Below are positions 1 to 64,000 of a stretch of 64,000 nucleotides of DNA, piece by piece. The translations under genes were made by a program, and so were the position numbers. The DNA lies in assembly GCF_029395675.1 (NCBI RefSeq), contig NZ_CP115184.1:1426001-1490000 (forward strand), written 5' to 3'. Position 1 is the first letter of the stretch. Each line of letters opens with the position of its first letter. Under the pieces are notes generated by a model, which saw only the letters and a program-made list of their open reading frames with translations, was not told the DNA's origin and searched no databases. The stretch is from Janibacter cremeus (GTDB lineage Bacteria; Actinomycetota; Actinomycetes; Actinomycetales; Dermatophilaceae).

Positions 1-1818
1 GTAGGTGGCGAGGTCGTCGTAGCGCATGTCCATCTCGCGCACGACCCACTGGAGGGCCTCGGCGGCCTTCTTGGCGTTCGTGATGATCGGGGTGATCAGG
101 TGCGGGATGCCCTCGTAGGCGGTCAGCTCCACGCGCTTCGGGTCGACGAGCACCATCCGCACCTCGTCGGGGGTGGCCCGCATGAGCACCGAGGTGATCA
201 TCGAGTTGATGAAGGAGGACTTACCGGAGCCGGTCGCACCGGCGACGAGGATGTGCGGCATCTTCGCGAGGTTGGCGATGACGTAGCCACCCTCGACGTC
301 CTTGCCGACGCCCATGACCATCGGGTGCTCGTTGTTGCGCGCGACGTCGGAGCGCAGCACGTCCCCGAGGCAGACCATCTCCTTGTCGGCGTTCGGGATC
401 TCGATCCCGATCGCCGACTTGCCGGGGATCGGGCTGAGGATGCGCACATCGGCGGAGGCGACCGCGTACGCGATGTTCTTCGACAGGGCGGTGACGCGCT
501 CGACCTTGACACCGGGGCCGAGCTCGACGACGTACCGGGTGACGGTCGGTCCGCGGTGGAAGCCGGTGACCTGCGCGTCGATGTTGAACTCGTCGAGCGT
601 GCTCGTCAGGGCCTCGACGACCTGGTCGTTGGCCGCCGAGCGCTCCTTGTGCGGCGGGCCGGGCTTGAGGAAGGTGCTCTCCGGGAGCGTGTAGGTGACG
701 TCACCGGCCAGGGCGAGCTGCTCCACCCGCTGGGGCAGCGGGGTGGTGGGCGGTGCCTCGAGCACGGTCTTGTTCTCGACCTTGGCGGGCGCCACGACGG
801 GGTTCGCGGTCGGGCGCTTCTCCCCCGGGCGGGGCCCATCGGCCGGCGGCGGCTCGACCGGGTCCGTCGGCGCGGGGGCGGCGGAGGCCGCAGCCCCCTT
901 CTTCTTGCGGCCCTTGCCGTCGACGGGCTGCACCACGGCGGCCTGGTCGTAGGCGGTGTCCCCGTCACGCTGGCCGGAGAGTGCGTCGTCCTCCGCCGAG
1001 CGACGGCGGCGGCGCGCCCGGTTGACCGCGGTCCCGGGCGCGTCGGTCGCGGCCCGCTGATCGCCCACGTGCGCCGGCACCTCCCCGGTGAAGGCGGCAC
1101 GGATGTAGGCCAGCCGCTGCGGGACCTCGTGCAGCGGGGTCCCCGTGAGCAGCAGGAGGCTGAACAGGCCGAGCAGGGCCAGCAGGATGATCGCGGGCCA
1201 CTCGGTCACCGCCGTCACGAGCGGGTCGGAGGCGAGAAAACCGACGATGCCGCCCGCGTCGCGCATGGGGTCCGCGCCCTCCGGGGGCTGCGGGATGTCC
1301 TTGGCGATGTGGGTCAGTCCGGAGGCGGCGAAGAGGGCCATGACGGTGCCGAAGCCGAGGCGGGCATCCGCCGCCTCGTTGCTCGGGGTGCGCAGCAGGC
1401 GCACGCCGAGGACCAGCAGGACGATGGGCAACGCGTAGGCGACCCGGCCGAAGGTGCCCGCGGCGACCGCGTGCACGATGTCGCCGAAGCCGCCGGTCAG
1501 GCCCCACCACTCGCGGACGGCGACGACGAGGGCGAGCGCGAGGAAGAGGAAGCCGAGCCCGTCACGACGGTGCTCCGGCTCGATCTGGCTGGCCCCGTGG
1601 CCCATCCGGCGCACGCTCGATCCGGTGGCGCTCGCGACGCCCATCCAGGTGCGCTGGACGGCGGCGAGCGGCAGCGGGAGCCCACCCCCGGAGGCGCCCT
1701 TCTTCCGCGCCGCCGGGGTCTTGCCCTTGGCGGCCGGCTTCCGCCCCGAGGGCCGCGTGCTTCCGCGGGGTCGCGAGGCGGCGCTCTTGCGAGCGGTGGT
1801 CGACGGGCGAGTGGCCAT
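1..1818 (-). CDS. ftsK: FtsK/SpoIIIE-type DNA translocase, C-terminus cut off by window edge
   Basis: Septal DNA pump that moves chromosome ends across the division plane. 606 codons are present from an ATG whose complement is at 1816-1818; the frame runs off the left edge. The N-terminus is a basic Ala/Arg/Lys tail of about 45 residues, followed by hydrophobic membrane segments to about residue 200, a Pro/Ala-rich linker, and the start of the motor domain. The Walker A motif GATGSGKS lies at residues 527-534, preceded by VMGVGKDVEGGYVIANLAKMPH and followed by RMVLVDPKRVEL, all typical of FtsK. The Walker B region's end, the rest of the beta domain and any gamma (KOPS-reading) domain lie outside the window. 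Family assignment is secure; the C-terminal architecture cannot be judged here. Confidence 0.95.
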   Translation of the reverse strand, partial: MATRPSTTARKSAASRPRGSTRPSGRKPAAKGKTPAARKKGASGGGLPLPLAAVQRTWMGVASATGSSVRRMGHGASQIEPEHRRDGLGFLFLALALVVAVREWWGLTGGFGDIVHAVAAGTFGRVAYALPIVLLVLGVRLLRTPSNEAADARLGFGTVMALFAASGLTHIAKDIPQPPEGADPMRDAGGIVGFLASDPLVTAVTEWPAIILLALLGLFSLLLLTGTPLHEVPQRLAYIRAAFTGEVPAHVGDQRAATDAPGTAVNRARRRRRSAEDDALSGQRDGDTAYDQAAVVQPVDGKGRKKKGAAASAAPAPTDPVEPPPADGPRPGEKRPTANPVVAPAKVENKTVLEAPPTTPLPQRVEQLALAGDVTYTLPESTFLKPGPPHKERSAANDQVVEALTSTLDEFNIDAQVTGFHRGPTVTRYVVELGPGVKVERVTALSKNIAYAVASADVRILSPIPGKSAIGIEIPNADKEMVCLGDVLRSDVARNNEHPMVMGVGKDVEGGYVIANLAKMPHILVAGATGSGKSSFINSMITSVLMRATPDEVRMVLVDPKRVELTAYEGIPHLITPIITNAKKAAEALQWVVREMDMRYDDLATY

Positions 1819-1888
1819 GATCGCAGGGTAGGGGAAAGACACGTCCGGCACACGCGTCACACGCGCACCAGGGCGGTAGCCTCCCCCG

Positions 1889-2536
1889 GTGGACTCCCGC
1901 CTGGTGCTCGTCGCCGTCGTGACGGGCGCACTCGGGATCGGCGCCCTGCTCCGACTGCGCACCGGGCGCTACCGCCGTCCCGACGAGACCGGCCCCCTTC
2001 CCCGCCATCTGTGGGTGGCGCCGGTCGCCCCCTTCGCCGGGGTGCTCGTGGCGGGGGCTCTCGCCGACCACCCGTGGCCGGTCCTCCTGCCCTACCTCGT
2101 CCTCGTGCCCGCCGGGCTCGCCCTCGCTGCGATCGACGCGGACGTGCACCGCCTGCCCAATGCGATCACGCTGCCGTTGGTGCCGGTCGAGCTCGCCCTG
2201 CTCGCCGTGGCGAGCGCCGCGACCGGCGACTGGACCTCCCTTCGCCGGGCGGGTCTGGCGGCACTCGTCGTCGGTGGTGGCTTCCTGCTGCTGGCCCTCG
2301 TGCTCCACGGACGCTCGATCGGGATGGGCGACGCCAAGCTCGTCGTCTCGCTCGCAGCAGCCCTCGGCTGGCTCTCCTGGGGTCACGTCCTCCTCGGGCT
2401 GTGGCTCGGCTTCGTCCTCGGTGGGGTGGTCGCGCTGGGGCTGTTGCTCGCCCGCAGGGCAGGACGGGGCACTCACCTGGCCTTCGGCCCGTACCTCGTG
2501 GCCGGCACGCTGCTCGCCCTCCTCCTCCTCGGCTGA
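1889..2536 (+). CDS. Short A24-family prepilin peptidase
   Basis: Membrane aspartyl peptidase expected to cleave type IV prepilin-like leader peptides. The 215-residue protein has about six hydrophobic segments and both catalytic aspartate motifs of family A24: the first in AAIDADVHRLPNAIT (about residues 80-94), the second as GMGDAKL (about residues 148-154). It lacks the N-terminal cysteine-rich methyltransferase domain of full PilD/GspO enzymes, as many actinobacterial versions do. The start is the GTG at 1889; a TAGCCT -10-like hexamer at 1876-1881 sits 7 nt upstream, so the mRNA may be leaderless. No pilin or pilus assembly gene is visible nearby, so its substrate is unknown. Confidence 0.85.
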   Translation: MDSRLVLVAVVTGALGIGALLRLRTGRYRRPDETGPLPRHLWVAPVAPFAGVLVAGALADHPWPVLLPYLVLVPAGLALAAIDADVHRLPNAITLPLVPVELALLAVASAATGDWTSLRRAGLAALVVGGGFLLLALVLHGRSIGMGDAKLVVSLAAALGWLSWGHVLLGLWLGFVLGGVVALGLLLARRAGRGTHLAFGPYLVAGTLLALLLLG

Positions 2537-2607
2537 CGTCCCACGATCCGAGACGGGTGGCACCCGACCGCACACGCCGGGGAGTGCGTCCGCTACCGTC
2601 TCGACCC

Positions 2608-2733
2608 AAGGTCACGAGTACCAGCGACAAGCCCCGGCTAGCTGGTCGGCAACCCTCCTTCCGCGGTGGGGTGCTCCGGGTGACGACCTGGCCGGCGGCG
2701 CGGTGTCGCCCGGCAAGCGCGGACTCACGGTCG
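2608..2733 (+). promoter_or_regulatory. SAM-IV riboswitch
   Basis: The stretch beginning GGTCACGAGTACCAGCGACA at 2610 and continuing through GCCCCGGCTAGCTGGTCGGC, CAACCCTCCTTCCGCGGTGG and GGTGCTCCGGGTGACGACC matches, block by block, the actinobacterial SAM-IV aptamer as I remember it. The closing P1 strands GGTCaCGAG/GTGACGACC pair. Downstream GGCAAGCGCGGACTCAC fits the extra pseudoknot side of SAM-IV. A -10-like TACCGT lies at about 2594-2599, so the aptamer would start near the transcript 5' end. The ATG of the next gene is about 35 nt after the aptamer. Expected effect: S-adenosylmethionine lowers expression of the aminotransferase-V gene. An Rfam covariance search would confirm it. Confidence 0.88.
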
Positions 2734-2766
2734 ACGCCTGGGTCCATGACCCGATGGAGTCCTTCC

Positions 2767-3984
2767 ATGACCGTCTCTGACCTGCGTCCCACCACCACGG
2801 CCCTGCCCTCGCTCGTGTCGGCCGGACTGACCTACCGCGACTGCGACGGCACCACCGTCGAGTACGCCCACCTCGACCACGGTGCGACCACCCCCGCCCT
2901 CGTCGCCGTCACGGAGGCGGTCACGGCCGCCTCCGTCACCTACTCCTCCGTCCACCGCGGCGCGGGCTTCGCCTCCCGGGTGACCAGCTCCCGCTACGAG
3001 GCGGCCCGAGAGGCGGTCGCCGCCTTCGTCGGGGCACGCGAGGACGACCAGGTCGTCTTCACCCGCAACACGACCGACTCCTTCAACCTCCTCGCCCGGG
3101 CACTGCCGGCGGGCACGACGGTCTTCGTCTTCGCCTCCGAGCACCACGCCGCGCTGCTGCCCTGGGCCGACGCGGTGCGCCTGCCCATCCCGCACAGCCA
3201 CGCCGAAGCCGTCACGCTGCTCGACGAGGCGCTGCGCACCCACCCGGGCGAGCACCGGCTCGTCGTCGCGACCGGCGCCTCCAACGTCACGGGCGAGCAC
3301 TGGCCGATCGAGCGGCTCGCCGACCTGGCGCACGCGCACGGGGCCCGCTTCGCGCTCGACGCCGCCCAGGTCGTCCCGCACCGCCGGGTCGACATCGCGG
3401 CCCTGGGCATCGACTGGGTCGCCTTCTCCGGACACAAGGTCTACGCGCCCTTCGGCGCCGGAGCACTCGTGGGCCGTCGGGACTGGCTCGACGCCGCCGA
3501 CCCCTACCTCGCCGGGGGCGGGGCCACCACCCGCGTCGGTGACGGGGCCGTCGAGTGGACCACCGGTCCGGCCCGGCACGAGGCAGGCAGCCCCAACGTC
3601 CTCGGTGCGGTCGCGCTCGCCACCGCCTGCGAGGTCATCGGCGAGCACGAGGAGGCGATCATCGCCCACGAGCACGCCCTGCGCACCCGGCTGCTCAGCG
3701 GCCTCGCCACCATCGACGGCGTGCACGTGCACACCCTCTTCGGCAGTCGCACCGGCGCGCCCGTCGCGACGATCACGGTCGACGGGCACGACAGCAGCGA
3801 GGTCGCCCGCGTCCTGGGCGACGAGCACGGGATCGGCGTGCGCGACGGGAGGTTCTGCGCGCACCCGCTCGTCGACCACCTGCTCGCCGACCGGCCGCAA
3901 TCCACGGCCGTGCGGATCAGTGCCGGGCTCGGGACGACCAGCGAGCACGTGGACCGGCTGCTCGCCGCCCTTCGCTCGCTCTGA
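2767..3984 (+). CDS. Class V aminotransferase, cysteine desulfurase/selenocysteine lyase-like
   Basis: PLP enzyme of 405 residues, probably moving sulfur from cysteine or a related thiol compound. Landmarks: LDHGATTPALVAV near the N-terminus, the aspartate in FALDAAQVVPHRRVD that contacts the pyridine nitrogen, and the Schiff-base lysine in AFSGHKVYAPFGAGAL. GRFCAHPLVDHLL near residue 360 carries a cysteine in the region where desulfurases keep their nucleophile, though it is not a classic IscS/SufS loop. It has its own SAM-IV leader, which ties it to methionine/cysteine sulfur metabolism rather than to Fe-S assembly; no suf or isc genes are near. Start is the ATG at 2767. The exact substrate is unknown. 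Confidence 0.85.
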   Translation: MTVSDLRPTTTALPSLVSAGLTYRDCDGTTVEYAHLDHGATTPALVAVTEAVTAASVTYSSVHRGAGFASRVTSSRYEAAREAVAAFVGAREDDQVVFTRNTTDSFNLLARALPAGTTVFVFASEHHAALLPWADAVRLPIPHSHAEAVTLLDEALRTHPGEHRLVVATGASNVTGEHWPIERLADLAHAHGARFALDAAQVVPHRRVDIAALGIDWVAFSGHKVYAPFGAGALVGRRDWLDAADPYLAGGGATTRVGDGAVEWTTGPARHEAGSPNVLGAVALATACEVIGEHEEAIIAHEHALRTRLLSGLATIDGVHVHTLFGSRTGAPVATITVDGHDSSEVARVLGDEHGIGVRDGRFCAHPLVDHLLADRPQSTAVRISAGLGTTSEHVDRLLAALRSL

Positions 3985-4008
3985 TCCGACGGTGGGGGTC
4001 GACCCCGC

Positions 4009-5694
4009 TCAGGCCTCGACGACCACCGGGATGATCATCGGGCGGCGACGGATCTTGCCGCCGACCCAGCCGCCGACCGCGCGACGGACGACCTGCTGCA
4101 GCTGGTGCGGGTCGGTCGTGCCCTTGCGGGTGGCCTCGTCGAGGGCGGCGATGATCTTCGGCCGCACCTGGGTGAAGATCTCCTCGTCCTCGGCGAAGCC
4201 ACGGGCGGTGATCTCCGGGCCCGCGACGACCTTGCCGGTCGAGGCGTCGACGACGACCATGACCGAGATGAAGCCCTCGTCGCGCAGGATGCGGCGGTCC
4301 TTGAGCAGCTCCTCCGTCGCGGCACCGACGCTCGAGCCGTCGACGTAGATGTAGCCGCAGGGCACCGCCCCGACGATGCGCGCCCGGCCGTCGACGAGGT
4401 CGACGACGACCCCGTCCTCGGCCAGGACGACGTGGTCCGCGTCCACCCCCGTGGCGATGGCCAGCTCGGCGTTGGCCACGAGGTGGCGCCACTCGCCGTG
4501 GACCGGCATCACGTTGCGCGGCTTGACGATGTTGTAGCAGTAGAGCAGCTCACCGGCGCTGGCGTGCCCGGAGACGTGCACCTTGGCATTGCCCTTGTGC
4601 ACGACGTCGGCGCCCAGGCGCATCAGGCCGTTGATGATCCGGTAGACGGCGTTCTCGTTGCCGGGGATCAGGCTCGAGGCGAGCAGGACGGTGTCGCCGT
4701 CGCCCACGTCGATGCGGTGGTCCCGGTTGGCCATGCGCGACAGGGCCGCCATCGGCTCGCCCTGGCTGCCGGTGCACACGAGGACGACCTCGTCGTCGGG
4801 CAGCTGGTCGAGCTTCTTGACGTCGACGAGCACGTTGTCGGGCACGTGGAGGTAACCCAGGTCGGCCGCGATGCCCATGTTGCGCACCATCGAGCGACCG
4901 ACCATCGCCACCTTGCGCCCGGAGCGCTCGGCCGCGTCGAGCACCTGCTGGACGCGGTGCACGTGGCTGGAGAAGCACGCGACGATGACGCGTCGCCGCG
5001 CCTTGCGGAAGACGTCGTCGATCGACCCGGCGATGTCACGCTCGGGCGTGGTGAAGCCCGGGACCTCGGCATTGGTGGAGTCGGTGAGGAAGAGGTCGAC
5101 CCCCTCCTCCCCCGCCCGGGCGAAGGCGCGCAGGTCGGTCAGGCGCCGGTCGAGCGGCAGCTGGTCCATCTTGAAGTCACCCGTGTGCAGCAGGGTGCCG
5201 CCGGGGGTGCGCACGAAGACGGCCAGCGCGTCGGGGATGGAGTGGTTGACGGCGATGAACTCGCAGTCGAAGACGCCGAGCTTCTCGCGGTTGCCCTCCC
5301 TGACCCCGAGCGTGTACGGCTTGATCCGGTGCTCCTTCAGCTTCGCCTCGATGAGCGCGAGGGTGAGCGTGGAGCCGACGAGCGGGATGTCCGGCTTGAG
5401 CTTGAGCAGGTACGGGACGGCGCCGATGTGGTCCTCGTGACCGTGCGTGAGGACGATGGCCTGGATGTCGTCGAGACGGTCGGCGATCGCTTCGAAGTCC
5501 GGCAGGATCAGGTCGACGCCGGGCTGGTGGTCCTCGGGGAAGAGGACACCGCAGTCGACGACCAGCAGCTGCCCGTCGTGCTCGATGACGGTCATGTTGC
5601 GACCGACCTCACCGAGGCCGCCGAGGGCGGTGACGCGCAGTGCGCCCTTCGCCAGCGACGCCGGCAGCGGGAGGTCGGGGTGGGGGTGACTCAT
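4009..5694 (-). CDS. rnj: Ribonuclease J
   Basis: Metallo-beta-lactamase/beta-CASP ribonuclease (561 aa) with 5'-3' exonuclease and endonuclease roles in mRNA and rRNA maturation. The zinc motif [13 protein letters not shown], the HSIPD and HTGDFKMD motifs, the beta-CASP segment around [15 protein letters not shown] and [12 protein letters not shown], and the late SGHASAGEL and [10 protein letters not shown] motifs are all present. The C-terminal dimer domain ends in [13 protein letters not shown]. It overlaps the upstream dapA by 4 nt (ATGA at 5691-5694), so the two are one transcription unit; the dapA-rnj pair is common in actinobacteria. Confidence 0.96.
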
Positions 5695-6587
5695 GCAGTG
5701 GCTCCGATTCCGGATGCGTCGAGCCCGGCGCGCAGGATCCCGAGGTGCTCCTCGGGGCCCTCCACGTAGGGCAGGCGGACAGTTGCGTTGTCGATGACCC
5801 CGAGCTCGACGAGGGCGGCCTTGGCCATGATGGCGCCCTGCGAGGTGCCCATGAGCGCGTTGACCACGGGGATGAGGCGGTGGTGGACGGCGCGGGCCGT
5901 CGTCAGGTCGCCCGCGTCGACGGCGTCGACCATCTCGCGGTAGTGGCGCCCGGCCACGTGGCCGACGACGGAGACGACGCCGTGGGCGCCCTGGGCGAGG
6001 AGGGCGAGGTTCATCTCGTCGGCACCGGAGTACCAGAGCAGGTCGGTCGCGGCCATGACCTGGGAGGCGGCCCACAGGTCCCCCTTCGCGTCCTTGACCG
6101 CAAGGATGCGCGGGTGCTGGGCCAACGCGATCAGCGTCTCCGGGGCGAAGGGGGTGGCCGTGCGCCCCGGGATGTCGTACAGCATGATCGGCAGCACCGC
6201 GGCGTCGGCGATCGCGCGGGTGTGGGCGAGCAGACCGGGTTGGGTCGGCTTGTTGTAGTAGGGCGAGACGACGAGCAGGCCGTCGGCGCCGGCCTCGGTC
6301 GCCTCGGCGGCCATCTGGATGGCGTGGGCGGTGTTGTTGGACCCGACGCCGGCGGTGACCCTGAGCCGGTCACCCGCGGCGGCCTTGACCTCGCGGACCG
6401 TCGTGATGCTCTCGCCGGCGGTCAGCGTCGGGGACTCCCCCGTCGTGCCGTTGACCACGACGCCGTCGTGCCCGGTCTCGACAAGATGCTCGACGAGGGC
6501 GGCGATGCCCTTCGTGTCCAGGGCACCATCAGGAGTCATGGGGGTGACCATCGCGGTGATCACCCGGCCGAACGGGGAAGTCGTCAT
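5691..6587 (-). CDS. dapA: 4-hydroxy-tetrahydrodipicolinate synthase
   Basis: Condenses pyruvate with aspartate semialdehyde in lysine and diaminopimelate (peptidoglycan) synthesis. The 298-residue TIM barrel shows the substrate motif [10 protein letters not shown], the tyrosine region [17 protein letters not shown], and the Schiff-base lysine segment [11 protein letters not shown]. Start is the ATG whose complement is at 6585-6587. It is first in a two-gene operon with rnj (4-nt overlap) and is divergent from thyA with a 42-bp gap. dapB lies 7 kb away on the same strand, so the lysine pathway genes are dispersed. Confidence 0.96.
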
Positions 6588-6629
6588 GCGCTCAGGGTAA
6601 CCGTCGGTGCTGCCGTCTATCGTGGCGCC

Positions 6630-7439
6630 ATGCGCCAGTACCTCGACCTGCTTGCCCACGTCCGCGACCACGGTGTCGCGAAGGATGACAGGACCGGCAC
6701 GGGCACTCGGAGCGTCTTCGGGTACCAGATGCGTTTCGACCTCGCCGAGGGTTTTCCGGTGCTCACGACCAAGAAGCTGCACCTGCGCTCCATCATCGGC
6801 GAGCTGCTGTGGTTCCTGCGCGGCGAGACCAATGTGCGGTGGCTGCAGGAGCGCGGCATCTCCATCTGGGACGAGTGGGCGGACGAGGACGGCGACCTCG
6901 GACCGGTCTACGGGCACCAGTGGCGCTCCTGGCCGACCCCGGACGGCGGCAGCATCGACCAGATCGCGCAGCTGGTCGAGGGCCTGCGCACCAACCCGGA
7001 CAGCCGGCGGCACATCGTCTCTGCGTGGAACGTCGCGGAGGTCGGCGAGATGGCACTGCCGCCGTGCCACACGATGTTCCAGTTCTACGTCACGCCGGCC
7101 GTCGACGGCGCCCGACCGCGGCTGTCCTGCCAGCTCTACCAGCGCAGCGCCGACATCTTCCTCGGCGTGCCCTTCAACATCGCCTCCTACGCACTGCTGA
7201 CGATGATGGTCGCCGCGCAGGTGGACATGGAGCCGGGCGAGTTCGTGCACACCCTCGGCGACGCGCACCTCTACCTCAACCACCTCGAGCAGGCCGACCT
7301 GCAGCTGACCCGCGAGCCCGGGCCGCTGCCGACCATGGAGATCGCCGAGCGCGACTCGATCGACGCCTACGAGATCGAGGACTTCACGCTCGTCGGCTAC
7401 CACGCCGCCCCGACGATCAAGGCACCGATCGCCGTATGA
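6630..7439 (+). CDS. thyA: Thymidylate synthase (ThyA type)
   Basis: Makes dTMP from dUMP using methylenetetrahydrofolate. At 269 residues it has the usual size for the folate-dependent enzyme. The active-site cysteine is in [13 protein letters not shown], the dUMP phosphate-binding arginines in [19 protein letters not shown], and the folate-binding C-terminus ends KAPIAV. A TATCGT hexamer at 6618-6623 stands 6 nt before the ATG, so initiation is probably leaderless. The stop overlaps the start of the next gene (ATGA, 7436-7439), coupling it to the Nudix-DHFR fusion that regenerates the tetrahydrofolate ThyA consumes. Confidence 0.97.
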
Positions 7440-8440
7440 GCCTGCCCCGCCCCCTTCCCCCGTCGCTGCGCGGTCGCATCGCCCTGACCGCTGCCGCCTA
7501 CGCCGTGATCACCCGTGCGGGCGAGCGCGGCCGGGAGGTCCTGCTGCAGCTGCGCCGCGGCACCGGCTACATGGACGGGTGGTGGGCCTGCGGCGCCGCC
7601 GGTCACCTCGAGGACGCCGAGTCCCCGAGTGAGGCGCTGGCGCAGGAGGCGCAGGAGGAGCTGGGCATCACGATCGAGGCCGCCGAGCCGTTGACGACGG
7701 TCCAGCGCTCCAACCCCCTGGGGCCGCTCGAGCAGCGCGCCGATTTCTTCTTCCACGTCACGCGGTGGTCGGGCGAGCCGACCCTGCTCGAGCCGGACAA
7801 GGCCGCCGAGCTGCGCTGGTTCCCGCTGGACGCCCTGCCCGAGCAGGTCGTGCCGCACGAGCGCCTGGTCCTGGAGGCGCTGCGGGAGGGGCACGTCCCT
7901 CCCTTCGTCGAGCGGGGCCACGACCAGCGGCTGACCCTCGTCGCGGCCCGCGGCTCCAACGGCGCCATCGGGGTCCACGGGGGCATGCCGTGGCACCTGC
8001 CGGAGGACCTGGCCCACTTCAAGGCCGTGACGATGGGCGGGGTGATGATCATGGGCCGGCGCACCTGGGACTCCATCGGTCGTGCGCTGCCGGGGCGCAC
8101 GACGATCGTGGTCACCTCCGACCGCGAGTGGTCCGCTCCGGGCGCACTCGTCGTCCACGACCTGCACGAGGCGATCTCGGTGGCCGGCCCCGGGGAGGTC
8201 TTCGTCGCCGGTGGCGGCGAGATCTACCGGCAGACGATCGCCCTGGCCTCCCGCCTGGAGCTGACCGAGGTGGACGCCGCACCCGAGGCCGAGGTCTTCT
8301 TCCCCCCGGTCGACCCGGGCACGTGGCGCGAGGTCGCCCGCACTCCGCGGGAGGGTTTCGCCTTCGTCACCTACGAGCGGCAACCGCAGACGTTCACCGA
8401 ATCAGATATAAACCAATATGGTTCATATCTGACCAAATGA
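7436..8440 (+). CDS. Nudix hydrolase-dihydrofolate reductase fusion
   Basis: A 334-residue two-domain protein. Residues about 15-155 are a Nudix hydrolase with box [18 protein letters not shown] then EELGI (residues 56-79; the canonical first Arg of REUxEE is Gln). Residues about 164-320 are a [34 protein letters not shown] with the substrate carboxylate, [13 protein letters not shown] and the NADPH motif [16 protein letters not shown] recycles the dihydrofolate made by ThyA, with which it overlaps by 4 nt; the Nudix domain could sanitize or hydrolyse nucleotides. The last 15 or so residues, rich in Asp/Asn/Tyr/Lys, are encoded by an AT-rich operator palindrome and are unlike normal DHFR ends. 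The domain calls are secure; the Nudix substrate is unknown. Confidence 0.92.
8402..8432 (+). promoter_or_regulatory. 31-bp near-perfect palindrome overlapping the satD promoter
   Basis: TCAGATAT (8402-8409) pairs with ATATCTGA (8425-8432), and inside it AACCA (8411-8415) pairs with TGGTT (8419-8423) around a central ATA; only positions 8410/8424 mismatch. It lies in the last codons of the Nudix-DHFR gene in an AT-rich patch unlike its surroundings. The satD -10 (TATGGT, 8444-8449) is 6 nt before the satD ATG, and a -35 placed 17 nt upstream (8421-8426) falls inside the palindrome, so a bound protein would block the promoter. The regulator is not known. Confidence 0.7.
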
Positions 8441-8455
8441 AGCTATGGTGTTCAC

Positions 8456-9085
8456 ATGACAGTGGTCGTCACGCTCATCGGTGACGTCGTCTCCTCGCGC
8501 AGCGCGCCGGACCGGCAGGAGCTGCACGCCCTCCTGCAGGAGACGCTCACCGCGGTCACCGCCGCGACGGACCCGATCCACCCCCTGCGCATCACCGTCG
8601 GTGACGAGTTCCAGGGCGCCTGGGAGCGACGCGGCCAGGCGCTGCACGCCGCCTTCCTCCTGCGCCTGAGCCTCCTCCCCCGGGTCGAGACCCGCTACGG
8701 CCTCGGCCGGGGGGAGGTGACCACGCTCGAGCAGGACGGCACGGTGCAGGACGGGCCCGGGTGGTGGAGTGCCCGCGAGGCGATCACCGCGGCGAAGGGG
8801 GCGGAGGCCGACGTCCGCTCCGACGGCCTCGTCGTGCGCACCCGCTGGCAGGAGGACGGCCCCACCGGCCCGGCGCTCGACGCGGCGGTCCGCCACCGCG
8901 ACCTCCTCGTCGCCGGCCTCGACGACCGCTCGCTGCGACTGCTGCGCGGCCTGCTCCAGCACCGGACCCAGCGCGCCCTGGCCGAGGAGGAGGGGATCAG
9001 CCCCACCGCGGTCTCCCGGCGGGTCCACCGCGACGGGCTCGAGCAGCTGGTCGCCATCGACGCCGACCTGTCGGTGCTGCCATGA
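8456..9085 (+). CDS. SatD-family protein with C-terminal helix-turn-helix
   Basis: A 209-residue protein resembling the SatD family, named after a streptococcal acid-tolerance locus and of unknown biochemical role. It begins TVVVTLIGDVVSSRSAPDRQ and has ITVGDEFQGAWER and ETRYGLGRGEV blocks that recall nucleotide-cyclase-like folds. It ends in RALAEEEGISPTAVSRRVHR, a helix-turn-helix of the sigma region 4 type, so it may bind DNA. Translation probably starts at the ATG at 8456 on a leaderless mRNA. It overlaps the membrane-protein gene by 4 nt, the usual partner arrangement for this family. Autoregulation through the upstream palindrome is my inference. Confidence 0.78.
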   Translation: MTVVVTLIGDVVSSRSAPDRQELHALLQETLTAVTAATDPIHPLRITVGDEFQGAWERRGQALHAAFLLRLSLLPRVETRYGLGRGEVTTLEQDGTVQDGPGWWSAREAITAAKGAEADVRSDGLVVRTRWQEDGPTGPALDAAVRHRDLLVAGLDDRSLRLLRGLLQHRTQRALAEEEGISPTAVSRRVHRDGLEQLVAIDADLSVLP

Positions 9086-9903
9086 GCGTCTTCGCCCTCC
9101 TGCTCGTCGCCGTCGGCGTCGCCGACCTCGCCCGCAGCATCGTCGAGCAGCGCGGGGCCCACGACGACGCCGCCACCCGCTGGCGCGTCCACCGCATCGG
9201 CACCGAGGTGGGCATCGTCTCGCTCTGGCTGGGCGCCGCCCTAGCCGGCCTGCTGACCACCACGTCCGGGTGGCTCCTCGTGGCACTGGCGACCGTCTCG
9301 CTCGCCGCGTGGCTGCTCGTCTCCGGGTGGGCCCTGACGCGCGACCGCGGTCATGTGCTCGCCCTGGCCACGCTGGCCGGCGGGCTCGTGGCCCAGCTCG
9401 CCCTCGCCGGATGGGCACCGCAGGCCGGCGGTGCGTTGGCACGGTGGATCGCCTGGGCGGACCTGCCGTGGACCCCCGAGCCGGGGCGTGCGCTGCTCAT
9501 CGCCGGGCTCGCGCTGGTGCAGCTGAGCACCGGCAACCTCATCGTGCGACTCGTCCTGATCAGCACCGGGGCCATGGTCCCCGCGCCGGCGACCGACCGG
9601 ACGCCGGCCGCCGATCCCGCGCCGGAGGCGGACCAGCCGTCCGACACCCTCAAGGGCGGTCGGCTCCTCGGTCCGCTGGAGCGGCTCTTCATCCTCGGCC
9701 TCGGCCTCGCCGGCCAGGTGACCGCGGCCGGGATCGTCATCGCCGCCAAGGGCCTGATCCGCTGGCCGGAGCTGCGCTCGCACGCCCGGCCGAGCTCCGC
9801 GGGTGGACGGCACTCGGACATCGACACCGTCACGGAGTACTTCCTCGTCGGCAGCTTCGTCAGCTGGCTCGTGGCCCTCGGCGCACTCGTCCTCGCCGTC
9901 TGA
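9082..9903 (+). CDS. Polytopic membrane protein paired with SatD (DUF3307-like C-terminus)
   Basis: 273 residues with about seven hydrophobic segments and a cytoplasmic-looking Pro/Ala/Asp-rich loop at about residues 168-190. The C-terminal part GPLERLFILGLGLAGQVTA, AAKGLIRWPEL and EYFLVGSFVSWLVALG resembles the end of DUF3307 proteins, which often accompany satD, whereas the N-terminal half is not one I recognise. It shares an ATGA overlap with satD, so the two are co-translated. Function unknown; a membrane sensor or effector controlled together with SatD is the reasonable guess. It ends 11 bp before a convergent gene with no visible terminator between them. Confidence 0.7.
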   Translation: MSVFALLLVAVGVADLARSIVEQRGAHDDAATRWRVHRIGTEVGIVSLWLGAALAGLLTTTSGWLLVALATVSLAAWLLVSGWALTRDRGHVLALATLAGGLVAQLALAGWAPQAGGALARWIAWADLPWTPEPGRALLIAGLALVQLSTGNLIVRLVLISTGAMVPAPATDRTPAADPAPEADQPSDTLKGGRLLGPLERLFILGLGLAGQVTAAGIVIAAKGLIRWPELRSHARPSSAGGRHSDIDTVTEYFLVGSFVSWLVALGALVLAV

Positions 9904-9914
9904 CGGTCAGCACC

Positions 9915-10892
9915 TCAGCCCGGCACGTCCACGTACGCCAGCGCCGGCTCGACCAGGCTGCCGAGCCACACCCGCCCGTCGTGCTCCCGCACACCGGTGG
10001 CCATGTGCCAGTCGGCAGCATCCGCGGACAGGTCGTGCACGAGCGAGCCGTCGGCGTCGTGGGCGGTGACCCGCACGGTGCGCTTCGGCGCCGGCTTGAG
10101 GGCGTCGGGCAGCCGCAGGGCGAGGTCGCGCACCCGCTGCGGGGCCCGCTGGAGCATCCCCAGGACGGGGTCGGGCGGCGAGGCGACGGCCGACCAGACC
10201 AGCCCGTCCGAGCCGCACGAGATGTTGTCCGGGTAGCCGGGCAGGTCGGCGACGAAGAGCTGCTCCGCGGACGGCTCGACGGCACTCCCCTCGCTGCCGA
10301 CGACGTGGCCGGCCACGGGCAGACCACCGCTGAGCCCGACCCGGCGGATGCGACCGAGCGCGCACTCCGCGACGAGGACGGCGCTCTCGTCCGGCAGCAG
10401 GGCGACGCCGTTGGCGAAGGCCAGCCCGTCCAGGACCGTCGTGACGCTCCCGTCGACCGCACGCCGCAGGAGCCGCCCGCTGCGGGTGTGCTCGATGAGG
10501 TCGGACTTCCACACCTCGACACCCCAGTGCCGGGAGGAGTCGCTGAACCAGATCGTCCCGTCGGCGGCCACCGCCGCGTTGTTGGTGAAGACCATCGCGG
10601 CCCCGTCGACCTCGGTGACCAGCTCCTCGATCATCCCGGTCCCGTCCACGTCGACGGCGAGGAGACCACGCCGCGCGTCGCACACGAGCAGCCGACCGTC
10701 CGGCAGCCACTCCAGCCCGAGGGGCCGCCCACCCGTATGCACCACCCGCTCGCTGCGACGCCCGTCCGGGGTGACGGCGATGACGGCGCCGTCCGCGGTC
10801 CCGGTCCACACCCGTCCGTCGCGCCCCACGAGCACGTCCTCGGCCCCGGGGCCGGGGACCGGCACGACCGTCAGCGGCAGCATCGTCTCCAT
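9915..10892 (-). CDS. SMP-30/strictosidine-synthase-like beta-propeller protein
   Basis: 325-residue beta-propeller. Repeated blade signatures such as GLEWLPDGRLLVCDARRGLL, NNAAVAADGTIWFSDSS and GLAFANGVALLPDESAVLV match the strictosidine synthase/gluconolactonase superfamily, whose members hydrolyse lactones or esters with a metal bound in the central channel. The block FTNNAAV...WFSDSSRHWG is the strictosidine-synthase-like signature. No signal peptide is visible, so it should be cytoplasmic. Start taken as the ATG with complement at 10890-10892; METM leaves a second ATG three codons in. It is a single gene, convergent with the satD pair. Substrate unknown. Confidence 0.72.
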   Translation of the reverse strand: METMLPLTVVPVPGPGAEDVLVGRDGRVWTGTADGAVIAVTPDGRRSERVVHTGGRPLGLEWLPDGRLLVCDARRGLLAVDVDGTGMIEELVTEVDGAAMVFTNNAAVAADGTIWFSDSSRHWGVEVWKSDLIEHTRSGRLLRRAVDGSVTTVLDGLAFANGVALLPDESAVLVAECALGRIRRVGLSGGLPVAGHVVGSEGSAVEPSAEQLFVADLPGYPDNISCGSDGLVWSAVASPPDPVLGMLQRAPQRVRDLALRLPDALKPAPKRTVRVTAHDADGSLVHDLSADAADWHMATGVREHDGRVWLGSLVEPALAYVDVPG

Positions 10893-10969
10893 CGCCCCAC
10901 CGTAGGGCTCCGGTGGGGACGAAGGGAGGGTTGCGTCGCCCCCTTCGCCCGCTCCGTATGCTGGCGGGC

Positions 10970-11692
10970 GTGCCGATCCTCAGCGAGACCACCGATGCCG
11001 TCACGACCCTGACCATCGAGCGGACCCACCGACGCAATGCCCTCGACCTGCCGACGCTCGAGGAGCTGGACGCCGCCGTCACCACCGCCGTCGAGGACGG
11101 CGCCCGGGCGCTCGTCCTCACCGGCGCCGCCGGTCACTTCTGCGCCGGGGCCGACCTCACCGAGCTCGAGGACGTCTCCTTCACCGAGCGTCTCGCCGAG
11201 GTCCTCGTGCACCTCGCCGGCGTCCCGATCACGACGGTCGCCGCGATCTCCGGCTCGTGCATGGGGCTGGGGATGCAGCTCGCCCTCGCCTGCGACCTGC
11301 GGGTCGTCGAGGACGGCGCCCGGTTCGCCGTCCCCGTGGCCAAGCTCGGCCTCATGGTCGACAAGTGGACACTCGAGCGCGCCGCCCGCTTCTGGGGCGA
11401 GGGAGCCGCTCGGCACATGGTGCTCACCGCCGGGGTGCTGGACCACGAGGACGCTTGGCGCCTCGGCTTCGCCCAGCGCCGGGGTGGCCTCGACGTCGCG
11501 CTCGACCTGGCCCGGGACGCCGTCCCGCTCGCGCCGCTCTCGCAGCTGGGGTCGAAGCTCGGGATGGACTCCCCCACCGGTCCCGACCCGACCTACGACG
11601 AGGCCTTCGCACGGGCGTGGGCCAGCAGCGACCTCACCGAGGGCCAACGGGCCTTCACCGAGCGCCGCTCCCCCGTCTTCGAGGGTCGCTGA
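10970..11692 (+). CDS. Enoyl-CoA hydratase/isomerase (crotonase) family protein
   Basis: Crotonase-fold enzyme of 240 residues. The oxyanion-hole segments GHFCAGADLTELED and GSCMGLGMQLALACDLRVV are intact; the first catalytic Glu of true hydratases is not obvious, so the reaction (hydration, isomerisation or other CoA chemistry) is open. I chose the GTG at 10970 because TATGCT (10957-10962) is a good -10 element 7 nt upstream, giving a leaderless mRNA; the in-frame ATG at 10958 overlaps that element and is less likely. The stop overlaps the next ATG by one base (TGATG), so it leads a run with the GNAT and AzlCD genes. Confidence 0.85.
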   Translation: MPILSETTDAVTTLTIERTHRRNALDLPTLEELDAAVTTAVEDGARALVLTGAAGHFCAGADLTELEDVSFTERLAEVLVHLAGVPITTVAAISGSCMGLGMQLALACDLRVVEDGARFAVPVAKLGLMVDKWTLERAARFWGEGAARHMVLTAGVLDHEDAWRLGFAQRRGGLDVALDLARDAVPLAPLSQLGSKLGMDSPTGPDPTYDEAFARAWASSDLTEGQRAFTERRSPVFEGR

Positions 11693-12240
11693 TGCCCACC
11701 GCCGACGCGAGCGTGCGCGCCGCCGGCCCCAACGACGCCCCGGCCGTCGGGCAGGTCCAGGCCCTCGTCTGGCAGGAGGCCTACGACGGGGTCGTCCCGC
11801 CGCAGGTGCACGCCGCCTTCGACCCCCAGTCCTTCACCGCGGCCTGGCGCGACTCGCTACGCACCCCGCCCGAAGGGGTGCACCGCCTCCTCGTCGCCTG
11901 CGCCGGCGAGCAGGTGGTCGGCTTCGTCGCCATCGGGCCCAGCCAGGACCCCGACACCGGCCAGACGACCGGCGAGGTCACCGCCCTGGGCGTGCACCCG
12001 ATGCACCGCCGGCAGGGACACGGCTCGCGGCTGCTCAATGCCGCCGTTGACCTCCTGCGCGACGCCGGCGCCGAGCACGTCGCCGCCTGGTGCCTCGTGC
12101 AGCACGAGGACGTGCGGGCCTTCCTCACCGGCTCGGGCCTGTCGCCCGACGGTGCCTACCGGGACCGCGTGATCTCCCCCGACGGCGAGACCGCAAGGGA
12201 GGTCCGTCTGGTCGCGCTGCTGGCCCAGGACGCGCAGTGA
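11692..12240 (+). CDS. GNAT-family N-acetyltransferase
   Basis: 182 residues, single GNAT domain. The acetyl-CoA loop appears as VTALGVHPMHRRQGHGSRLL (motif A, R/Q-x-x-G-x-G/S) at about residues 101-120, with AEHVAAWCLVQHEDVRAFL following as the beta5/alpha4 region. It overlaps the crotonase stop by 1 nt and the azlC start by 4 nt. Its substrate cannot be told from sequence; the tight coupling to a two-subunit amino-acid exporter suggests a small-molecule amine, but this is only context. Confidence 0.85.
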   Translation: MPTADASVRAAGPNDAPAVGQVQALVWQEAYDGVVPPQVHAAFDPQSFTAAWRDSLRTPPEGVHRLLVACAGEQVVGFVAIGPSQDPDTGQTTGEVTALGVHPMHRRQGHGSRLLNAAVDLLRDAGAEHVAAWCLVQHEDVRAFLTGSGLSPDGAYRDRVISPDGETAREVRLVALLAQDAQ

Positions 12241-12959
12241 CGCCGGACCCGCTCGCACCCGAGCACGCCGCTGCACGACGCCAGGGCCTGTCGGTCGGGC
12301 TGGCCACCGGGATCTACGGGGTCAGCTTCGGCGCACTCGGCGTCGCAGCGGGTCTCGACGTCTGGCAGACCGTGGCGCTGTCCCTGCTGCTCTTCACCGG
12401 GGGGTCGCAGTTCGCCTTCATCGGCATCATCGGAGCGGGCGGCAACCCGATCACCGCTGTCGCCACCTCCACCCTGCTCGGCATCCGCAACGGCCTCTAC
12501 GGCCTGCAGCTGGCCCGGGTCCTGCGGCTGACCGGGTGGCGCAGGGCGGCCGCCGCCCACCTGACCATCGACGAGTCCACCGCCGTCGCACTGGCGCAGA
12601 CCGAGCCACCGGTCCAACGCACCGGCTTCTGGGCGGGCGGCCTCGGTGTCTTCACCTTCTGGAACGTCTCGACGCTCGTCGGGGCAGTCGTCGGCAATGC
12701 CATCGGCGACCCACGCGTCTGGGGGCTCGACGCCGCCGCGGCCGCCGCCTTCGTGGGCCTCATCTGGCCGCGGCTGCGGGACCGCACCGGGCGCGTCACC
12801 GCTGCGCTGGCCGCAGCCATCGCCCTCATCGCCTTCGCGCCGACACCCGCCGGGGTGCCCGTGCTCCTCGCGGCCGTCGCGGCGGTCGTCGTCGGGCTCG
12901 TCGACGCGGCACCGAGTCGGGCACGTGACATCGAGCAGCCGGAGGGGGACCTCCTGTGA
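12237..12959 (+). CDS. AzlC-family branched-chain amino acid exporter, large subunit
   Basis: 240-residue integral membrane protein starting at the GTG that overlaps the GNAT stop (GTGA). The family hallmark GVSFGALGVAAGLDVWQT followed by LLLFTGGSQFAFIGIIGAGG and LLGIRNGLYGLQLARVL is clear, as are the several hydrophobic segments to the C-terminus. AzlC works with the small AzlD subunit, encoded immediately downstream with a 4-nt overlap, to export branched-chain amino acids or analogues across the cytoplasmic membrane. No Lrp-type regulator is adjacent. Confidence 0.92.
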   Translation: MTPDPLAPEHAAARRQGLSVGLATGIYGVSFGALGVAAGLDVWQTVALSLLLFTGGSQFAFIGIIGAGGNPITAVATSTLLGIRNGLYGLQLARVLRLTGWRRAAAAHLTIDESTAVALAQTEPPVQRTGFWAGGLGVFTFWNVSTLVGAVVGNAIGDPRVWGLDAAAAAAFVGLIWPRLRDRTGRVTAALAAAIALIAFAPTPAGVPVLLAAVAAVVVGLVDAAPSRARDIEQPEGDLL

Positions 12960-13276
12960 GCACCACCGTCCTGTGGGTCAGCGTCCTGGCCGCCTGTGCC
13001 CTGGGGTTCGTGACGAAGTACCTCGGTCACCTCGTGCCCGAGTCCCTCGTCGACGGACGCCGTCGCTCGCGGATCATCGGACTGCTGCCCGTCGCCCTGC
13101 TCGCCGGCCTCGTCGTGACGCAGACCGTGGGCGGGGACGAGCGCATCGTCCTCGATGCACGACTTGCCGCCGTCGTGCTCGCGGTCGTGCTGCTGTGGCT
13201 GCGCGCCAACTTCGTCGTCGTGGTCGTCGCGGCGGCCGCGCTGGCCGCCGGCCTGCGGGCGCTCGGCTGGGGCTGA
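12956..13276 (+). CDS. AzlD-family small exporter subunit
   Basis: 106-residue protein with four hydrophobic segments, starting at GTG 12956 in a 4-nt overlap with azlC. LGFVTKYLGHLVPESLVDG, RIIGLLPVALLAGLVVTQTV and LRANFVVVVVAAAALAAGLR match the AzlD family. It ends 6 bp before the convergent DUF411 gene, leaving no room for a separate terminator. Function: membrane partner of AzlC. Confidence 0.9.
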   Translation: MSTTVLWVSVLAACALGFVTKYLGHLVPESLVDGRRRSRIIGLLPVALLAGLVVTQTVGGDERIVLDARLAAVVLAVVLLWLRANFVVVVVAAAALAAGLRALGWG

Positions 13277-13282
13277 CCGCCC

Positions 13283-13897
13283 CTAGGCCCCCAGCTGCTG
13301 CTGGGAGGCCTCCGTCACCGTCGCGAAGACGCGGGACCCGCCCTCGGTGAGCAGCAGCACGTCGTAGGCGTCGAGCTGGTCCCCCTGCTCCATGCCGGGC
13401 GTGCCCACCGGCATGGCGGGCACACTCAGACCGCGTGCGCCCTGCGGACGGTCGGCGAGGTACTCGAGGACGAACCGTGCCGCGACGTGACCGACGAAGA
13501 CGTCCCCATCGGGGTTCACCGCCAGGTGGCAGGACTGGAGGTCCCGGGAGATGTCGTGACGGGACCACACGTCCTCGAGGGAGTCCTGGTGCTCGACCGT
13601 GATCGAGAAGCCGTGGTCCTCCGCGTGCTCGACCCAGCCGTCGCAGCATCCGCACGTGGGGTCCTTGTGGACGGTGAAGGCCAGCCGCGCGGGGTCGACC
13701 TCACCGCCGGCTCCCTCGGGAGGGGCGCTCGCGCCCTCGGGGCGGTCGCCCCCTCCACCGGGGCGGTCGTCCCCTCCACACGCGGCAAGCAGGGACATCG
13801 ACCCCAGGCCGGTCAGGAGCAGCAGGCCGCGACGGCTGACCCACCGGGCCGCGGGGCGATCGGGCCGAATGGTGACAGCACGTGCGGTGGAGACCAT
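13283..13897 (-). CDS. DUF411 metal-binding lipoprotein with Tat-like signal
   Basis: 204 residues. The N-terminal region carries SRRGLLLL (Tat-like twin arginine, residues 21-28) and a lipobox LLAAC with Cys40, so it should be exported and lipid-anchored outside the membrane. After a Gly/Asp/Pro-rich linker, residues about 75-190 form a DUF411 domain: HKDPTCGCCDGWVEHAEDHG has the paired cysteines, and SCHLAVNPDGDVFVGHVAA a further Cys and His. DUF411 proteins are linked to copper or other metal handling in the cell envelope. It lies 43 bp downstream of dapB on the same strand and may share its transcript. Start is the ATG with complement 13895-13897. Confidence 0.85.
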   Translation of the reverse strand: MVSTARAVTIRPDRPAARWVSRRGLLLLTGLGSMSLLAACGGDDRPGGGGDRPEGASAPPEGAGGEVDPARLAFTVHKDPTCGCCDGWVEHAEDHGFSITVEHQDSLEDVWSRHDISRDLQSCHLAVNPDGDVFVGHVAARFVLEYLADRPQGARGLSVPAMPVGTPGMEQGDQLDAYDVLLLTEGGSRVFATVTEASQQQLGA

Positions 13898-13940
13898 GCC
13901 GAGATCGTATCCGGTACCCCTCGGGGGCATGTGGCCGACC

Positions 13941-14681
13941 TCAGAGACCGAGCACGTGCTCCAACCCCACCGTGACACCCGGGTGCTTGCCGATCTCGCG
14001 CACACCGGCGAGGACGCCGGGCATGAAGGAGACCCGATCGAAGGAGTCGTGGCGCAGGGTGAGCATCTCGCCCTCGTTGCCCAGGAGGACCTCCTGGTGG
14101 GCCACGAGCCCGCGCAACCGGACCGCGTGCACCGGGACCCCCTCGACCTGCGTGCCCCGGGCGCCACCCGGGTCATCAGTCGTCGCGTCGGGGACCGGCC
14201 CCAGCCCGGCCTCCTCGCGTGCGGCGCCGATGAGCTCGGCGGTGCGCGTCGCGGTGCCGCTGGGGGCATCGACCTTGCGCGGGTGGTGCAGCTCGATCAC
14301 CTCGACCGACTCGTAGAAGCGGGCGGCCTGCTTGGCGAACTGCATCATCAGCACGGCACCGATGGCGAAGTTCGGGGCAATGAGCACGCCGACGCCGTCC
14401 GCCGCCTCGACGTCGCCGCGCAGCTCCTCGGCCTTGGCGTCGGTCCAGCCCGAGGTGCCGACGACGACGTGGACGCCATGCGCGACGCAGTGGCGCACAT
14501 TGCCCTCGCTGGCGGACAGCACCGTGAAGTCGATGGCGACCTCGGCACCGCCGAGGTCGCCGAGGTCGTCCCCGTCGTCATAGCGGCCGACGAGCTCGAG
14601 GTCCTCGGCCGCCTCCACCGCGTCGCATGCCGTGGAACCCATGCGCCCTGCCGCGCCGATCACTGCCACCTTCGTCGTCAT
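13941..14681 (-). CDS. dapB: 4-hydroxy-tetrahydrodipicolinate reductase
   Basis: Second committed step of lysine/diaminopimelate synthesis, NAD(P)H-dependent. 246 residues; the dinucleotide motif VAVIGAAGRMGS opens the protein, IDFTVLSASEGNVRHCVAHG and VVVGTSGWTD follow, and the catalytic signature ELHHPRKVDAPSGTA is intact. Start is the ATG whose complement is 14679-14681. Upstream on the minus strand lies the operator-like region 14750-14790 shared with a divergent small gene. Confidence 0.96.
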   Translation of the reverse strand: MTTKVAVIGAAGRMGSTACDAVEAAEDLELVGRYDDGDDLGDLGGAEVAIDFTVLSASEGNVRHCVAHGVHVVVGTSGWTDAKAEELRGDVEAADGVGVLIAPNFAIGAVLMMQFAKQAARFYESVEVIELHHPRKVDAPSGTATRTAELIGAAREEAGLGPVPDATTDDPGGARGTQVEGVPVHAVRLRGLVAHQEVLLGNEGEMLTLRHDSFDRVSFMPGVLAGVREIGKHPGVTVGLEHVLGL

Positions 14682-14749
14682 GGCCCCAGCCTACGAGTGG
14701 GCCCGGATCGCGGCCGCCCCCGACGCGCGACATGCTGCAGACGATTGCC

Positions 14750-14790
14750 GTTCACTTTCTGTTCACTTGGTGCTACGGTCCAAAGTGAAC
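14750..14790 (+). promoter_or_regulatory. Operator-like repeats around the promoter of the small gene
   Basis: GTTCACTT occurs twice in direct orientation (14750-14757 and 14761-14768), 11 bp apart start to start, i.e. one helical turn. GTTCACTTT (14750-14758) also has a perfect inverted partner AAAGTGAAC at 14782-14790. TACGGT (14774-14779) is a good -10 and TTCACT 17 nt upstream of it could be the -35, so the repeats bracket the promoter from -35 to about +1. This looks like a multi-site operator. The binding protein is unknown; because dapB is divergent it could be affected too. Confidence 0.65.
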
Positions 14791-14815
14791 AAACGATGAA
14801 CACGAGGTGTCCGAG

Positions 14816-15004
14816 ATGACCGTTACCGCACTGACGAAGAAGACCGGGGCTCGTCCGGCAGCACGCCTGACCTGCACCTGGGTCCCCGTCCGAGGGCAGG
14901 ACGGCCGCACCCACATGGAGATGCGCTGGGTCGAGCAGACCGCCGCGCGACCCGTCGAGCAGACCGCCGCGCGGCCCCACCACTCCACCCGACCGGCCGC
15001 CTAG
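14816..15004 (+). CDS. Small hypothetical protein (62 aa) with tandem repeat
   Basis: Not a family I recognise. Start chosen at ATG 14816 because GAGG (14804-14807) is a well-spaced ribosome binding site; a GTG at 14807 is in frame. The protein is basic and soluble-looking; its centre, LTCTWVPVRGQDGRTHMEMR, is followed by an exact repeated unit VEQTAARP VEQTAARP and a His/Arg/Pro tail. It has its own promoter with operator-like repeats upstream and a strong hairpin terminator downstream, which argues that it is a real, regulated, monocistronic gene rather than a chance frame. Confidence 0.6.
   Translation: MTVTALTKKTGARPAARLTCTWVPVRGQDGRTHMEMRWVEQTAARPVEQTAARPHHSTRPAA
14930..14977 (+). repeat. 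Two-copy 24-bp tandem repeat inside the small gene
   Basis: Units 14930-14953 and 14954-14977 differ at a single base and encode VEQTAARP twice. The unit is in frame (8 codons), so copy-number change would keep the reading frame open. Confidence 0.9.
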
Positions 15005-15027
15005 CCGACTGCCCACGCCGATTCGAG

Positions 15028-15060
15028 GAGGCCCCGGACCGCACCAGCGGTCGGGGCCTC
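15028..15060. terminator. Hairpin terminator between convergent genes
   Basis: GAGGCCCCGGACCG (15028-15041) pairs with CGGTCGGGGCCTC (15048-15060) around the loop caccag, with one bulged base. No U-tract on either side, as is usual in high-GC actinobacteria. Placed between the small gene (stop at 15004) and the acyl-CoA-synthetase-like gene ending at 15079 on the other strand, it could serve both. Confidence 0.75.
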
Positions 15061-15078
15061 CTCGCGTCCCGGGGGGTG

Positions 15079-16926
15079 TCACTGGCCGGCAGCAGCCACC
15101 ATCTGCTCCCAGGTGACGCGACGCGGGGCGCCTGCCCGATCGGGTGTGGCGAGCAGGGCCACGGCACGTGCGAGCTCCAGCTCCCCCAGCCCCCCGCCGA
15201 AGTGGTCGAGGACGAGGACGGCCCGTGGGCGGGCGAGCCCACCCATGACCTCGCGGACGGTGTCCATCAGCTCGACGGCGACCCCGTCCAGGTCCGGGTC
15301 CGGCCCGACCTCGGCGCTGAGGCTGACGGCGGCGACGAGCGAGCGCCCGAGGTCAGGGTCCTTGCGCGAGGCCACCGCGGCGACCTCGACGAAGGGATGG
15401 TCCGCCAGCACCTCACGGACCTCGGGGAGGGAGACCAGCTGCCCGGAGATGGAGACCACGTCGTCGGTGCGCCCCAGGAAGTCCATGCGCCCGTCCGCCC
15501 GGCGCACGGCGAGGTCGCCCGTGGCATAGCTCCCCGGGTGACGGGTCCAGTGCGCCTCCGCGATCGCCGCCTGCGGCCCCTCGATCCCGACCATCGTGCC
15601 CGCCCACGGCAGTCTCAGGACCACCTCACCGGCCGCCCCCTCGGCGACCGGCGTCCCCTCGGCGTCGACGATGTCGACGCCGCAGTCGGGCACGGCGTCC
15701 ACGTCGTCCCCGCCGCCTCCGGCCACCTGGACGATACCGCCGAGCTCGAGCTGGCCCCAGGCGTCGACGACGTCGACCTCGCGCGAGGCGAAGGCCTGCC
15801 CCAACCAGGACCGCAGCTCGTCGTCGACCGGCTCGCCGGCCGTGGTGACCCGACGCAGCGAGGGCAGCCCGGAGACCTCCGGGAGCTCACGGGCCCAGCC
15901 CCGCACCGTCCGCACGACGGACGGGGTCGTGACCATGCTCTCGACCCCGTAGCGCGCGACGATGTCCCACGCCCGGGTCTGCGAGGGCTGGTCGAGCGTC
16001 CCCTCGTACATGACGACCGTGTCGCCGTGCGCCAAGGGGCCGTAGATGCCGTGGAACTGGGTGACCGTCCACGCGATGTCACCGGCGCACCAGAAGACAC
16101 CACCGGTGCGCAGGCGACGATGGACGGCCACGGCCCCGGCCAGCATCGTCGCGGTGCCGTGCAGGATGGAGACCGTCCGGCCACCGCGGTGCGCCAGGGG
16201 GATGGCCGCGATGGGATGGTCGGACGGCAGGGACGCAGCGGCGGAGGGGTCGCCCACCGGCGAGGTCGCGACACCGGGTCGTGCCGGGGCCACGAGGTCG
16301 TGGTACCAGCGGTCCCCCTCGAACCAGGCGACGTCCATCCCGGTGCGACGCACGACGATGGTGTGCTGGACCGAGCCGCCGGCGAGGAGTGCGTCGTCGG
16401 CGCGCGACTTCAGCGGCAGGACGGTCCCGTGCCGCCAGGCGCCGTCCTGGGTGAAGAGGACCTTCAGGTCGAGCAGCTCCAGTCGGTCACCGAGCGGCTC
16501 CACCGGAAGTGGGGTCGGCAGGACCGTGTGGACCGCGCCGATGCGGGCGCAGGCGAGCATGATGACGACCGTCTCGGGGAGCCACCCCAGGTGGAGGCCG
16601 ACCCGGTCACCGCGACCGACCCCCATCCCCCGGAGGGCGGCGGTGAGGGCGAGGACCTGCTCGTGCAGCTGGGCGTAGGTCAGCGTGCGCCGGTCACCCG
16701 GCTCCCCCTCCCAGTGGACGGCCGGCCGGTCGGGCCGGTCGACGAGGTGGCGGTCGACGCAGTTGACCGAGAGGTTGAGCTCGCCACCGACGAACCAGCG
16801 TCCCGACCGCTCTCCGGGCAGCCACAGGTCGGCGAAGGGGGCGTCGAAGGAGATCAGGTCGGCGACCTCCTCCCACGAGGACGGTGGGGCGACCTGCCAG
16901 ATGCCTGCGGGGTGCGGCTCAGGCAT
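15079..16926 (-). CDS. Degenerate acetyl-CoA-synthetase-like protein
   Basis: 615 residues aligned along their whole length with acetyl/propionyl-CoA synthetases: N-terminal FADLWLPGERSGRWFVGGEL with NLSVNCVDRHL, later VFWCAGDIAWTVTQFHGIYG, WGQLELGGI (for WWQTETGG), YATGDLAVRRADGR and FLGRTDDVVSISGQ. Two key elements are lost. The P-loop TSG-S/T-TGxPK is replaced around residues 235-255 by AAIPLAHRGGRTVSILHG, and the C-terminal PKTRSGK motif with the adenylation lysine is replaced by DHFGGGLGELELARAV near residues 573-588. It should therefore not make acyl-adenylates normally; a regulatory or thioesterification-only role is possible. It overlaps the upstream iclR gene by 8 nt. The frame is intact, so this is not a pseudogene by sequence alone. 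Confidence 0.8.
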   Translation of the reverse strand: MPEPHPAGIWQVAPPSSWEEVADLISFDAPFADLWLPGERSGRWFVGGELNLSVNCVDRHLVDRPDRPAVHWEGEPGDRRTLTYAQLHEQVLALTAALRGMGVGRGDRVGLHLGWLPETVVIMLACARIGAVHTVLPTPLPVEPLGDRLELLDLKVLFTQDGAWRHGTVLPLKSRADDALLAGGSVQHTIVVRRTGMDVAWFEGDRWYHDLVAPARPGVATSPVGDPSAAASLPSDHPIAAIPLAHRGGRTVSILHGTATMLAGAVAVHRRLRTGGVFWCAGDIAWTVTQFHGIYGPLAHGDTVVMYEGTLDQPSQTRAWDIVARYGVESMVTTPSVVRTVRGWARELPEVSGLPSLRRVTTAGEPVDDELRSWLGQAFASREVDVVDAWGQLELGGIVQVAGGGGDDVDAVPDCGVDIVDAEGTPVAEGAAGEVVLRLPWAGTMVGIEGPQAAIAEAHWTRHPGSYATGDLAVRRADGRMDFLGRTDDVVSISGQLVSLPEVREVLADHPFVEVAAVASRKDPDLGRSLVAAVSLSAEVGPDPDLDGVAVELMDTVREVMGGLARPRAVLVLDHFGGGLGELELARAVALLATPDRAGAPRRVTWEQMVAAAGQ

Positions 16927-17689
16927 GGCCGAGCGTCCTTCCTGCCGCACGCGCGGCTCGACCGAGCTGACCCGCCACGGCCCTGACGCGGGGCTCGTCG
17001 CCGGGATCGTCGATGTTCGCCGCCAGGACGGCGACCGTGGCACCCTGCCCGTCGACCACCGGCACCGCCACCTCCGGGGGCAGCGTCGGATCCTGCGGTG
17101 TCAGGGCGAGGTGGTCGGCCACGGCCCAGCAGGCCCGGGCCTCGTCGGTGGCCGCCTCCCGGTCGTGCGTCTCCGCCCGGTCCACGGAGCGTTGCCACAC
17201 CTCGTCGTCGGCCGCGCGTGCAGCGAGCAGCCGCCCACCCGCGCACGACAGCGCCGGCACCACCCGGTGGGCGTCCCGGTAGGGGCCCCGCTCGGTGCCG
17301 TCGACGCGGTCGACGTAGATGACCTCACCGTGGACGAGGATCTCCACGTGGATCGTGCGCTCGAGCTGGTCACGCAGCTGCGACAGGTAGGGGCTGAGCG
17401 CCCCGAGGAGGGGCAGCCGGGAGAGGTAGTGGCTCGACAACCGGGCCAGCTCCGGACCCAACCCGTAGCGGGAGGAGCGCGGGTCCTGGACGACGAGGTC
17501 GGCGAGGACGAGTGATCGCAGCAAGCGGTGCACCGTCGGGACCGACATGCCCGACCGCTCGGCGAGGTCGGTCAGCTGCTGGTAGGCGGGCCCCTCGCCG
17601 AGGAGCTCGAGCAGCCGCACGGCGTTGCGCACCGTCCCGAGGCCACCCCGGCCGGCCGTCCCGGCCTCGGACGCGTGGGATGCGGTCAC
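16919..17689 (-). CDS. IclR-family transcriptional regulator
   Basis: 256 residues. An N-terminal winged helix (TVRNAVRLLELLGEGPAYQQ, LTDLAERSGMSVPTVHRLLR, SLVLADLVVQD) is followed by the IclR effector domain, with VEILVHGEVIYVDRVDGTER and a VVPALSCAGGRLLAARA segment. It is divergent from the transporter operon starting near 17839, and the intervening AT-rich region holds a promoter whose -35/-10 spacer is an inverted repeat. This strongly suggests it controls that operon, and perhaps itself. The effector is likely the imported acid or its CoA ester, by analogy with other IclR regulators of aromatic and acyl catabolism. Confidence 0.9.
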   Translation of the reverse strand: MTASHASEAGTAGRGGLGTVRNAVRLLELLGEGPAYQQLTDLAERSGMSVPTVHRLLRSLVLADLVVQDPRSSRYGLGPELARLSSHYLSRLPLLGALSPYLSQLRDQLERTIHVEILVHGEVIYVDRVDGTERGPYRDAHRVVPALSCAGGRLLAARAADDEVWQRSVDRAETHDREAATDEARACWAVADHLALTPQDPTLPPEVAVPVVDGQGATVAVLAANIDDPGDEPRVRAVAGQLGRAARAAGRTLGHA

Positions 17690-17764
17690 GGGACCCCCTT
17701 CCGACTCGTTGGATGAACATCATCGAGTCAACCACGTCCGGAGATACATTTCTGAACGAGACCC

Positions 17765-17793
17765 TTGATTTTCACATAATGAAAACCTAGTGT
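17765..17793 (+). promoter_or_regulatory. Promoter and IclR-type operator of the transporter operon
   Basis: TTGATT (17765-17770) and TAGTGT (17788-17793) are separated by 17 nt. The spacer holds the inverted repeat TTTTCA (17769-17774) / TGAAAA (17780-17785), typical of IclR-family sites. A second repeat, TTTCAT (17808-17813)/ATGAAA (17822-17827), follows just before the first gene. The region is far more AT-rich than the flanks. Repressor binding between -35 and -10 would block transcription. Confidence 0.72.
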
Positions 17794-17838
17794 CACTTTC
17801 ACGCAGTTTCATCGTCGAAACATGAAATGGGAGGGTCA

Positions 17839-18720
17839 GTGCTGACCAGGGCCTACCAGCACTCGTTACGCGGGAGCCACCTGCCCGCCGGCGAGACGCT
17901 CCTCGACGTCGAGGACGTCACACTCCGCTTCGGCGGTGTCACCGCCCTGCGCGGTGTCTCGTTCTCCGTGACCGAGGGGCACATCCACTCGATCATCGGC
18001 CCCAACGGCGCCGGGAAGTCCTCCCTGCTGAACTGCATCAGCGGCCTCTACCGTCCGCAGGAGGGCCAGATCCGTCTGCAGACAGCGGCCGCTCCCGCCG
18101 CCGACGGCACCGCGGGGAAGACCACCACCCACCAGATGACCAAGCTCGCACCACATCGCATCGCGCGGCTGGGGGTGGCCCGTTCCTTCCAGAACATCGA
18201 GCTCTTCCACGCGATGAGTGTGCTGGAGAACCTCATGCTCGGCCGGCACATCCACATGGACCACAGCGTGCTGAAGTCCATGCTCTGGTTCGGGCCCGCG
18301 CGCCGTCAGGAGATCCGCCACCGCCAGCTCGTCGAGGAGGTCATCGACCTGCTCAACCTGCAGGCGGTGCGCAACCACCCGGTCGGCTCCCTCGCCTACG
18401 GCATCCAGAAGCGCGTCGAGCTCGGACGCGCCCTGTGCCTGCAGCCCTCCCTGCTCCTGCTCGACGAGCCCATGGCCGGGATGAACGCGGAGGAGAAGGA
18501 GGACATGGCCCGCTTCGTCCTCGACGTCCACGAGCTGGCCGACGTCTCCGTCGTCCTCATCGAGCACGACATGAACGTCGTCATGGACATCTCCCACCGG
18601 ATCAGCGTCCTCGACTTCGGGGCCCTGATCGCCGACGGGACCCCCGCAGAGGTCATGGCGAACCCTGCGGTCATCGAGGCCTACCTCGGGGCCGAGGACG
18701 AGGAGGACTCGCATGTCTGA
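17839..18720 (+). CDS. ABC transporter ATPase, LivG type
   Basis: Cytoplasmic ATPase (293 aa) of a branched-chain-amino-acid-type (HAAT) importer. Walker A GPNGAGKSSLLNCISGLYRP, the LivG-typical GVARSFQNIELFHAMSVLEN, a shifted signature YGIQKRVELGRALC, Walker B LLLLDEPMAGMNAEE and switch His in LIEHDMNVVMDIS are present. A long insertion (about residues 78-105, QTAAAPAADGTAGKTTTHQM) separates Walker A and the Q-loop. GTG 17839 is preceded by GGAGG at 17830-17834; an in-frame ATG at 17827 is the alternative. First gene of the operon; it overlaps the acyl-CoA ligase by 8 nt. Confidence 0.92.
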   Translation: MLTRAYQHSLRGSHLPAGETLLDVEDVTLRFGGVTALRGVSFSVTEGHIHSIIGPNGAGKSSLLNCISGLYRPQEGQIRLQTAAAPAADGTAGKTTTHQMTKLAPHRIARLGVARSFQNIELFHAMSVLENLMLGRHIHMDHSVLKSMLWFGPARRQEIRHRQLVEEVIDLLNLQAVRNHPVGSLAYGIQKRVELGRALCLQPSLLLLDEPMAGMNAEEKEDMARFVLDVHELADVSVVLIEHDMNVVMDISHRISVLDFGALIADGTPAEVMANPAVIEAYLGAEDEEDSHV

Positions 18721-20698
18721 CCTGCCCGAGGACACCTTCCCCCGGTTGCTCGTCGGACTCGCGGCGACCCGTGGCGACGCCGTCGCCATGCAGGAGAAGC
18801 AGTACGGCATCTGGCAGCCACTCACGTGGAGCGAGTACGAGCGACGGGTCCACGACACCGCGCACGGACTCGCCGCCCTGGGCGTCTCCCGCGGCGAGAT
18901 CATCGCCGTGCTCGGGGACAACCGGCCCGAGTGGCTCGTCGCCGAGCTCGCCGCCCAGAGCATGGGCGTCGCGGTGGTCGGGATCTACCCGACCTCGATC
19001 GGTGAGGAGCTGCGGCACATCCTGAGCACCTCCCGCGCGCGGGTCGTGGTCGCCGAGGACCAGGAGCAGGTCGACAAGCTGCTGCGCCTGCTCGAGGAGG
19101 AGGCACCGGACGGCGCCGAGCCGCTGGGCATCGAGCAGATCGTCTACTACGACCCGCACGGCCTCGAGCAGTACACGGACGAGATCCTGATGGAGTTCAC
19201 CGGGCTCGAGGAGCTCGGCCGCGAGCGGGCCGCGCAGCACCCCGACTGGTTCACCGAGCAGGTCGCCGCCGGTTCCGCCGAGGACATCGCGGTCATCTGC
19301 ACCACGTCCGGGACGACCTCGCGACCCAAGCTGGCCGAGCTCTCCCACCGCAACCTGCTCGCCATGGCCGAGCACCTCACGAGCATCGACCCGATCGACT
19401 CGAAGGACCGTTACGTCTCCTTCCTCCCCTTCGCCTGGATCGGCGAGCAGATGCTCGCCGTCGCCTGCGGCCTCTCCCGCGGCCTGACGATCTCCTTCCC
19501 CGAGGACTCCTCGACCCAGCGCAGCGACCTGCGCGAGATCGGCCCGGACGTGATGTTCTCGCCGCCGCGGATCTGGGAGTCGATGCTCTCCGAGGTGCAG
19601 GTCCGCATCGACGAGGCCGGGTGGCTCAAGCGGCGCGTCTTCGGCTGGGGTTACGGCGTCGGCGACAAGGTCGCAGAGATGCGGGTCAGCGGCAGGAAGC
19701 CCGGCGCCCTGCTGCGGGCCACCCACGTGCTGGCCGACGCCGTGTCCACCCGTCCGGTGCGCGATCAGCTCGGGCTGACTCGGATCGCCCGCTGCTACAC
19801 CGGCGGCGCGCCCCTCGGCCCGGACGTCTTCCGCTTCTTCCACGCCATCGGCGTCAACCTCAAGCAGATCTACGGCCAGACCGAGATCTGTGGCATCGCC
19901 GTCGTGCACCGGGACGACGACGTGCCCTTCAACACCGTGGGCACCCCCATCCCCGGGACCGACATGCGCATCAGCGACGACGGCGAGGTCCTGCTCCGCT
20001 CGGACTCGGTCTTCCGCGGCTACCACCGGCAGCCGGAGGAGACCGCGAAGATCGTCGACGCCGAGGGGTGGCTGCACACCGGGGACGCGGGCTACCTCGA
20101 CGACAACGACCACCTCGTGATCATCGACCGGGCCAAGGACGTGCTCACCGCGTCCGACGGAACCCGCTACTCCAGCGCCTTCATCGAGAACAAGCTGAAG
20201 TTCTCCCCCTACGTCGAGGAGGCGGTCGTCTTCCCGCCCGGGGACGGCGCCGACGGCATGACGGCGATGGTCATCATCGACCCCGCCACGGTCGGGTCCT
20301 GGGCGGAGAACGAGCGGCTCAGCTACACGACCTACACCGACCTCGCCGGCAAGCCGGAGGTCCAGGAGCTCATCGCCGAGGAGGCGAGCCGGGCCAACGA
20401 GGACCTGCAGGAGGGCATCCGGGTGCGTCGATTCGTCCTGCTGCACAAGCAGCTCGACCCCGATGACGACGAGATCACCCGTACCCGCAAGGTCCGTCGC
20501 AACGTCATCGCCGACCGGTACGGCGACATCATCGCGGCCCTCTCGCGTGGTGACGACACGGTCGAGGTGCGCAGCCGCATCACCTACCAGGACGGCTCGA
20601 GCACCGAGCGGGTCCTGCAGCTGGACATCTTCGACCTGACCACCTACTCGGTCCCCGAAGGCAGGGGCCGCCGACCCGTCTGGAGTGGGCGACGTTGA
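18713..20698 (+). CDS. Long-chain-type acyl-CoA synthetase (AMP-forming) inside transporter operon
   Basis: 661-residue ANL-superfamily ligase activating a carboxylic acid with ATP and CoA. P-loop TTSGTTSRPKLAELSHRN, KQIYGQTEICGIAVVHRDDD, GWLHTGDAGYLDDNDHLVII with DRAKDVLTASDGTRYSS, and C-terminal ITRTRKVRRNVIADRY give an intact catalytic set. It resembles the FACL/FadD15 group rather than acetyl-CoA synthetase. Sitting between the ATPase and permease genes with 8-nt and 4-nt overlaps, it is translationally coupled to them. This supports import followed at once by CoA activation of an acid, not simple amino acid uptake. Confidence 0.93.
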   Translation: MSDLPEDTFPRLLVGLAATRGDAVAMQEKQYGIWQPLTWSEYERRVHDTAHGLAALGVSRGEIIAVLGDNRPEWLVAELAAQSMGVAVVGIYPTSIGEELRHILSTSRARVVVAEDQEQVDKLLRLLEEEAPDGAEPLGIEQIVYYDPHGLEQYTDEILMEFTGLEELGRERAAQHPDWFTEQVAAGSAEDIAVICTTSGTTSRPKLAELSHRNLLAMAEHLTSIDPIDSKDRYVSFLPFAWIGEQMLAVACGLSRGLTISFPEDSSTQRSDLREIGPDVMFSPPRIWESMLSEVQVRIDEAGWLKRRVFGWGYGVGDKVAEMRVSGRKPGALLRATHVLADAVSTRPVRDQLGLTRIARCYTGGAPLGPDVFRFFHAIGVNLKQIYGQTEICGIAVVHRDDDVPFNTVGTPIPGTDMRISDDGEVLLRSDSVFRGYHRQPEETAKIVDAEGWLHTGDAGYLDDNDHLVIIDRAKDVLTASDGTRYSSAFIENKLKFSPYVEEAVVFPPGDGADGMTAMVIIDPATVGSWAENERLSYTTYTDLAGKPEVQELIAEEASRANEDLQEGIRVRRFVLLHKQLDPDDDEITRTRKVRRNVIADRYGDIIAALSRGDDTVEVRSRITYQDGSSTERVLQLDIFDLTTYSVPEGRGRRPVWSGRR

Positions 20699-21567
20699 GC
20701 ACCTTCATCAACCAGCTGGCCTACGGGCTGGCCGACGGGTCGATCCTGGCGCTGGCCGCCCTCGGATTCGTCCTGATCTACAAGGCGACGGGCGTCATCA
20801 ACTTCGCCCAGGGCGAGTTCCTGCTCGTGGGTGCCTACATGTTCTACACGGCCTTCGTCGTCATGGACCTCCCCCTCGTGGTGGCCGTGCTCTTCGGTGT
20901 GGTCGTGGCGACCCTCATCGGTGTGCTCGTCGAGCGCCTGATCCTGCGGCCGATGGTCGGGGAGAACCCGATCAGCATCATCATGGTGACCATCGGACTG
21001 TCCTCGCTGCTCAAGGCACTGGTCCAGGCCTTCTACGGCACCTCGCCCAGGAGCCAGCCGAACCTCCTCCCACGCGGGTCGGTGGACATCCTCGGTGCCT
21101 CGGTACCGATCAATCGACTGGCCGCGATCGTCATCGCCGCGATCGTCCTCACCGCGTTCACGGTGTTCTTCCGCAAGTCGCGTCACGGCATCGCCATGCG
21201 CGCGGTCGCCGATGACCAGCAGGCCGCCATGACGATGGGAATCTCGGTGCGACGGATCTTCGCCCTGGCCTGGGCGCTCGCCGCGGTGAGCGCGCTCATC
21301 GCCGGCGTCCTCGTCGGTGACATCTCCGCCGTGGACAACAACATCGCCGCCTTCGGCCTCCTCGTCTTCCCGGTCGTCATCCTCGGCGGTCTCGACTCCG
21401 TCCCCGGGACGATCATCGGTGGCCTCACCATCGGCCTGCTCAAGCAGTTCACCGCCGGCTACCTCGACCCCGGCCTGGCCACCGTCATCCCGTACATCGT
21501 TCTCGTCCTCATCCTGCTCGTACGTCCGTACGGCATCTTCGGCGAGACCCGCATCGAGAGGGTGTGA
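20695..21567 (+). CDS. ABC transporter permease, LivH type
   Basis: 290-residue membrane protein starting with TTG at 20695 (TTGA overlap with the ligase stop). LivH hallmarks: FINQLAYGLADGSILALAAL, GVINFAQGEFLLVGAYM, RKSRHGIAMRAVADDQQAAM and GLDSVPGTIIGGLTIGLLKQ. About eight hydrophobic segments. It pairs with the LivM-type permease encoded 7 bp downstream. Confidence 0.94.
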   Translation: MSTFINQLAYGLADGSILALAALGFVLIYKATGVINFAQGEFLLVGAYMFYTAFVVMDLPLVVAVLFGVVVATLIGVLVERLILRPMVGENPISIIMVTIGLSSLLKALVQAFYGTSPRSQPNLLPRGSVDILGASVPINRLAAIVIAAIVLTAFTVFFRKSRHGIAMRAVADDQQAAMTMGISVRRIFALAWALAAVSALIAGVLVGDISAVDNNIAAFGLLVFPVVILGGLDSVPGTIIGGLTIGLLKQFTAGYLDPGLATVIPYIVLVLILLVRPYGIFGETRIERV

Positions 21568-21574
21568 CCTGACG

Positions 21575-22639
21575 ATGGCCGCCACGGCAACCGGAATCCA
21601 CCACCGCAGCTACACCTCCGAGCTACGGCTGCGGGCCACGCGGGCCGAGTACGTCCGGCTCGGTCTGATGACCGTCCTGCTGCTCGTCCTGCCCTTCGTC
21701 CTCGACAACTTCTGGCTCTCCCAGGCCAACCTCATCCTCATCGCCGTCATCGGCGCCGTGGGGCTGAACATCCTCGTGGGGTACACGGGCCAGATCTCCC
21801 TCGGGCAAGGAGGATTCCTGGCGGTCGGTGCGTACAGCTCCGCGATCCTCTCCGACCGGATCGGGTTGCCCACGCCACTGGCGATCCTCGTCGCGGTGCT
21901 GCTCACCGCCGCGGTCGGCACCTTCTTCGGTCTGCCCGGCCTGCGGCTGAAGGGCCTCTACCTCGCCATCGCCACGCTCGCCAGCCAGATGATCATCGAG
22001 TTCGTCATCCGTCGGTGGGACTGGCTGACCCTGGACCAGGGTTACCTCAACGTCGAGCGGCTGAGTTTCTTCGGGTTCGAGATCGGGGGGCGGGAGGTCT
22101 TCGAGCAGCAGTGGTACTGGGTCCTCCTCGTCCTCGCCGGCCTGGCGGTGCTCACCGCACGCAACCTCTTCCGTACCGGCCTCGGCCGTTCGTTCATGGC
22201 CGTGCGTGACCAGGACATCGCGGCCGAGGCGATCGGGGTGAACATCCCGCGGGCCAAGCTGACGGCCTTCGCCGTCTCCTCCGCATTCGTCGGGCTGGCC
22301 GGTGCCCTGACCGCCCACTACAGCGAGGTCGTCTCCTGGGAGAAGTTCACCCTCGACGTCTCGATCCTCTACCTGGCGATGATCATCGTCGGCGGGCTCG
22401 GCAGCATCGCCGGCGCCGTCTACGGGGCGATCTTCATGACGCTGCTGCCCGAGCTGATCCGACAGCTCTCGCTCGGTGTCGACGACACCCTCCCCTTCCT
22501 CGCCGACCAGCTGCCGGCCGTGCGCAACGCCGTCTTCGGCCTCGTGATCATCCTCTTCCTCATCCTCGAGCCACGCGGCCTGGACCGGATCTGGCAACGG
22601 ATCAAGGACTACTTCCGCTTCTGGCCATTCCGCTACTGA
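21575..22639 (+). CDS. ABC transporter permease, LivM type
   Basis: 354 residues. After a charged N-terminus, hydrophobic segments begin with LGLMTVLLLVLPFVLDNFWL; VGYTGQISLGQGGFLAVGAY, LRLKGLYLAIATLASQMIIE, GRSFMAVRDQDIAAEAIGVN and IVGGLGSIAGAVYGAIFMTL are the usual LivM motifs. The start is the ATG at 21575, 7 bp after the livH-type stop. The protein ends in an Arg/Phe-rich cytoplasmic tail. Second permease of the importer. Confidence 0.94.
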   Translation: MAATATGIHHRSYTSELRLRATRAEYVRLGLMTVLLLVLPFVLDNFWLSQANLILIAVIGAVGLNILVGYTGQISLGQGGFLAVGAYSSAILSDRIGLPTPLAILVAVLLTAAVGTFFGLPGLRLKGLYLAIATLASQMIIEFVIRRWDWLTLDQGYLNVERLSFFGFEIGGREVFEQQWYWVLLVLAGLAVLTARNLFRTGLGRSFMAVRDQDIAAEAIGVNIPRAKLTAFAVSSAFVGLAGALTAHYSEVVSWEKFTLDVSILYLAMIIVGGLGSIAGAVYGAIFMTLLPELIRQLSLGVDDTLPFLADQLPAVRNAVFGLVIILFLILEPRGLDRIWQRIKDYFRFWPFRY

Positions 22640-22686
22640 CCACCACCCCCGTTCCACCGCTGGGACACCCACAGAAGGAGACAACG

Positions 22687-23889
22687 ATGTCTGCACGAAG
22701 CCGTTCACTCGCGGTGGCCATGGCCGCTGCATCCGCCCTCGCCCTCTCCGCCTGCGGAGGCGGCGGCGGAGGTGGTGGCGCCGACTCCGACGAGCCCATC
22801 CCGATCGGCATCATCGCCGACCTGACCGGCGCCACCGGCGACGTCGGCAAGCCCTACAACGATGGGCAGCTCGCCTACATCGACTGGCGCAACAGCGATG
22901 GCGGCATCGAGGGACGCCAGATCGAGGCCAAGTCCAACGACTACGCCTACGAGGTGCCCCAGGCCGAGCAGCTGTACAAGCAGTACGTCAACGAGGGCGT
23001 CGTCGCGATCCAGGGGTGGGGCACAGGTGACACCGAGGCCCTCTCCCAGAGTGTGGCCAGGGACGAGCTGCCCTTCATCTCCGGGTCCTTCGCCGAGCCG
23101 CTGACCGACCCGGAGGAGGCGCCGTACAACTTCGTCATCGCGCCCACCTACTCCGACCAGATGCGCATCGCGCTCAACTGGATCTCCGAGGACAGCGGCG
23201 GCAAGAGCGAGGTCGCCGTCTTCCACAACGACAGCCCCTTCGGCGAGGCACCGGTCGATGACGGCAAGACGTGGATCGCGGACGAGGACCTGGGGCTGGG
23301 CTACGAGGCCTACCCGATGCCGAGTGGTTCGCAGAACTACGTCGGTCTGCTCTCCCAGGCGAAGAAGCAGGGAGCGAAGTACATCGTCATCCAGAACGTC
23401 GCCTCCCCCGCGGCGCTCGTCGCCAAGGACATCGCGGCCCAGAACCTCGACATGAAGATCGTCTGCCTCAACTGGTGCGCCAACGAGCTGTTCATCGACT
23501 CCGCCGGGGCCAAGGCGGCCGAGGGGCACCTGCTCGTCCAGCCCTTCGCCCCGATCGCGGCGGACAAGGAGGGCCACCAGCCCCTCAAGGAGTACGCCGA
23601 GGCGAACGGCATGGACCCCGCTGACATCGGGACCTCCTGGGTGCAGGGCTGGTATGCCATGCACGTCATGGCCGAGGGCATCGAGGCGGCACTGAAGAAC
23701 GGCGACGACCTCACCGGCCCCGCGATCCGCGAGGCCCTGGAGACCATGGGCCCGATCGAGACCGGTGGCGTCGTGGGCAACGGGACCGTCGAGTTCAGCG
23801 GTGACAGCCACCGCGGCTCGAGCGCCACGGGCATCTACGAGGCCAAGGACGGGAAGATGGTCGAGATGGAAGCCGGCGCCTCGCTGTGA
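22687..23889 (+). CDS. Branched-chain-type ABC substrate-binding lipoprotein
   Basis: 400-residue solute-binding protein. A strong ribosome binding site GAAGGAG (22674-22680) precedes the ATG at 22687, suggesting high expression relative to its neighbours. The signal peptide ends in a lipobox LSAC (Cys about residue 23) followed by a long glycine run, so it is lipid-anchored outside. The type I periplasmic-binding fold (IPIGIIADLTGATGDVGKPY, KQYVNEGVVAIQGWGTGDTE, AVFHNDSPFGEAP, SWVQGWYAMHVM) matches the LivK/UrtA group. The associated ligases suggest the ligand is a carboxylic acid; the exact one cannot be read from sequence. Confidence 0.93.
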   Translation: MSARSRSLAVAMAAASALALSACGGGGGGGGADSDEPIPIGIIADLTGATGDVGKPYNDGQLAYIDWRNSDGGIEGRQIEAKSNDYAYEVPQAEQLYKQYVNEGVVAIQGWGTGDTEALSQSVARDELPFISGSFAEPLTDPEEAPYNFVIAPTYSDQMRIALNWISEDSGGKSEVAVFHNDSPFGEAPVDDGKTWIADEDLGLGYEAYPMPSGSQNYVGLLSQAKKQGAKYIVIQNVASPAALVAKDIAAQNLDMKIVCLNWCANELFIDSAGAKAAEGHLLVQPFAPIAADKEGHQPLKEYAEANGMDPADIGTSWVQGWYAMHVMAEGIEAALKNGDDLTGPAIREALETMGPIETGGVVGNGTVEFSGDSHRGSSATGIYEAKDGKMVEMEAGASL

Positions 23890-24728
23890 GCCGGTCCACC
23901 GACACCGGATCCGCGGGGGCGACGGCAGTCGCCCCCGCCGGGGGCCTCCTCGCCCTGAACAACGTGGAGGTCATCTACGACGACGTCATCCTCGTGCTGC
24001 GTGGGCTCTCCCTGGCCGTCCCGGAGGGCGAGATCGTCGCCCTCCTCGGCTCCAACGGAGCGGGCAAGTCGACGACCCTGAAGGCCGTCTCGGGCCTGCT
24101 GCCCAGTGAGCGAGGCGAGGTCACCGACGGGTCGGTGACCTTCGCGGGCACGGACATCACCACGATGGACGCACCCGACCGGGTGCGAGAGGGGATGAGC
24201 CTGTGCATGGAGGGGCGACACGTCTTCCAGCACCTCACCATCGCGGAGAACCTCACCGCCGGTGCCTACACGCAGAAGAACACCTCCGACGACCTCGACC
24301 TGGTCTACGAGTTCTTCCCCAAGCTGGCCGACATGCGCAGCCGGGTCGCGGGATACCTCTCCGGTGGCGAGCAGCAGATGCTCGCGATCGGGCGAGCCCT
24401 GATGGCGCGTCCGAAGCTGCTCATGCTCGACGAGCCGTCCCTGGGCCTCGCGCCCCTGCTCGTGCAGGAGATCTTCGGCTACATCAAGCGGCTGAACCAG
24501 GAGCAGGGCCTGACCGTGCTCGTCGTGGAGCAGAACGCCCGCCGCGCTCTCGAGGTGGCCGACCGCGGCTACATCATGGAGCAGGGACGCATCGTGCTCG
24601 AGGGCTCGGCCGCCGAGCTGCAGGAGAACCCGGACGTCAAGGAGTTCTACCTGGGGCTCGGCGACGAGGGCGGACGCAAGAGCTACCGCGACGTCAAGCA
24701 CTACCGGCGTCGCAAGCGCTGGCTCTGA
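23886..24728 (+). CDS. ABC transporter ATPase, LivF type
   Basis: 280 residues from GTG 23886, overlapping the binding-protein stop (GTGA). LALNNVEVIYDDVILVLRGL, Walker A LLGSNGAGKSTTLKAVSGLL, CMEGRHVFQHLTIAENLTAG, signature YLSGGEQQMLAIGRALM and Walker B LLMLDEPSLGLAP are all canonical for LivF. The C-terminus is extended and basic (YRDVKHYRRRKRWL). It completes the two-ATPase, two-permease set. Confidence 0.94.
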   Translation: MSRSTDTGSAGATAVAPAGGLLALNNVEVIYDDVILVLRGLSLAVPEGEIVALLGSNGAGKSTTLKAVSGLLPSERGEVTDGSVTFAGTDITTMDAPDRVREGMSLCMEGRHVFQHLTIAENLTAGAYTQKNTSDDLDLVYEFFPKLADMRSRVAGYLSGGEQQMLAIGRALMARPKLLMLDEPSLGLAPLLVQEIFGYIKRLNQEQGLTVLVVEQNARRALEVADRGYIMEQGRIVLEGSAAELQENPDVKEFYLGLGDEGGRKSYRDVKHYRRRKRWL

Positions 24729-24765
24729 GCCCATCCCGTCCCGCCACCACTCACGAGGAGCTGGT

Positions 24766-25980
24766 ATGTCAATCAAGGCTGCCCTGCACGCTCATCTCGC
24801 GGACCACGACCTCGACGCTCGTGTCGCGACCCTGATCGCGCAGGCCGCCCGCGTCCCCGGCCTGGCCGACAGGCTCACCCGGGCCGGGGTCGACCCGCAC
24901 GAGGTCCGCGGTGTCGCCGACCTCGCGGCCCTCCCGGTCCTGCCCAAGGACGCGGTGATCGCCCAGCAGGCGGAGGCGCCCCCCTTCGGCGGTCTGCTGG
25001 CTCCCGACGCCCGGGTGGCGCGGGTCTTCCAGTCCCCCGGTCCGCTGTACGAGCCCCAGCTCGTCGGTGAGGACTACTGGCGCTGGGGGCAGGTCTTCAC
25101 CGACCTGGGTGTCGGTCCCGGCGACACCGTCCTCAACTGCTTCGGCTACCACCTCTCCCCCGCCGGGGCGATGATGGAGGCCGGCGCCCGCGCGACCGGG
25201 GCGACCGTGCTGCCCGGTGGCATCGGCAACCAGGACCTGCAGGCGCGTGCGATCGCCGACCTCGGCGTCAGCGCCTACTGCGGTCTGCCCAGCTACCTCA
25301 AGGTGCTCGTCGAGCGCTTCGACGAGCTGGCCCTGCCGCGGGAGCGGTGGCGGCTGGAGAAGGCCATGGTCACGGCCGAACCCCTCCCCGACTCACTGCG
25401 CGAGCTGCTCACCGAACGGGTGCCCACGGTGCGCATGGCGTACGGCACCGGGGAGACGGGTCTGCTGGCGTACGAGACGGGTGACGGGCACGGGCTGGCC
25501 CTCGCGGACGGGGTCCTCGTCCAGGTGTGCGACCCCTCCGGCGCGCCGCTCGAGGACGAGACCGAGGGCGAGGTGGTCGTCACCGTCCTGCGGCCGGAGT
25601 ACCCGCTCGTGCGCTTCGGCACGGGGGACCGCTCCGGGTGGATGACGGCCCCCGACGGGTCCCTGCGTCTGCGTGGGGTCCTGGGCCGGACCGGCGCCGC
25701 GGTGAAGGTCAAGGGCATGTTCCTCCACCCCAGCCAGGCCGTCGCCGTCATGACCGGCATCGACGGGGTGGAGGGCTACCGCTTCGTCATCGGCCGCGAG
25801 GACCACGTGGACACCCTGCGCTGCGAGGTCGTGCCCGCCACGGGCGGTGACCCCACCTCCCTGACCGAGCAGGTCGCACAGCGGGTGCGCGACGGGCTGC
25901 GCTTCCGCGCCGAGGTCGTCGCCGTCACCCACCTCACCGCCGGCGAGGGCCCCCTGCTGGACCTGCGCGACTGGGACTGA
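24766..25980 (+). CDS. PaaK-family AMP-binding protein with atypical P-loop
   Basis: 404-residue relative of phenylacetate-CoA ligase. The fold is recognisable from RVPGLADRLTRAGVDPHEV, DTVLNCFGYHLSPAGAMMEA, YGTGETGLLAYET (A5-like) and GRTGAAVKVKGMFLHPSQ (A8-like PaaK signature). The P-loop SSGTTGKP is replaced by FQSPGPLYEP, and the C-terminal lysine region ends simply in LTAGEGPLLDLRDWD. From memory, similar FQSPGP-type PaaK relatives accompany Liv-plus-acyl-CoA-ligase operons in other bacteria, so the variant may define a subfamily. Start ATG 24766 with GAGGAG just upstream. Last gene of the operon, followed by a terminator. Catalysis as an ordinary ligase is uncertain. Confidence 0.85.
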   Translation: MSIKAALHAHLADHDLDARVATLIAQAARVPGLADRLTRAGVDPHEVRGVADLAALPVLPKDAVIAQQAEAPPFGGLLAPDARVARVFQSPGPLYEPQLVGEDYWRWGQVFTDLGVGPGDTVLNCFGYHLSPAGAMMEAGARATGATVLPGGIGNQDLQARAIADLGVSAYCGLPSYLKVLVERFDELALPRERWRLEKAMVTAEPLPDSLRELLTERVPTVRMAYGTGETGLLAYETGDGHGLALADGVLVQVCDPSGAPLEDETEGEVVVTVLRPEYPLVRFGTGDRSGWMTAPDGSLRLRGVLGRTGAAVKVKGMFLHPSQAVAVMTGIDGVEGYRFVIGREDHVDTLRCEVVPATGGDPTSLTEQVAQRVRDGLRFRAEVVAVTHLTAGEGPLLDLRDWD

Positions 25981-26011
25981 GCCGCAGGCACCACTCCCAC
26001 CCCATGACGAA

Positions 26012-26046
26012 GGGGGCGGACCCTCCCCTCGGGAAGGTCCGCCCCC
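26012..26046. terminator. Bidirectional hairpin terminator
   Basis: GGGGGCGGACC (26012-26022) pairs perfectly with GGTCCGCCCCC (26036-26046) around a 13-nt loop. It lies between the convergent transporter operon (ends 25980) and pnp (ends 26065). Its left arm is part of a CGAAGGGGG element at 26008-26016. Confidence 0.88.
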
Positions 26047-26064
26047 GTCGTGCGGGTGCTGGCG

Positions 26065-28443
26065 TCAGTCGACCCGGACGGCCTCCGGGGCGTCGGCGGT
26101 CTCGCCACCGTCACCGTTGTCGCGGCGACGACGGCGGCGACCGCCGCCCTCGCGACCACCCTCGCGGCGACCGCCACGGCCACCCTCGTCGTCACCCGTC
26201 GAGCCGGAGGAGAGCTCCTCCTCCTGCTCGGCGGTGAGGACGGCGGCGAGGCTGAGCTTGCCGCGCGGGTCGATCTCCTTCAGCTCGACCTGGACCTTCT
26301 GGCCCACACCGAGGATGTCCTCGACCGCGTCGATCCGCTTGCCGCCGACGAGCTTGCGCACCTCGGAGATGTGCAGCAGGCCGTCCTTGCCGGGCAGCAG
26401 GGAGACGAACGCGCCGAAGGTCGTCGTCTTCACGACGGTCCCGAGGAAACGCTCGCCGACCTCCGGCATCTGCGGGTTGGCGATCGCATTGATCGCGTTG
26501 CGCGCGGCGTCGGCGGACGGGCCGTCGACCGCACCGATGAAGACGGTGCCGTCGTCCTCGATGCTGATGTCGGCGCCGGTGTCGTCCTGGATCTGGTTGA
26601 TCATCTTGCCCTTCGGGCCGATGACCTCACCGATCTTGTCGACCGGAACGTTGACCGTGATGATCCGCGGCGCGGTCGCCGCCATCTCGTCGGGCGCGTC
26701 GATGGCCTCGTTCATGACGTCGAGGATGTGCGTGCGGGCGTCACGGGCCTGGGTCAGCGCGCCACCGAGCACCGAGGCGGGGATGCCGTCGAGCTTGGTG
26801 TCGAGCTGGATGGCCGTGATGAACTCACGCGTGCCGGCGACCTTGAAGTCCATGTCGCCGAAGGCGTCCTCGGCACCGAGGATGTCGGTCAGGGCCGCGT
26901 AGCGAGTTTCGGGGCCGTCCCCTGTGTCGACAACGTCGGAGACCAGACCCATGGCGATGCCGGCCACGGCGGCGCGCAGCGGCACACCGGCGTTGAGCAG
27001 CGACATCGTCGAGGCACAGACCGAGCCCATGGAGGTCGAGCCGTTGGACCCGAGGGCCTCGGAGACCTGACGGATCGCGTACGGGAACTCCTCGCGCGTC
27101 GGCAGCACCGGCAGGAGCGCACGCTCGGCGAGCGCTCCGTGGCCGATCTCGCGGCGCTTCGGGCTGCCCACCCGACCGGTCTCCCCGGTCGAGTACGGCG
27201 GGAAGTTGTAGTTGTGCATGTAGCGCTTCTTGTTGACCGGGCTCAGGGAGTCGATCGTCTGCTCGAGCTTGAGCATGTTGAGCGTGGTGACACCCATGAT
27301 CTGGGTCTCGCCGCGCTCGAAGAGCGCCGAGCCGTGCACGCGCGGCAGGACCTCGACCTCCGCGCCGAGGGCGCGGATGTCGGCCAGACCACGACCATCG
27401 ATACGGACCTTGTCGCGCAGGATGCGCTGGCGCACCTGTGCCTTCTGCACCGAGCGGTACGCGGCGGACAGCTCCTTCTCCCGACCGGCGAACCGCCCGG
27501 GGGCGTCCTCGGTGCCGCCGAGGGAGGCCTTCATGGCGTCCTTGATCTCGTCGAGGCGGTCCTCACGCTCGGCCTTGCCCGCGATCTGCAGGGCGGACGC
27601 GAGGTCGGCGGAGGTGGCCTCCTCGACCGCGGCGTAGGCGTCGTCCTCGTAGTCGAGGAAGATCGGGAAGTCCTCGACGGGCTTGGCGGCGCGCGTGGCC
27701 ATGTCGGCCTGGGCGTCGCACAGGACCTTGATGAACTTCTTGGAGGCCTCGAGGCCCTCGGCGACGACCTCTTCGGTCGGGGCCTGCTTGCCCTGGTTCT
27801 TCACGAGGTCCCAAGTGGCGGTCGTGGACTCGGCCTCGACCATCATGACCGCGACGTCGCCGCCCTCGACCACACGACCGGCGACGACCATGTCGAAGGT
27901 CGAGCGCTCGCTGTCGCTGAAGTTCGGGAAGGCGACCCACTGGCCGTCGATGAGCGAGACGCGGACCGCACCGATCGGGCCCGAGAAGGGCAGACCGGAG
28001 ATCTGGGTCGAGGCGGACGCGGCGTTGATCGCGAGGACGTCGTACTGGTGGTCCGGGTGGACCGACAGGACGGAGATGACGACCTGGACCTCGTTGCGCA
28101 GACCCTTGGTGAAGGTCGGGCGCAGCGGGCGGTCGATGAGGCGGCAGGTGAGGATGGCGTCCGTGCTGGGACGACCCTCACGGCGGAAGAAGCTCCCGGG
28201 GATGCGGCCGGCGGCGTACATCCGCTCCTCGACGTCCACCGTCAGGGGGAAGAAGTCGAGGTGCTCCTTCGGGTTCTTGCTCGCGGTCGTGGTCGACAGG
28301 AGCATCGTCTCGCCGTCCAGGTAGGCGCTGACGGCGCCACCGGCCTGCTGGGCGAGGCGCCCGGTCTCGAACCGGACGGTGCGGGTGCCGAAGGCGCCAT
28401 TGTCGATGGTCGCCTCGGAGGCAGTGATCTCAGGACCCTCCAT
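26065..28443 (-). CDS. pnp: Polyribonucleotide nucleotidyltransferase (PNPase)
   Basis: Phosphorolytic 3'-5' exoribonuclease, 792 residues. Two RNase PH domains (first with [20 protein letters not shown]; second with [33 protein letters not shown] and [20 protein letters not shown]), a KH domain with [20 protein letters not shown], and an S1 domain [20 protein letters not shown]. The C-terminus is an Arg/Gly-rich disordered tail ([20 protein letters not shown]) typical of actinobacterial PNPases and likely RNA-binding. Directly downstream of rpsO as in many bacteria. Start is the ATG with complement 28441-28443. Confidence 0.98.
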
Positions 28444-28568
28444 CGGGTCCTCCTTTTCTCTCTACGTACCGGGCGCATCGTCGTTGTGCCCCGGTCATGT
28501 CTTCTGCTGAGCTCTTCAGTTGTGTGTCTTCAGTTGTCCCGGGAGACATACCCCCGGATACGCGAAGA

Positions 28569-28594
28569 AGCGGCTCCCATGGGCGGGAACCGCT
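28569..28594 (-). terminator. rpsO-pnp intergenic hairpin
   Basis: On the transcribed strand AGCGGTTCCC and GGGAGCCGCT (complements of 28585-28594 and 28569-28578) pair with one G-U. It starts 13 bp after the rpsO stop. It probably attenuates read-through into pnp or serves as a processing site, as in the classic rpsO-pnp arrangement. Confidence 0.7.
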
Positions 28595-28606
28595 CGACGC
28601 GTTGTC

Positions 28607-28876
28607 CTATCGGCGCAGGCCGAGGCGCTTGATCAGCGCACGGTAACGCTCGATGTCCGTGCTCTCCAGGTAACGCAGGAGGCGGCGGCGCTTACCCACG
28701 AGCAGCAGCAGACCGCGGCGGCTGTGGTGGTCGTGCTTGTGGTCCCTCGAGTGCTCGGTGAGGTCGGTGATGCGCTGCGTGAGCATCGCGACCTGCACCT
28801 CCGGGGAGCCGGTGTCGCCCTCGGTGGTGGCGAAGTCGGCCATGATCTGCTTCTTGACGTCAGCGGTCAGCGGCAT
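28607..28876 (-). CDS. rpsO: 30S ribosomal protein S15
   Basis: 89 residues, standard length. [40 protein letters not shown] and [20 protein letters not shown] with IKRLGLRR are the S15 consensus. It binds the central domain of 16S rRNA early in assembly. Start ATG complement 28874-28876, preceded on its strand by AGAAGGAGCA. A hairpin follows, then pnp. Confidence 0.99.
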
Positions 28877-29012
28877 GCTGCGACACTGCTCCTTCTCTGG
28901 GTCGTTGCGCGGCGCGCCCGGGCTGGTTCACCGGGGCTCTGTGGATCCGCGGCCGATCTAACGGCAACCCCTGAAGATTACCAGCGCGCCGTGGGGCCGC
29001 CCTAATCGAGGC

Positions 29013-29061
29013 TGACCCCATCACGGACGGGTCCACGTCTCGGCCCGTCCGTGATGGGTCA
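29013..29061 (-). terminator. Long hairpin terminator after the FAD oxidase gene
   Basis: TGACCCCATCACGGACGGG (29013-29031) pairs with CCCGTCCGTGATGGGTCA (29044-29061), one bulged base, 12-nt loop. The oxidase stop is at 29070, so the hairpin begins 8 nt after it and isolates the rpsO promoter region from upstream transcription. Confidence 0.88.
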
Positions 29062-29069
29062 ACGGCAGG

Positions 29070-30488
29070 TCATTCCGCAGGGGTGATGTTCTGGTTGATC
29101 CGAAAGACGTTGTCCGGGTCGTAGTGCGCCTTGACCCTGCTCAGCCGGTCGTAGTTGTCGCCGTACGCGGCGCGGACGCGCTCATTGCCCTCGTCACGCA
29201 TCAGGAAATTCACATACGCACCGCCGACCGAGTGCGGGTGCAGTTCCTCCCAGTAGGTGCGAGCCCATGACGAGAGGGTCTCTGCTCGAGCGGGGTCAGG
29301 ATCGACACCCACGATGACTCCGTTCCAGCCGCCATCACGGTGGGCGAAGGCGGTGGCCTCCTGCGGAACGCGAGCGGCAGCTCCGTCGATCGGGTAGAGG
29401 TGCATCGTGGAGTGCCCTGAGGGGGTTCGTTCGAAGTTGCGGCAGTGCACCTCGATCGCCTCGTCGGAGATCTCGTGGAAGACGTCCGCCTTCCAGTACC
29501 ACTGCAGCCCGGGCGGGTAGAGCCCGTCGAAGGCACCCTGGAGGGCCGTGTAGGGCATCGGCCCCAGTCCGTTGAGCACCGGGGAGCCGAAGGAGCGAAT
29601 CGGCTCGAGGACCTCGTCGGCCCCCTCGTGTCGTCCCGTGTACGACCACATGATGCCGCAGCACTTGCGCCCCCACAGCTCCTCGGGGAACGGCGGTGCG
29701 GGGGGAACGGTCAGCAGGCCGAACCACCCGTAGAGGTTCTCCGGCAGCGCCGGTTGCAGTTCCCGGTACCAGCGCATCACCTCACGCGTGTCCGCGAAGT
29801 CGTAGAGAACCGGCCCACCGATGATCGTGCCGTTCTCACCGATCGGGTGCAGGTCGAACGTGAACGAGGTCACCACCCCGAAGTTGCCTCCCCCTCCGCG
29901 CAGTGCCCAGAACAGGTCGGGGTGGGAGGACTCGCTGGTCCTGACCATGGACCCGTCGGCGAGCACGACGTCGGCTGCGCGCAGGTTGTCCACCGTCAGA
30001 CCGAACTGCCGGGTCAGGTACCCGGTGCCACCCCCCAGGCTCAGGCCACCCACGCCGGTCGTGGAGAGGATCCCCGAGGGTGTTGCCATGCCGAAGCCGA
30101 TGGTGGCGTGGTCGACATCCGCCCAGGTGCAGCCACCATCGACCCTGGCCGTGCGTTCTTCGGGATCAACGGTGACGCTGTGCATCTCCGACAGATCGAT
30201 GACCAGAGCGTCGTCGGCCACCCCGAGACCGCCGGCATTGTGGCCACCACCGCGGATCGCGATGGGGAGACCGTGTGCGCGGCCGAAGCGCACGCACGCG
30301 CGAACGTCGGTGACGTCCCGGCAGTAGGCGATCACGGCAGGTCGACGGTCGATCATGGCGTTGTACACGGCGCGACCGCGGTCGAAGTCCGGGTCACCGG
30401 GCTGCACCACGTGACCGTGCAGCTCTGCGGAGAGTTCAGGCAAGGGCACGGCGTGCGCCGTACTCACGGGCTGGGTCTCGGTGGTCAT
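29070..30488 (-). CDS. BBE-type FAD-linked oxidase
   Basis: 472-residue flavoprotein of the berberine-bridge-enzyme/6-hydroxynicotine-oxidase group. The FAD-binding PCMH domain shows AIRGGGHNAGGLGVADDALV (the His of GGGHN is the usual covalent FAD attachment) and STTGVGGLSLGGGTGYLTRQ. The site where bicovalent members keep Cys is ILSTTG here, so attachment should be through His only. RAADVVLADGSMVRTSESSH and LFWALRGGGGNFGVVTSFTF follow; the C-terminal BBE segment is SRVKAHYDPDNVFRINQNI. No signal peptide. Start is the ATG with complement 30486-30488, with GGAGAGG upstream. Substrate unknown; its SARP-type neighbour suggests specialised metabolism or xenobiotic oxidation. Confidence 0.9.
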   Translation of the reverse strand: MTTETQPVSTAHAVPLPELSAELHGHVVQPGDPDFDRGRAVYNAMIDRRPAVIAYCRDVTDVRACVRFGRAHGLPIAIRGGGHNAGGLGVADDALVIDLSEMHSVTVDPEERTARVDGGCTWADVDHATIGFGMATPSGILSTTGVGGLSLGGGTGYLTRQFGLTVDNLRAADVVLADGSMVRTSESSHPDLFWALRGGGGNFGVVTSFTFDLHPIGENGTIIGGPVLYDFADTREVMRWYRELQPALPENLYGWFGLLTVPPAPPFPEELWGRKCCGIMWSYTGRHEGADEVLEPIRSFGSPVLNGLGPMPYTALQGAFDGLYPPGLQWYWKADVFHEISDEAIEVHCRNFERTPSGHSTMHLYPIDGAAARVPQEATAFAHRDGGWNGVIVGVDPDPARAETLSSWARTYWEELHPHSVGGAYVNFLMRDEGNERVRAAYGDNYDRLSRVKAHYDPDNVFRINQNITPAE

Positions 30489-30538
30489 GGTGAGGTCCTC
30501 TCCAAGGGTCCCCGCACGGGGAACTGGTCGTACCGGCG

Positions 30539-30571
30539 ACCCTAGGCAGCCAAGCGTTCGTGGATCGTTCG
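30539..30571 (-). promoter_or_regulatory. SARP-type direct-repeat operator and -10 of the oxidase gene
   Basis: On the minus strand the heptamers CGAACGA (complement of 30565-30571) and CGAACGC (complement of 30554-30560) are in direct orientation with a 4-nt spacer, i.e. 11 bp apart. Nine bases further on is TAGGGT (complement of 30539-30544), a plausible -10. Heptamer repeats at 11-bp pitch about 8 bp before the -10 are the classic SARP activator geometry. A third, inverted copy GCGAACGC is at 30598-30605. Confidence 0.68.
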
Positions 30572-30606
30572 CCCGCTGAGCGGCCGCCGATCGTGGAGCG
30601 AACGCC

Positions 30607-33600
30607 TCAGGACGAGGAGGCGCGGGCAGCCAGACTCCTCCGGCACCGCTCGACCAGAGCGAGGCTTCCCTGTCGTCGGGCCAGCGCACGGGCGGCCTCG
30701 AGGCGGGCGACCGCTTGGTCGGGAGAGTCGTGGGCAGCTCGTTGTCGCATCAGTTCGGGCACCCACCACATGTCCTGCCGAGCTCGTCCGTCGACGACGG
30801 CGGCGTCCAGTGTCGAGCATGCGGCCTCCACCTGACCTCCCCGTGTCAGCAGATCGGCGACGAGGCCGTGCCAGTACGGCATCCGGATCAGTTCCTGCCG
30901 AGCCCGGAGCCGGTCGATACCCCGACGTGCGGTCGACAGGCCCTCGGCGTCGCCACGTTGCCATCCGCCCAGGATCTCTCCCCATTCCCGGTAGTAGACG
31001 AATCCGTAGCGCTCACACAGCTCAGCGAGGCGCGCGACGGCACCCCGCGACTCATCTGCGGCTCCGCACATCTGGAACGTGATGGCGCCGTAGGCCAGGG
31101 AGATCGTCAGACTGTAGGGATGGCTCAGGCCCTCCGCGCGCGTGATGGCGTCACGACCGGCCGCCAGCGCCCCGGCCGGCTTCCCGCTCAACCACAGGGC
31201 GTGGGCGGACCAGGCCAGCGCATGGACCTCCGGAAGGGAGCCGACGATGAGTGACGGAGCACCTCGGGAGCCCTCCCAGGCAAGGTCGAAATGCTGCAGT
31301 GACTCCTCGATGCGGCCCAGGGCCTGGGCCGACCCGGCGTAGGCAAAGTGGACCTGCCCGGCCATCTCGCTGCCCGTGGTGACCCTGTCGAGGACGCGCG
31401 TGATGATCCGATGACTGTCGGCGACCTCGCCCCGGACGAACGTCGATGCCCACAAGGCGATCGCGCTGTCCATGGCCTCGTCCGCGCGCCCGAGGCTCTC
31501 GGCCAGATCCAGGCACCGTTCGGCTGCTTCCCTCAGCTGCGGTGAGGAGTAGCCGTGCGCCGCGTTGATGGACGGGATCGCGTCCCGCAGGATCCCGAGC
31601 TCCAGGGCGTCCCGGTTGCGACCGCCGGGAAGGGAGCTGACGAGCGACCTGGCCTTGCGGTAGAACCGGATCGACTCCGAGTGCGCGAACGTCGCCACGG
31701 CCATCTCCGCAGCACGGCGGTAGTAGTGCAGGGCACGCTCGGGGACATCACCCTGCTCGTACTGCTCGGCCATCTGGGCGGCGACGTCGTCGAGGTGGTT
31801 GGCGTGGACCAGCTCCAACGCCTGGGCCAGTCGCCGATGCATCAACCACTGCTGCGGCCGACCAACCTGGGTGTACGCGCTGTCGCGCATCAGGTCGTGG
31901 GAGAAGTCGTAGCCCCCCGGCAGCTCGCGCACGATCCGGTGTCGCCACAGCTCGTCGACCGCACGGACAACGGCATCAGGGGCGAGATCGCTGGCTGCGG
32001 TGAGCACTTCGAGGGAGAAGTCCCGTCCCACCGCCGCGGCCAGCGCAGCGACTTCGCGCGACTGGGGACCGACCTGTGCCAGGCGGTTGCGCAGCACCGT
32101 GTCGAGGTCGGCCGCCGGCCCGCCGTTGGCGAAGGTGTCGGTGCGCGAGGCCTCGACCACGTAGAGCGGGAAGCCGCCGGTGACGGCGTGCAGGAGCGAC
32201 TCATCCAGGTCAAGGGCGCGGTGACCACACAACTGCCTGGCGAGACTGGTGGTGTCCTCGGGATCGAGAGGAACGAGGGCGACGGTCGTGAGCCGGGATG
32301 CATGGTTCAGGTGTGCGATCCATTCACGCACCCCCGGCTGCGCACCGTCGTCGTCCTGGCGGAGCGTGGCGGCGACCATCAGTGCCGAATCGGTGGACGA
32401 CTCCAGACAGTACCCAAGGACCGCGAGCGTCTCCTGATCGCACCACTGCAGATTGTCCAGGACGAGCAGCAGGGGACGGTCGACACCGGTCAGTGCCCGT
32501 GACACCCCCTCGAAGAACCGAAGCCGTTGCCACGCATCGACCATGGCGCGCGACACCGGTGTCGTGGCTGCCGGGGAGGTCGACGGGGGAACGAGGCGCT
32601 CGACCTCGGCCTGCCAGACCGGTTCCAGGCTCGCGGTGGCAGCCCGCAGCTCGGCCGTTCGGAGCCACTCCGCCACCGGCGCCAGACCGAGTCGGCCCGA
32701 TGTCGCGAAGCACTCGGTGACGGCCACCGCGCCCCCCTGCGTGCGCACCTCGGACACGAGTTCGGCCACCAGCCGGGTCTTGCCCACTCCGGGGTCGCCG
32801 GCGACGATGACGACCCGGGCACTGCCCGATGCCGCGGCGCTCCACTCCTCGCGCAACCGTGCCAGGTCGCTCTCCCGCCCCGTCAGTTGCGCGAGCGCGA
32901 CTCCACGCCTGCCCGTGGGTGGCCTCCTTGCCTGCTCGGGCCTCCCTCGACCCGAGGCGAGCAGGCGATGGAAGACCGTCTGGGTGGCTCGATCGGGATC
33001 GATGCCCAACTCGTTCTCCAGCACCGACGCACAATGGTGGTACGTGCTGATCGCACCGGACCGGTCCCCGATATCGGCCAGCAGCTCCATCAGGGAGCGA
33101 TAGCCGACCTCCTCCAACGGTTGCAGCTGGATCCGCCTCCGGGCAGCGGCTTCCGCGGTCTGCAGGTCTCCGGTGCGCAGGCCCGCTTGGCACACCAGGT
33201 CACTCAGGGCGGTGCACTCACGTGCCAGCCGGTCACGCTCGGTGATGACCCAGTCGTCGCAGCACCCCGGCAGCAGGTCACCGCCGTACACGTCGAGGGC
33301 GGCAGCCCCGTGCCGAAGGGCGCCCTCGTCGCGACCCTCTCCCACCGCGCGGTGTGCCGCGATGCGTTCGGAGGCGAACACGTGCACATCCACTCGACAG
33401 CCCGGGCCCTCCTGCCAGCACAACGTCGCGGGCTCGACGACCAGCCCGACGCCGTCCCCGAGCGTCCTGCGCAGCTGGTGCAGCTCGCGCCGGAGGTTGG
33501 TCAATGCCTGTGCATCGGTGGACCCGGGCCAGAACAGCCCTGCGATCCGCTGCCGTGGCTGAGGGGCGTCAGCGTGCAGTGCCAGCAACCCGAGGAGGGC

Positions 33601-33684
33601 GAGGGTGCGCTGCGACCGGGTCCGAACATCTCCGGTCGCGCCGTCCGTTATCACCTGCTCACCGAGCAGGCGCGCATGCAGCAT
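30607..33684 (-). CDS. SARP/BTAD-domain transcriptional activator with AAA ATPase and TPR region
   Basis: 1025 residues. An N-terminal OmpR-like DNA-binding part (TRSQRTLALLGLLALHADAP, ALTNLRRELHQLRRTLGDGV) leads into a BTAD domain (ERDRLARECTALSDLVCQAG, QLQPLEEVGYRSLMELLADI). An NTPase follows (TGRESDLARLREEWSAAASG, Walker A VVIVAGDPGVGKTRLV, Walker B-like PLLLVLDNLQWCDQET), then a long helical TPR region to the C-terminus. Large SARP-family regulators of this kind activate specialised metabolic genes in response to ATP-dependent conformational change. It ends 118 bp before the FAD oxidase start on the same strand, and that gap has SARP-style repeats, so the oxidase is its likely target. Confidence 0.9.
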   Translation of the reverse strand: MLHARLLGEQVITDGATGDVRTRSQRTLALLGLLALHADAPQPRQRIAGLFWPGSTDAQALTNLRRELHQLRRTLGDGVGLVVEPATLCWQEGPGCRVDVHVFASERIAAHRAVGEGRDEGALRHGAAALDVYGGDLLPGCCDDWVITERDRLARECTALSDLVCQAGLRTGDLQTAEAAARRRIQLQPLEEVGYRSLMELLADIGDRSGAISTYHHCASVLENELGIDPDRATQTVFHRLLASGRGRPEQARRPPTGRRGVALAQLTGRESDLARLREEWSAAASGSARVVIVAGDPGVGKTRLVAELVSEVRTQGGAVAVTECFATSGRLGLAPVAEWLRTAELRAATASLEPVWQAEVERLVPPSTSPAATTPVSRAMVDAWQRLRFFEGVSRALTGVDRPLLLVLDNLQWCDQETLAVLGYCLESSTDSALMVAATLRQDDDGAQPGVREWIAHLNHASRLTTVALVPLDPEDTTSLARQLCGHRALDLDESLLHAVTGGFPLYVVEASRTDTFANGGPAADLDTVLRNRLAQVGPQSREVAALAAAVGRDFSLEVLTAASDLAPDAVVRAVDELWRHRIVRELPGGYDFSHDLMRDSAYTQVGRPQQWLMHRRLAQALELVHANHLDDVAAQMAEQYEQGDVPERALHYYRRAAEMAVATFAHSESIRFYRKARSLVSSLPGGRNRDALELGILRDAIPSINAAHGYSSPQLREAAERCLDLAESLGRADEAMDSAIALWASTFVRGEVADSHRIITRVLDRVTTGSEMAGQVHFAYAGSAQALGRIEESLQHFDLAWEGSRGAPSLIVGSLPEVHALAWSAHALWLSGKPAGALAAGRDAITRAEGLSHPYSLTISLAYGAITFQMCGAADESRGAVARLAELCERYGFVYYREWGEILGGWQRGDAEGLSTARRGIDRLRARQELIRMPYWHGLVADLLTRGGQVEAACSTLDAAVVDGRARQDMWWVPELMRQRAAHDSPDQAVARLEAARALARRQGSLALVERCRRSLAARASSS

Positions 33685-33758
33685 GAGCGTCGCCCCTGGC
33701 GTTCAGGCTACACCCGCGCACGCTCCAGCACCCCCGTCGCCGACTGCGTGCACTCCCG

Positions 33759-33798
33759 TCCGTCGTTACCCGTGCGGTCGTCCGCTTCCGTCGTTACC
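33759..33798 (+). promoter_or_regulatory. Pair of 12-bp direct repeats upstream of the sugar porter
   Basis: TCCGTCGTTACC occurs at 33759-33770 and again at 33787-33798, 28 bp apart, in the 144-bp gap between the divergent SARP regulator and the MFS gene. The second copy ends 30 bp before the ATG. It may be a regulator site or a duplicated promoter element (GTTACC); the rest of the gap shows nothing else I can name. Confidence 0.5.
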
Positions 33799-33828
33799 GT
33801 GAGGCCACCGGCTCACCGAAGGAGCATC

Positions 33829-35238
33829 ATGACGACCACGGACACACCCAACCCCACATCCTCTGGATTCGACACGGTCAGAGTCATCCACCTGGCCGCC
33901 GTCGCCGCCATCGGCGGCTTCCTCTTCGGCTTCGACACCGCCGTGATCAACGGCACCGTCACGGCCATGCAGAGCCAGTTCGGGATGAGCGGCACCCTCA
34001 CCGGCTTCGTCGTCTCCTCCGCCCTCCTGGGGTGCATGGTCGGCGCCTACGTGGCCGGCCGCATCGCCGACCGGATCGGACGGGTGCGCGTGATGCTCCT
34101 CGCGGCGGCGATGTTCACGCTGTCGGCGATCGGCTCCGGCCTGGCCTTCGGCCCCGTGGACATGATCGTCTGGCGCGTCGTCGGCGGCCTCGGCGTGGGC
34201 GCGGCATCGGTGATCGCCCCCGCCTACATCGCCGAGGTCTCCCCCGCCCAGATCCGCGGCCGGATGGGCTCGCTGCAGCAGCTGGCGATCGTGCTGGGGA
34301 TCTTCGTCGCGCTGCTGTCGGACTTCGCCATCGCCGGCGCCGCCGGTGGCTCCGAGGAGGTCCTGGGCCTGGGCCTGGAGGCCTGGCGGTGGATGTTCCT
34401 CGCCGAGGTGGTCGCCGCCCTGACGTACGGGGTGCTGGCGGCCACGATCCCGGAGTCGCCGCGCTACCTCGTGCGGATCGGCCAGGAGGGACGGGCCCGC
34501 ACCGTGCTCGGGACCATCCTGCGCTCCGGCGTCGACAGCCGCATCCGGGAGATCAAGCGCACCATCAAGCAGGAGTCGCGCACGACCTTCGCCGACCTGA
34601 AGAAGCCCGGCGGCGGTCTGCTGCCGATCGTGTGGATCGGCATCGCGCTGTCGGTCTTCCAGCAGTTCGTCGGGATCAACGTCATCTTCTACTACTCGTC
34701 GATGCTGTGGCAGTCGGTGGGCTTCACCGAGGAGGACGCGCTCCTGCAGACGGTGATCACCTCGGTGACCAACATCGTCGTCACGCTGATCGCCATCGCC
34801 CTGGTGGACAAGATCGGTCGGCGGCTGCTGCTGCTGATCGGCTCTGCCGGCATGACGGTGTGCCTGGGCGTGATGGCCATCGTCTTCTCGCAGGCGAGGA
34901 TCGTCGATGGCGCGCCCGACCTCACCGACTCGGCCGGTCTGACGGCCCTGATCGCGGCGAACGGGTTCGTCGTCTTCTTCGGGGCGACGTGGGGCCCGGT
35001 GGTGTGGGTGCTCCTCGGCGAGATGTTCAACAACACCATCCGCGGGCTCGCGCTCGGCATCGCCGCGGCCGCGCAGTGGCTGGCCAACTTCGCCATCTCC
35101 ACCAGCTTCCCGAACATGGCCGAGATCGGGTTGTGGTTCGCCTACGGCTTCTACACCCTGTGCGCGTTCCTCTCCCTGCTCTTCGTGCTCAAGTTCGTAC
35201 CGGAGACGAAGGGGGTCGAGCTGGAGGACATGGCCTGA
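33829..35238 (+). CDS. MFS sugar porter family transporter
   Basis: 469 residues with about twelve transmembrane helices. Sugar-porter signatures are complete: FLFGFDTAVINGTVTAMQ in helix 1, GRIADRIGRVRVMLLAA after helix 2, PAYIAEVSPAQIRGRMGSLQ, PESPRYLV after helix 6, QQFVGINVIFYYSSMLW in helix 7, and the C-terminal FVPETKGVELEDM. Closest in style to XylE/GalP/GlcP H+-sugar symporters. Start ATG 33829 with AAGGAG 5 nt upstream. The sugar cannot be predicted reliably. Monocistronic; no obvious terminator follows before the convergent small gene at 35305. Confidence 0.93.
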   Translation: MTTTDTPNPTSSGFDTVRVIHLAAVAAIGGFLFGFDTAVINGTVTAMQSQFGMSGTLTGFVVSSALLGCMVGAYVAGRIADRIGRVRVMLLAAAMFTLSAIGSGLAFGPVDMIVWRVVGGLGVGAASVIAPAYIAEVSPAQIRGRMGSLQQLAIVLGIFVALLSDFAIAGAAGGSEEVLGLGLEAWRWMFLAEVVAALTYGVLAATIPESPRYLVRIGQEGRARTVLGTILRSGVDSRIREIKRTIKQESRTTFADLKKPGGGLLPIVWIGIALSVFQQFVGINVIFYYSSMLWQSVGFTEEDALLQTVITSVTNIVVTLIAIALVDKIGRRLLLLIGSAGMTVCLGVMAIVFSQARIVDGAPDLTDSAGLTALIAANGFVVFFGATWGPVVWVLLGEMFNNTIRGLALGIAAAAQWLANFAISTSFPNMAEIGLWFAYGFYTLCAFLSLLFVLKFVPETKGVELEDMA

Positions 35239-35304
35239 CCCCCGGTGCGGGCCGCCGGCGTGTCCCCGGTCGGCGACGGTGGACCGTCAGGCCCCGCTGG
35301 ACCG

Positions 35305-35580
35305 TCAGCCCAGGGAACGGATCGTGATGCGCTTCGGCCCGGTCACCTCGACCTCGACCGTCCAGACGCGCTCCCCCGACAGCCTCGGGACGAGGTCGGG
35401 CGGTACGAGCGCGGTGTACTCGCTCCCCACGGCGTCGGTCATGAGGTCCGCGGCGGCCCCCACCGGTGACGTCCGCTCGACGAGGACGACGGCGGTGGAC
35501 CATCCGTCAGCCGGTCCGGGCCGGGGCTCCCCCCTCGGCGTGCACCGCACGAGGGAACGGTTCTCGATCGCCTGCACCAT
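35305..35580 (-). CDS. Small hypothetical protein (91 aa), last gene of the ATP-grasp operon
   Basis: I do not recognise a family. ATG complement at 35578-35580, 30 bp after the ATP-grasp stop on the same strand, so probably the fourth gene of that operon. Mixed composition with a predicted beta-rich second half (YTALVPPDLVPRLSGERVWT, VEVEVTGPKRITIRSLG); no signal peptide or membrane segment. Its size would fit an accessory or recognition protein. It lacks the repeated Thr/Lys-Asp/Glu pattern expected of a classical graspetide core, so I do not call it a precursor. Confidence 0.6.
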   Translation of the reverse strand: MVQAIENRSLVRCTPRGEPRPGPADGWSTAVVLVERTSPVGAAADLMTDAVGSEYTALVPPDLVPRLSGERVWTVEVEVTGPKRITIRSLG

Positions 35581-35610
35581 GCTGTCTCTCCTCGCTCCCC
35601 ACGCAGCTCC

Positions 35611-36525
35611 TCACGCCACGTCACGTCCAGCCAACCACGTGGCCAGCGAGTGCGCGATGGGCATCCCGGTCGGTTCCTCGAATGAGCTGTAGGCGGGCGA
35701 GGGGTTCACCTCGAAGCACCACCACTGGTCGTCCTCGTCCCTGAGCAGGTCGACCCCGGCCAGCGGCAGGTCGAGGGCCTCCGCGAGAGCGACGCATCGC
35801 TCGGCCACCTCGTCGGGAAGGGCCACCGGGGTCATCGTGGCACCGGCACCCCCTTCGGCATAGCGGTAGTCGATGGTGTCGGAGTCGACGGCGCAGGCGT
35901 GCACCCGGTCGCCGACGACGTGGACCCGCACATTGGTCCCGACGACCAGCCGCTGGAACTGGGTGGGCAGGTCCCGGACCCGGTCGAGGTCGTCGAGCCG
36001 CGGACCGGTCAGCTCGTGGACGACTGATCGCACACCGCTGACCGACTTGTAGACGACCCGGCCGTGCCGCCGCAGGAAGTGCCGCACCGCCTCCGGGTCA
36101 CTCGTGACGACGGTCTCGGGGACATCGAATCCGTGGGAGCGGATCAGGGCCGCCTGGTAGGGCTTGGAGGTGTTGCTCATCATCGCCGTGGGCCGATTCG
36201 CCACGCGAAGGGGGGCGACGTCGGCCCAGGCGGTCAGGGCCGTGAGGGCCGCTGCCTGCCGACGGTCGCGCAGGGGGTCCGGCGGGAGTCCCACCACCTC
36301 GGGGCCGCTGAGCCGGAGGTAGAGCCCGCTGGCCCGCGACAGGTCCACCCTGGCCCCGTACCGTCCCGCGTGCGCCCCGACCACCCCGCCGCGCACCGCG
36401 ACCTCCAGCTGCCAGGCGTGGGCCTCCTCCTCCGCGAGCAGCAGCACCTCGATCCCCTCGCCGGCGGCACGATCGAGCAGCAGGCTCACGGGCGGCTCGG
36501 CCGGGCTGCCGACGACGATGATCAC
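35611..36525 (-). CDS. ATP-grasp ligase, MvdD/TgmB/RimK-like
   Basis: 304 residues. A pre-ATP-grasp domain (IIVVGSPAEPPVSLLLDRAA) leads to VANRPTAMMSNTSKPYQAAL, IRSHGFDVPETVVTSDPEAV and VVYKSVSGVRSVVHELTG with a nucleotide-contacting lysine. The acidic metal-binding end follows: LAGVDLLRDEDDQWWCFEVN then PSPAYSSFEEPTG. This pattern (VNPSPAYSSFE) is that of the ribosomal-peptide-modifying ATP-grasp enzymes, which form ester or amide links between Asp/Glu carboxylates and Ser/Thr/Lys side chains, and of RimK. Start is GTG (complement 36523-36525), in a GTGA overlap with the upstream gene. Substrate not proven; see the repeat tail of the neighbouring protease. Confidence 0.85.
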   Translation of the reverse strand: MIIVVGSPAEPPVSLLLDRAAGEGIEVLLLAEEEAHAWQLEVAVRGGVVGAHAGRYGARVDLSRASGLYLRLSGPEVVGLPPDPLRDRRQAAALTALTAWADVAPLRVANRPTAMMSNTSKPYQAALIRSHGFDVPETVVTSDPEAVRHFLRRHGRVVYKSVSGVRSVVHELTGPRLDDLDRVRDLPTQFQRLVVGTNVRVHVVGDRVHACAVDSDTIDYRYAEGGAGATMTPVALPDEVAERCVALAEALDLPLAGVDLLRDEDDQWWCFEVNPSPAYSSFEEPTGMPIAHSLATWLAGRDVA

Positions 36526-37364
36526 GCGGCCCGCCGCCCTTCGTGCTCCGCGGCGCGCTGCTCGAGGTGGCGGGCCAGCATCAGCAGGTGCGTGGGGAGG
36601 GTCGACGAGGGCACCGGGTCGACCCCCAGGACCTGCGGACGGTCGCGGACCGGGCCGGGCGCCGCCAACCGGACGGCGGCCACCTCCAGGTCCAGGGACC
36701 GCACGAGCGCACGAAGGGGGTCGTGCAGGTCCGCAGGACCGTCGACCTCGCTGCCGCAGACGAGGGCGTCCCAGCGACCCGGCGCGATGTCCGACAGGCC
36801 GACCGCGGGCTCGGCCAGGGGCGGACCGCCGGCACCGGGTGGGAAGCCGTCGAGGTGGCGCGGAGTGCCCCCGTCGGGCCAGCTGCGCCGCCCCCCACCG
36901 GGCCACCGTCCGGGGGGCACCCGAGCGGCATCCGTGGCGAGCAGCAGGTCGGGAGTGGCCAGGCCGACGGCCGCGCAGGCGACGGCGACCCGCAGGGGGT
37001 CCGGCACGGTGCCGCACAGCGCGCTCGGGGTCGGTCGGTTGACCACGACCTCGCGCCGGCTCCACAGCCACGACATCGCCACGGCGTGCATCTCCGCCGC
37101 TGCGTAGTCGTCATCGCTCGGCCGGGCGAAGGGTCGGGCACCGAGGGTCGCCGCGCGACACCAGATGACGTCGTACCCCGGGGGATCGGGCACGGACTCG
37201 ACCGCGCACGGGCCCGACTCGGGGTTGAGGGTCATGGGGTGACGCGCGAGCTCCCGGTCGTCGACCACGGTGACCCGCCCGACCCCGCGGTGACGCAGCA
37301 GCCCTGCCAGGGCCGGCACCACCACGTCACCGGGTGGGGCGATGAGCAGGATCGACGGGGACAT
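36522..37364 (-). CDS. ATP-grasp-like protein lacking the catalytic half
   Basis: 280 residues. It opens with a Rossmann-like SPSILLIAPPGDVVVPALAG and carries VVNRPTPSALCGTVPDPLRV followed by AVACAAVGLATPDLLLATD. This lines up with VANRPTAMMSNTSKPYQAAL and IRSHGFDVPETVVTSD of the adjacent ATP-grasp enzyme. The downstream ATP-grasp motifs (phosphate-contacting lysine, EVNPSPA) are absent; the C-terminal half instead is Pro/Gly-rich and ends in LPTHLLMLARHLEQRAAEHE. I infer a diverged paralogue that keeps the pre-ATP-grasp domain, perhaps a substrate-binding partner of the active ligase. It starts 8 bp after the protease stop and overlaps the ATP-grasp start by 4 nt. Confidence 0.7.
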   Translation of the reverse strand: MSPSILLIAPPGDVVVPALAGLLRHRGVGRVTVVDDRELARHPMTLNPESGPCAVESVPDPPGYDVIWCRAATLGARPFARPSDDDYAAAEMHAVAMSWLWSRREVVVNRPTPSALCGTVPDPLRVAVACAAVGLATPDLLLATDAARVPPGRWPGGGRRSWPDGGTPRHLDGFPPGAGGPPLAEPAVGLSDIAPGRWDALVCGSEVDGPADLHDPLRALVRSLDLEVAAVRLAAPGPVRDRPQVLGVDPVPSSTLPTHLLMLARHLEQRAAEHEGRRAA

Positions 37365-37372
37365 CGGTGGCC

Positions 37373-39322
37373 TCAGGTGGGTGGCAGGGTGTCGAAGCGT
37401 GCCTTCGCCTCCGGCGACCCCTCCTCGACCGCCGCCCGGAGCGCGGCGGGGTCGGGTCCCCCGCTGGTGCGCCCCAGGTCCGGCCGCTCGGACTCGCCGA
37501 TGAACGGCTCCGCACCGGCCGCCCCCTCCTGGTCCGCAGCCGCACCACCCCACGAGGCGAGGAGGGCGTGGACGGTCGCCTCGAGAGCGTCCAACCGCTC
37601 GGTCGTGCGGTCCTGCGGCGACCCGCCCTGGCCGGACGGCGTCGCCCACCCGGATGCTCCGGGGGAGAAGGGTCCCTCGGCGTACTTCTCACCGAACTTC
37701 GTGTCGGGGAACTTCTCCTCGCGGATCCCCTTCCCGTCGCGCAGGTCCTTCAGCGGGTCGTTGTCCCGCAGGTCCTTGAACGGCTTGGGGTCCTCGCGCA
37801 CGTCCTTGAACCGCTTGTCACCGTCACGCAGGTCCTTGACCTGCTTGAGGTCGATGTCCGGCCGACGCTTCCACCTGTCGTCGCGGGCGTCCTTGAGGTC
37901 CTTGAACTTGGGCGGCATGAAGCAGCGCACCTTCACCTGCACGGTCATCGCGGCGGCCGCGGCGGGGATGCCCGTGATCTCCACGCAGGTGGACGCCCCG
38001 GCGAAGGACTTGCTGCTCGGGGTGGTCGTCTCCGTGAAGGAGGTGTTGTTCGACGAGCCCGGGTAGGGGTCACCGTCATCGCCGCGGTTGGCATTGAGCT
38101 CCAGGTGCCGGTTGCCGTCCGCCTGGAGCAGCCCGACCTTGTAGTGCGCCTCGTTGCTGTTCCCGGCGACGGCCTCGTCGATGTGCCAGATGAGCAGGCC
38201 ACCGCCGGGCAGCGACTGGTCGTAGCCGGTGCGCTGTCGGTTCTCCACGAGGAAGTACTCGTTCCCCCCTCCTCCGTCCTTCCACAACCGGTAGGCACTG
38301 CGGCCGGTCTTGATGTCGTTGATGGTGACGGTGGCATTGGTCGACTGCACCACCACATTCGCCCAGCCCTGGTTGACCTTGCACCAGGCAGAGGGGTGCG
38401 TGGGCCGGTCACCCCCGCCTCCCCAGGAACCACCTCCCATGAGGCACCAGTTGCCGACCCCCTCGGAGGTGCCGTCGGTGTCGTAGAGATCGGGCCAGCC
38501 GAAGACGAGGTGTCCGAGCTCGTGCGCGCTCACCCCGATCTTCGCGTCCTCCGGGATGGTGAGGTAGGCGTAGACCTTGGTGCTGTCCACGGTGCGGTGG
38601 GCGGGCAGGACCCACTTGTGCGACCAGATGTCCCCGGCCGCGCCGGTCTCCTCGGCGCCCCGGCCGGCATGCACCACGATGAAGGCGTCGACAAACCCGT
38701 TGCCGTCGTTGTCGTACGGGTCGAAGTCCACATCGGCGTCGGCCGCGGACAGGGCGTCGTCGGCCAGGGTCCGGGCATTCGGTGCGGTGGACTGAGTGCC
38801 GTTGTCGGTTCCGGCGTAGGCGGCCAGCGTCCGCGGCATCCGGTACGGGCCGACGACCTCCCCGGTGATGGTCACGAGTCCTCCGGACACATCGGAGAAG
38901 TACTCCGTCACGCTCCCGTCCGCGAGCGTGCCGTGCGAGAAGAAGAGCGTGTCGAAGCGGTCGTGGACGTCCGTGCCCATCTCCCGGTCGGAGAAGTCCG
39001 CCAGGACGACGACGACCCGCACGTCCCCGCGCAGCGGCGCACGGTCCAGGGCGGCACGTTGTGCCACCGCCGCCGTGGTGCCGGTCGGAAAGTACGTGCC
39101 CGGGAAGATGAGTCCGTCGTCGAACCCGACGTGGTCGGGCGCCTTGCGGGTCAGCTGGCCGGCCAGACCCCCGCTGACCTGCTCGCGTGCCTGGTCCCGC
39201 AACCTGGTGAACTGCTCCTTGAGCGTGTCGTTGAGCTCCGGCGCCGGCGCGACCACGCACAGGTCGTCCACGCGGTGTGCGCGGACGGTGTGGTGGCGTG
39301 CGGCATCGCTGTAACCGTTCAT
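37373..39322 (-). CDS. M6-family-like metalloprotease with Lys/Asp-rich repeat tail, no signal peptide
   Basis: 649 residues. The catalytic domain shows RVVVVLADFSDREMGTDVHD, VTEYFSDVSGGLVTITGEVV, YDNDGNGFVDAFIVVHAG, the zinc motif HELGH (residues 267-271) continuing LVFGWPDLYDTDG, and WCLMGGGSWGGGG: the immune-inhibitor-A (M6) plan. Family members are normally secreted, but this one starts MNGYSDAARHHTVRAHRVDD with no signal peptide; the ATG (complement 39320-39322) has a good GGGGGAG site, so the start is sound. Residues about 472-529 are a charged repeat (KDLRD-type unit about every ten residues), then a Pro/Ser/Gly-rich stretch and a helix RLDALEATVHALLASWG. First gene of the four-gene operon with the ATP-grasp enzyme; the tail may be its modification target (inference). 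Confidence 0.82.
   Translation of the reverse strand: MNGYSDAARHHTVRAHRVDDLCVVAPAPELNDTLKEQFTRLRDQAREQVSGGLAGQLTRKAPDHVGFDDGLIFPGTYFPTGTTAAVAQRAALDRAPLRGDVRVVVVLADFSDREMGTDVHDRFDTLFFSHGTLADGSVTEYFSDVSGGLVTITGEVVGPYRMPRTLAAYAGTDNGTQSTAPNARTLADDALSAADADVDFDPYDNDGNGFVDAFIVVHAGRGAEETGAAGDIWSHKWVLPAHRTVDSTKVYAYLTIPEDAKIGVSAHELGHLVFGWPDLYDTDGTSEGVGNWCLMGGGSWGGGGDRPTHPSAWCKVNQGWANVVVQSTNATVTINDIKTGRSAYRLWKDGGGGNEYFLVENRQRTGYDQSLPGGGLLIWHIDEAVAGNSNEAHYKVGLLQADGNRHLELNANRGDDGDPYPGSSNNTSFTETTTPSSKSFAGASTCVEITGIPAAAAAMTVQVKVRCFMPPKFKDLKDARDDRWKRRPDIDLKQVKDLRDGDKRFKDVREDPKPFKDLRDNDPLKDLRDGKGIREEKFPDTKFGEKYAEGPFSPGASGWATPSGQGGSPQDRTTERLDALEATVHALLASWGGAAADQEGAAGAEPFIGESERPDLGRTSGGPDPAALRAAVEEGSPEAKARFDTLPPT
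37736..37909 (-). repeat. Repeat-coding segment, KDLRD-type units in the protease tail
   Basis: Encodes residues about 472-529 of the M6-like protein. Units FKDLKD, VKDLRD, FKDVRE, FKDLRD, LKDLRD place the KD pair at residues 474, 496, 506, 516 and 525, i.e. a spacing of 22, 10, 10 and 9. Lys and Asp/Glu alternate throughout. The DNA repeats CAGGTCCTT in step on the + strand. Confidence 0.85.
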
Positions 39323-39503
39323 GATGACTCCCCCTGAAAGATCCCCCTCCCCCGGCCCTGCCCGGGGGAACAGCACAGCTGCGCCTTCCATTACACTCCT
39401 GCCGCCACGCGACGACAAGGGGCCGTGCGCCCCTGTCGCCCAGCGGTCGTCCGGCCCGTGACGGGCACGGCGCGCGGTAGCCGAGAGCCCCCTCCCCCGG
39501 GTA

Positions 39504-39545
39504 CGACGAGGCCCCCGCCGGATCGGTCCGGCGGGGGCCTCGTCG
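39504..39545 (-). terminator. Perfect 19-bp hairpin terminator of lpdA
   Basis: CGACGAGGCCCCCGCCGGA (39504-39522) pairs perfectly with TCCGGCGGGGGCCTCGTCG (39527-39545) around the tetraloop tcgg. It starts 5 nt after the lpdA stop at 39551 and insulates the protease operon, whose ATG is at 39322. Confidence 0.92.
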
Positions 39546-39550
39546 TGGGA

Positions 39551-40945
39551 TCAGAGGTGGGTCATGTGACCCGCGATCCCCTCGACGGCCTCCTTGAGCG
39601 CCTCGGAGAGGGTCGGGTGGGCGAAGACGTTGCGGGCGACCTCGTCGGCCGTCAGGTCCCACTGCTGGGCCAGGGTCAGCGCCGGCAGCAGCTCGGTGAC
39701 GTCGGGCCCGATCATGTGCGCGCCGAGGATCTCGTTGTACTCGGCGTCGGCGACGACCTTGACGAAACCGGTCGGGTCACCGAGGCCAACTGCCTTGCCG
39801 TTGGCGCTGAAGGGGAAGGTCGCGGTCTTGACGTCGAAGCCCTTCTCCTTCGCCTGCTCCTCGCTGTAGCCGAAGGAGGCGATCTGCGGGTGGCAGTAGG
39901 TCGCACGCGGGATGAAGTCGTACTCCACCGGCATCGTCTCCGCGCCGGACATGTGCTCGGCTGCGACGACTCCCTGGGCCTCCGCGGTGTGCGCGAGCAT
40001 CAGCTTGGCGGTGCAGTCGCCGATGGCGTAGACGTTCTCGACGTTGGTGCGGCAGTACTCGTCGATGGCGATGGCGCCGCGGTCGGTCAGCTCGACCCCG
40101 GCCGCGTCCAGACCGAAGCCCTCGACACGCGGCGAGAAGCCGATGGCCGAGAGCAGTTTGTCCGCCTCCAGGACCTGCTCCTCGCCCCCCTTCGCGGTGA
40201 CGGTGACCTTGACGCCCGAGCCGGTGTCCTCGACGGACTCGACCTTGGTCGAGAGCATGACCTTCACGCCGAGCTTCTTGTAGTGCTTGAGCAGCTCCTT
40301 GGAGATGGCCGGGTCCTCGGTGGGGACCATCCGGTCGAGGAACTCGACGATCGTCACGTCCACGCCGAAGTTCTTCATGACGTAGGCGAACTCGACGCCG
40401 ATCGCTCCGGAGCCGGCGATGATCATCGAGCCCGGCAGGTTCTCGTCGAGGATCTGCTCCTCGTAGGTGACGACGTTGTCGCTGACCTCGACGCCGGGGA
40501 GCATCTTGGTCGTGGCCCCGCTGGCGATGATCAGCTTGTCGAAGGTCAAGGACTTCGTCTCGCCGTCGTTGAGGTCGACGTCCATCGACGTGGCCGAGGT
40601 GAGGGTGCCCCACCCGTCGATCTCGGTGATCTTGTTCTTCTTCATCAGGAAGTGGACGCCCTTGACGATGCCCTCGCTCACCTGGCGGGAGCGCTTGTGC
40701 GTCGGGCCGTAGGACATCGTGGCGTCGCCCTCGATGCCGAACTTCTTCTTGTCGTGCGTCAACGTGTGCGCCAGCTCGGCGTTCTTGATCAGCGCCTTGC
40801 TGGGGATGCACCCGACGTTGAGGCAGACACCACCCCAGTACTGCTTCTCCACGACGGCGACGCTCTTGCCGAGCTGCGCTGCGCGGATCGCCGCGACGTA
40901 TCCACCGGGTCCTGCACCGAGCACTACGAGGTCGAAGTCAGCCAT
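39551..40945 (-). CDS. lpdA: Dihydrolipoyl dehydrogenase
   Basis: E3 flavoprotein of 2-oxoacid dehydrogenase complexes, 464 residues. FAD motif [20 protein letters not shown], redox disulfide [18 protein letters not shown] motif [40 protein letters not shown], and the dimer-interface catalytic pair in [15 protein letters not shown] are all present. ATG complement 40943-40945; a longer in-frame start 18 nt upstream is less likely. It stands alone between mrdA and its own terminator; no E1 or E2 genes are near, as is usual in actinobacteria. Confidence 0.97.
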
Positions 40946-41012
40946 GCCGGACAGCCTAACCACCAGAACGTGGCGTACACCACGCAGGTCGCACCCGGCC
41001 CACCAGCGCCGG

Positions 41013-43010
41013 TCAGCGCGCGCCCCGGGCGAGCTCCTCGTGGATGTCCCGGGCGATCGGCGCCGACGTCGCTCCCCCGGTCCCGCCCTGCGAGACGACG
41101 ACCCCGACGACGTACCGGGGGTCCTCGACCGGCGCGTACGAGACGAACCAGGCGGTGTCCTGCTTCCCGTGCACCTCGGCGGTCCCGGTCTTGCCCGCGA
41201 CGGGCCACTCCCGCAGCGGGAAGCCGGCGAAGGCGGAGTGGGCGGTGCCGTCGGGGTCGGTCACGACGTCCTGCAGTGCCCGGCGCAGCAGGTCCCCCGA
41301 CTCCCCCGGCAGGTCGATGCTGCTCGTGTCACCACCCGCAAGGGCCGTGCGCTCCCCGTCGGCGGTGACGGTCGCCCGCCCCAGGTGCGGGGTCGGGACG
41401 CGCCCTTCGTCGGCGATGGTGCCGAAGACGGTCGACATCTGCAGCAGGGTGGCGGTGACGTCGCCCTGGCCGATGGACAGGTTGGCCTCGTCACCGGGAC
41501 GGAAGAGGTGTCCGCTCTCGCAGTTCTCCCGGGCCAGCGCCTCGAGGTAGCGCGCGTCGGTGCGGTCGGCCATGTCCGGGTACCCCGTCTCCGCACGCCG
41601 GCAGGACTCCTCCTTCGTGCTCTCCCACCACTCCTGCTTCCACTCCCGGTCGGGGATGCGGCCCGCCGACTCGGCAGGGAGGTCGATGCCGGTGGGCGAC
41701 CCGAGACCGAGCGTCCGGGCGGTGCGGATGAGCGGGTCCCCACCGTCGTCCTGCGCGTCCAGGCCTCCCTGGGCGCGCCACACGTCCTCGGCCACCCGGT
41801 AGAAGACGGTGTCGCAGGAGACGGTGATCGCCCGGCGCCACGAGATCCAGCCATAGGAGCGCGACTCGTAGTTGCTGAAGGTCCGGTCGCCGATCCGGTG
41901 GGAGGAGGAGCAGTTGACCGGCTCGTCGAGGTCGACCCCGGAGGCGACCGCTCCCGGCAGGGAGACGACCTTGAAGGTGGACGCCGGCGGCTGCGCCACG
42001 GTGCTGACGCGGTCGATGAGCGGGCTGTCCGCCCCCTTCGTCAGGCGGTCGTACTCCTCCTGGGTCACCCCCCGGGACCAGACCGAGGGGTCGTAGGTGG
42101 GCAGGCTGGCCGAGGCGACGACCCCGCCGTCCCGCAGGTCGAGGACGACCGCCGCGGCGGTGTCGGCCGCGTGACCCCGGTCGCGGGCGGCCTGCACCCC
42201 CTCGGCGAGCGCCTCCTCCGTGACCCGCTGCACCCGCCGGTCGAGGGTCGTCACGAGATCCTTGCCGGGGGTGGGCTCGGTGCGGTCGGCCTCCTCGATG
42301 GCGACACCGCGAGCGTCGACGCGCACCGTGCGGTGCCCGGGCCGGCCGCGCAGCAGCTCGTCGTACTGCAGCTCCAGGCCGGCGGCCCCGACGAGGCCCT
42401 CACCGGTGAGCGCCCCGTCCGACTCCGCCACGGCGTCCGCCGTCGGCCGCGTCAGGTAACCGATGGTCTGCGCGGCGCCGCCCCCGTCGGCCCCGAGGTA
42501 GGAGCGCACCGGCTGGGTCGTCACGCTCACGCCCGGGTAGTGCTCCGGACGCTCGCCGAGCGCGGCGGCCTGAGCGGGGTCGACGTCGACCGCCAGGGGC
42601 ACCGGCACCAAGGGCGAGCCCGGCCAGCACAACGGTGGGTCGGCTGCCCCCGGGGCGCCGCAGAGGGTGGTCCTCCCCCACAGGCGGGCGAAGGGGAGGT
42701 CCAGCGTCCGTGCGACGCGGCGGACGGTCGCGCGTCCGCCGTCCGATGCATCGGCGAGCGCGGCCCGGTCGATGGTGACATCGGTGCGCACCGCGTTGTC
42801 CACGATCGGCCGCCCGTGGCGGTCGAGGATGCGACCACGCAGCGCGGGCAGGGGTACGACCGCCGTCACGGGGCCGTTGACGCCGGCGGCCTCCTCGTGG
42901 TCGGTCAGCTGCAGCTGCCCGAGCCGCCCGAGCAGGACCCCCGCGAGCAGGAGCAGGACGGCGAGGGAGGCGAGCATGCGCACCTGCAGGCGCGGGGCGG
43001 TGCGGCTCAT
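41013..43010 (-). CDS. mrdA: Penicillin-binding protein 2 (elongasome transpeptidase)
   Basis: 665-residue membrane-anchored class B PBP that crosslinks lateral-wall peptidoglycan. One N-terminal transmembrane helix ([20 protein letters not shown]), a dimerisation domain ([20 protein letters not shown]), then the transpeptidase domain. The nucleophile is in [11 protein letters not shown] (S-x-x-K), [14 protein letters not shown] supplies the second motif, and [20 protein letters not shown] the KTG motif. The segment before the serine is PPAS rather than the usual PGS. ATGA overlap with mreD. rodA, which normally follows mrdA, is absent: the next gene is lpdA. Confidence 0.94.
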
Positions 43011-43495
43011 GCCCACCGCCGGGTGACGAGTGTCGCCTCCACCCGCCCGACGAGCCCGACGAGCACGAGCCCGACGGTCGCGGTGGCGAGGACCTCCCAC
43101 GCGAGAGCCCCCCAGGCGATCGGGCGGGCACTGGCCAGGTCGATGAGCACCGGGAGGGTGCGGGCGACGACCACGGCGGCAGCGGTGACCGGGACGGGCC
43201 ACCACCACGGGTGGCCGGCGCGGCGGCGGGCCGTCCCGGCGAGCCAGCCCGCGGCCGCGTACCCGAGCGCGGAGACCCCGAGCGGGTCCGCGACGGGCGG
43301 GGCGAGGTCGAGCAGCCACCCGCCGAGGAGGCCGATCAGGGCCCCGGCCCACGGCCCGGACACGAGCGCGACGCCGACGACGACCACGAGGACGAGGTCC
43401 GGAGGGGTGACGACCCCGCGCGCCCCCAGGGCGAGCACGGCGACGAGCGCCGCCGCGAGGAGCAGCAGTCGCAGGGGCCAACGCAGTCCGGTCAC
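43007..43495 (-). CDS. mreD: Rod-shape protein MreD
   Basis: 162-residue hydrophobic protein, about five transmembrane helices, GTG start (complement 43493-43495) overlapping the mreC stop by 4 nt. The ending [12 protein letters not shown] overlaps the mrdA start. Sequence is poorly conserved in this family; LVSGPWAGALIGLLGGWLLD, LAPPVADPLGVSALGYAAAG and position between mreC and mrdA support the call. Confidence 0.9.
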   Translation of the reverse strand: MTGLRWPLRLLLLAAALVAVLALGARGVVTPPDLVLVVVVGVALVSGPWAGALIGLLGGWLLDLAPPVADPLGVSALGYAAAGWLAGTARRRAGHPWWWPVPVTAAAVVVARTLPVLIDLASARPIAWGALAWEVLATATVGLVLVGLVGRVEATLVTRRWA

Positions 43496-44256
43496 GACGG
43501 GGGCTCCGCCCGGGCGGTGACGACGGCGACGACGTCGAGCGAGGTCAGGTCGACGGCCGGGTCGACGCGGGCGGTGTCGGTGAGGGCGCCGGGGGGACGC
43601 TCGACGTCCGTGACGGTGCCGACGGTGACCCCCGGTGGGTAGGGGCGACCACCCGGGCTGCCCAGGGTGACGACCTCGTCGCCGACCCCGACCTCGTCGC
43701 GCCCGAGCTGGGTGACGACGAGCTCGTCCGCGTCGTGGGAGGTGGTGGGGTCGGACCCGGTCAGGGTGCCGATGACCCCCTTCGCCCCGGTGCGTACACC
43801 GACGCCGGCGCGGGGGGAGCCGACGACCTCGACGTCGGCGCTCCACCTGCCGACCCTGGTGACACGACCGACGAGGCCCCCCGGGGCGATGACGGCGTTG
43901 TCGGTCCGGATCCCGTCCCGTCGCCCGACGTCGACGGTGACGCGCTCGGGGCCGGACGCACCCGCGCGCCCGAGGGCCACGACCCGGGCCGTCGTCGTCG
44001 TGAGTCCCGCGACCGGTAGGTCATCGGCCTGCGAGGCGACCCGCCGCTGCTCCTCCAGCCGGCGCACCTGCTCCTCGAGGCGCAGGTTCTCCCGTGCCAG
44101 GGCGTCCACGCGGTCCTCTCCCGGCGCCACGAGGCGCTCGACCGGTCCGAGGACGGCAGCGCCCGCACCCCGCAGGGGGCCCAGGGGCGCACCGGCGACG
44201 TCCGCGAGGAGGAGGACGAGGGTCAGGCCCAGCAGGGAGAGCAGGAGACGACGCAT
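43492..44256 (-). CDS. mreC: Rod-shape-determining protein MreC
   Basis: 254 residues: an N-terminal membrane anchor (RRLLLSLLGLTLVLLLADVA), a coiled coil (DALARENLRLEEQVRRLEEQ) and the paired beta-barrel domain (VTVDVGRRDGIRTDNAVIAP, GGLVGRVTRVGRWSADVEVV, LGSPGGRPYPPGVTVGTV). It links MreB filaments to the extracellular PBP2. ATG complement 44254-44256 overlaps the mreB stop by one base (TGATG); an in-frame upstream ATG inside mreB is less likely. Confidence 0.94.
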   Translation of the reverse strand: MRRLLLSLLGLTLVLLLADVAGAPLGPLRGAGAAVLGPVERLVAPGEDRVDALARENLRLEEQVRRLEEQRRVASQADDLPVAGLTTTTARVVALGRAGASGPERVTVDVGRRDGIRTDNAVIAPGGLVGRVTRVGRWSADVEVVGSPRAGVGVRTGAKGVIGTLTGSDPTTSHDADELVVTQLGRDEVGVGDEVVTLGSPGGRPYPPGVTVGTVTDVERPPGALTDTARVDPAVDLTSLDVVAVVTARAEPPS

Positions 44257-45263
44257 CAGAAGCGGTGCCCGTCGATGAGGACGGGCTGGAGGGCGGCGAA
44301 GTCGTCGATGCACCGTCCGGCACCGCGGACGACCGCGCGCAACGGCGCGTGGGCGACGGTGACCGGGACCCCGAGCTCGTGGCGCATCCGCTCGTCGAGC
44401 CCACGCAGGAGCGCACCCCCGCCGGTGAGGGTGATCCCGCGCTCGAGGACGTCCCCCGCCAGCTCCGGCGGGCAGCGGTCGAGCACCTCGCGCACGAGGG
44501 CGATGACCGTCCCGACGGGCTGCGCAATGGCCCGACGGATCTCGGCGGAGCCCACGTCGACCGTCTTGGGCAGCCCGGTGACGAGGTCGCGTCCACGCAC
44601 CCGGGTGCTCACCTCGGTCGCGAGCGGGAAGGCCGACCCGACCTTGACCTTGATGTCCTCCGCGCTGCGCTCGCCCAGCAGCAGCGAGAGGTTGCGGCGC
44701 ACGTGGTCGGCGATCGCCTCGTCCACCGCGTCACCGGCCGTGCGGGTGCTGCGGGAGGCGACGATGCCCCCGAGCGCGATCACGGCCACGTCGGTCGACC
44801 CGCCGCCGATGTCGACGACCATCGAGGCCTGCGTGTCGGTCACCGGCAGCCCGCCGCCGATCGCGGCCACCATCGGCTCCTCGACGAGGTAGACCCGTCG
44901 GGCCCCGACGCGCAGGGCCGTCTCCTCGACGGCCCGCCGCTCGACGCCCGTGATGTCGCTGGGGATGCACACGACGACCCGGGGACGCACGATGCCGGAC
45001 ATGCCGACGCGCTCGGTGAACCAGCGCAGCATCTGCTCGGCGGCGTCCGGCTCGCTGATCACCCCACCCCGCAGGGGACGAACGGCACGCACCGCACCGG
45101 GGGTACGGCCGAGCATCTCCTTCGCCCGGCTCCCGGCAGCCACGAGCTCCCCGGTCTCGACGCTCAGGGCGACCACGCTGGGCTCGTCGAGGACCACGCC
45201 CCGCTCCCGCGAGTGGATCAGGGTGTTGGCAGTCCCCAGGTCGATCGCGAGATCACGCGACAT
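44256..45263 (-). CDS. mreB: Actin-like rod-shape protein MreB
   Basis: 335 residues, bacterial actin guiding lateral wall synthesis. DLAIDLGTANTLIHSRERGV (phosphate 1), MVVDIGGGSTDVAVIALGGI (phosphate 2) and ITLTGGGALLRGLDERMRHE (adenosine motif) are intact. Start placed at the ATG with complement 45261-45263 (MSRDLAID); an in-frame start 39 nt upstream would overlap the ndk terminator hairpin. Presence of mreBCD and mrdA suggests rod-capable cells or their recent ancestry, although many coccoid actinobacteria keep the cluster. Confidence 0.96.
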   Translation of the reverse strand: MSRDLAIDLGTANTLIHSRERGVVLDEPSVVALSVETGELVAAGSRAKEMLGRTPGAVRAVRPLRGGVISEPDAAEQMLRWFTERVGMSGIVRPRVVVCIPSDITGVERRAVEETALRVGARRVYLVEEPMVAAIGGGLPVTDTQASMVVDIGGGSTDVAVIALGGIVASRSTRTAGDAVDEAIADHVRRNLSLLLGERSAEDIKVKVGSAFPLATEVSTRVRGRDLVTGLPKTVDVGSAEIRRAIAQPVGTVIALVREVLDRCPPELAGDVLERGITLTGGGALLRGLDERMRHELGVPVTVAHAPLRAVVRGAGRCIDDFAALQPVLIDGHRF

Positions 45264-45292
45264 GCCCTGGAAGGCACGGCGCAGGCGCGTCC

Positions 45293-45316
45293 CCCCGGCC
45301 ACCTCAGAGGCCGGGG
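45293..45316 (-). terminator. Hairpin at the ndk stop codon
   Basis: CCCCGGCC (45293-45300) pairs with GGCCGGGG (45309-45316); the 8-nt loop contains the ndk stop codon. It would end the ndk transcript just before mreB. Confidence 0.7.
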
Positions 45317-45738
45317 AACCAGATGCCGATCTCGCGCTCGGCGGACTCCGGGGAGTCCGAGCCGTGCACGATGTTCTCGTCGACCGTGCCGGACCACTTG
45401 CGGCCGAGGTCGCCGCGGATCGTGCCCGGGGCCGCCTCGGTCGGCTTGGTCGCGCCGGCGAGGGACCGGAAGCCCTTGATGCACTCCTCGCCCTCGACGA
45501 CGACGGCCGCGGCGGGGCCGGAGGACATGAACTCCAGCAGCGGCTCGTAGAAGGGCTTGCCCTCGTGCTCCGCGTAGTGGGCGGCGAGCTGCTCGCGCGT
45601 CGGGGTGACCACCGCGAGTGCGGCGAGGGTGTACCCCTTCGCCTCGATCCGGCGGATCACCTCGCCGGTGAGGCCACGGCGGAAACCGTCGGGCTTGACG
45701 AGGATGAGGGAGCGTTCGGTCTGCATGGTCTCGGTCAC
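45304..45738 (-). CDS. ndk: Nucleoside diphosphate kinase
   Basis: Balances NTP and dNTP pools by phosphate transfer through a histidine. 144 residues: RSLILVKPDGFRRGLTGEVI, the conserved EHEGKPFYEPLLEFMSSGPA, FRSLAGATKPTEAAPGTIRG, and the active-site His in NIVHGSDSPESAEREI. I take the GTG with complement 45736-45738 because a TACGCT -10 element lies exactly 7 nt upstream (leaderless); the ATG at 45726, four codons in, gives the more common length of 140. It follows uppP by 14 bp. Confidence 0.95.
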   Translation of the reverse strand: MTETMQTERSLILVKPDGFRRGLTGEVIRRIEAKGYTLAALAVVTPTREQLAAHYAEHEGKPFYEPLLEFMSSGPAAAVVVEGEECIKGFRSLAGATKPTEAAPGTIRGDLGRKWSGTVDENIVHGSDSPESAEREIGIWFPGL

Positions 45739-45752
45739 GGGGCCCAGCGTAG

Positions 45753-46583
45753 TCACGCCGCGATGGTGCCCGTGCCCAGCAGGGCGAACAGGCCCAGGGC
45801 GAGGACGATGCGGTAGACCATGAAGGGGGTGAAGGTGTGCGTGGTGATGTACCGCATGAACCACGCGATGACGGCGTAGCCGACGGCGAAGGCCACGGCC
45901 GTCGCCGCCCAGATCGGACCCCAGTTGGCACCCGAGCCCTCGGCCTCCCCGCGCAGGACCTCCACGACCTGGAGTCCGCCGGAGGCGAGCACGGCGGGGA
46001 TGGCGAGCAGGAAGGAGTAGCGGGCCGCGGCCTCGCGGGTGTAGCCCATGAAGAGACCACCGGCGATCGTCCCGCCGCTGCGCGAGACACCGGGGACGAG
46101 GGCCAGCGCCTGCCACAGCCCGTAGAAGATGCCGTGCTTCCACGTCAGCTCGGTCAGCCGGCGCTCCTGCCGGCCGACCCGCTCGGCCACCATGATGACC
46201 AGCGCGAAGACGAGCAGCATCGTCGCGGTGATCCACAGGCTCCGCAGGTCGGTCTCGATCTGGTCCTTGAAGAGCAGGCCGAGCACACCGATGGGGATGC
46301 TGCCGGCGATGACGAGCCACCCCATGCGCACGTCGGGGTCGCTCTGGGGGACCTTGCCCACGAGCGCGAGGCACCACTGGCGGATGATCGTGACGATGTC
46401 CCGCCAGAAGTAGATGAGCACCGCGGTCTCGGTCCCGAGCTGGGTGATCGCCGTGAAGGCCGCGCCGGGGTCGTCCTGGCCGATCAGCTGCCCGACGATC
46501 GAGATGTGGGCGCTGGAGGAGATCGGGAGGAACTCGGTCAGCCCCTGCACCAGGCCCAGGATCAGGGCGGTCAGGTAGTCCAT
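45753..46583 (-). CDS. uppP: Undecaprenyl-diphosphatase (BacA/UppP)
   Basis: 276-residue polytopic membrane enzyme that recycles the lipid carrier for peptidoglycan. [20 protein letters not shown] and [19 protein letters not shown] are the two catalytic signatures. ATG complement 46581-46583 overlaps the DUF4233 stop by one base. Its place between DUF4233 and ndk interrupts the familiar folC-DUF4233-ndk order, but it suits a cell-wall gene neighbourhood. Confidence 0.96.
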
Positions 46584-46993
46584 CAGCGCTCCTGCTGCTG
46601 CTCGAGGGCCCGGGCGATCTGCTCACGGTCGACCCGGCGCCCCACGCGCTGGCAGTAGCCGTACAGCACCGCGAAGAGGATGCCGACGAGGAACATCATG
46701 GTCACCCAGAGACCCGAGAGGATCGACAGGACCTGCACGACCCACCCCAGGGCCGGGCCGAAGGGACGTTTCATCAGACCGGCCGCGACGACCGCGAGGA
46801 CCGCGAGCGCGCTCATGAGGGCGAAGGGAGTCAGTCCCGCGACGACCGGCTCCTGGTCGGGGTTCAGCCCACGCCCGGTCAGCGCCCCGAAAAAGATGAC
46901 GAGGGCCTGCCCACCGAGGACGACGGCGAGCATGCGCCACATGAACTTGCCCTGCGGGCGCGCCCGATCCGGCGGGGTCCTGTCGGAAGTCAC
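46583..46993 (-). CDS. DUF4233 membrane protein
   Basis: 136 residues with four hydrophobic segments ([57 protein letters not shown]). Matches the DUF4233 family that follows folC in most actinobacteria; function unknown. GTG start (complement 46991-46993) has TACCCT 7 nt upstream, so the gene may have its own leaderless promoter 41 bp after folC. C-terminal tail [16 protein letters not shown] is charged. Confidence 0.85.
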
Positions 46994-47034
46994 GGACGAC
47001 AGGGTATGTCGCGCACCGCCGTACGCCACATCCG

Positions 47035-48480
47035 TCAGTCGTCCCCGTCCGGCAGCTCGAGCGGCTGGACCTCCGGCTGCTTGACCGGTGCCTCGACCTC
47101 GGTCACCCCCAGGAGCAGGCGCACCTCGCCGACCGTGACGATGGAGCCGGTGGCGACGACGCCCCCGGACACGCCCCCTTCGTCGGCCAGCTGCGCGGCG
47201 TGGTCCAGCGCGTCCGGCAGCTCGTCGATGACGGTGACGCGGTGGTCACCGAAGACCTCCCCGGCGATCTCGCCGAGACGGGACGGGCGCATCGCCCGCG
47301 GGGAGGTGCTGCGCGTGATGACGACCTCGTCCAGTGCCGGCTCGAGCGACTCGAGGATCCCGACGACGTCCTTGTCGGTGAAGATCGAGATCACCCCGAC
47401 GAGCCGACCGAAGGTGAAGGAGTCCTTGAGCGCCTCGGCGAGGACGGCGGCCCCGTGCGGGTTGTGGGCGGCGTCGACGATGACCGTTGGACTGCGGCGC
47501 ACGATCTCCAGGCGACCGGGCGAGGTGGCCGCGGCGAGGCCCGCGGCGAGCACCTCCTCGGCCAACGGCTGCTCCCCCCCGCCGAGGAAGGCCTCCACGG
47601 CCGCCACGGCGAGCGCGGCGTTGTCCGCCTGGTGCGCCCCGTGGAGGTTGAGCACCAGGTCGGGGTGATCACCGGCGAGGCCGCGGAGGGAGACCATCTG
47701 CCCGCCGACGGCGACATCGCGCTCGAGCACGCCGAAGTCGGTGCCCGCGACGGCGAGCCGGGCACCGACCTCCTCCGCGCGGTCGGCGAGGATGGCGGCG
47801 ACGTCCGGGTCCTGGGGCGCGGAGACGACGATGGCGTCGGGGTGGATGATCCCGGCCTTCTCGTGGGCGATGTCCTGGATCGAGTCGCCGAGGAAGTGCT
47901 GGTGGTCGACACCGATCGGGGTGATGACGGCGACATCGGCCTCGACGACGTTCGTCGCGTCCCAGGACCCGCCCATCCCGACCTCGACGATCGCGACGTC
48001 GACCGGGGCGTCCGCGAAGGCGGTGTAGGCGAGCGCGACGAGGACCTCGAAGTAGGTCATCCGCGGCCCGTCCTCGGAGACCGAGCGGGTGTCGACCGCG
48101 TCGACGAAGGGGGCGATGTCCGCCCACGCGTCGAGGAAGGCCTCGCGGGTGATCAGCTCACCACCGATGGTGATGCGCTCGCGGATGTCCTGCAGGTGCG
48201 GCGAGGTGAAGCGGCCGGTCTTGAGGCCGGACTCGCGCAGGATCGACTCGATGATCCGCGCGGTCGAGGTCTTGCCGTTCGTGCCGGTGATGTGGATGAC
48301 CGGCAGTGCGCGCTGCGGTTCCCCGAGCAGGTCCATGACCGCCCGGATGCGGTCGAGGCTGGGCTGGAGGTCGTGCTCGGGCGCGCGGGCGAGGATCCCG
48401 TCCTCGACCTCGCGCATCCGCTTGCGCAGCTCGAGCTCGTCGGCGGCCTGTCGCTGCTGGGCGTCGGGGGCTGGGCTCAT
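47035..48480 (-). CDS. folC: Folylpolyglutamate synthase/dihydrofolate synthase
   Basis: 481-residue ATP-dependent ligase adding glutamate to folates. P-loop HITGTNGKTSTARIIESILR, FTSPHLQDIRERITIGGELI, MGGSWDATNVVEADVAVITP and GVDHQHFLGDSIQDIAHEKA are FolC signatures; IVDAAHNPHGAAVLAEAL is in the C-terminal domain. ATG complement 48478-48480; GACAAT 7 nt upstream could be a leaderless promoter's -10. Works in the same folate network as thyA and the DHFR fusion 40 kb away. Confidence 0.96.
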   Translation of the reverse strand: MSPAPDAQQRQAADELELRKRMREVEDGILARAPEHDLQPSLDRIRAVMDLLGEPQRALPVIHITGTNGKTSTARIIESILRESGLKTGRFTSPHLQDIRERITIGGELITREAFLDAWADIAPFVDAVDTRSVSEDGPRMTYFEVLVALAYTAFADAPVDVAIVEVGMGGSWDATNVVEADVAVITPIGVDHQHFLGDSIQDIAHEKAGIIHPDAIVVSAPQDPDVAAILADRAEEVGARLAVAGTDFGVLERDVAVGGQMVSLRGLAGDHPDLVLNLHGAHQADNAALAVAAVEAFLGGGEQPLAEEVLAAGLAAATSPGRLEIVRRSPTVIVDAAHNPHGAAVLAEALKDSFTFGRLVGVISIFTDKDVVGILESLEPALDEVVITRSTSPRAMRPSRLGEIAGEVFGDHRVTVIDELPDALDHAAQLADEGGVSGGVVATGSIVTVGEVRLLLGVTEVEAPVKQPEVQPLELPDGDD

Positions 48481-48499
48481 GGGTCCGATTGTCCCATCG

Positions 48500-50092
48500 T
48501 CAGGCAGTGCGTCGGGCATGCAGGACCACGTCGTGCACGTGCTGCGTGGAGAGGGCGCCGGCCGGACGCGTCCGACGCTCCCCGGCCTCGATGACCCACC
48601 CCGAACGTCCCCTGATCGCGGCGAGGAACTCGCCGGTGTCGACGAAGGCCTTGTGGTCGAAGGGGCGCGTCTGCTCGACATCACCGCCGGCCAGGTCCAT
48701 GTCGTGCGTGTCGTGGTTGATGATCACCAGCCGACCGCCGCGCGCCACGGCGTCGAGCACGTTGGCCACGCCGCGCCCGTCCGGCGTCCGCGGGAGGGAC
48801 GCGTACGCCGCGGTGACGAGGTCGTACTGCTTCCCGCCAAAGGGATCGGCCGCATTCGCGTCGGCCCGGAGGCGCTCCACCTGCACGCCCCGCTCCCCTG
48901 CCGCCGCACCGACTCGCTCCAACGCGAGCTCGGAGATGTCGCTGGCCGTCACCCGCCACCCCTGCTGGGCCAACCAGAGGGCGTCGCCCCCTTCGCCCGC
49001 TCCCACGTCGAGAGCGGACCCCGGCGCCAGCCCCTCGACCTCGGCGACGAGGGAGCCGTTGGGGTTGCCGCTCCACTGCAGGTCACCGCAGTAGCGACCG
49101 TCCCAGTCCGCGGCGTGCGCGTTCGGCCGCGCCGCTGCCTCCAGGTCCTCCTGCGCGAGGTCAAAGCCGATCATGCTGCCCACCCGCGTGCCGGCCGCGG
49201 CGGTCGGCAGGACCTGCAGCATCGGCTCGGCGAGCGTGCCGACGGCGTAGACCCCGGGGGCAGCGGTGGTGCCGGTCATCGGGTCGGCCTCGACGTACGT
49301 GGCGATTCCGGTCGGGTGCTCGCCGGCCGTCAGACCCACCCCGGCGAAGGGGGCGACCCGGGCATGCAGTCGGGTCCCGATGAGCATCGCGTCGGCCTCG
49401 ATGACACTGCCGTCCGCGAGGCGGATTCCGCTGAGCGCGCCGGCGTCGTCACTGACCACCCGCTCGGCCCGCGCCACGACGACCTTCACCCCCGCATCGC
49501 GCAACAGCTGCAGCTGCGGGTCATCCGCGGTAACACCCTCGTGAACGAGGACGGTGAGGTCACCGGTGAGCTGACGCAGCAGCGGCAGCGGGTGCAGACC
49601 CATCGGCGAGGTCACGAGCGCGACGAGGCGCGTGTCCCGGACCTCGTAGCCGTGACAGAAGGGGCAGTGGATGACCGCACCACCCCAGTGCTCGGCCAGG
49701 CCGGGCAGGTCGGGGAGCTCGTCGCTCAGGCCGGTCGCGGCGACGACCCGGCGGGCGTGGACCACGTGTCCACCACTGAGTGCGACACGGAAGCCGCCGT
49801 CCTCGCGGGTCACGTCGACGGCGCGACCGGTGAGCACCTCGGCGCCGTAGGAGCGCACCTCCTCACGCGCGATCCGCAGGAAGTCCGCGGGCGAGCGACC
49901 CTCGTGGCCGAGGTAGCTGTGCATCTGGTCTGCGGGCGCGTTCCGGGGCTCGCCGGAGTCGATGACGATCACCGACCGACACTGGCGGGAGAGCTGCAAG
50001 GTCGTGGCGAGGCCCGCGGCGGAACCGCCGACGACGGCCACGTCGACGTGTCGCTCGACGACGGACGGGGTGCTGTGGTCGTGGGTGCTCAT
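48500..50092 (-). CDS. Thioredoxin-reductase-like oxidoreductase fused to a SAM methyltransferase
   Basis: 530 residues. Residues 1 to about 300 form a thioredoxin-reductase-like FAD/NAD(P) module: VDVAVVGGSAAGLATTLQLS, the redox pair CPFC (Cys143, Cys146) in HCPFCHGYEVRD, and VYAVGTLAEPMLQVLPTAAA with AGTRVGSMIGFDL. From about residue 320 a class I methyltransferase follows: WDGRYCGDLQWSGNPNGSL, motif I LDVGAGEGGDALWLAQQGW (starting residue 361), VTASDISELALERV and a GGRLVIINHD segment. The methyltransferase resembles TehB/UbiE-like detoxifying enzymes. A joint redox and methylation step on a thiol, metalloid or quinone-like substrate is plausible but unproven. Divergent XRE-cupin regulator; leaderless start likely (TACGGT 7 nt before the ATG). 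Confidence 0.88.
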   Translation of the reverse strand: MSTHDHSTPSVVERHVDVAVVGGSAAGLATTLQLSRQCRSVIVIDSGEPRNAPADQMHSYLGHEGRSPADFLRIAREEVRSYGAEVLTGRAVDVTREDGGFRVALSGGHVVHARRVVAATGLSDELPDLPGLAEHWGGAVIHCPFCHGYEVRDTRLVALVTSPMGLHPLPLLRQLTGDLTVLVHEGVTADDPQLQLLRDAGVKVVVARAERVVSDDAGALSGIRLADGSVIEADAMLIGTRLHARVAPFAGVGLTAGEHPTGIATYVEADPMTGTTAAPGVYAVGTLAEPMLQVLPTAAAGTRVGSMIGFDLAQEDLEAAARPNAHAADWDGRYCGDLQWSGNPNGSLVAEVEGLAPGSALDVGAGEGGDALWLAQQGWRVTASDISELALERVGAAAGERGVQVERLRADANAADPFGGKQYDLVTAAYASLPRTPDGRGVANVLDAVARGGRLVIINHDTHDMDLAGGDVEQTRPFDHKAFVDTGEFLAAIRGRSGWVIEAGERRTRPAGALSTQHVHDVVLHARRTA

Positions 50093-50118
50093 GACGTTCA
50101 CCGTAGGCCGCTCTAGCG

Positions 50119-50151
50119 TATACTGCATACCCTCTTGCACTATTAGCAAGA
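50119..50151. promoter_or_regulatory. Divergent promoter/operator between the fusion enzyme and XRE-cupin genes
   Basis: TCTTGC (50133-50138) and GCAAGA (50146-50151) form a perfect inverted repeat with a 7-nt spacer; GTATACTGCATAC just upstream (50118-50130) is a second, weaker dyad containing the -10-like TATACT at 50119-50124. The whole 76-bp gap is AT-rich. An XRE-family dimer is the likely ligand, giving coordinate control of both genes. Confidence 0.65.
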
Positions 50152-50169
50152 TCGAATCGAGAGGGCCCC

Positions 50170-50718
50170 ATGAGCGAGATCGAGCAGACCGTCCGCACCC
50201 GACTGCGCGGGCTGCGCACAGCGCAGTCCCTCTCCCTTGACAACCTCGCCGCTCGCTCCCACCTCAGCCCCTCGACGATCAGCCGCATCGAGACGGGCAA
50301 GCGGGCGATCAGCCTCGACGTGCTCCTCCCCCTGGCCCGCGCGTTGCGCACGGACGTGGAGATGCTGCTCGCCGAAGACATCGACGAGGACGTGGTCATC
50401 CGCCCGGCACCGACGCACGAGGACGGCCGCACGACGTGGATGCTCACCAAGGCCACGGGCGCGACGGCGGCGATGAAGGTCCGGCTCGAGCCGGCGACGA
50501 CCAGGCCGCAGCAGCGCGTCCACCCGGGCCACGACTGGTTCTTCGTCCTCGAGGGACGGATCCAGCTCTTCCTCGGGGAGCGCACCGTCATCGTGGAGAC
50601 GGGCGAGGCGGCCGAGTTCGAGACGATGACGCCGCACTCCTTCGCCGCAGTCGGCGGGCCGGCCGAGGTCATCATGATCTTCGACCAGGGCGGGCACCGA
50701 GTGCACCGCGACGACTAG
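50170..50718 (+). CDS. XRE-family regulator with C-terminal cupin domain
   Basis: 182 residues. The helix-turn-helix occupies about residues 8-65 (RLRGLRTAQSLSLDNLAARS, HLSPSTISRIETGKRAISLD); a small-molecule-binding cupin follows from about residue 95 (HPGHDWFFVLEGRIQLFLGE, VETGEAAEFETMTPHSFAAV). HTH-cupin regulators usually sense a metabolite and act near their own gene, so the divergent oxidoreductase-methyltransferase is the expected target. ATG 50170, with GAGAGGG about 8 nt upstream. Confidence 0.92.
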   Translation: MSEIEQTVRTRLRGLRTAQSLSLDNLAARSHLSPSTISRIETGKRAISLDVLLPLARALRTDVEMLLAEDIDEDVVIRPAPTHEDGRTTWMLTKATGATAAMKVRLEPATTRPQQRVHPGHDWFFVLEGRIQLFLGERTVIVETGEAAEFETMTPHSFAAVGGPAEVIMIFDQGGHRVHRDD

Positions 50719-50842
50719 GGATGTGGTCCCCCGAGACGAGCGCCCTCTTCACGCCCGGGCGGGCCCCCTTGCCCTGCGAGGGCAGCTCGAGCAGTCCATC
50801 GACGTGGTGCAGCGTCATGTCCATACGGCCGACCGCAGACCG

Positions 50843-50875
50843 TTGACATGTGACCTTTTAGTCACATTTTGTGAC
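50843..50875 (+). promoter_or_regulatory. ArsR promoter with overlapping operator dyads
   Basis: A consensus -35 TTGACA (50843-50848) is followed after 17 nt by a weak -10 at 50866-50871, placing transcription at about the GTG (50879). Two inverted repeats overlap it: ATGTGAC (50848-50854)/GTCACAT (50861-50867) and GTCACA (50861-50866)/TGTGAC (50870-50875). Thus three TGTGAC half-sites cover the promoter, fitting autorepression by the ArsR-type protein. Confidence 0.75.
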
Positions 50876-50878
50876 GTC

Positions 50879-51211
50879 GTGACCGATGACGACCTCGTGT
50901 TCAAGGCGCTGGCGGATCCCACCCGCCGGCTGCTGCTGGACGCGCTCTTCGAGCAGGACGGGCGCACCCAGGGCGAGCTGGAGGAGGTCGTGCGCGAGCA
51001 CACGGAGATGACGAGGTTCGGGGTGGCCAAGCACCTCCGGCTGCTCGAGGAAGCGAACCTCGTCGTCTCCCGCAAGCAGGGGCGGAGCAAGCGCCACTTC
51101 CTCAATGCCGTCCCCATCCGGGCGATCCACGACCGCTGGATCGACAAGTACACGGCGGCGCGGGCCTCCGCGCTGCTGGATCTCAAGAGAGCACTGGAGG
51201 ACGAGTCATGA
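50879..51211 (+). CDS. ArsR/SmtB-family winged-helix regulator
   Basis: 110 residues from GTG 50879, probably leaderless. VFKALADPTRRLLLDALFEQ, EVVREHTEMTRFGVAKHLRL and LEEANLVVSRKQGRSKRHFL are the ArsR fold; no CxCxC metal site is visible, so it belongs with the non-metal ArsR proteins that often pair with AHSA1-type genes. ATGA overlap with the SRPBCC gene. Confidence 0.92.
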   Translation: MTDDDLVFKALADPTRRLLLDALFEQDGRTQGELEEVVREHTEMTRFGVAKHLRLLEEANLVVSRKQGRSKRHFLNAVPIRAIHDRWIDKYTAARASALLDLKRALEDES

Positions 51212-51726
51212 GCGAGACGCAGCAGGCGGTGCAGGTCCACCGCATCTTCATCAACGCCAGCCCCGAGAAGGTCTGGGCGGCGATCACCACCCCGGAGTTC
51301 AGCCGGCTCTACGGGTACACCGGCGATGTCTCCTACGAGCTGGAGCCGGGTGGGCACTACGAGCACCGGGCGAGCGAGGAGATGCGGTCCATGGGCATGC
51401 CCGAGGTCGTCGTCACCGGTGAGGTCCTCGAGGCCGACCCGCCCCGGCGCCTCGTGCAGACCTGGGCCCCGGTGTGGATCCCGGACGAGGAGCCGGGCAC
51501 CGTCACCTGGGACATCGAGGCCACCGCCGACGGGGCGACCCGCCTCACGCTGACCCACGACCTCACGGGCCGGCCGCAGACGGCCGAGCAGGTCGCCGGC
51601 AACCCCGACCCGATGGGCGCCGGTGGCGGCGGCTGGCCGTGGGTCCTCTCCGGCATCAAGTCGGTCCTCGAGACGGGGGCGCCCATGGAGTCGGGCGTGT
51701 GGGAGCGCCAGGCCTCCGCCTCCTGA
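51208..51726 (+). CDS. SRPBCC (AHSA1-like) domain protein
   Basis: 172 residues, one START-like hydrophobic-pocket domain: VHRIFINASPEKVWAAITTP, YELEPGGHYEHRASEEM, VTGEVLEADPPRRLVQTWAP and GIKSVLETGAPM. Such proteins bind small hydrophobic ligands or assist chaperones; in the common ArsR-AHSA1 pair the role is unknown. Translationally coupled to the ArsR gene and followed by a terminator. Confidence 0.88.
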   Translation: MSETQQAVQVHRIFINASPEKVWAAITTPEFSRLYGYTGDVSYELEPGGHYEHRASEEMRSMGMPEVVVTGEVLEADPPRRLVQTWAPVWIPDEEPGTVTWDIEATADGATRLTLTHDLTGRPQTAEQVAGNPDPMGAGGGGWPWVLSGIKSVLETGAPMESGVWERQASAS

Positions 51727-51738
51727 CCGCAGCGCGAA

Positions 51739-51776
51739 GGGGGCCGGTCATGAACTGTGGTCCATCACCGGCCCCC
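51739..51776. terminator. Bidirectional hairpin terminator
   Basis: GGGGGCCGGT (51739-51748) pairs perfectly with ACCGGCCCCC (51767-51776). It lies between the SRPBCC gene (ends 51726) and the convergent cupin gene (ends 51784). As at 26012, the left arm belongs to a CGAAGGGGG element. Confidence 0.82.
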
Positions 51777-51783
51777 GTCGGGC

Positions 51784-52167
51784 TCAGGCGAGCCCCAGAA
51801 CCCCCTTCATGTGATCAATCACCTCGGCGTGCAGCTCGGCCGGGCTGAAGAGGATGACCTCGGCGTCGCTGACCACCCGCACGCTGTGCCCACCGGGCCA
51901 GTGGAAGGCGTCGCCGGCGGAGCACCGCTCGGACCCGCCCTTGGCGTAGCTGACCTCGACCTCGCCGGCGAGGACGTAGCCCCAGTGCGGCGCGTAGCAC
52001 ATGTCGTTGTGGAGGCCCTTGAGGAGCGGCGCGATGTCGGTCCCTGCGGCGAGCGAGAAGTACTCCGCTGCCATGGTGCCCGAGGCCGCACCGAAGTCCT
52101 GCTGGTGGCGTGCCACCGCACCGGGTGCGTCGATGCGGACGGGGATCTTGTCCTTGAGGATGTGCAT
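51784..52167 (-). CDS. Small single-domain cupin protein
   Basis: 127 residues. MCYAPHWGYVLAGEVEVSYA and CSAGDAFHWPGGHSVRVVSD are the two cupin motifs, with His residues for metal binding partly kept; it ends in a helix (ELHAEVIDHMKGVLGLA). The start is the ATG with complement 52165-52167, 9 nt after AAGGAG; an ATG three codons earlier abuts that site. Divergent from the TPR protein across a region with TGTGAC-type dyads. Function unknown. Confidence 0.8.
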   Translation of the reverse strand: MHILKDKIPVRIDAPGAVARHQQDFGAASGTMAAEYFSLAAGTDIAPLLKGLHNDMCYAPHWGYVLAGEVEVSYAKGGSERCSAGDAFHWPGGHSVRVVSDAEVILFSPAELHAEVIDHMKGVLGLA

Positions 52168-52226
52168 GATCGTCATCTCCTTGCGCCTCGCCCTGGCAAG
52201 GCCGTGTGTGTTGGCACCTGATGGGC

Positions 52227-52253
52227 GTGACACGGCGCTGTCACACTGTGACA
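52227..52253. promoter_or_regulatory. Overlapping TGTGAC-type dyads between cupin and TPR genes
   Basis: TGTCACA (52239-52245) and TGTGACA (52247-52253) form a perfect 15-bp palindrome; GTGACA (52227-52232) and TGTCAC (52239-52244) form a second dyad sharing the middle arm. The half-site is the same as in the ArsR operator at 50848-50875, and both sites have three half-sites. Confidence 0.72.
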
Positions 52254-52281
52254 AGGCGGTGCATGGCTCCTGGGAGGGGAC

Positions 52282-54360
52282 ATGGCGGAAGAGTGGTCCG
52301 ACGTCAGCGCGGCCCTCGCCCACGGCGAGTGGACCCGGGCCCTGACGCTGCTGGACGCGGCGACGGGACCGGAGGGTCAGGTCGCTGTGGAGCTGCGGGC
52401 GCAGGCGGCCTACGGCGCGGGTGACCTCGAGGGGTGTGTCGGCGCCTGGGAGCGCCTGTACGCCATGCGGCTCGACTGCGGCGACCCCGTCGGTGCGGCC
52501 GCTGCCGCTGCCAGTGCCGCCCTCTTCCTGCTCATCGACACCGGCCTGATGGCTCCGGTCCGCGGATGGGTGGCCCGCGCGGGCCGTGCCCTCGAGGACG
52601 TCCACGAGCCGACCGGGGCCAGCGCGATGATGGCCGCGGTGCTCACCTACGAGCGCTTCCTGTCCGGGGACGTCGACGCCGCCGCCCGCCACGCCCGGGT
52701 GGCCGTCGCCGTGGGGTCCGAGCTCGGCCTCTCGCTGCCGGTCGCCTTCGGGCGCCTGGCCCAGGCACGCCTGACCATCCTCGGCGGCGAGGTCGAGCAG
52801 GGCCTGGCGCTCCTGGACGAGGTGGGGTCGACACTGATGTCCGGGGAGCTCGAGGACCTCGCCTCCGGGATGTTGATGTGCGAGGTGATCTGCGCCGCCC
52901 AGGGTGTCGGCGACCACGAGCGGGCCCGTGACTGGACCGTGGTCATGGACGAGTGGCGTGGCGAGCGCGGCTTCGGCACGATCCACGGCCGCTGCCGGTT
53001 GCACAAGGCAGAGCTGCTGCGTCAGTCGGGCCCGGGGAGCGCGGCCGAGGCCGAGGCCCTGGCGGCGTGCGCCGAGCTGCGTCCGTGGATGCGCCGTGAG
53101 TTCGGCTGGCCGCTGACCGAGCTCGGGACCATCCGGCTGCGCCGCGGTGACGTCAGCGGGGCGATGGAGGCGTTCGACGCCGCCGAGCACCACGGGTGGG
53201 CACCGCAGCCGGGTGCGGCCCTCCTGACGCTCGCCTGCGGGGACCCGGACGCGGCGGCACGGGAGATCGCCGCGGCCCTCGCCGAGCCGGCCCACGTCCC
53301 CTCCAAGGAGCAACCCCCCTTCGGCGAGCTGCGGCTGGCCCCCCTGCTGGAGGCGCAGGTGGAGATCGCCGCGGTGCGCGGGGACACCGAGACGGCGGTC
53401 GCCGCATCCCGACACCTCACCGGGACGGCCCGACGGTTCCCGAGCCCCGGCCGCGAGGCAGCCGTCGCGCTCACCGACGCCCGGGTCGAGCTCGTCACGG
53501 GACACCCGGACCGGGCACGGGACCGGGCGACGCACGCGGCCGAGCTCTTCGACCGGGTCGAGGAGGCCTTCCAGTCCAGCTGTGCGAGAGGCGTCCTGGG
53601 ACAGGCGCTCGCGCAGCTCGGCGACGAGGACGGCGCGGCACGGTCCTGGGCCACGGCGTCCTCGGGCTTCGCCCGATTCGGCCCCTCGTACTGGGCACGG
53701 TCGCTGACGCGACCGGTCGCCCTCCGCAGCGCCCCGCTCACCGTGCCCACCCGGCCGGCCCTGGGCGGCACCTTCACCGCAACCGGTGGACGGCGGACCG
53801 TCGGTTTCCTCGGCCGTGAGGTCGTCGTCCGCGACCTCACCGGGCACCGCGCCCTCGCCCGACTGCTCGAGGCGCCGGGGACGCACATCCCGGCGATCGA
53901 CCTCGTCGAGGCGGGCCCCACCCAGGCCCTCTGCGTCGACCACGGGGAGCTGACGACGCGCCGCGGACCGGATGCGGGCCTGCCCGTCCTCGACGAGCGC
54001 GCGCGTGCCGCCTACCGGCGACGCCTGGGCGAGATCGAGGCCGACATCGCCGACGCGGACGTGCGCGGTGATGCCGTCCGCTCCGAGCAGGCACACGCCG
54101 ACCGTGAGTACCTGGTCACGGAGCTGGCCCGGGCGAGCGGCCTGGGTGGCCGTGAGCGCACCACCGGAGGGTCGACCGAGCGGGCCAGGACCAGTGTCAC
54201 GCGGGCGATCCGGTACGCCATCAGGACCTTGGCAGAGCACCACCCCGAGGCCGCGGCGCACCTGCGCGCCCGGATCCGTACCGGCACCTACTGCTGGTAC
54301 GAGCCCGACCCGGCGGCACCGGTGGACTGGGTGACGAGGGAGCTCAGAGCAGGGCGATGA
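52282..54360 (+). CDS. Large TPR-repeat protein with actinobacterial C-terminal domain
   Basis: 692 residues, largely helical repeats from the N-terminus to about residue 470 (for example LAHGEWTRALTLLDAATGPE, RLAQARLTILGGEVEQGLAL). The last 150 residues are a domain I know from the C-termini of actinobacterial LuxR/AAA signalling proteins: ARAAYRRRLGEIEADIADAD, SERARTSVTRAIRYAIRTLA-like block, LRARIRTGTYCWYEPDP. No NTPase, HTH or membrane segment is visible, so this is the sensory/TPR part without the usual effector. GGGAGGGGAC precedes the ATG at 52282. Its last 17 bp overlap the convergent lrgB gene. Confidence 0.75.
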   Translation: MAEEWSDVSAALAHGEWTRALTLLDAATGPEGQVAVELRAQAAYGAGDLEGCVGAWERLYAMRLDCGDPVGAAAAAASAALFLLIDTGLMAPVRGWVARAGRALEDVHEPTGASAMMAAVLTYERFLSGDVDAAARHARVAVAVGSELGLSLPVAFGRLAQARLTILGGEVEQGLALLDEVGSTLMSGELEDLASGMLMCEVICAAQGVGDHERARDWTVVMDEWRGERGFGTIHGRCRLHKAELLRQSGPGSAAEAEALAACAELRPWMRREFGWPLTELGTIRLRRGDVSGAMEAFDAAEHHGWAPQPGAALLTLACGDPDAAAREIAAALAEPAHVPSKEQPPFGELRLAPLLEAQVEIAAVRGDTETAVAASRHLTGTARRFPSPGREAAVALTDARVELVTGHPDRARDRATHAAELFDRVEEAFQSSCARGVLGQALAQLGDEDGAARSWATASSGFARFGPSYWARSLTRPVALRSAPLTVPTRPALGGTFTATGGRRTVGFLGREVVVRDLTGHRALARLLEAPGTHIPAIDLVEAGPTQALCVDHGELTTRRGPDAGLPVLDERARAAYRRRLGEIEADIADADVRGDAVRSEQAHADREYLVTELARASGLGGRERTTGGSTERARTSVTRAIRYAIRTLAEHHPEAAAHLRARIRTGTYCWYEPDPAAPVDWVTRELRAGR

Positions 54361-55048
54361 CCAGGGGGACGAGGAGGCTGGTCAGCAGGGCCGTCAGCCC
54401 CATCGACAGCCCGGCGAAGGCGCCCTCCGTGGGGTGGTCGTGCAGGGCCCGGGACGTACCGACCCCGTGCGAGACCGCGCCCAGCGCCAGTCCCCGGGTG
54501 CGGTGGTCCCGGATGCGCAGCCGGTCGAGCAGGCCGGGGCCCAGGACGGCACCGAGCAGCCCGGCGAGCATCGTGAAGACCGCGACGAGCGCCGGCACGC
54601 CGCCGATCTGCTCGGCGATGCCGATCGCCACCGGTGTCGTCGCCGACTTGGGGGCCACGGTGAGCTCGAGCGCCCGGTCCCCACCCAGCGCCCGGACCAT
54701 CAGCACCGCGGAGCCGATGGACACGACGGTCCCGACCGGCAGTGCGACCAGGAGCGGCACGAGCATCTCCTTGAGGTGGTGCGCCTGGCGGTGGAGCGGG
54801 ACCGCCAGCGCCACGGTGGCCGGCCCGAGCAGCACGTGGATGAGCAGCCCGCCCTCCATGTACGTCCCGTAGTCGATGTCGACGGCGGCGACCAGGGCCA
54901 TGACGAGACCGGCGGCGATGAAGACCGGCTGGGCCAGGGGGTGACCGCGCGTGCGGTCCCGCAACCACACCCCGACCCGGTAGGCGAGCAACGTGACGAA
55001 GATCCACGTCAGCGGCGACGTCCGCAGGTACTCCAGGGTGGCGCTCAC
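54344..55048 (-). CDS. lrgB: LrgB/CidB-family membrane protein
   Basis: 234 residues, about seven transmembrane segments. LLGPATVALAVPLHRQAHHL, TVAPKSATTPVAIGIAEQIG, GLALGAVSHGVGTSRALHDH and EGAFAGLSMGLTALLTSLLV are the LrgB core. LrgAB/CidAB pairs are linked to murein hydrolase export, programmed lysis, and pyruvate or glycolate transport. GTG start (complement 55046-55048) overlaps the lrgA stop by 4 nt. Confidence 0.93.
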   Translation of the reverse strand: MSATLEYLRTSPLTWIFVTLLAYRVGVWLRDRTRGHPLAQPVFIAAGLVMALVAAVDIDYGTYMEGGLLIHVLLGPATVALAVPLHRQAHHLKEMLVPLLVALPVGTVVSIGSAVLMVRALGGDRALELTVAPKSATTPVAIGIAEQIGGVPALVAVFTMLAGLLGAVLGPGLLDRLRIRDHRTRGLALGAVSHGVGTSRALHDHPTEGAFAGLSMGLTALLTSLLVPLVIALL

Positions 55049-55410
55049 GAGGCGTCCCCGGGAGCGACGCCGCGCCGGCGCACCAGCAGTGTCACCAGGC
55101 CGGCCACGGTCACCAGCCCGGCGGCCCAGGAGAGGACCAGTCCGCCGGTGACCGGCACCCACTGCTCCCGGACGGCCGCCGCGTGCACCATGATCCCGAC
55201 CGTCACCGGGACGAAGAGCAGCTGCAGGTGGCGCAGCAGGCCGTCGGCCACGCGCAGGGTCCCCGACCCCGGGCCCGGGCGGCGCACCGACAGCACGCCG
55301 AAGAGCAGCACCATGCCCAGCACCGGACCGGGGACGGGCAGGCCGAGCCAGCGGACCACCACCTCGCCCACCAGCTGGCAGCCGAGCAACCACAGCGCGC
55401 CGTTGATCAT
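55045..55410 (-). CDS. lrgA: LrgA/CidA-family holin-like protein
   Basis: 121 residues, four hydrophobic segments: LWLLGCQLVGEVVVRWLGLP, VPGPVLGMVLLFGVLSVRRP, LLRHLQLLFVPVTVGIMVHA and VLSWAAGLVTVAGLVTLLVR. This is the LrgA/CidA consensus; it partners the downstream LrgB. ATG complement 55408-55410, 31 bp after the ileS stop on the same strand. Confidence 0.92.
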   Translation of the reverse strand: MINGALWLLGCQLVGEVVVRWLGLPVPGPVLGMVLLFGVLSVRRPGPGSGTLRVADGLLRHLQLLFVPVTVGIMVHAAAVREQWVPVTGGLVLSWAAGLVTVAGLVTLLVRRRGVAPGDAS

Positions 55411-55441
55411 CCGGCCATCGTCACACGTCGTCCCCGTCGCC

Positions 55442-58400
55442 TCAGAGCCTGCTCACCTTGATCCGCACCCGCTCGCTGCCGGACAGGTCGGCCTCGGCGA
55501 CACCGTCGCCCAGGGGCAGCGCCTCGAGGGTCGGCGCGGAGCCGAACTGGCTCGCGAGCGTCTCCTCGACGACGAGGTTCTGGTGGGTGGCGACCGCCTC
55601 CCAGACCGGCTGGCTGCCGGTGATGGTCAGGCTGATCCGGTCCGAGACCTCCAGCCCGGCGTCGCGGCGGGCCTGCTGGACCGCGCGGATGACGTCGCGG
55701 GCCAGGCCCTCGGCGGCCAGCTCCTCGGTGACCTCGGTGTCGAGGACGATGAAACCACCCACGGAGCCGGGGAGCATCGCGGTGGCGCGCTGGCTCCCTT
55801 CGTCATCGGCCGCGACGGTCTCGAGCGTGTACTCGCCCTCGACCAGCTCGATCCCGCCGGAGGTGACGGTGCCGTCCTCGGCCACGGACCAGTCCCCCGA
55901 CTTCGAGCCCTTGATGGCCATCTGGACCTGCTTGCCCAGGCGCGGACCGGCGGCGCGCGCGTTGACGGCCAGCTTCCGGCTCACGCCGAACTGCTCGGCG
56001 GCCGGGTCGGCGATGTCGAGCAGGCTCACCTGACGGACGTTGACCTCGTCGGCGATGATCGCGCCGAAGTCGGCGAGCGCCGCGGCGTCCGGGACGACGA
56101 CGGTGAGGTCGCGCAGGGGCAGGCGGTTGCGCAGCTTGTTGGCCTTGCGCAGCGCGCTGGCCGAGGAGCAGACCGCGCGGGCGGTGTCCATCGCCACGAC
56201 GAGGTCGTGGTCGGCCGGCAGCAGGTCGGCGTCCGGCCAGTCGGCCAGGTGGACCGAGCGCTCCCCCGTCAGGCCGCGCCAGATCTCCTCGGCCGTCAGC
56301 GGGAGAAGGGGGGCGGCCACCCGGGTGAGGACCTCGAGGGCGGTGTAGAGGGTGTCGCAGGCGCGCTGCGCGTCGGCGAGGGCGCTCTCACCTGCCTCCC
56401 CGGTGGCCCAGAACCGCTCGCGGCTGCGCCGGATGTACCAGTTGGTCAGCACGTCGGTGAAGGACCGGGTCGTGTCGCAGGCACCGGCGATGTCGTACTC
56501 GTCCAGGCGCGTGGTCGTCTCCTCGACGAACTCGCGCAGCTTGGCCAGCAGGTAGCGGTCCAGCGGGTCGGTGGAGTCGGTCGACCACGTCGCCTCGTAG
56601 CCGGTTCCCTCGGAACCGCCCAGGGCATTGGCGTAGAGGGAGAAGAACGAGTAGCTGTTCCACAGCGGGATGAGGACCTGACGCACGCCCTCGCGGATCC
56701 CCTGCTCGGTGACGACGAGGTTGCCGCCGCGCAGGATCGGGCTCGACATGAGGAACCAGCGCATCGCGTCGGCACCGTCACGGTCGAAGACCTCGGAGAC
56801 GTCCGGGTAGTTGCGCAGCGACTTCGACATCTTCTGCCCGTCGTTGCCCAGGACGATCCCGTGGCTGATGCACGAGGAGAAGGCCGGCCGGTCGAAGAGC
56901 GCGGTCGCCAGGACGTGCAGCGTGTAGAACCAGCCGCGCGTCTGGCCGATGTACTCCACGATGAAGTCACCCGGGAAGTGGTGCTCGAACCACTCGGCGT
57001 TCTCGAACGGGTAGTGCACCTGCGCGTAGCTCATCGACCCGGAGTCGAACCACACGTCGAGCACGTCCTCGACGCGGCGCATCGTGCTCCGGCCACTCGG
57101 GTCGTCCGGGTTGGGACGGGTCAGGTCGTCCACGAAGGGCCGGTGCAGGTCCGGCCGACCGTCCGCGTCGACCGGCAGGCGGCCGAAGTCTCGCTCGATC
57201 TCCTCGAAGGAGCCGTAGACGTCGATCCGCGGGAAGGCGGGGTCGTCGGACTTCCACACCGGGACGGGGCTGCCCCAGAAGCGGTTGCGGGTGATCGACC
57301 AGTCGCGGGCGTTCTCCAGCCACCTGCCGAACTGGCCGTGCTTGACGTGCTCGGGCGTCCAGGTGATCTGCTCGTTGTTGGCGAGCATCCTGTCCTTGAT
57401 CGCCGTGACCTCGACGAACCAGGACTCGACGCCCTTGTAGATCAGCGGCTGGCGGCAGCGCCAGCAGTGCGGGTAGGCGTGCTCGTAGGACTCGCGGCGC
57501 AGCAGGATGGTCCCGGGGGTGACCGAGTCGGTCTGCTGCCCGCGGGTGGTCGCCTTGAGCGCGTCGATGATCGGGCCGTTGGCGTCGAAGACGAGCAGGC
57601 CGGCGTAGTCGGTGACGGGCGCGGTGAAGGTCCCGTCCTTGGCCACCGGCATGACCGCCTCGATGCCCTCGCGGTCGGTGACCTCCTTGTCGACCTCACC
57701 GAAGGCACCGGCGGTGTGGACCAGGCCGGAGCCGTCGGTGGTCGTCACGGCGTCGTCGGCGGCGACGACGCGGAAGGCGTTCTCGTGGCCGGCGTAGTAC
57801 GACATCGGCGGGGTGTAGGTGCGCCCGACGAGCTGGGCACCGGTGTAGCGGCCGAGGACCGTCGGCTCGTCACCGAGCTCGCGGGCGTAGGCGCCCAGCC
57901 GGGCCTCGGCGAGCAGGTAGCGCGCGGACTCCTCCTCGAGGCCCGGCACCGGGGCCTCGACGACGACGTAGTCGATCTCGGAGCCGACCATGACGGCCAG
58001 GTGGCTCGGCAGGGTCCACGGGGTCGTCGTCCACACCAGGAGGTGGGCACCGTCGAGCACGGGGTCCTCGCCGGTGGTGTCCATCCGCAGGCCGACGGTG
58101 ACCGACGGGTCCTGGCGCTGCTGGTAGACCTCGTCGTCCATGCGCAGCTCGTGGTTGGACAGCGGGGTCTCGTCCTGCCAGCAGTACGGCAGCACGCGGA
58201 AGCCCTCGTAGACCAGGCCCTTGTCGTACATAGACTTGAAGGCCCAGATCACCGACTCCATGAAGCCGGGGTTGAGCGTGCGGTAGTCGTTGTCGAAGTC
58301 GACCCAGCGCGCCTGCCGGGTGACGTAGTCGCGCCACTCCCCCGTGTACTTCAGCACCGACTCGCGGCAGGCCTCGTTGAACTTCTCGATCCCGAGCTCG

Positions 58401-58765
58401 CGGATCTCGTCCGTGGTCTTCAGGCCGAGCTGGCGCATCGCCTCGAGCTCGGCCGGCAGGCCGTGGGTGTCCCACCCGAAGCGGCGCTCGACGCGCTTGC
58501 CGCGCATCGTCTGGTAGCGCGGGATGACGTCCTTGACGTAGCCGGTGAGCAGGTGGCCGTAGTGAGGCAGGCCGTTGGCGAAGGGGGGTCCGTCGTAGAA
58601 GACGAACTCGTTCGCCCCGTCCGTGCCGGGGTCGCGCTGGTCGATCGAGGCCTGGAAGGTGCCGTCGGCCTCCCAGTAGCGCAGCACGTGCTGCTCGATG
58701 TCCGGGAAGGAGGGGGAAGAGGCGACGGTGGTCGCGTCGGTGGTGGAGACCTTGGGGTAGGTCAT
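55442..58765 (-). CDS. ileS: Isoleucyl-tRNA synthetase
   Basis: 1107 residues. The HIGH-type motif is [20 protein letters not shown] and the second signature [55 protein letters not shown] and [18 protein letters not shown] also fit. The HYGH form and C-terminal plan point to the eukaryote-like (type 2) IleRS common in actinobacteria, a group that includes mupirocin-insensitive enzymes. Controlled by the T-box leader upstream. Start ATG complement 58763-58765, preceded by CGGAGC. Confidence 0.97.
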
Positions 58766-58799
58766 CGCGGCGGCTCCGGGTGGTCGGCGTGGTCAACTC

Positions 58800-58996
58800 C
58801 TGCCACGAGGACGATGCCGTTGCCTCAGCACGCGCACCGCGGTACCACCCCGCTTGCCCACCCCCTTCGCGCGAAGGGAGGAGACCGCTCTTGGTCGATC
58901 GGTCGTGACGTGACCACCCGTCCGGGTCTAGTGAAGTGCCGGCAGCACTCGTTCTTCCGGAAGGCTCGCCGCTGATGACGGCTCGAGCGCCTGTGG
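58800..58996 (-). promoter_or_regulatory. ileS T-box leader (translational type)
   Basis: The minus strand carries GGGGTGGTACCGCGG (complement of 58837-58851), the T-box sequence that pairs with the tRNA acceptor end. Upstream are stem I candidates, with an ATC isoleucine codon in CGATCGACC (about 58893-58905), and a -10 TACACT (complement of 59003-59008) sets the transcript start near 58996. The stem CCCTTCGC/GCGAAGGG (58863-58878) is a perfect palindrome. After the T-box comes CGTCCTCGT and CAGGAG rather than a U-tailed terminator, as in actinobacterial ileS T-boxes that sequester the ribosome site. Confidence 0.9.
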
Positions 58997-59079
58997 GCAC
59001 CCAGTGTAGGACAGCGTGGACGGTGGTCGAGTCCGCCCAGCGGGCGCAGCCTCGAGACCGCACCGGGTAGCATGGCCAC

Positions 59080-59270
59080 AGCACTGCCGAGAGGCAGTCG
59101 CGACCCGTTGGGGGAAGCCGGTGCGAATCCGGCGCTGTCCCGCAACCGTGAAGCCGCTCGTCGGCCAGCCGGAACACCCACGGATCGCGAGGCTCCGCCA
59201 CACCCGTCGAGGACAACGGGTCGAGCCCCAGACGCGCAGAGCGCCCGGGTCGCGACCAGTCGGTCCCAGC
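59080..59270 (+). promoter_or_regulatory. Cobalamin riboswitch
   Basis: The core GGGGGAAGCCGGTGCGAATC, CGGCGCTGTCCCGCAACCGT (59108-59147) and the B12 box CAGCCGGAACACC (59166-59178) are textbook. The P3 hairpin CTGCCGAGAGGCAG (59094-59107) precedes it. A -10 TAGCAT at 59068-59073 puts the transcript start near 59080. The expression platform between about 59200 and 59270 contains CGACCCG/CGGGTCG-like pairing options near the ribosome site GAAAGG (59274-59279). Adenosyl- or other cobalamin should switch the operon off. Confidence 0.93.
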
Positions 59271-59285
59271 TCGAAAGGTCGCACC

Positions 59286-60635
59286 ATGCGTTCCGTCTCC
59301 ACCCTCGCCCTCACCGCGTCCCTCGGTGCCGTGGGCCTGGCCCTGGCTCCTGCTGCGTCCGCCGCCACCCCGGACGACTCCGTGCGCTACCTCGCCGACC
59401 GGCTCGCCGACGGCGACGACCGCCTGCTCGTCGAGGCCGGCGGGCAGAGCTACGCCGACCACGGCCTGACCATCGACGCCGTCCTCGGCATGAGCGCTGC
59501 GGGGACCGGTGGTGACGCGGCCGCAGCAGCCACCGACTGGGTCGTCGCCAACTCGGGCGCCTACATCGGCTCCGGCGAGGAGGCGTACTCGGCGGCGACC
59601 GCCAAGCTGCTGACCTTCGCCGGCGCCCGGGGCCTCGACCCCCGGGACGTCGCCGGGGTCGACCTCGTCGCGCGGCTGCAGTCGCTCGAGCAGGGCAACG
59701 GCCAGTTCGCCGACCAGTCGGAGTACGGCGACTACTCCAACACCCTGGGCCAGTCCTTCGCCCTCATCGGACTCGAGCGCGCCGGCGTCAACCCCTCCAC
59801 CGCCTCCGTGGACTTCCTGCTCGCGCAGCAGTGCGACGACGGTGGCTTCCGGCTGAACTTCGACGAGCCCGACACGAGCCAGGACGACGCGTGCGTCTCC
59901 GACCCCGATGCCACGTCGACCGCCGTGCAGGCACTCGACGTCGTCGGCGGGCACGACGCGACCGTCCAGGACGCCGCCGACTACCTCGTCAGCCGCCAGG
60001 GCGCCGACGGTGGCGTCGCGGGCGGCCGGACCACCGAGGGCGTCAACGCCAACAGCGCCGGTCTGGCCGCCGTCGCCTTCCGTCTCGCCGGGCGGGAGGA
60101 CGCCCGCGGCCGGGCGCTGCAGTACCTCGAGTCCGTGACCTTCGGGTGCGAGACCCCCGCCCTGGCCGGTGGGATCGCCTACAACCGGGCCGACTTCGAC
60201 GCCGCCACCGCCCAGGGAGCCGATGCCCAGCCGGACGGCACCATCACCCGCACCACCGCCCAGGCGATCCTGGGCCAGACCGACGAGTCCTATGCCACGG
60301 TCAGCGCCTCGGGTCAGTCGGCGGCCACGCCGACGCTCGAGTGCGCGACCGCCGAGCCAAGCGACGACGGCACGACCGGGCCGACCGGGCCGACCGACGA
60401 GGCAACGGGCGACCCCGCCGACGGCACGACCGAGCCGACCGACGACGCGACGGCCGGACCAACCACCCCGACCGACGGCGGCACCACCGCTCCCGAGCCG
60501 GAGCGCCCGGAGGTCGTGCAGACCGACGGTGCCACCACCGGCACGCCCGACCTCCTGCTCGCACTCGGTGCGGGCGGTCTGACCGCGGCCCTGGTCGTCG
60601 TCGCCCGACGTCGCACCGCCCCGCAGCAGCGCTGA
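59286..60635 (+). CDS. Secreted, membrane-anchored alpha/alpha-toroid protein under B12 control
   Basis: 449 residues. Signal peptide ending AAS-ASA about residue 26; then an alpha-helical toroid with prenyltransferase/squalene-cyclase-type repeats: ARLQSLEQGNGQFADQSEYG, VDFLLAQQCDDGGFRLNF, ADYLVSRQGADGGVAGGRTT and LQYLESVTFGCETPALAGGI. A Thr/Pro/Asp-rich stalk follows (about 365-415) and a C-terminal helix with ARRR tail; no LPxTG is seen. The toroid fold is that of the alpha-domain of eukaryotic transcobalamin/intrinsic factor, and the riboswitch and ECF genes downstream suggest a surface cobalamin-binding role. This is inference; terpene cyclisation is unlikely for a secreted protein. Confidence 0.8.
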   Translation: MRSVSTLALTASLGAVGLALAPAASAATPDDSVRYLADRLADGDDRLLVEAGGQSYADHGLTIDAVLGMSAAGTGGDAAAAATDWVVANSGAYIGSGEEAYSAATAKLLTFAGARGLDPRDVAGVDLVARLQSLEQGNGQFADQSEYGDYSNTLGQSFALIGLERAGVNPSTASVDFLLAQQCDDGGFRLNFDEPDTSQDDACVSDPDATSTAVQALDVVGGHDATVQDAADYLVSRQGADGGVAGGRTTEGVNANSAGLAAVAFRLAGREDARGRALQYLESVTFGCETPALAGGIAYNRADFDAATAQGADAQPDGTITRTTAQAILGQTDESYATVSASGQSAATPTLECATAEPSDDGTTGPTGPTDEATGDPADGTTEPTDDATAGPTTPTDGGTTAPEPERPEVVQTDGATTGTPDLLLALGAGGLTAALVVVARRRTAPQQR

Positions 60636-61573
60636 TGCTGCGCGCCATCGCCCGCCTCGGCACGGCCGTCCTCCTCGCGGCGGCCGGCCCGGCCGTGGCC
60701 GCACCCGCCCAGGCCGCCGGATGCACCGGGGTGGGCGTGGTCGTCGACTTCGGCGGCTCGAGCCAGGTGCGCTGCGTCCCGGGTGACCCGTCCTCCGCCG
60801 GCGCCGCGATCGAGCAGGCCGGCTTCAGCGTCACCCGGGTGCAGTCCCAGCCGGGGGCGATCTGCCGGATCGACGGCCACCCGGCGGAGATCGGCTGCCG
60901 GATGATGCCCCCCACAGACAACTACTGGTCCTTCCACCACGCGCAGGCCGGTGGCTCGTGGACCTACTCCAACCGGGGGTTCTACGACTACGACCCCGCC
61001 CCGGGCAGCGTCGTGGGGGCGAGCCTGGGATCCGGCGGGGCACCGAGCACCCCACCGCCGGCCGCTCCCGCGCCGTCCCCGACCAGCACCCCGACGCAGC
61101 GGTCCACGCCCACGCCGACCTCCAGCGCCCCCGCCGCGCCCAGCGGCACGGGCAGCGGGTCCACCGGCAGCGACCCGGGCGGCTCGCCCGGGTCGTCCAC
61201 CCCCTCCGACGCGACGGTGCCGTCCTCGACCAGCACCGACACCGCCGCCCCGACCGGGTCCGGCTCCGCCACCTCGTCCTCCCCCACGGCGGCATCCGGC
61301 AAGGCCACGAGGACGAAGGAGGCGAAGCGGGCGAAGGAGACGAAGCGGGAGAAGAAGTCCAGCGCCAAGAAATGGAAGAGCTCGTCGACCACCTCGCGCA
61401 CCTCGGAGGCCGGTCCGTCCGACAGCGCGTCGGACGAGGCGGTCGTCGCCGCGGACGAGACCACGGCCTCCGGGGACGACAGCAGTGCCCTCGTCCCCGC
61501 CCTCGTCGGAGGTGGTCTGCTCACCGCCCTCGCCGGCGGCGCCGTCGTCATGGCCCGACGGCGAGAGGACTGA
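60635..61573 (+). CDS. Secreted, membrane-anchored small-domain protein (SCO2322-like) with long stalk
   Basis: 312 residues, start ATG sharing one base with the preceding stop. Signal peptide to about residue 29 (AAPAQAAGC), then a domain of about 100 residues with four cysteines: CTGVGVVVDFGGSSQVRCVP, GAAIEQAGFSVTRVQSQPGA, ICRIDGHPAEIGCRMMPPTD and NYWSFHHAQAGGSWTYSNRG. It resembles the YWSF-type actinobacterial proteins and, in outline, the DUF4430 beta-domain that completes transcobalamin. A very long Ser/Thr/Pro stalk, a Lys-rich patch (TKEAKRAKETKREKKSSAKK) and a C-terminal helix with RRR follow. Probably acts with the toroid protein at the surface. Confidence 0.75.
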   Translation: MLRAIARLGTAVLLAAAGPAVAAPAQAAGCTGVGVVVDFGGSSQVRCVPGDPSSAGAAIEQAGFSVTRVQSQPGAICRIDGHPAEIGCRMMPPTDNYWSFHHAQAGGSWTYSNRGFYDYDPAPGSVVGASLGSGGAPSTPPPAAPAPSPTSTPTQRSTPTPTSSAPAAPSGTGSGSTGSDPGGSPGSSTPSDATVPSSTSTDTAAPTGSGSATSSSPTAASGKATRTKEAKRAKETKREKKSSAKKWKSSSTTSRTSEAGPSDSASDEAVVAADETTASGDDSSALVPALVGGGLLTALAGGAVVMARRRED

Positions 61574-61582
61574 CCTCCCTTC

Positions 61583-62731
61583 GTGCTCTCCTCGACGCCG
61601 CGAGCGATCCACCCGGGGGCCTGGTGGCTGTGGGCCATCGGGCTCGCCGTGGCGGTCTCGCAGACGAACAACCCGCTCGTGCTGCTCATCGCGGCCAGCG
61701 CGGTGACCTTCGTCGTCGTCTCCCGCCGCAGCGACTCGCCGTGGGCGCGCGCCTTCGGGCTCTACGCGATCCTCGGCGGATTCATCATCGGGCTGCGGAT
61801 CGTGCTGCACGTGCTCGTCGGCCTGAAGTGGGGGGAGATCACCGTCCTGCCGCTGCCGCTCATCGAGCTGCCCGGCTGGGCCGCCGGGATCAACCTGCTC
61901 GGTGACGTGCGGCTCGAGGGGCTCCTCGCGGCGACCTTCGAGGGCATGCGCCTGGCGACGATGATCCTGTGCATCGGTGCGGCGAACGCCCTGGCCGACC
62001 CCAAGCGGCTGCTCGCCGCCCTGCCCGGCGCGCTGCAGGAGATCGGCACCGCGATCGTCGTGGCGATCAGCGTCGCGCCGCAGCTGGCCGAGTCCGTGCG
62101 CCGTGTCCACCGGGCCCGGTTGCTGCGCGGGGACGGTGCGCGGGGGGTCACGGCCTTCCGCCGGGTGGCCATGCCGGTCCTGGAGGACACCCTCGAGCGG
62201 TCCATGGCCCTCGCGGCCTCGATGGACTCGCGCGGGTACGGACGGCGCAACGAGACCTCCCCCGCACGCCACCGGCTCACCGGGGCGCTCGCCCTCGGCG
62301 GTCTGCTCGCCATGACCATCGGCAGCTACGGCCTGCTCGACGCGACGAGTCCCGGGTGGCTCGGTCTGCCCCTCCTACTGGTCGGGGCGGTCCTGGGCGC
62401 CCTCGGTCTGGCCAGTGGGTCCACCGCGGTGACGCGCACCGTCTACCGACCGGCCCCGTGGCGCAGCGCGGAGACCACCACCGCCGTGTGCGGTCTCCTC
62501 GCCGCGGTCGCGGCCTTCGCCAGCACGGCCCTCGAGCCGGCCGCGCTGAGCATGTCACTCACCCCGATCGCTCCGCCGCCGCTACCGTGGATCCTCACCC
62601 TCGGCCTGCTCGTCGCGACGCTGCCCGGTCTCCTCACACCGCCGCCACCGCTGGGCCGCCGGCGTGACCGCACCCGACGCGCCGGCGCCGGCCCGGTCCC
62701 CCACCCCGAGACCGAAGGGAGCCGGACATGA
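61583..62731 (+). CDS. ECF transporter transmembrane (T) component
   Basis: 382 residues from GTG 61583. Hydrophobic helices flank the coupling region; ALADPKRLLAALPGALQEIG and MALAASMDSRGYGRRNETSP match the two EcfT/CbiQ motifs (Ala-Arg-Gly type coupling helices) that contact the ATPases. The protein is longer than typical EcfT, with extra C-terminal helices and a basic Pro/Arg tail. It overlaps the ATPase gene by 4 nt. Substrate inferred as cobalamin from the riboswitch. Confidence 0.88.
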   Translation: MLSSTPRAIHPGAWWLWAIGLAVAVSQTNNPLVLLIAASAVTFVVVSRRSDSPWARAFGLYAILGGFIIGLRIVLHVLVGLKWGEITVLPLPLIELPGWAAGINLLGDVRLEGLLAATFEGMRLATMILCIGAANALADPKRLLAALPGALQEIGTAIVVAISVAPQLAESVRRVHRARLLRGDGARGVTAFRRVAMPVLEDTLERSMALAASMDSRGYGRRNETSPARHRLTGALALGGLLAMTIGSYGLLDATSPGWLGLPLLLVGAVLGALGLASGSTAVTRTVYRPAPWRSAETTTAVCGLLAAVAAFASTALEPAALSMSLTPIAPPPLPWILTLGLLVATLPGLLTPPPPLGRRRDRTRRAGAGPVPHPETEGSRT

Positions 62732-64000
62732 GCTGGGCACCCGAGCCCGCCATCGTCTTCGAGGACGTGACGCTCACCTACGACGGCAGCGGGACCCCGG
62801 CGCTCTCCCACGTCGACCTGACCGTCGACGAGGGCGAGCTCGTCCTCGTCGTCGGGCGCACCGGCTCGGGCAAGTCGACGCTCCTCGGCGCGATCAACGG
62901 GCTCGTCCCCCACTTCACCGGCGGCCACCTGCAGGGGCGCGTGCTCGTCGCCGGCCGGGACACCCGCACCCACCTGCCCCGCGACCTCGCCGACGTCGTC
63001 GGTGTCGTCGGGCAGGACCCGCTCGCCGGCTTCGTCACCGAGACGGTCGAGGCCGAGCTCGCGTACGGGATGGAGCAGCTCGGTCTGCCCCCGGCGACCA
63101 TGCGGCGCCGCGTCGAGGAGGCCCTGGACGTCATGGACGTCGCCGACCTGCGCGACGCCCCGCTGCGCGACCTCTCCGGCGGGCAGCAGCAGCGCGTGGC
63201 CATCGGCGCCGTGCTCACGCAGCACCCCAGGGTCATCGTCCTCGACGAGCCGACCTCCGCGCTGGACCCGACCGCCGCCGAGGACGTCCTCGCCGCGATC
63301 TCCCGGCTCGTGCACGACCTGTCGACGACCGTGGTCGTCGCCGAGCACCGCATCGAGCGGGTCATCCACCATGCCGACTCGGTCATCCACGTCGCCGACG
63401 GCCGTGTCGAGCACGGTCCGCCCGCGCACATGATGACCACCTCCTCCGTCGCCCCGCCCGTCGTCGAGCTCGGCCGGTGGGCCGGGTGGTCCCCGCTGCC
63501 GCTGTCGGTGCGCGATGCGCGCCGGGCGGCCCGCCCCCTTCGCGGGCAGCTGACGCAGGCACCGGCCCCCGCCACTCCCCCGGTGCGGCCCGGCGGGCTC
63601 GAGGCGAAGGGGGTGACCGTGCGCCACGGCCGGCTGGTCGCCGTCGACGACGTCGACCTGACGCTGCACCCCGGCACGGTCACGGCCGTGATGGGCCGCA
63701 ACGGCGCCGGCAAGTCCTCGCTGCTGTGGGCACTGCAGGGGTCGGGCACGCGGACCGCGGGGAGCGTCGTGGTCGACGGCGTCGACCCGGGCGAGCTGAA
63801 GCCGGCTGCCCGACGATCCGTGGTGGGCCTCGTACCGCAGACCCCGGGTGACCTGCTCTACCTCGAGACGGTGGGCGCGGAGTGCGCCCGTGCCGATGCG
63901 GATGCCGGCCGCGACCCGGGCAGCTGCGCGGTGCTGCTGGAGGAGATCGCCCCCGGCATCCCGTCCGGGATGCACCCGCGTGACCTGTCCGAGGGCCAAC
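62728..64000 (+). CDS. ECF transporter fused double ATPase (A-A'), cut by window edge
   Basis: 424 codons present from ATG 62728; the frame is open at the right edge. First ATPase: Walker A VGRTGSGKSTLLGAINGLVP, Q-loop GVVGQDPLAGFVTETVEAEL, signature LSGGQQQRVAIGAVL, Walker B VIVLDEPTSALDPTAAED, His in VVAEHRIERVI. A linker of about 60 residues leads to the second: AVMGRNGAGKSSLLWALQGS and LVPQTPGDLLYLETVGAECA, with the signature just begun (LSEGQ). The fused arrangement is common for ECF systems in actinobacteria. The substrate-binding S component is not in the window and may follow. Confidence 0.93.
   Translation, partial: MSWAPEPAIVFEDVTLTYDGSGTPALSHVDLTVDEGELVLVVGRTGSGKSTLLGAINGLVPHFTGGHLQGRVLVAGRDTRTHLPRDLADVVGVVGQDPLAGFVTETVEAELAYGMEQLGLPPATMRRRVEEALDVMDVADLRDAPLRDLSGGQQQRVAIGAVLTQHPRVIVLDEPTSALDPTAAEDVLAAISRLVHDLSTTVVVAEHRIERVIHHADSVIHVADGRVEHGPPAHMMTTSSVAPPVVELGRWAGWSPLPLSVRDARRAARPLRGQLTQAPAPATPPVRPGGLEAKGVTVRHGRLVAVDDVDLTLHPGTVTAVMGRNGAGKSSLLWALQGSGTRTAGSVVVDGVDPGELKPAARRSVVGLVPQTPGDLLYLETVGAECARADADAGRDPGSCAVLLEEIAPGIPSGMHPRDLSEGQ

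What the first reader, a model, noticed from the sequence alone, without database searches (positions are those of the whole stretch)
35305..39322. Candidate peptide/protein-modification system: M6-like protease with KDLRD repeats plus ATP-grasp pair
Seen: four tightly spaced minus-strand genes encode an M6-like metalloprotease with no signal peptide, an ATP-grasp-like protein lacking the catalytic half, a complete ATP-grasp ligase with VNPSPAYSSFE, and a 91-aa protein. The protease tail repeats FKDLRD-type units about every 10 residues, alternating Lys with Asp/Glu. Known: MvdD/TgmB-type ATP-grasp enzymes join Asp/Glu carboxylates to Ser/Thr/Lys side chains in repeated cores. Inference: the ligase may crosslink Lys and Asp in the fused tail, and the protease domain may process or release it. 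A protease carrying its own modifiable core would be unusual.
Basis: partly seen in the sequence, partly recalled or inferred. Interest (0 to 1): 0.85.

Follow-up and report, generated by a model that had tools for sequence, protein, structure and literature searches.

The report
Enzyme tails predicted for ATP-grasp crosslinking
A bacterial protease carries a repeated lysine/acid tail that a neighbouring peptide-crosslinking enzyme pair probably modifies; the same kind of tail occurs on unrelated proteins next to related enzymes, which may explain why no substrate had been found for this enzyme group.

Summary
Four minus-strand genes (39322-35305) encode an M6 metalloprotease with a Lys/Asp repeat tail, a degenerate ATP-grasp paralogue (AG2), a complete graspetide-synthetase-like ligase (AG1) and a 91-aa OB-fold protein. 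Comparative evidence supports the core idea that AG1/AG2 act on the tail. Of 72 M6 loci with enough downstream sequence, 52 have tail and ligase, 20 have neither, none is mixed. In an AG1-centred survey, 25 of 30 loci encode an adjacent protein with the motif FI-x4-RP-x-[L/V/M/I], in 18 of them with a Lys/acid-rich segment. The bearers are unrelated: M6, trypsin-like, S8 and M43 peptidases, DUF6519, kelch, a small stand-alone protein, PqqD-like proteins. This fits the ATP-grasp 'branch 8' for which a 2022 survey found proteases but no precursors (candidates were limited to 150 aa). Lys-Asp/Glu isopeptide chemistry is inferred, not shown. New variant of a known kind.

The parts
37373..39322 (-). 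M6-like metalloprotease with C-terminal repeat tail (649 aa), the predicted substrate/carrier
   Evidence: TIGR03296 E 2.2e-77, PF05547 E 5.4e-25
38510..38524 (-). HELGH zinc motif (residues 267-271); H267, E268, G270, H271 invariant in 14 aligned relatives
37676..37921 (-). Lys/Asp-rich repeat segment (residues 468-549), predicted modified core; 11 of 15 Lys have D/E at +4
37475..37507 (-). PFIGESERPDL motif (residues 606-616), predicted ligase docking ('follower') motif
37391..37405 (-). terminal KARFD (residues 640-644); a KxxxD follows the motif in 55 of 57 tail-bearing M6 loci
36522..37364 (-). AG2: degenerate paralogue of AG1 (280 aa), probably a non-catalytic partner
   Evidence: hhalign against the AG1 family prob 98.6, E 8.5e-16; no Pfam or NCBIfam match up to E 1; a distinct AG2 in all 60 loci with AG1 among the 111 loci held
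35611..36525 (-). AG1: complete ATP-grasp ligase of the graspetide-synthetase type (304 aa, GTG start)
   Evidence: profile match to 7drm E 7.7e-43 and to 7mgv, 5ig9, 7m4s, 5ig8, 9bou; invariant columns in 14 relatives
35704..35712 (-). E272-V-N274 of AG1, aligned with E..N of 7drm
35305..35580 (-). p91: OB-fold protein, partner of the M6 protease rather than of the ligases
   Evidence: model pLDDT 94.2

Best explanation
The operon makes a protease whose C-terminal tail is a fused graspetide-like substrate. AG1, helped by its inactive paralogue AG2, docks on the PFI-x4-RPDL motif near the C-terminus and uses ATP to join Lys side chains to nearby Asp/Glu side chains in the repeated K[DE]xx[DE] segment (and probably in the terminal KxxxD), giving a ladder of isopeptide-linked loops. 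The folded protease is cargo or effector on a crosslinked stalk, not the processing enzyme. The 91-aa OB-fold protein belongs to the protease, perhaps as inhibitor or chaperone. Shown by sequence: homology, motif, repeats, repeated co-occurrence with unrelated carriers. Inferred: docking, partner role of AG2, the chemistry and site of the bond, and the purpose.
For: Tail and AG1 go together: 52/0/0/20 in 72 M6 loci, and on the M6 tree they change together in 5 of 5 independent pairs. AG1-centred survey: 25 of 30 loci (the window and M6-derived centres left out) have an adjacent protein with the FI-x4-RP motif; 17 of the 25 bearers are not M6, among them trypsin-like, S8 and M43 peptidases, DUF6519 and kelch. 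In the loci held the motif lies in the last 110 residues of 16 of 2,299 other open frames of at least 250 aa, all 16 being such carriers (10 proteins, some counted twice). AG1 aligns with solved graspetide synthetases. Its best NCBIfam hit, TIGR04187 (below cut-off), is the family given for CorB, which makes K(i)-D(i+4) isopeptides in repeats (PMC13097080, section 10); K-to-acid +4 is the one outstanding spacing in the window tail (11 against 3.9 expected, z 4.6). One in-frame fusion of tail and AG2, L049.
Against: No biochemical evidence. The favoured Lys-acid spacing differs between carriers (+4 window, +1/+5 trypsin-like, +3/+7 L146, +5 L162), so a fixed ring size is not conserved. Seven of 30 loci bear the motif on PqqD-like proteins without repeats. 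Two of 30 (L116, L185) have AG1 with a truncated AG2 and no partner seen. Three of 30, distant ligases without AG2, lack the motif, although each sits beside a Lys/Asp-repeat protein (L160, L186, L187). Charged repeats also suit a plain helical stalk. The sign test on independent pairs gives p 0.0625 and cannot go lower with 5 pairs. L115 has only 4 Lys in the 140 residues before its motif.
Confidence: 0.66

Rival explanations
1. The Lys/Asp-Glu repeats are only a charged stalk; AG1 modifies just the conserved C-terminal end (FI-x4-RP motif as leader, KxxxD as a one-ring core, the usual leader-before-core order).
For: A KxxxD follows the motif in 55 of 57 M6 tails and in 41 of 41 motif-bearing trypsin-like relatives (these were found through their tail, so this shows conservation only). 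Leader-before-core is the order described for microviridins (PMC8939145, passages).
Against: KxxxD after the motif is missing in L072 and L081, L087 (tail printed), and in the non-M6 carriers L133, L159 and L115, while L133 and L159 keep the repeats; L162 has the motif first and then the repeats. Many tails contain Pro within the repeats, poor for a continuous helix.
Confidence: 0.15
2. AG1/AG2 ligate free amino acids (RimK-type glutamylation or similar) to the tail instead of crosslinking it.
For: AG1 also matches the RimK family (PF08443 E 8.9e-10, above the Pfam cut-off; TIGR00768 71.2 bits).
Against: Below the TIGR00768 cut-off of 143.4; the profile matches graspetide-synthetase structures from end to end but the two S6-ligase/RimK structures only from position 137 on, at weaker E-values.
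Confidence: 0.1
3. The protease cuts other proteins to supply peptides for the ligases, as proposed for branches 7 and 8 in PMC8939145; the tail is unrelated.
For: Peptidases are frequent in these loci (PMC8939145 passages).
Against: Bearers that are not proteases take the same place with the same motif; M6 proteases without the tail have no ligases nearby.
Confidence: 0.05

Closest known systems
Corallotide (CorA/CorB, graspetide group 15)
   Same: TIGR04187-type ligase, long repeated substrate, Lys-Asp isopeptide with KxxxD spacing (PMC13097080, section 10 read)
   Different: Stand-alone precursor of about 22 kDa with an oxygenase and a beta-lactamase homologue; no protease domain; no AG2 is mentioned in the parts I read
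ATP-grasp branch 8 of Makarova et al. 2022
   Same: Truncated inactive ATP-grasp next to a complete one, with peptidases of unrelated families (PMC8939145, passages)
   Different: They found no precursor and took as candidates only proteins of 150 aa or less; here the precursor would be the peptidase's own tail. The branch was matched by description, not by accession
Graspetide group 32 of Carter et al. 2026
   Same: Described as containing diverse families of neighbouring proteases (PMC13097080, section 7)
   Different: Proteases are read there as maturation or resistance; I did not see the precursors of that group
Rosaritide MirB/MirC
   Same: Ligase that needs a partner protein (PMC13097080, abstract and passages)
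   Different: Partner is a divergent PPIase-type protein, not an ATP-grasp paralogue
ThfB with repositioned leader
   Same: A leader placed C-terminal to the core still directs modification, and ThfB can cyclise and crosslink proteins (PMC13003496 and PMC12291112, abstracts and outlines only)
   Different: Engineered; here the C-terminal order is natural and the bonds proposed are amides
Plesiocin synthetase (7drm) and microviridin synthetases (5ig8, 5ig9)
   Same: Full-length profile match; a PFF/PFI-type recognition motif. The names PsnB, MdnB and MdnC for these entries are recalled; the table calls them ATP-grasp proteins
   Different: Short stand-alone peptides with N-terminal leader, mostly ester bonds (recalled)

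Membership tests
Graspetide synthetase (ATP-grasp) | Full-length homology to solved graspetide synthetases | tested here: met
   Profile of 14 AG1s: 7drm E 7.7e-43 over 7-319 of 321; 7mgv, 5ig9, 7m4s, 5ig8, 9bou also
Graspetide synthetase (ATP-grasp) | Conserved ATP/metal residues of the C-terminal domain | tested here: met
   K160, R200, D259, E272, N274 invariant in 14 AG1s and aligned to like residues of 7drm; their roles are recalled. only re-lists columns chosen for being invariant
NCBIfam TIGR04187 | Score above the curated cut-off | tested here: not met
   125.8 bits, cut-off 350
RimK alpha-L-glutamate ligase | Score above TIGR00768 cut-off | tested here: not met
   71.2 bits, cut-off 143.4
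Graspetide (RiPP) system | Adjacent substrate with leader-type motif and acceptor/donor residues | tested here: met
   Only in a non-standard, fused form: 25 of 30 surveyed loci have the motif protein; 18 of the 25 have a Lys/acid-rich segment as read from the printed tails, L115 weakly
Graspetide (RiPP) system | Omega-ester or omega-amide bonds installed | not testable with these tools
   Needs mass spectrometry
Makarova 2022 branch 8 | Placement in that branch of the published tree | not testable with these tools
   Supplementary tables not readable here; only the description was matched
M6 (immune inhibitor A-like) peptidase | M6 domain above cut-off with HExxH | tested here: met
   TIGR03296 260.8 bits, cut-off 110.8; PF05547 88.7 bits, cut-off 22; H267, E268, H271 invariant in 14
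TIMP-like metalloprotease inhibitor (for p91) | OB/NTR fold close to TIMP | tested here: inconclusive

The most novel reading that the evidence does not exclude
A general protein-modification system: portable Lys/acid tails with an FI-x4-RP docking motif mark full-size proteins (peptidases of four families, lectin-like, kelch and phage-tail-like proteins) for ATP-grasp crosslinking, possibly between chains, so that carriers are welded into stalks, arrays or injection particles instead of releasing a small peptide product.
Probability: 0.25. Interest if true: 0.92.

Novelty: new variant of a known kind. Interest (0 to 1): 0.78.

Why it matters
It offers a specific answer to a stated gap: ATP-grasp loci that have peptidases but no precursor (PMC8939145, passages). 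If right, graspetide chemistry is not only a route to small peptides but also a way of covalently remodelling the tails of large proteins, with the docking motif and repeats as a portable tag. It is directly testable by co-expression and intact mass, and precursor searches restricted to small proteins would miss most of the group. I found no description of such fused tails in the searches of the held library; most subscription papers and all bioRxiv-only preprints are outside it.

Tried and rejected
Rejected: the protease as processing enzyme (bearers that are not proteases); p91 as a member of the ligase system; AG2 as a simply cut ATP-grasp; a fixed K(i)-D/E(i+4) rule for all carriers. A TIMP-like role for p91 is open, not shown. 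A second tail in the window's genome was not found by one search (the three other matches have E 0.097 or worse). The orphan genome G373 gave no convincing motif with a consensus query (its best E 0.118). A plasmid search with one AG1 gave 3 weak records and was not pursued. Three viral-contig scans all led to the same contig. The fold search of the AG2 model was never run, so AG2's fold rests and on the unsearched model. The first motif pattern missed L089 and the frame-broken L087; a wider pattern caught L089, and L087 was set to tail-bearing by hand because its tail lies in the next open frame. Conservation counts are partly circular, since its 63 rows (with repeats of the same locus) were picked by a pattern that fixes [FY]I and RP; one search is the fair test. 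The trypsin-like set was found through its tail, so it shows conservation, not co-occurrence; no genome context was seen for it except L117. Rows dropped: L033, L043, L063, L065 set to unknown and L087 left out of the M6 tree; 8 of 80 loci left out of the 72-locus table.
Full report
Observation. The window lies in a complete 3.5 Mb genome; its closest named protease relative is from Janibacter terrae (76% identity). Four tightly spaced minus-strand genes are present as described. The protease is an M6-domain protein. The tail of residues 468-549 contains 15 Lys and 22 Asp/Glu with six [FLV]K[DE]xx[DE] units, a number not reached in 20,000 shuffles of the same residues. Eleven of 15 Lys have an acid at +4, against 3.9 expected (z 4.6), the one clearly enriched spacing in this tail.

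In 14 aligned proteases the charged segment and a short heptad-like stretch are followed by FI-x4-RP-x-L and A-K-x-x-x-D: F607, I608, R613, P614, L616, A639, K640 and D644 are invariant and P606 nearly so. Across 63 tail rows P606 is kept in 61, but those rows were picked by a pattern that fixes [FY]I and RP, and some repeat the same locus. The PFI start resembles the signature 'Phhx(1,2)h' of graspetide leaders (PMC8939145, passages).

Co-occurrence within M6 proteases. A scan of one genome per species with the protease alignment gave 80 loci, the best 80 of 121 relatives, from Actinomycetota, Pseudomonadota, Acidobacteriota, Nitrospirota, Bacteroidota, Gemmatimonadota, Chloroflexota and archaea. 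With the frame-broken L087 set by hand, 55 have tail and AG1, 3 have the tail but no AG1, 22 have neither. The 3 exceptions are two contig ends (L043, L063) and a run of N (L065). In the genome of L065 the AG1 and p91 lie beside another scaffold gap (L179/L180). One of the 22, L033, is cut by its contig end inside a Lys/Glu-rich tail. In the 72 loci with at least 3.5 kb downstream and without the gap of L065 the table is 52/0/0/20. Relatedness inflates such a table, so I built a tree of the catalytic domain: the trait needs at least 8 changes on the best tree (5 forced by starred branches), and in 5 of 5 independent pairs the ligase changes with the tail (sign test p 0.0625, the floor for 5 pairs). 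A distinct AG2 is present in all 60 loci with AG1 among the 111 then held, some of which overlap.

Reverse test, from the ligase outward. A profile of 14 AG1s was searched in whole genomes at E <= 1e-40: matches in 3 of 396 genomes of the window's phylum, 10 of 198 (12 places) in the phylum of a Nitrospira locus, 3 of 199 in that of an Acidobacteria locus, 3 of 201 in that of a Chloroflexi locus, 1 of 398 and 1 of 247 in the phyla of the Thioploca and Fibrella loci (only the centres themselves), and 12 of 186 in the window's family; one viral-collection contig was added. Leaving out the window and the four centre loci that had been found through their M6 protease, 30 loci remain. In 25 of 30 an adjacent protein carries [FY]I-x4-RP-x-[L/V/M/I]. 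Seventeen are not M6: trypsin-like (L117; PF00089 22.2 bits, cut-off 20.6); S8 with a weak, sub-cut-off lectin match on a second tail-bearing protein (L145) and M43 (L159); S8 again (L183); DUF6519 proteins beside phage-tail-like genes (L133, L115); two carriers without a family match (L146, beside a Tail_P2_I gene, and L161); kelch (L153); a stand-alone protein with the motif near its N-terminus followed by Lys/Glu repeats (L162); and seven small proteins downstream of AG1 with an N-terminal motif and no repeats (L147-L152, L163), of which the two scanned match PqqD. So 18 of the 25 have a Lys/acid-rich segment, read from printed tails, L115 only weakly. The 5 of 30 without the motif are L116 and L185 (truncated AG2, nothing found) and three distant ligases (E 7e-44 to 4e-42) without AG2 (L160, L186, L187) that sit beside proteins with Lys/Asp or Lys/Asp-Glu repeats, one of them an M43 peptidase with about nine-residue LKFRDDP repeats.

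Specificity. In the loci held the motif occurs in the last 110 residues of 16 of 2,299 other open frames of at least 250 aa (many of them not real genes), and all 16 are ligase-adjacent carriers: 10 proteins from 9 places, some counted twice. A database search with the L117 tail found 44 clusters; 41 bear the motif by pattern, 43 contain GDSG, and all 41 have a KxxxD after the motif. As they were found through the tail, this shows conservation within a serine-protease family, not co-occurrence. AG1s group largely by carrier type on their own tree: M6; trypsin/S8/M43; phage-tail-like and kelch, with the orphan L116; PqqD-like and stand-alone (several forks are weakly supported).

Enzymes. AG1 matches 7drm, 7mgv, 5ig9, 7m4s, 5ig8 and 9bou over almost the whole profile; that these are synthetases of plesiocin, microviridins and relatives is partly recalled. 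K160, R200, D259, E272 and N274 are invariant in 14 AG1s. AG1 scores below the curated cut-offs of TIGR04187 and the RimK families, so it is filed as graspetide-synthetase-like, not as a member of those models. AG2 aligns with AG1 by profiles but lacks the E..N pair in the window. In Fibrella aquatilis the tail and AG2 are one open frame (L049), a single case that could be an assembly error.

p91. It occurs in 54 of 58 tail-bearing and 21 of 22 tail-less M6 loci and was not detected in the non-M6 ligase loci, two of which (L115, L117) end right after AG1. Its model (pLDDT 94.2) is an OB fold; TIMP-1 is among the structural matches but no closer than SSB or PriB. A protease inhibitor or chaperone is a guess.

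Mechanism. The conserved, portable motif together with the charged repeats next to a graspetide-type ligase makes the tail the likely substrate. Corallotide gives a chemical precedent: repeated KxxxD units closed by isopeptide bonds by a TIGR04187-type enzyme (PMC13097080, section 10). A leader moved to the C-terminal side still works for ThfB, and ThfB can cyclise and crosslink proteins (PMC13003496 and PMC12291112, abstracts only). The spacing of Lys and acid is periodic but differs between carriers, so ring sizes may differ, or the repeats may be partly structural.

Relation to the literature. Makarova et al. describe branches 7 and 8 with peptidases of unrelated families, a truncated inactive ATP-grasp in branch 8, and no precursors; candidates were limited to 150 aa (passages). 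Carter et al. mention group 32 with diverse neighbouring proteases as possible maturation or resistance factors (section 7). Neither passage suggests that the proteases carry the substrate. My searches returned no such description, within the limits of the held library. I judge the finding a new variant of the graspetide kind, with a larger claim (a general crosslinking tag for proteins) left open.

Noticed in passing
window 35305-35580 and L080, L088, L090-L092, L096-L111: The 91-aa OB-fold protein accompanies M6 proteases with and without tails, suggesting an old protease-partner pair of unknown role.
   Followed up: partly
L147-L152, L163: Ligase pair plus a small protein with N-terminal PFI..RP motif (PqqD match in the two scanned); L151 also has a transglutaminase-like and an ABC transporter gene, resembling a lasso-type cluster (recalled). 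Substrate unknown.
   Followed up: partly
L115 (IMG/VR contig), L133, L146: Carriers next to Baseplate_J or Tail_P2_I-like genes: possible ATP-grasp modification of phage-tail-like or contractile injection particles.
   Followed up: partly
L160, L186, L187: More distant ATP-grasps without AG2 beside Lys/Asp-repeat proteins; L160 and L187 share a PF[I/V]L[S/T]T stretch after the repeats.
   Followed up: partly
L049 7938-10667: M6 tail and AG2 read as one open frame in Fibrella aquatilis.
   Followed up: partly
L071: A record titled Burkholderiaceae MAG carries an M6 locus very close to that of Phycicoccus L065 in the tree; probably mis-binned.
   Followed up: no
window 24036-24113: Selenocysteine tRNA gene on the minus strand.
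   Followed up: no
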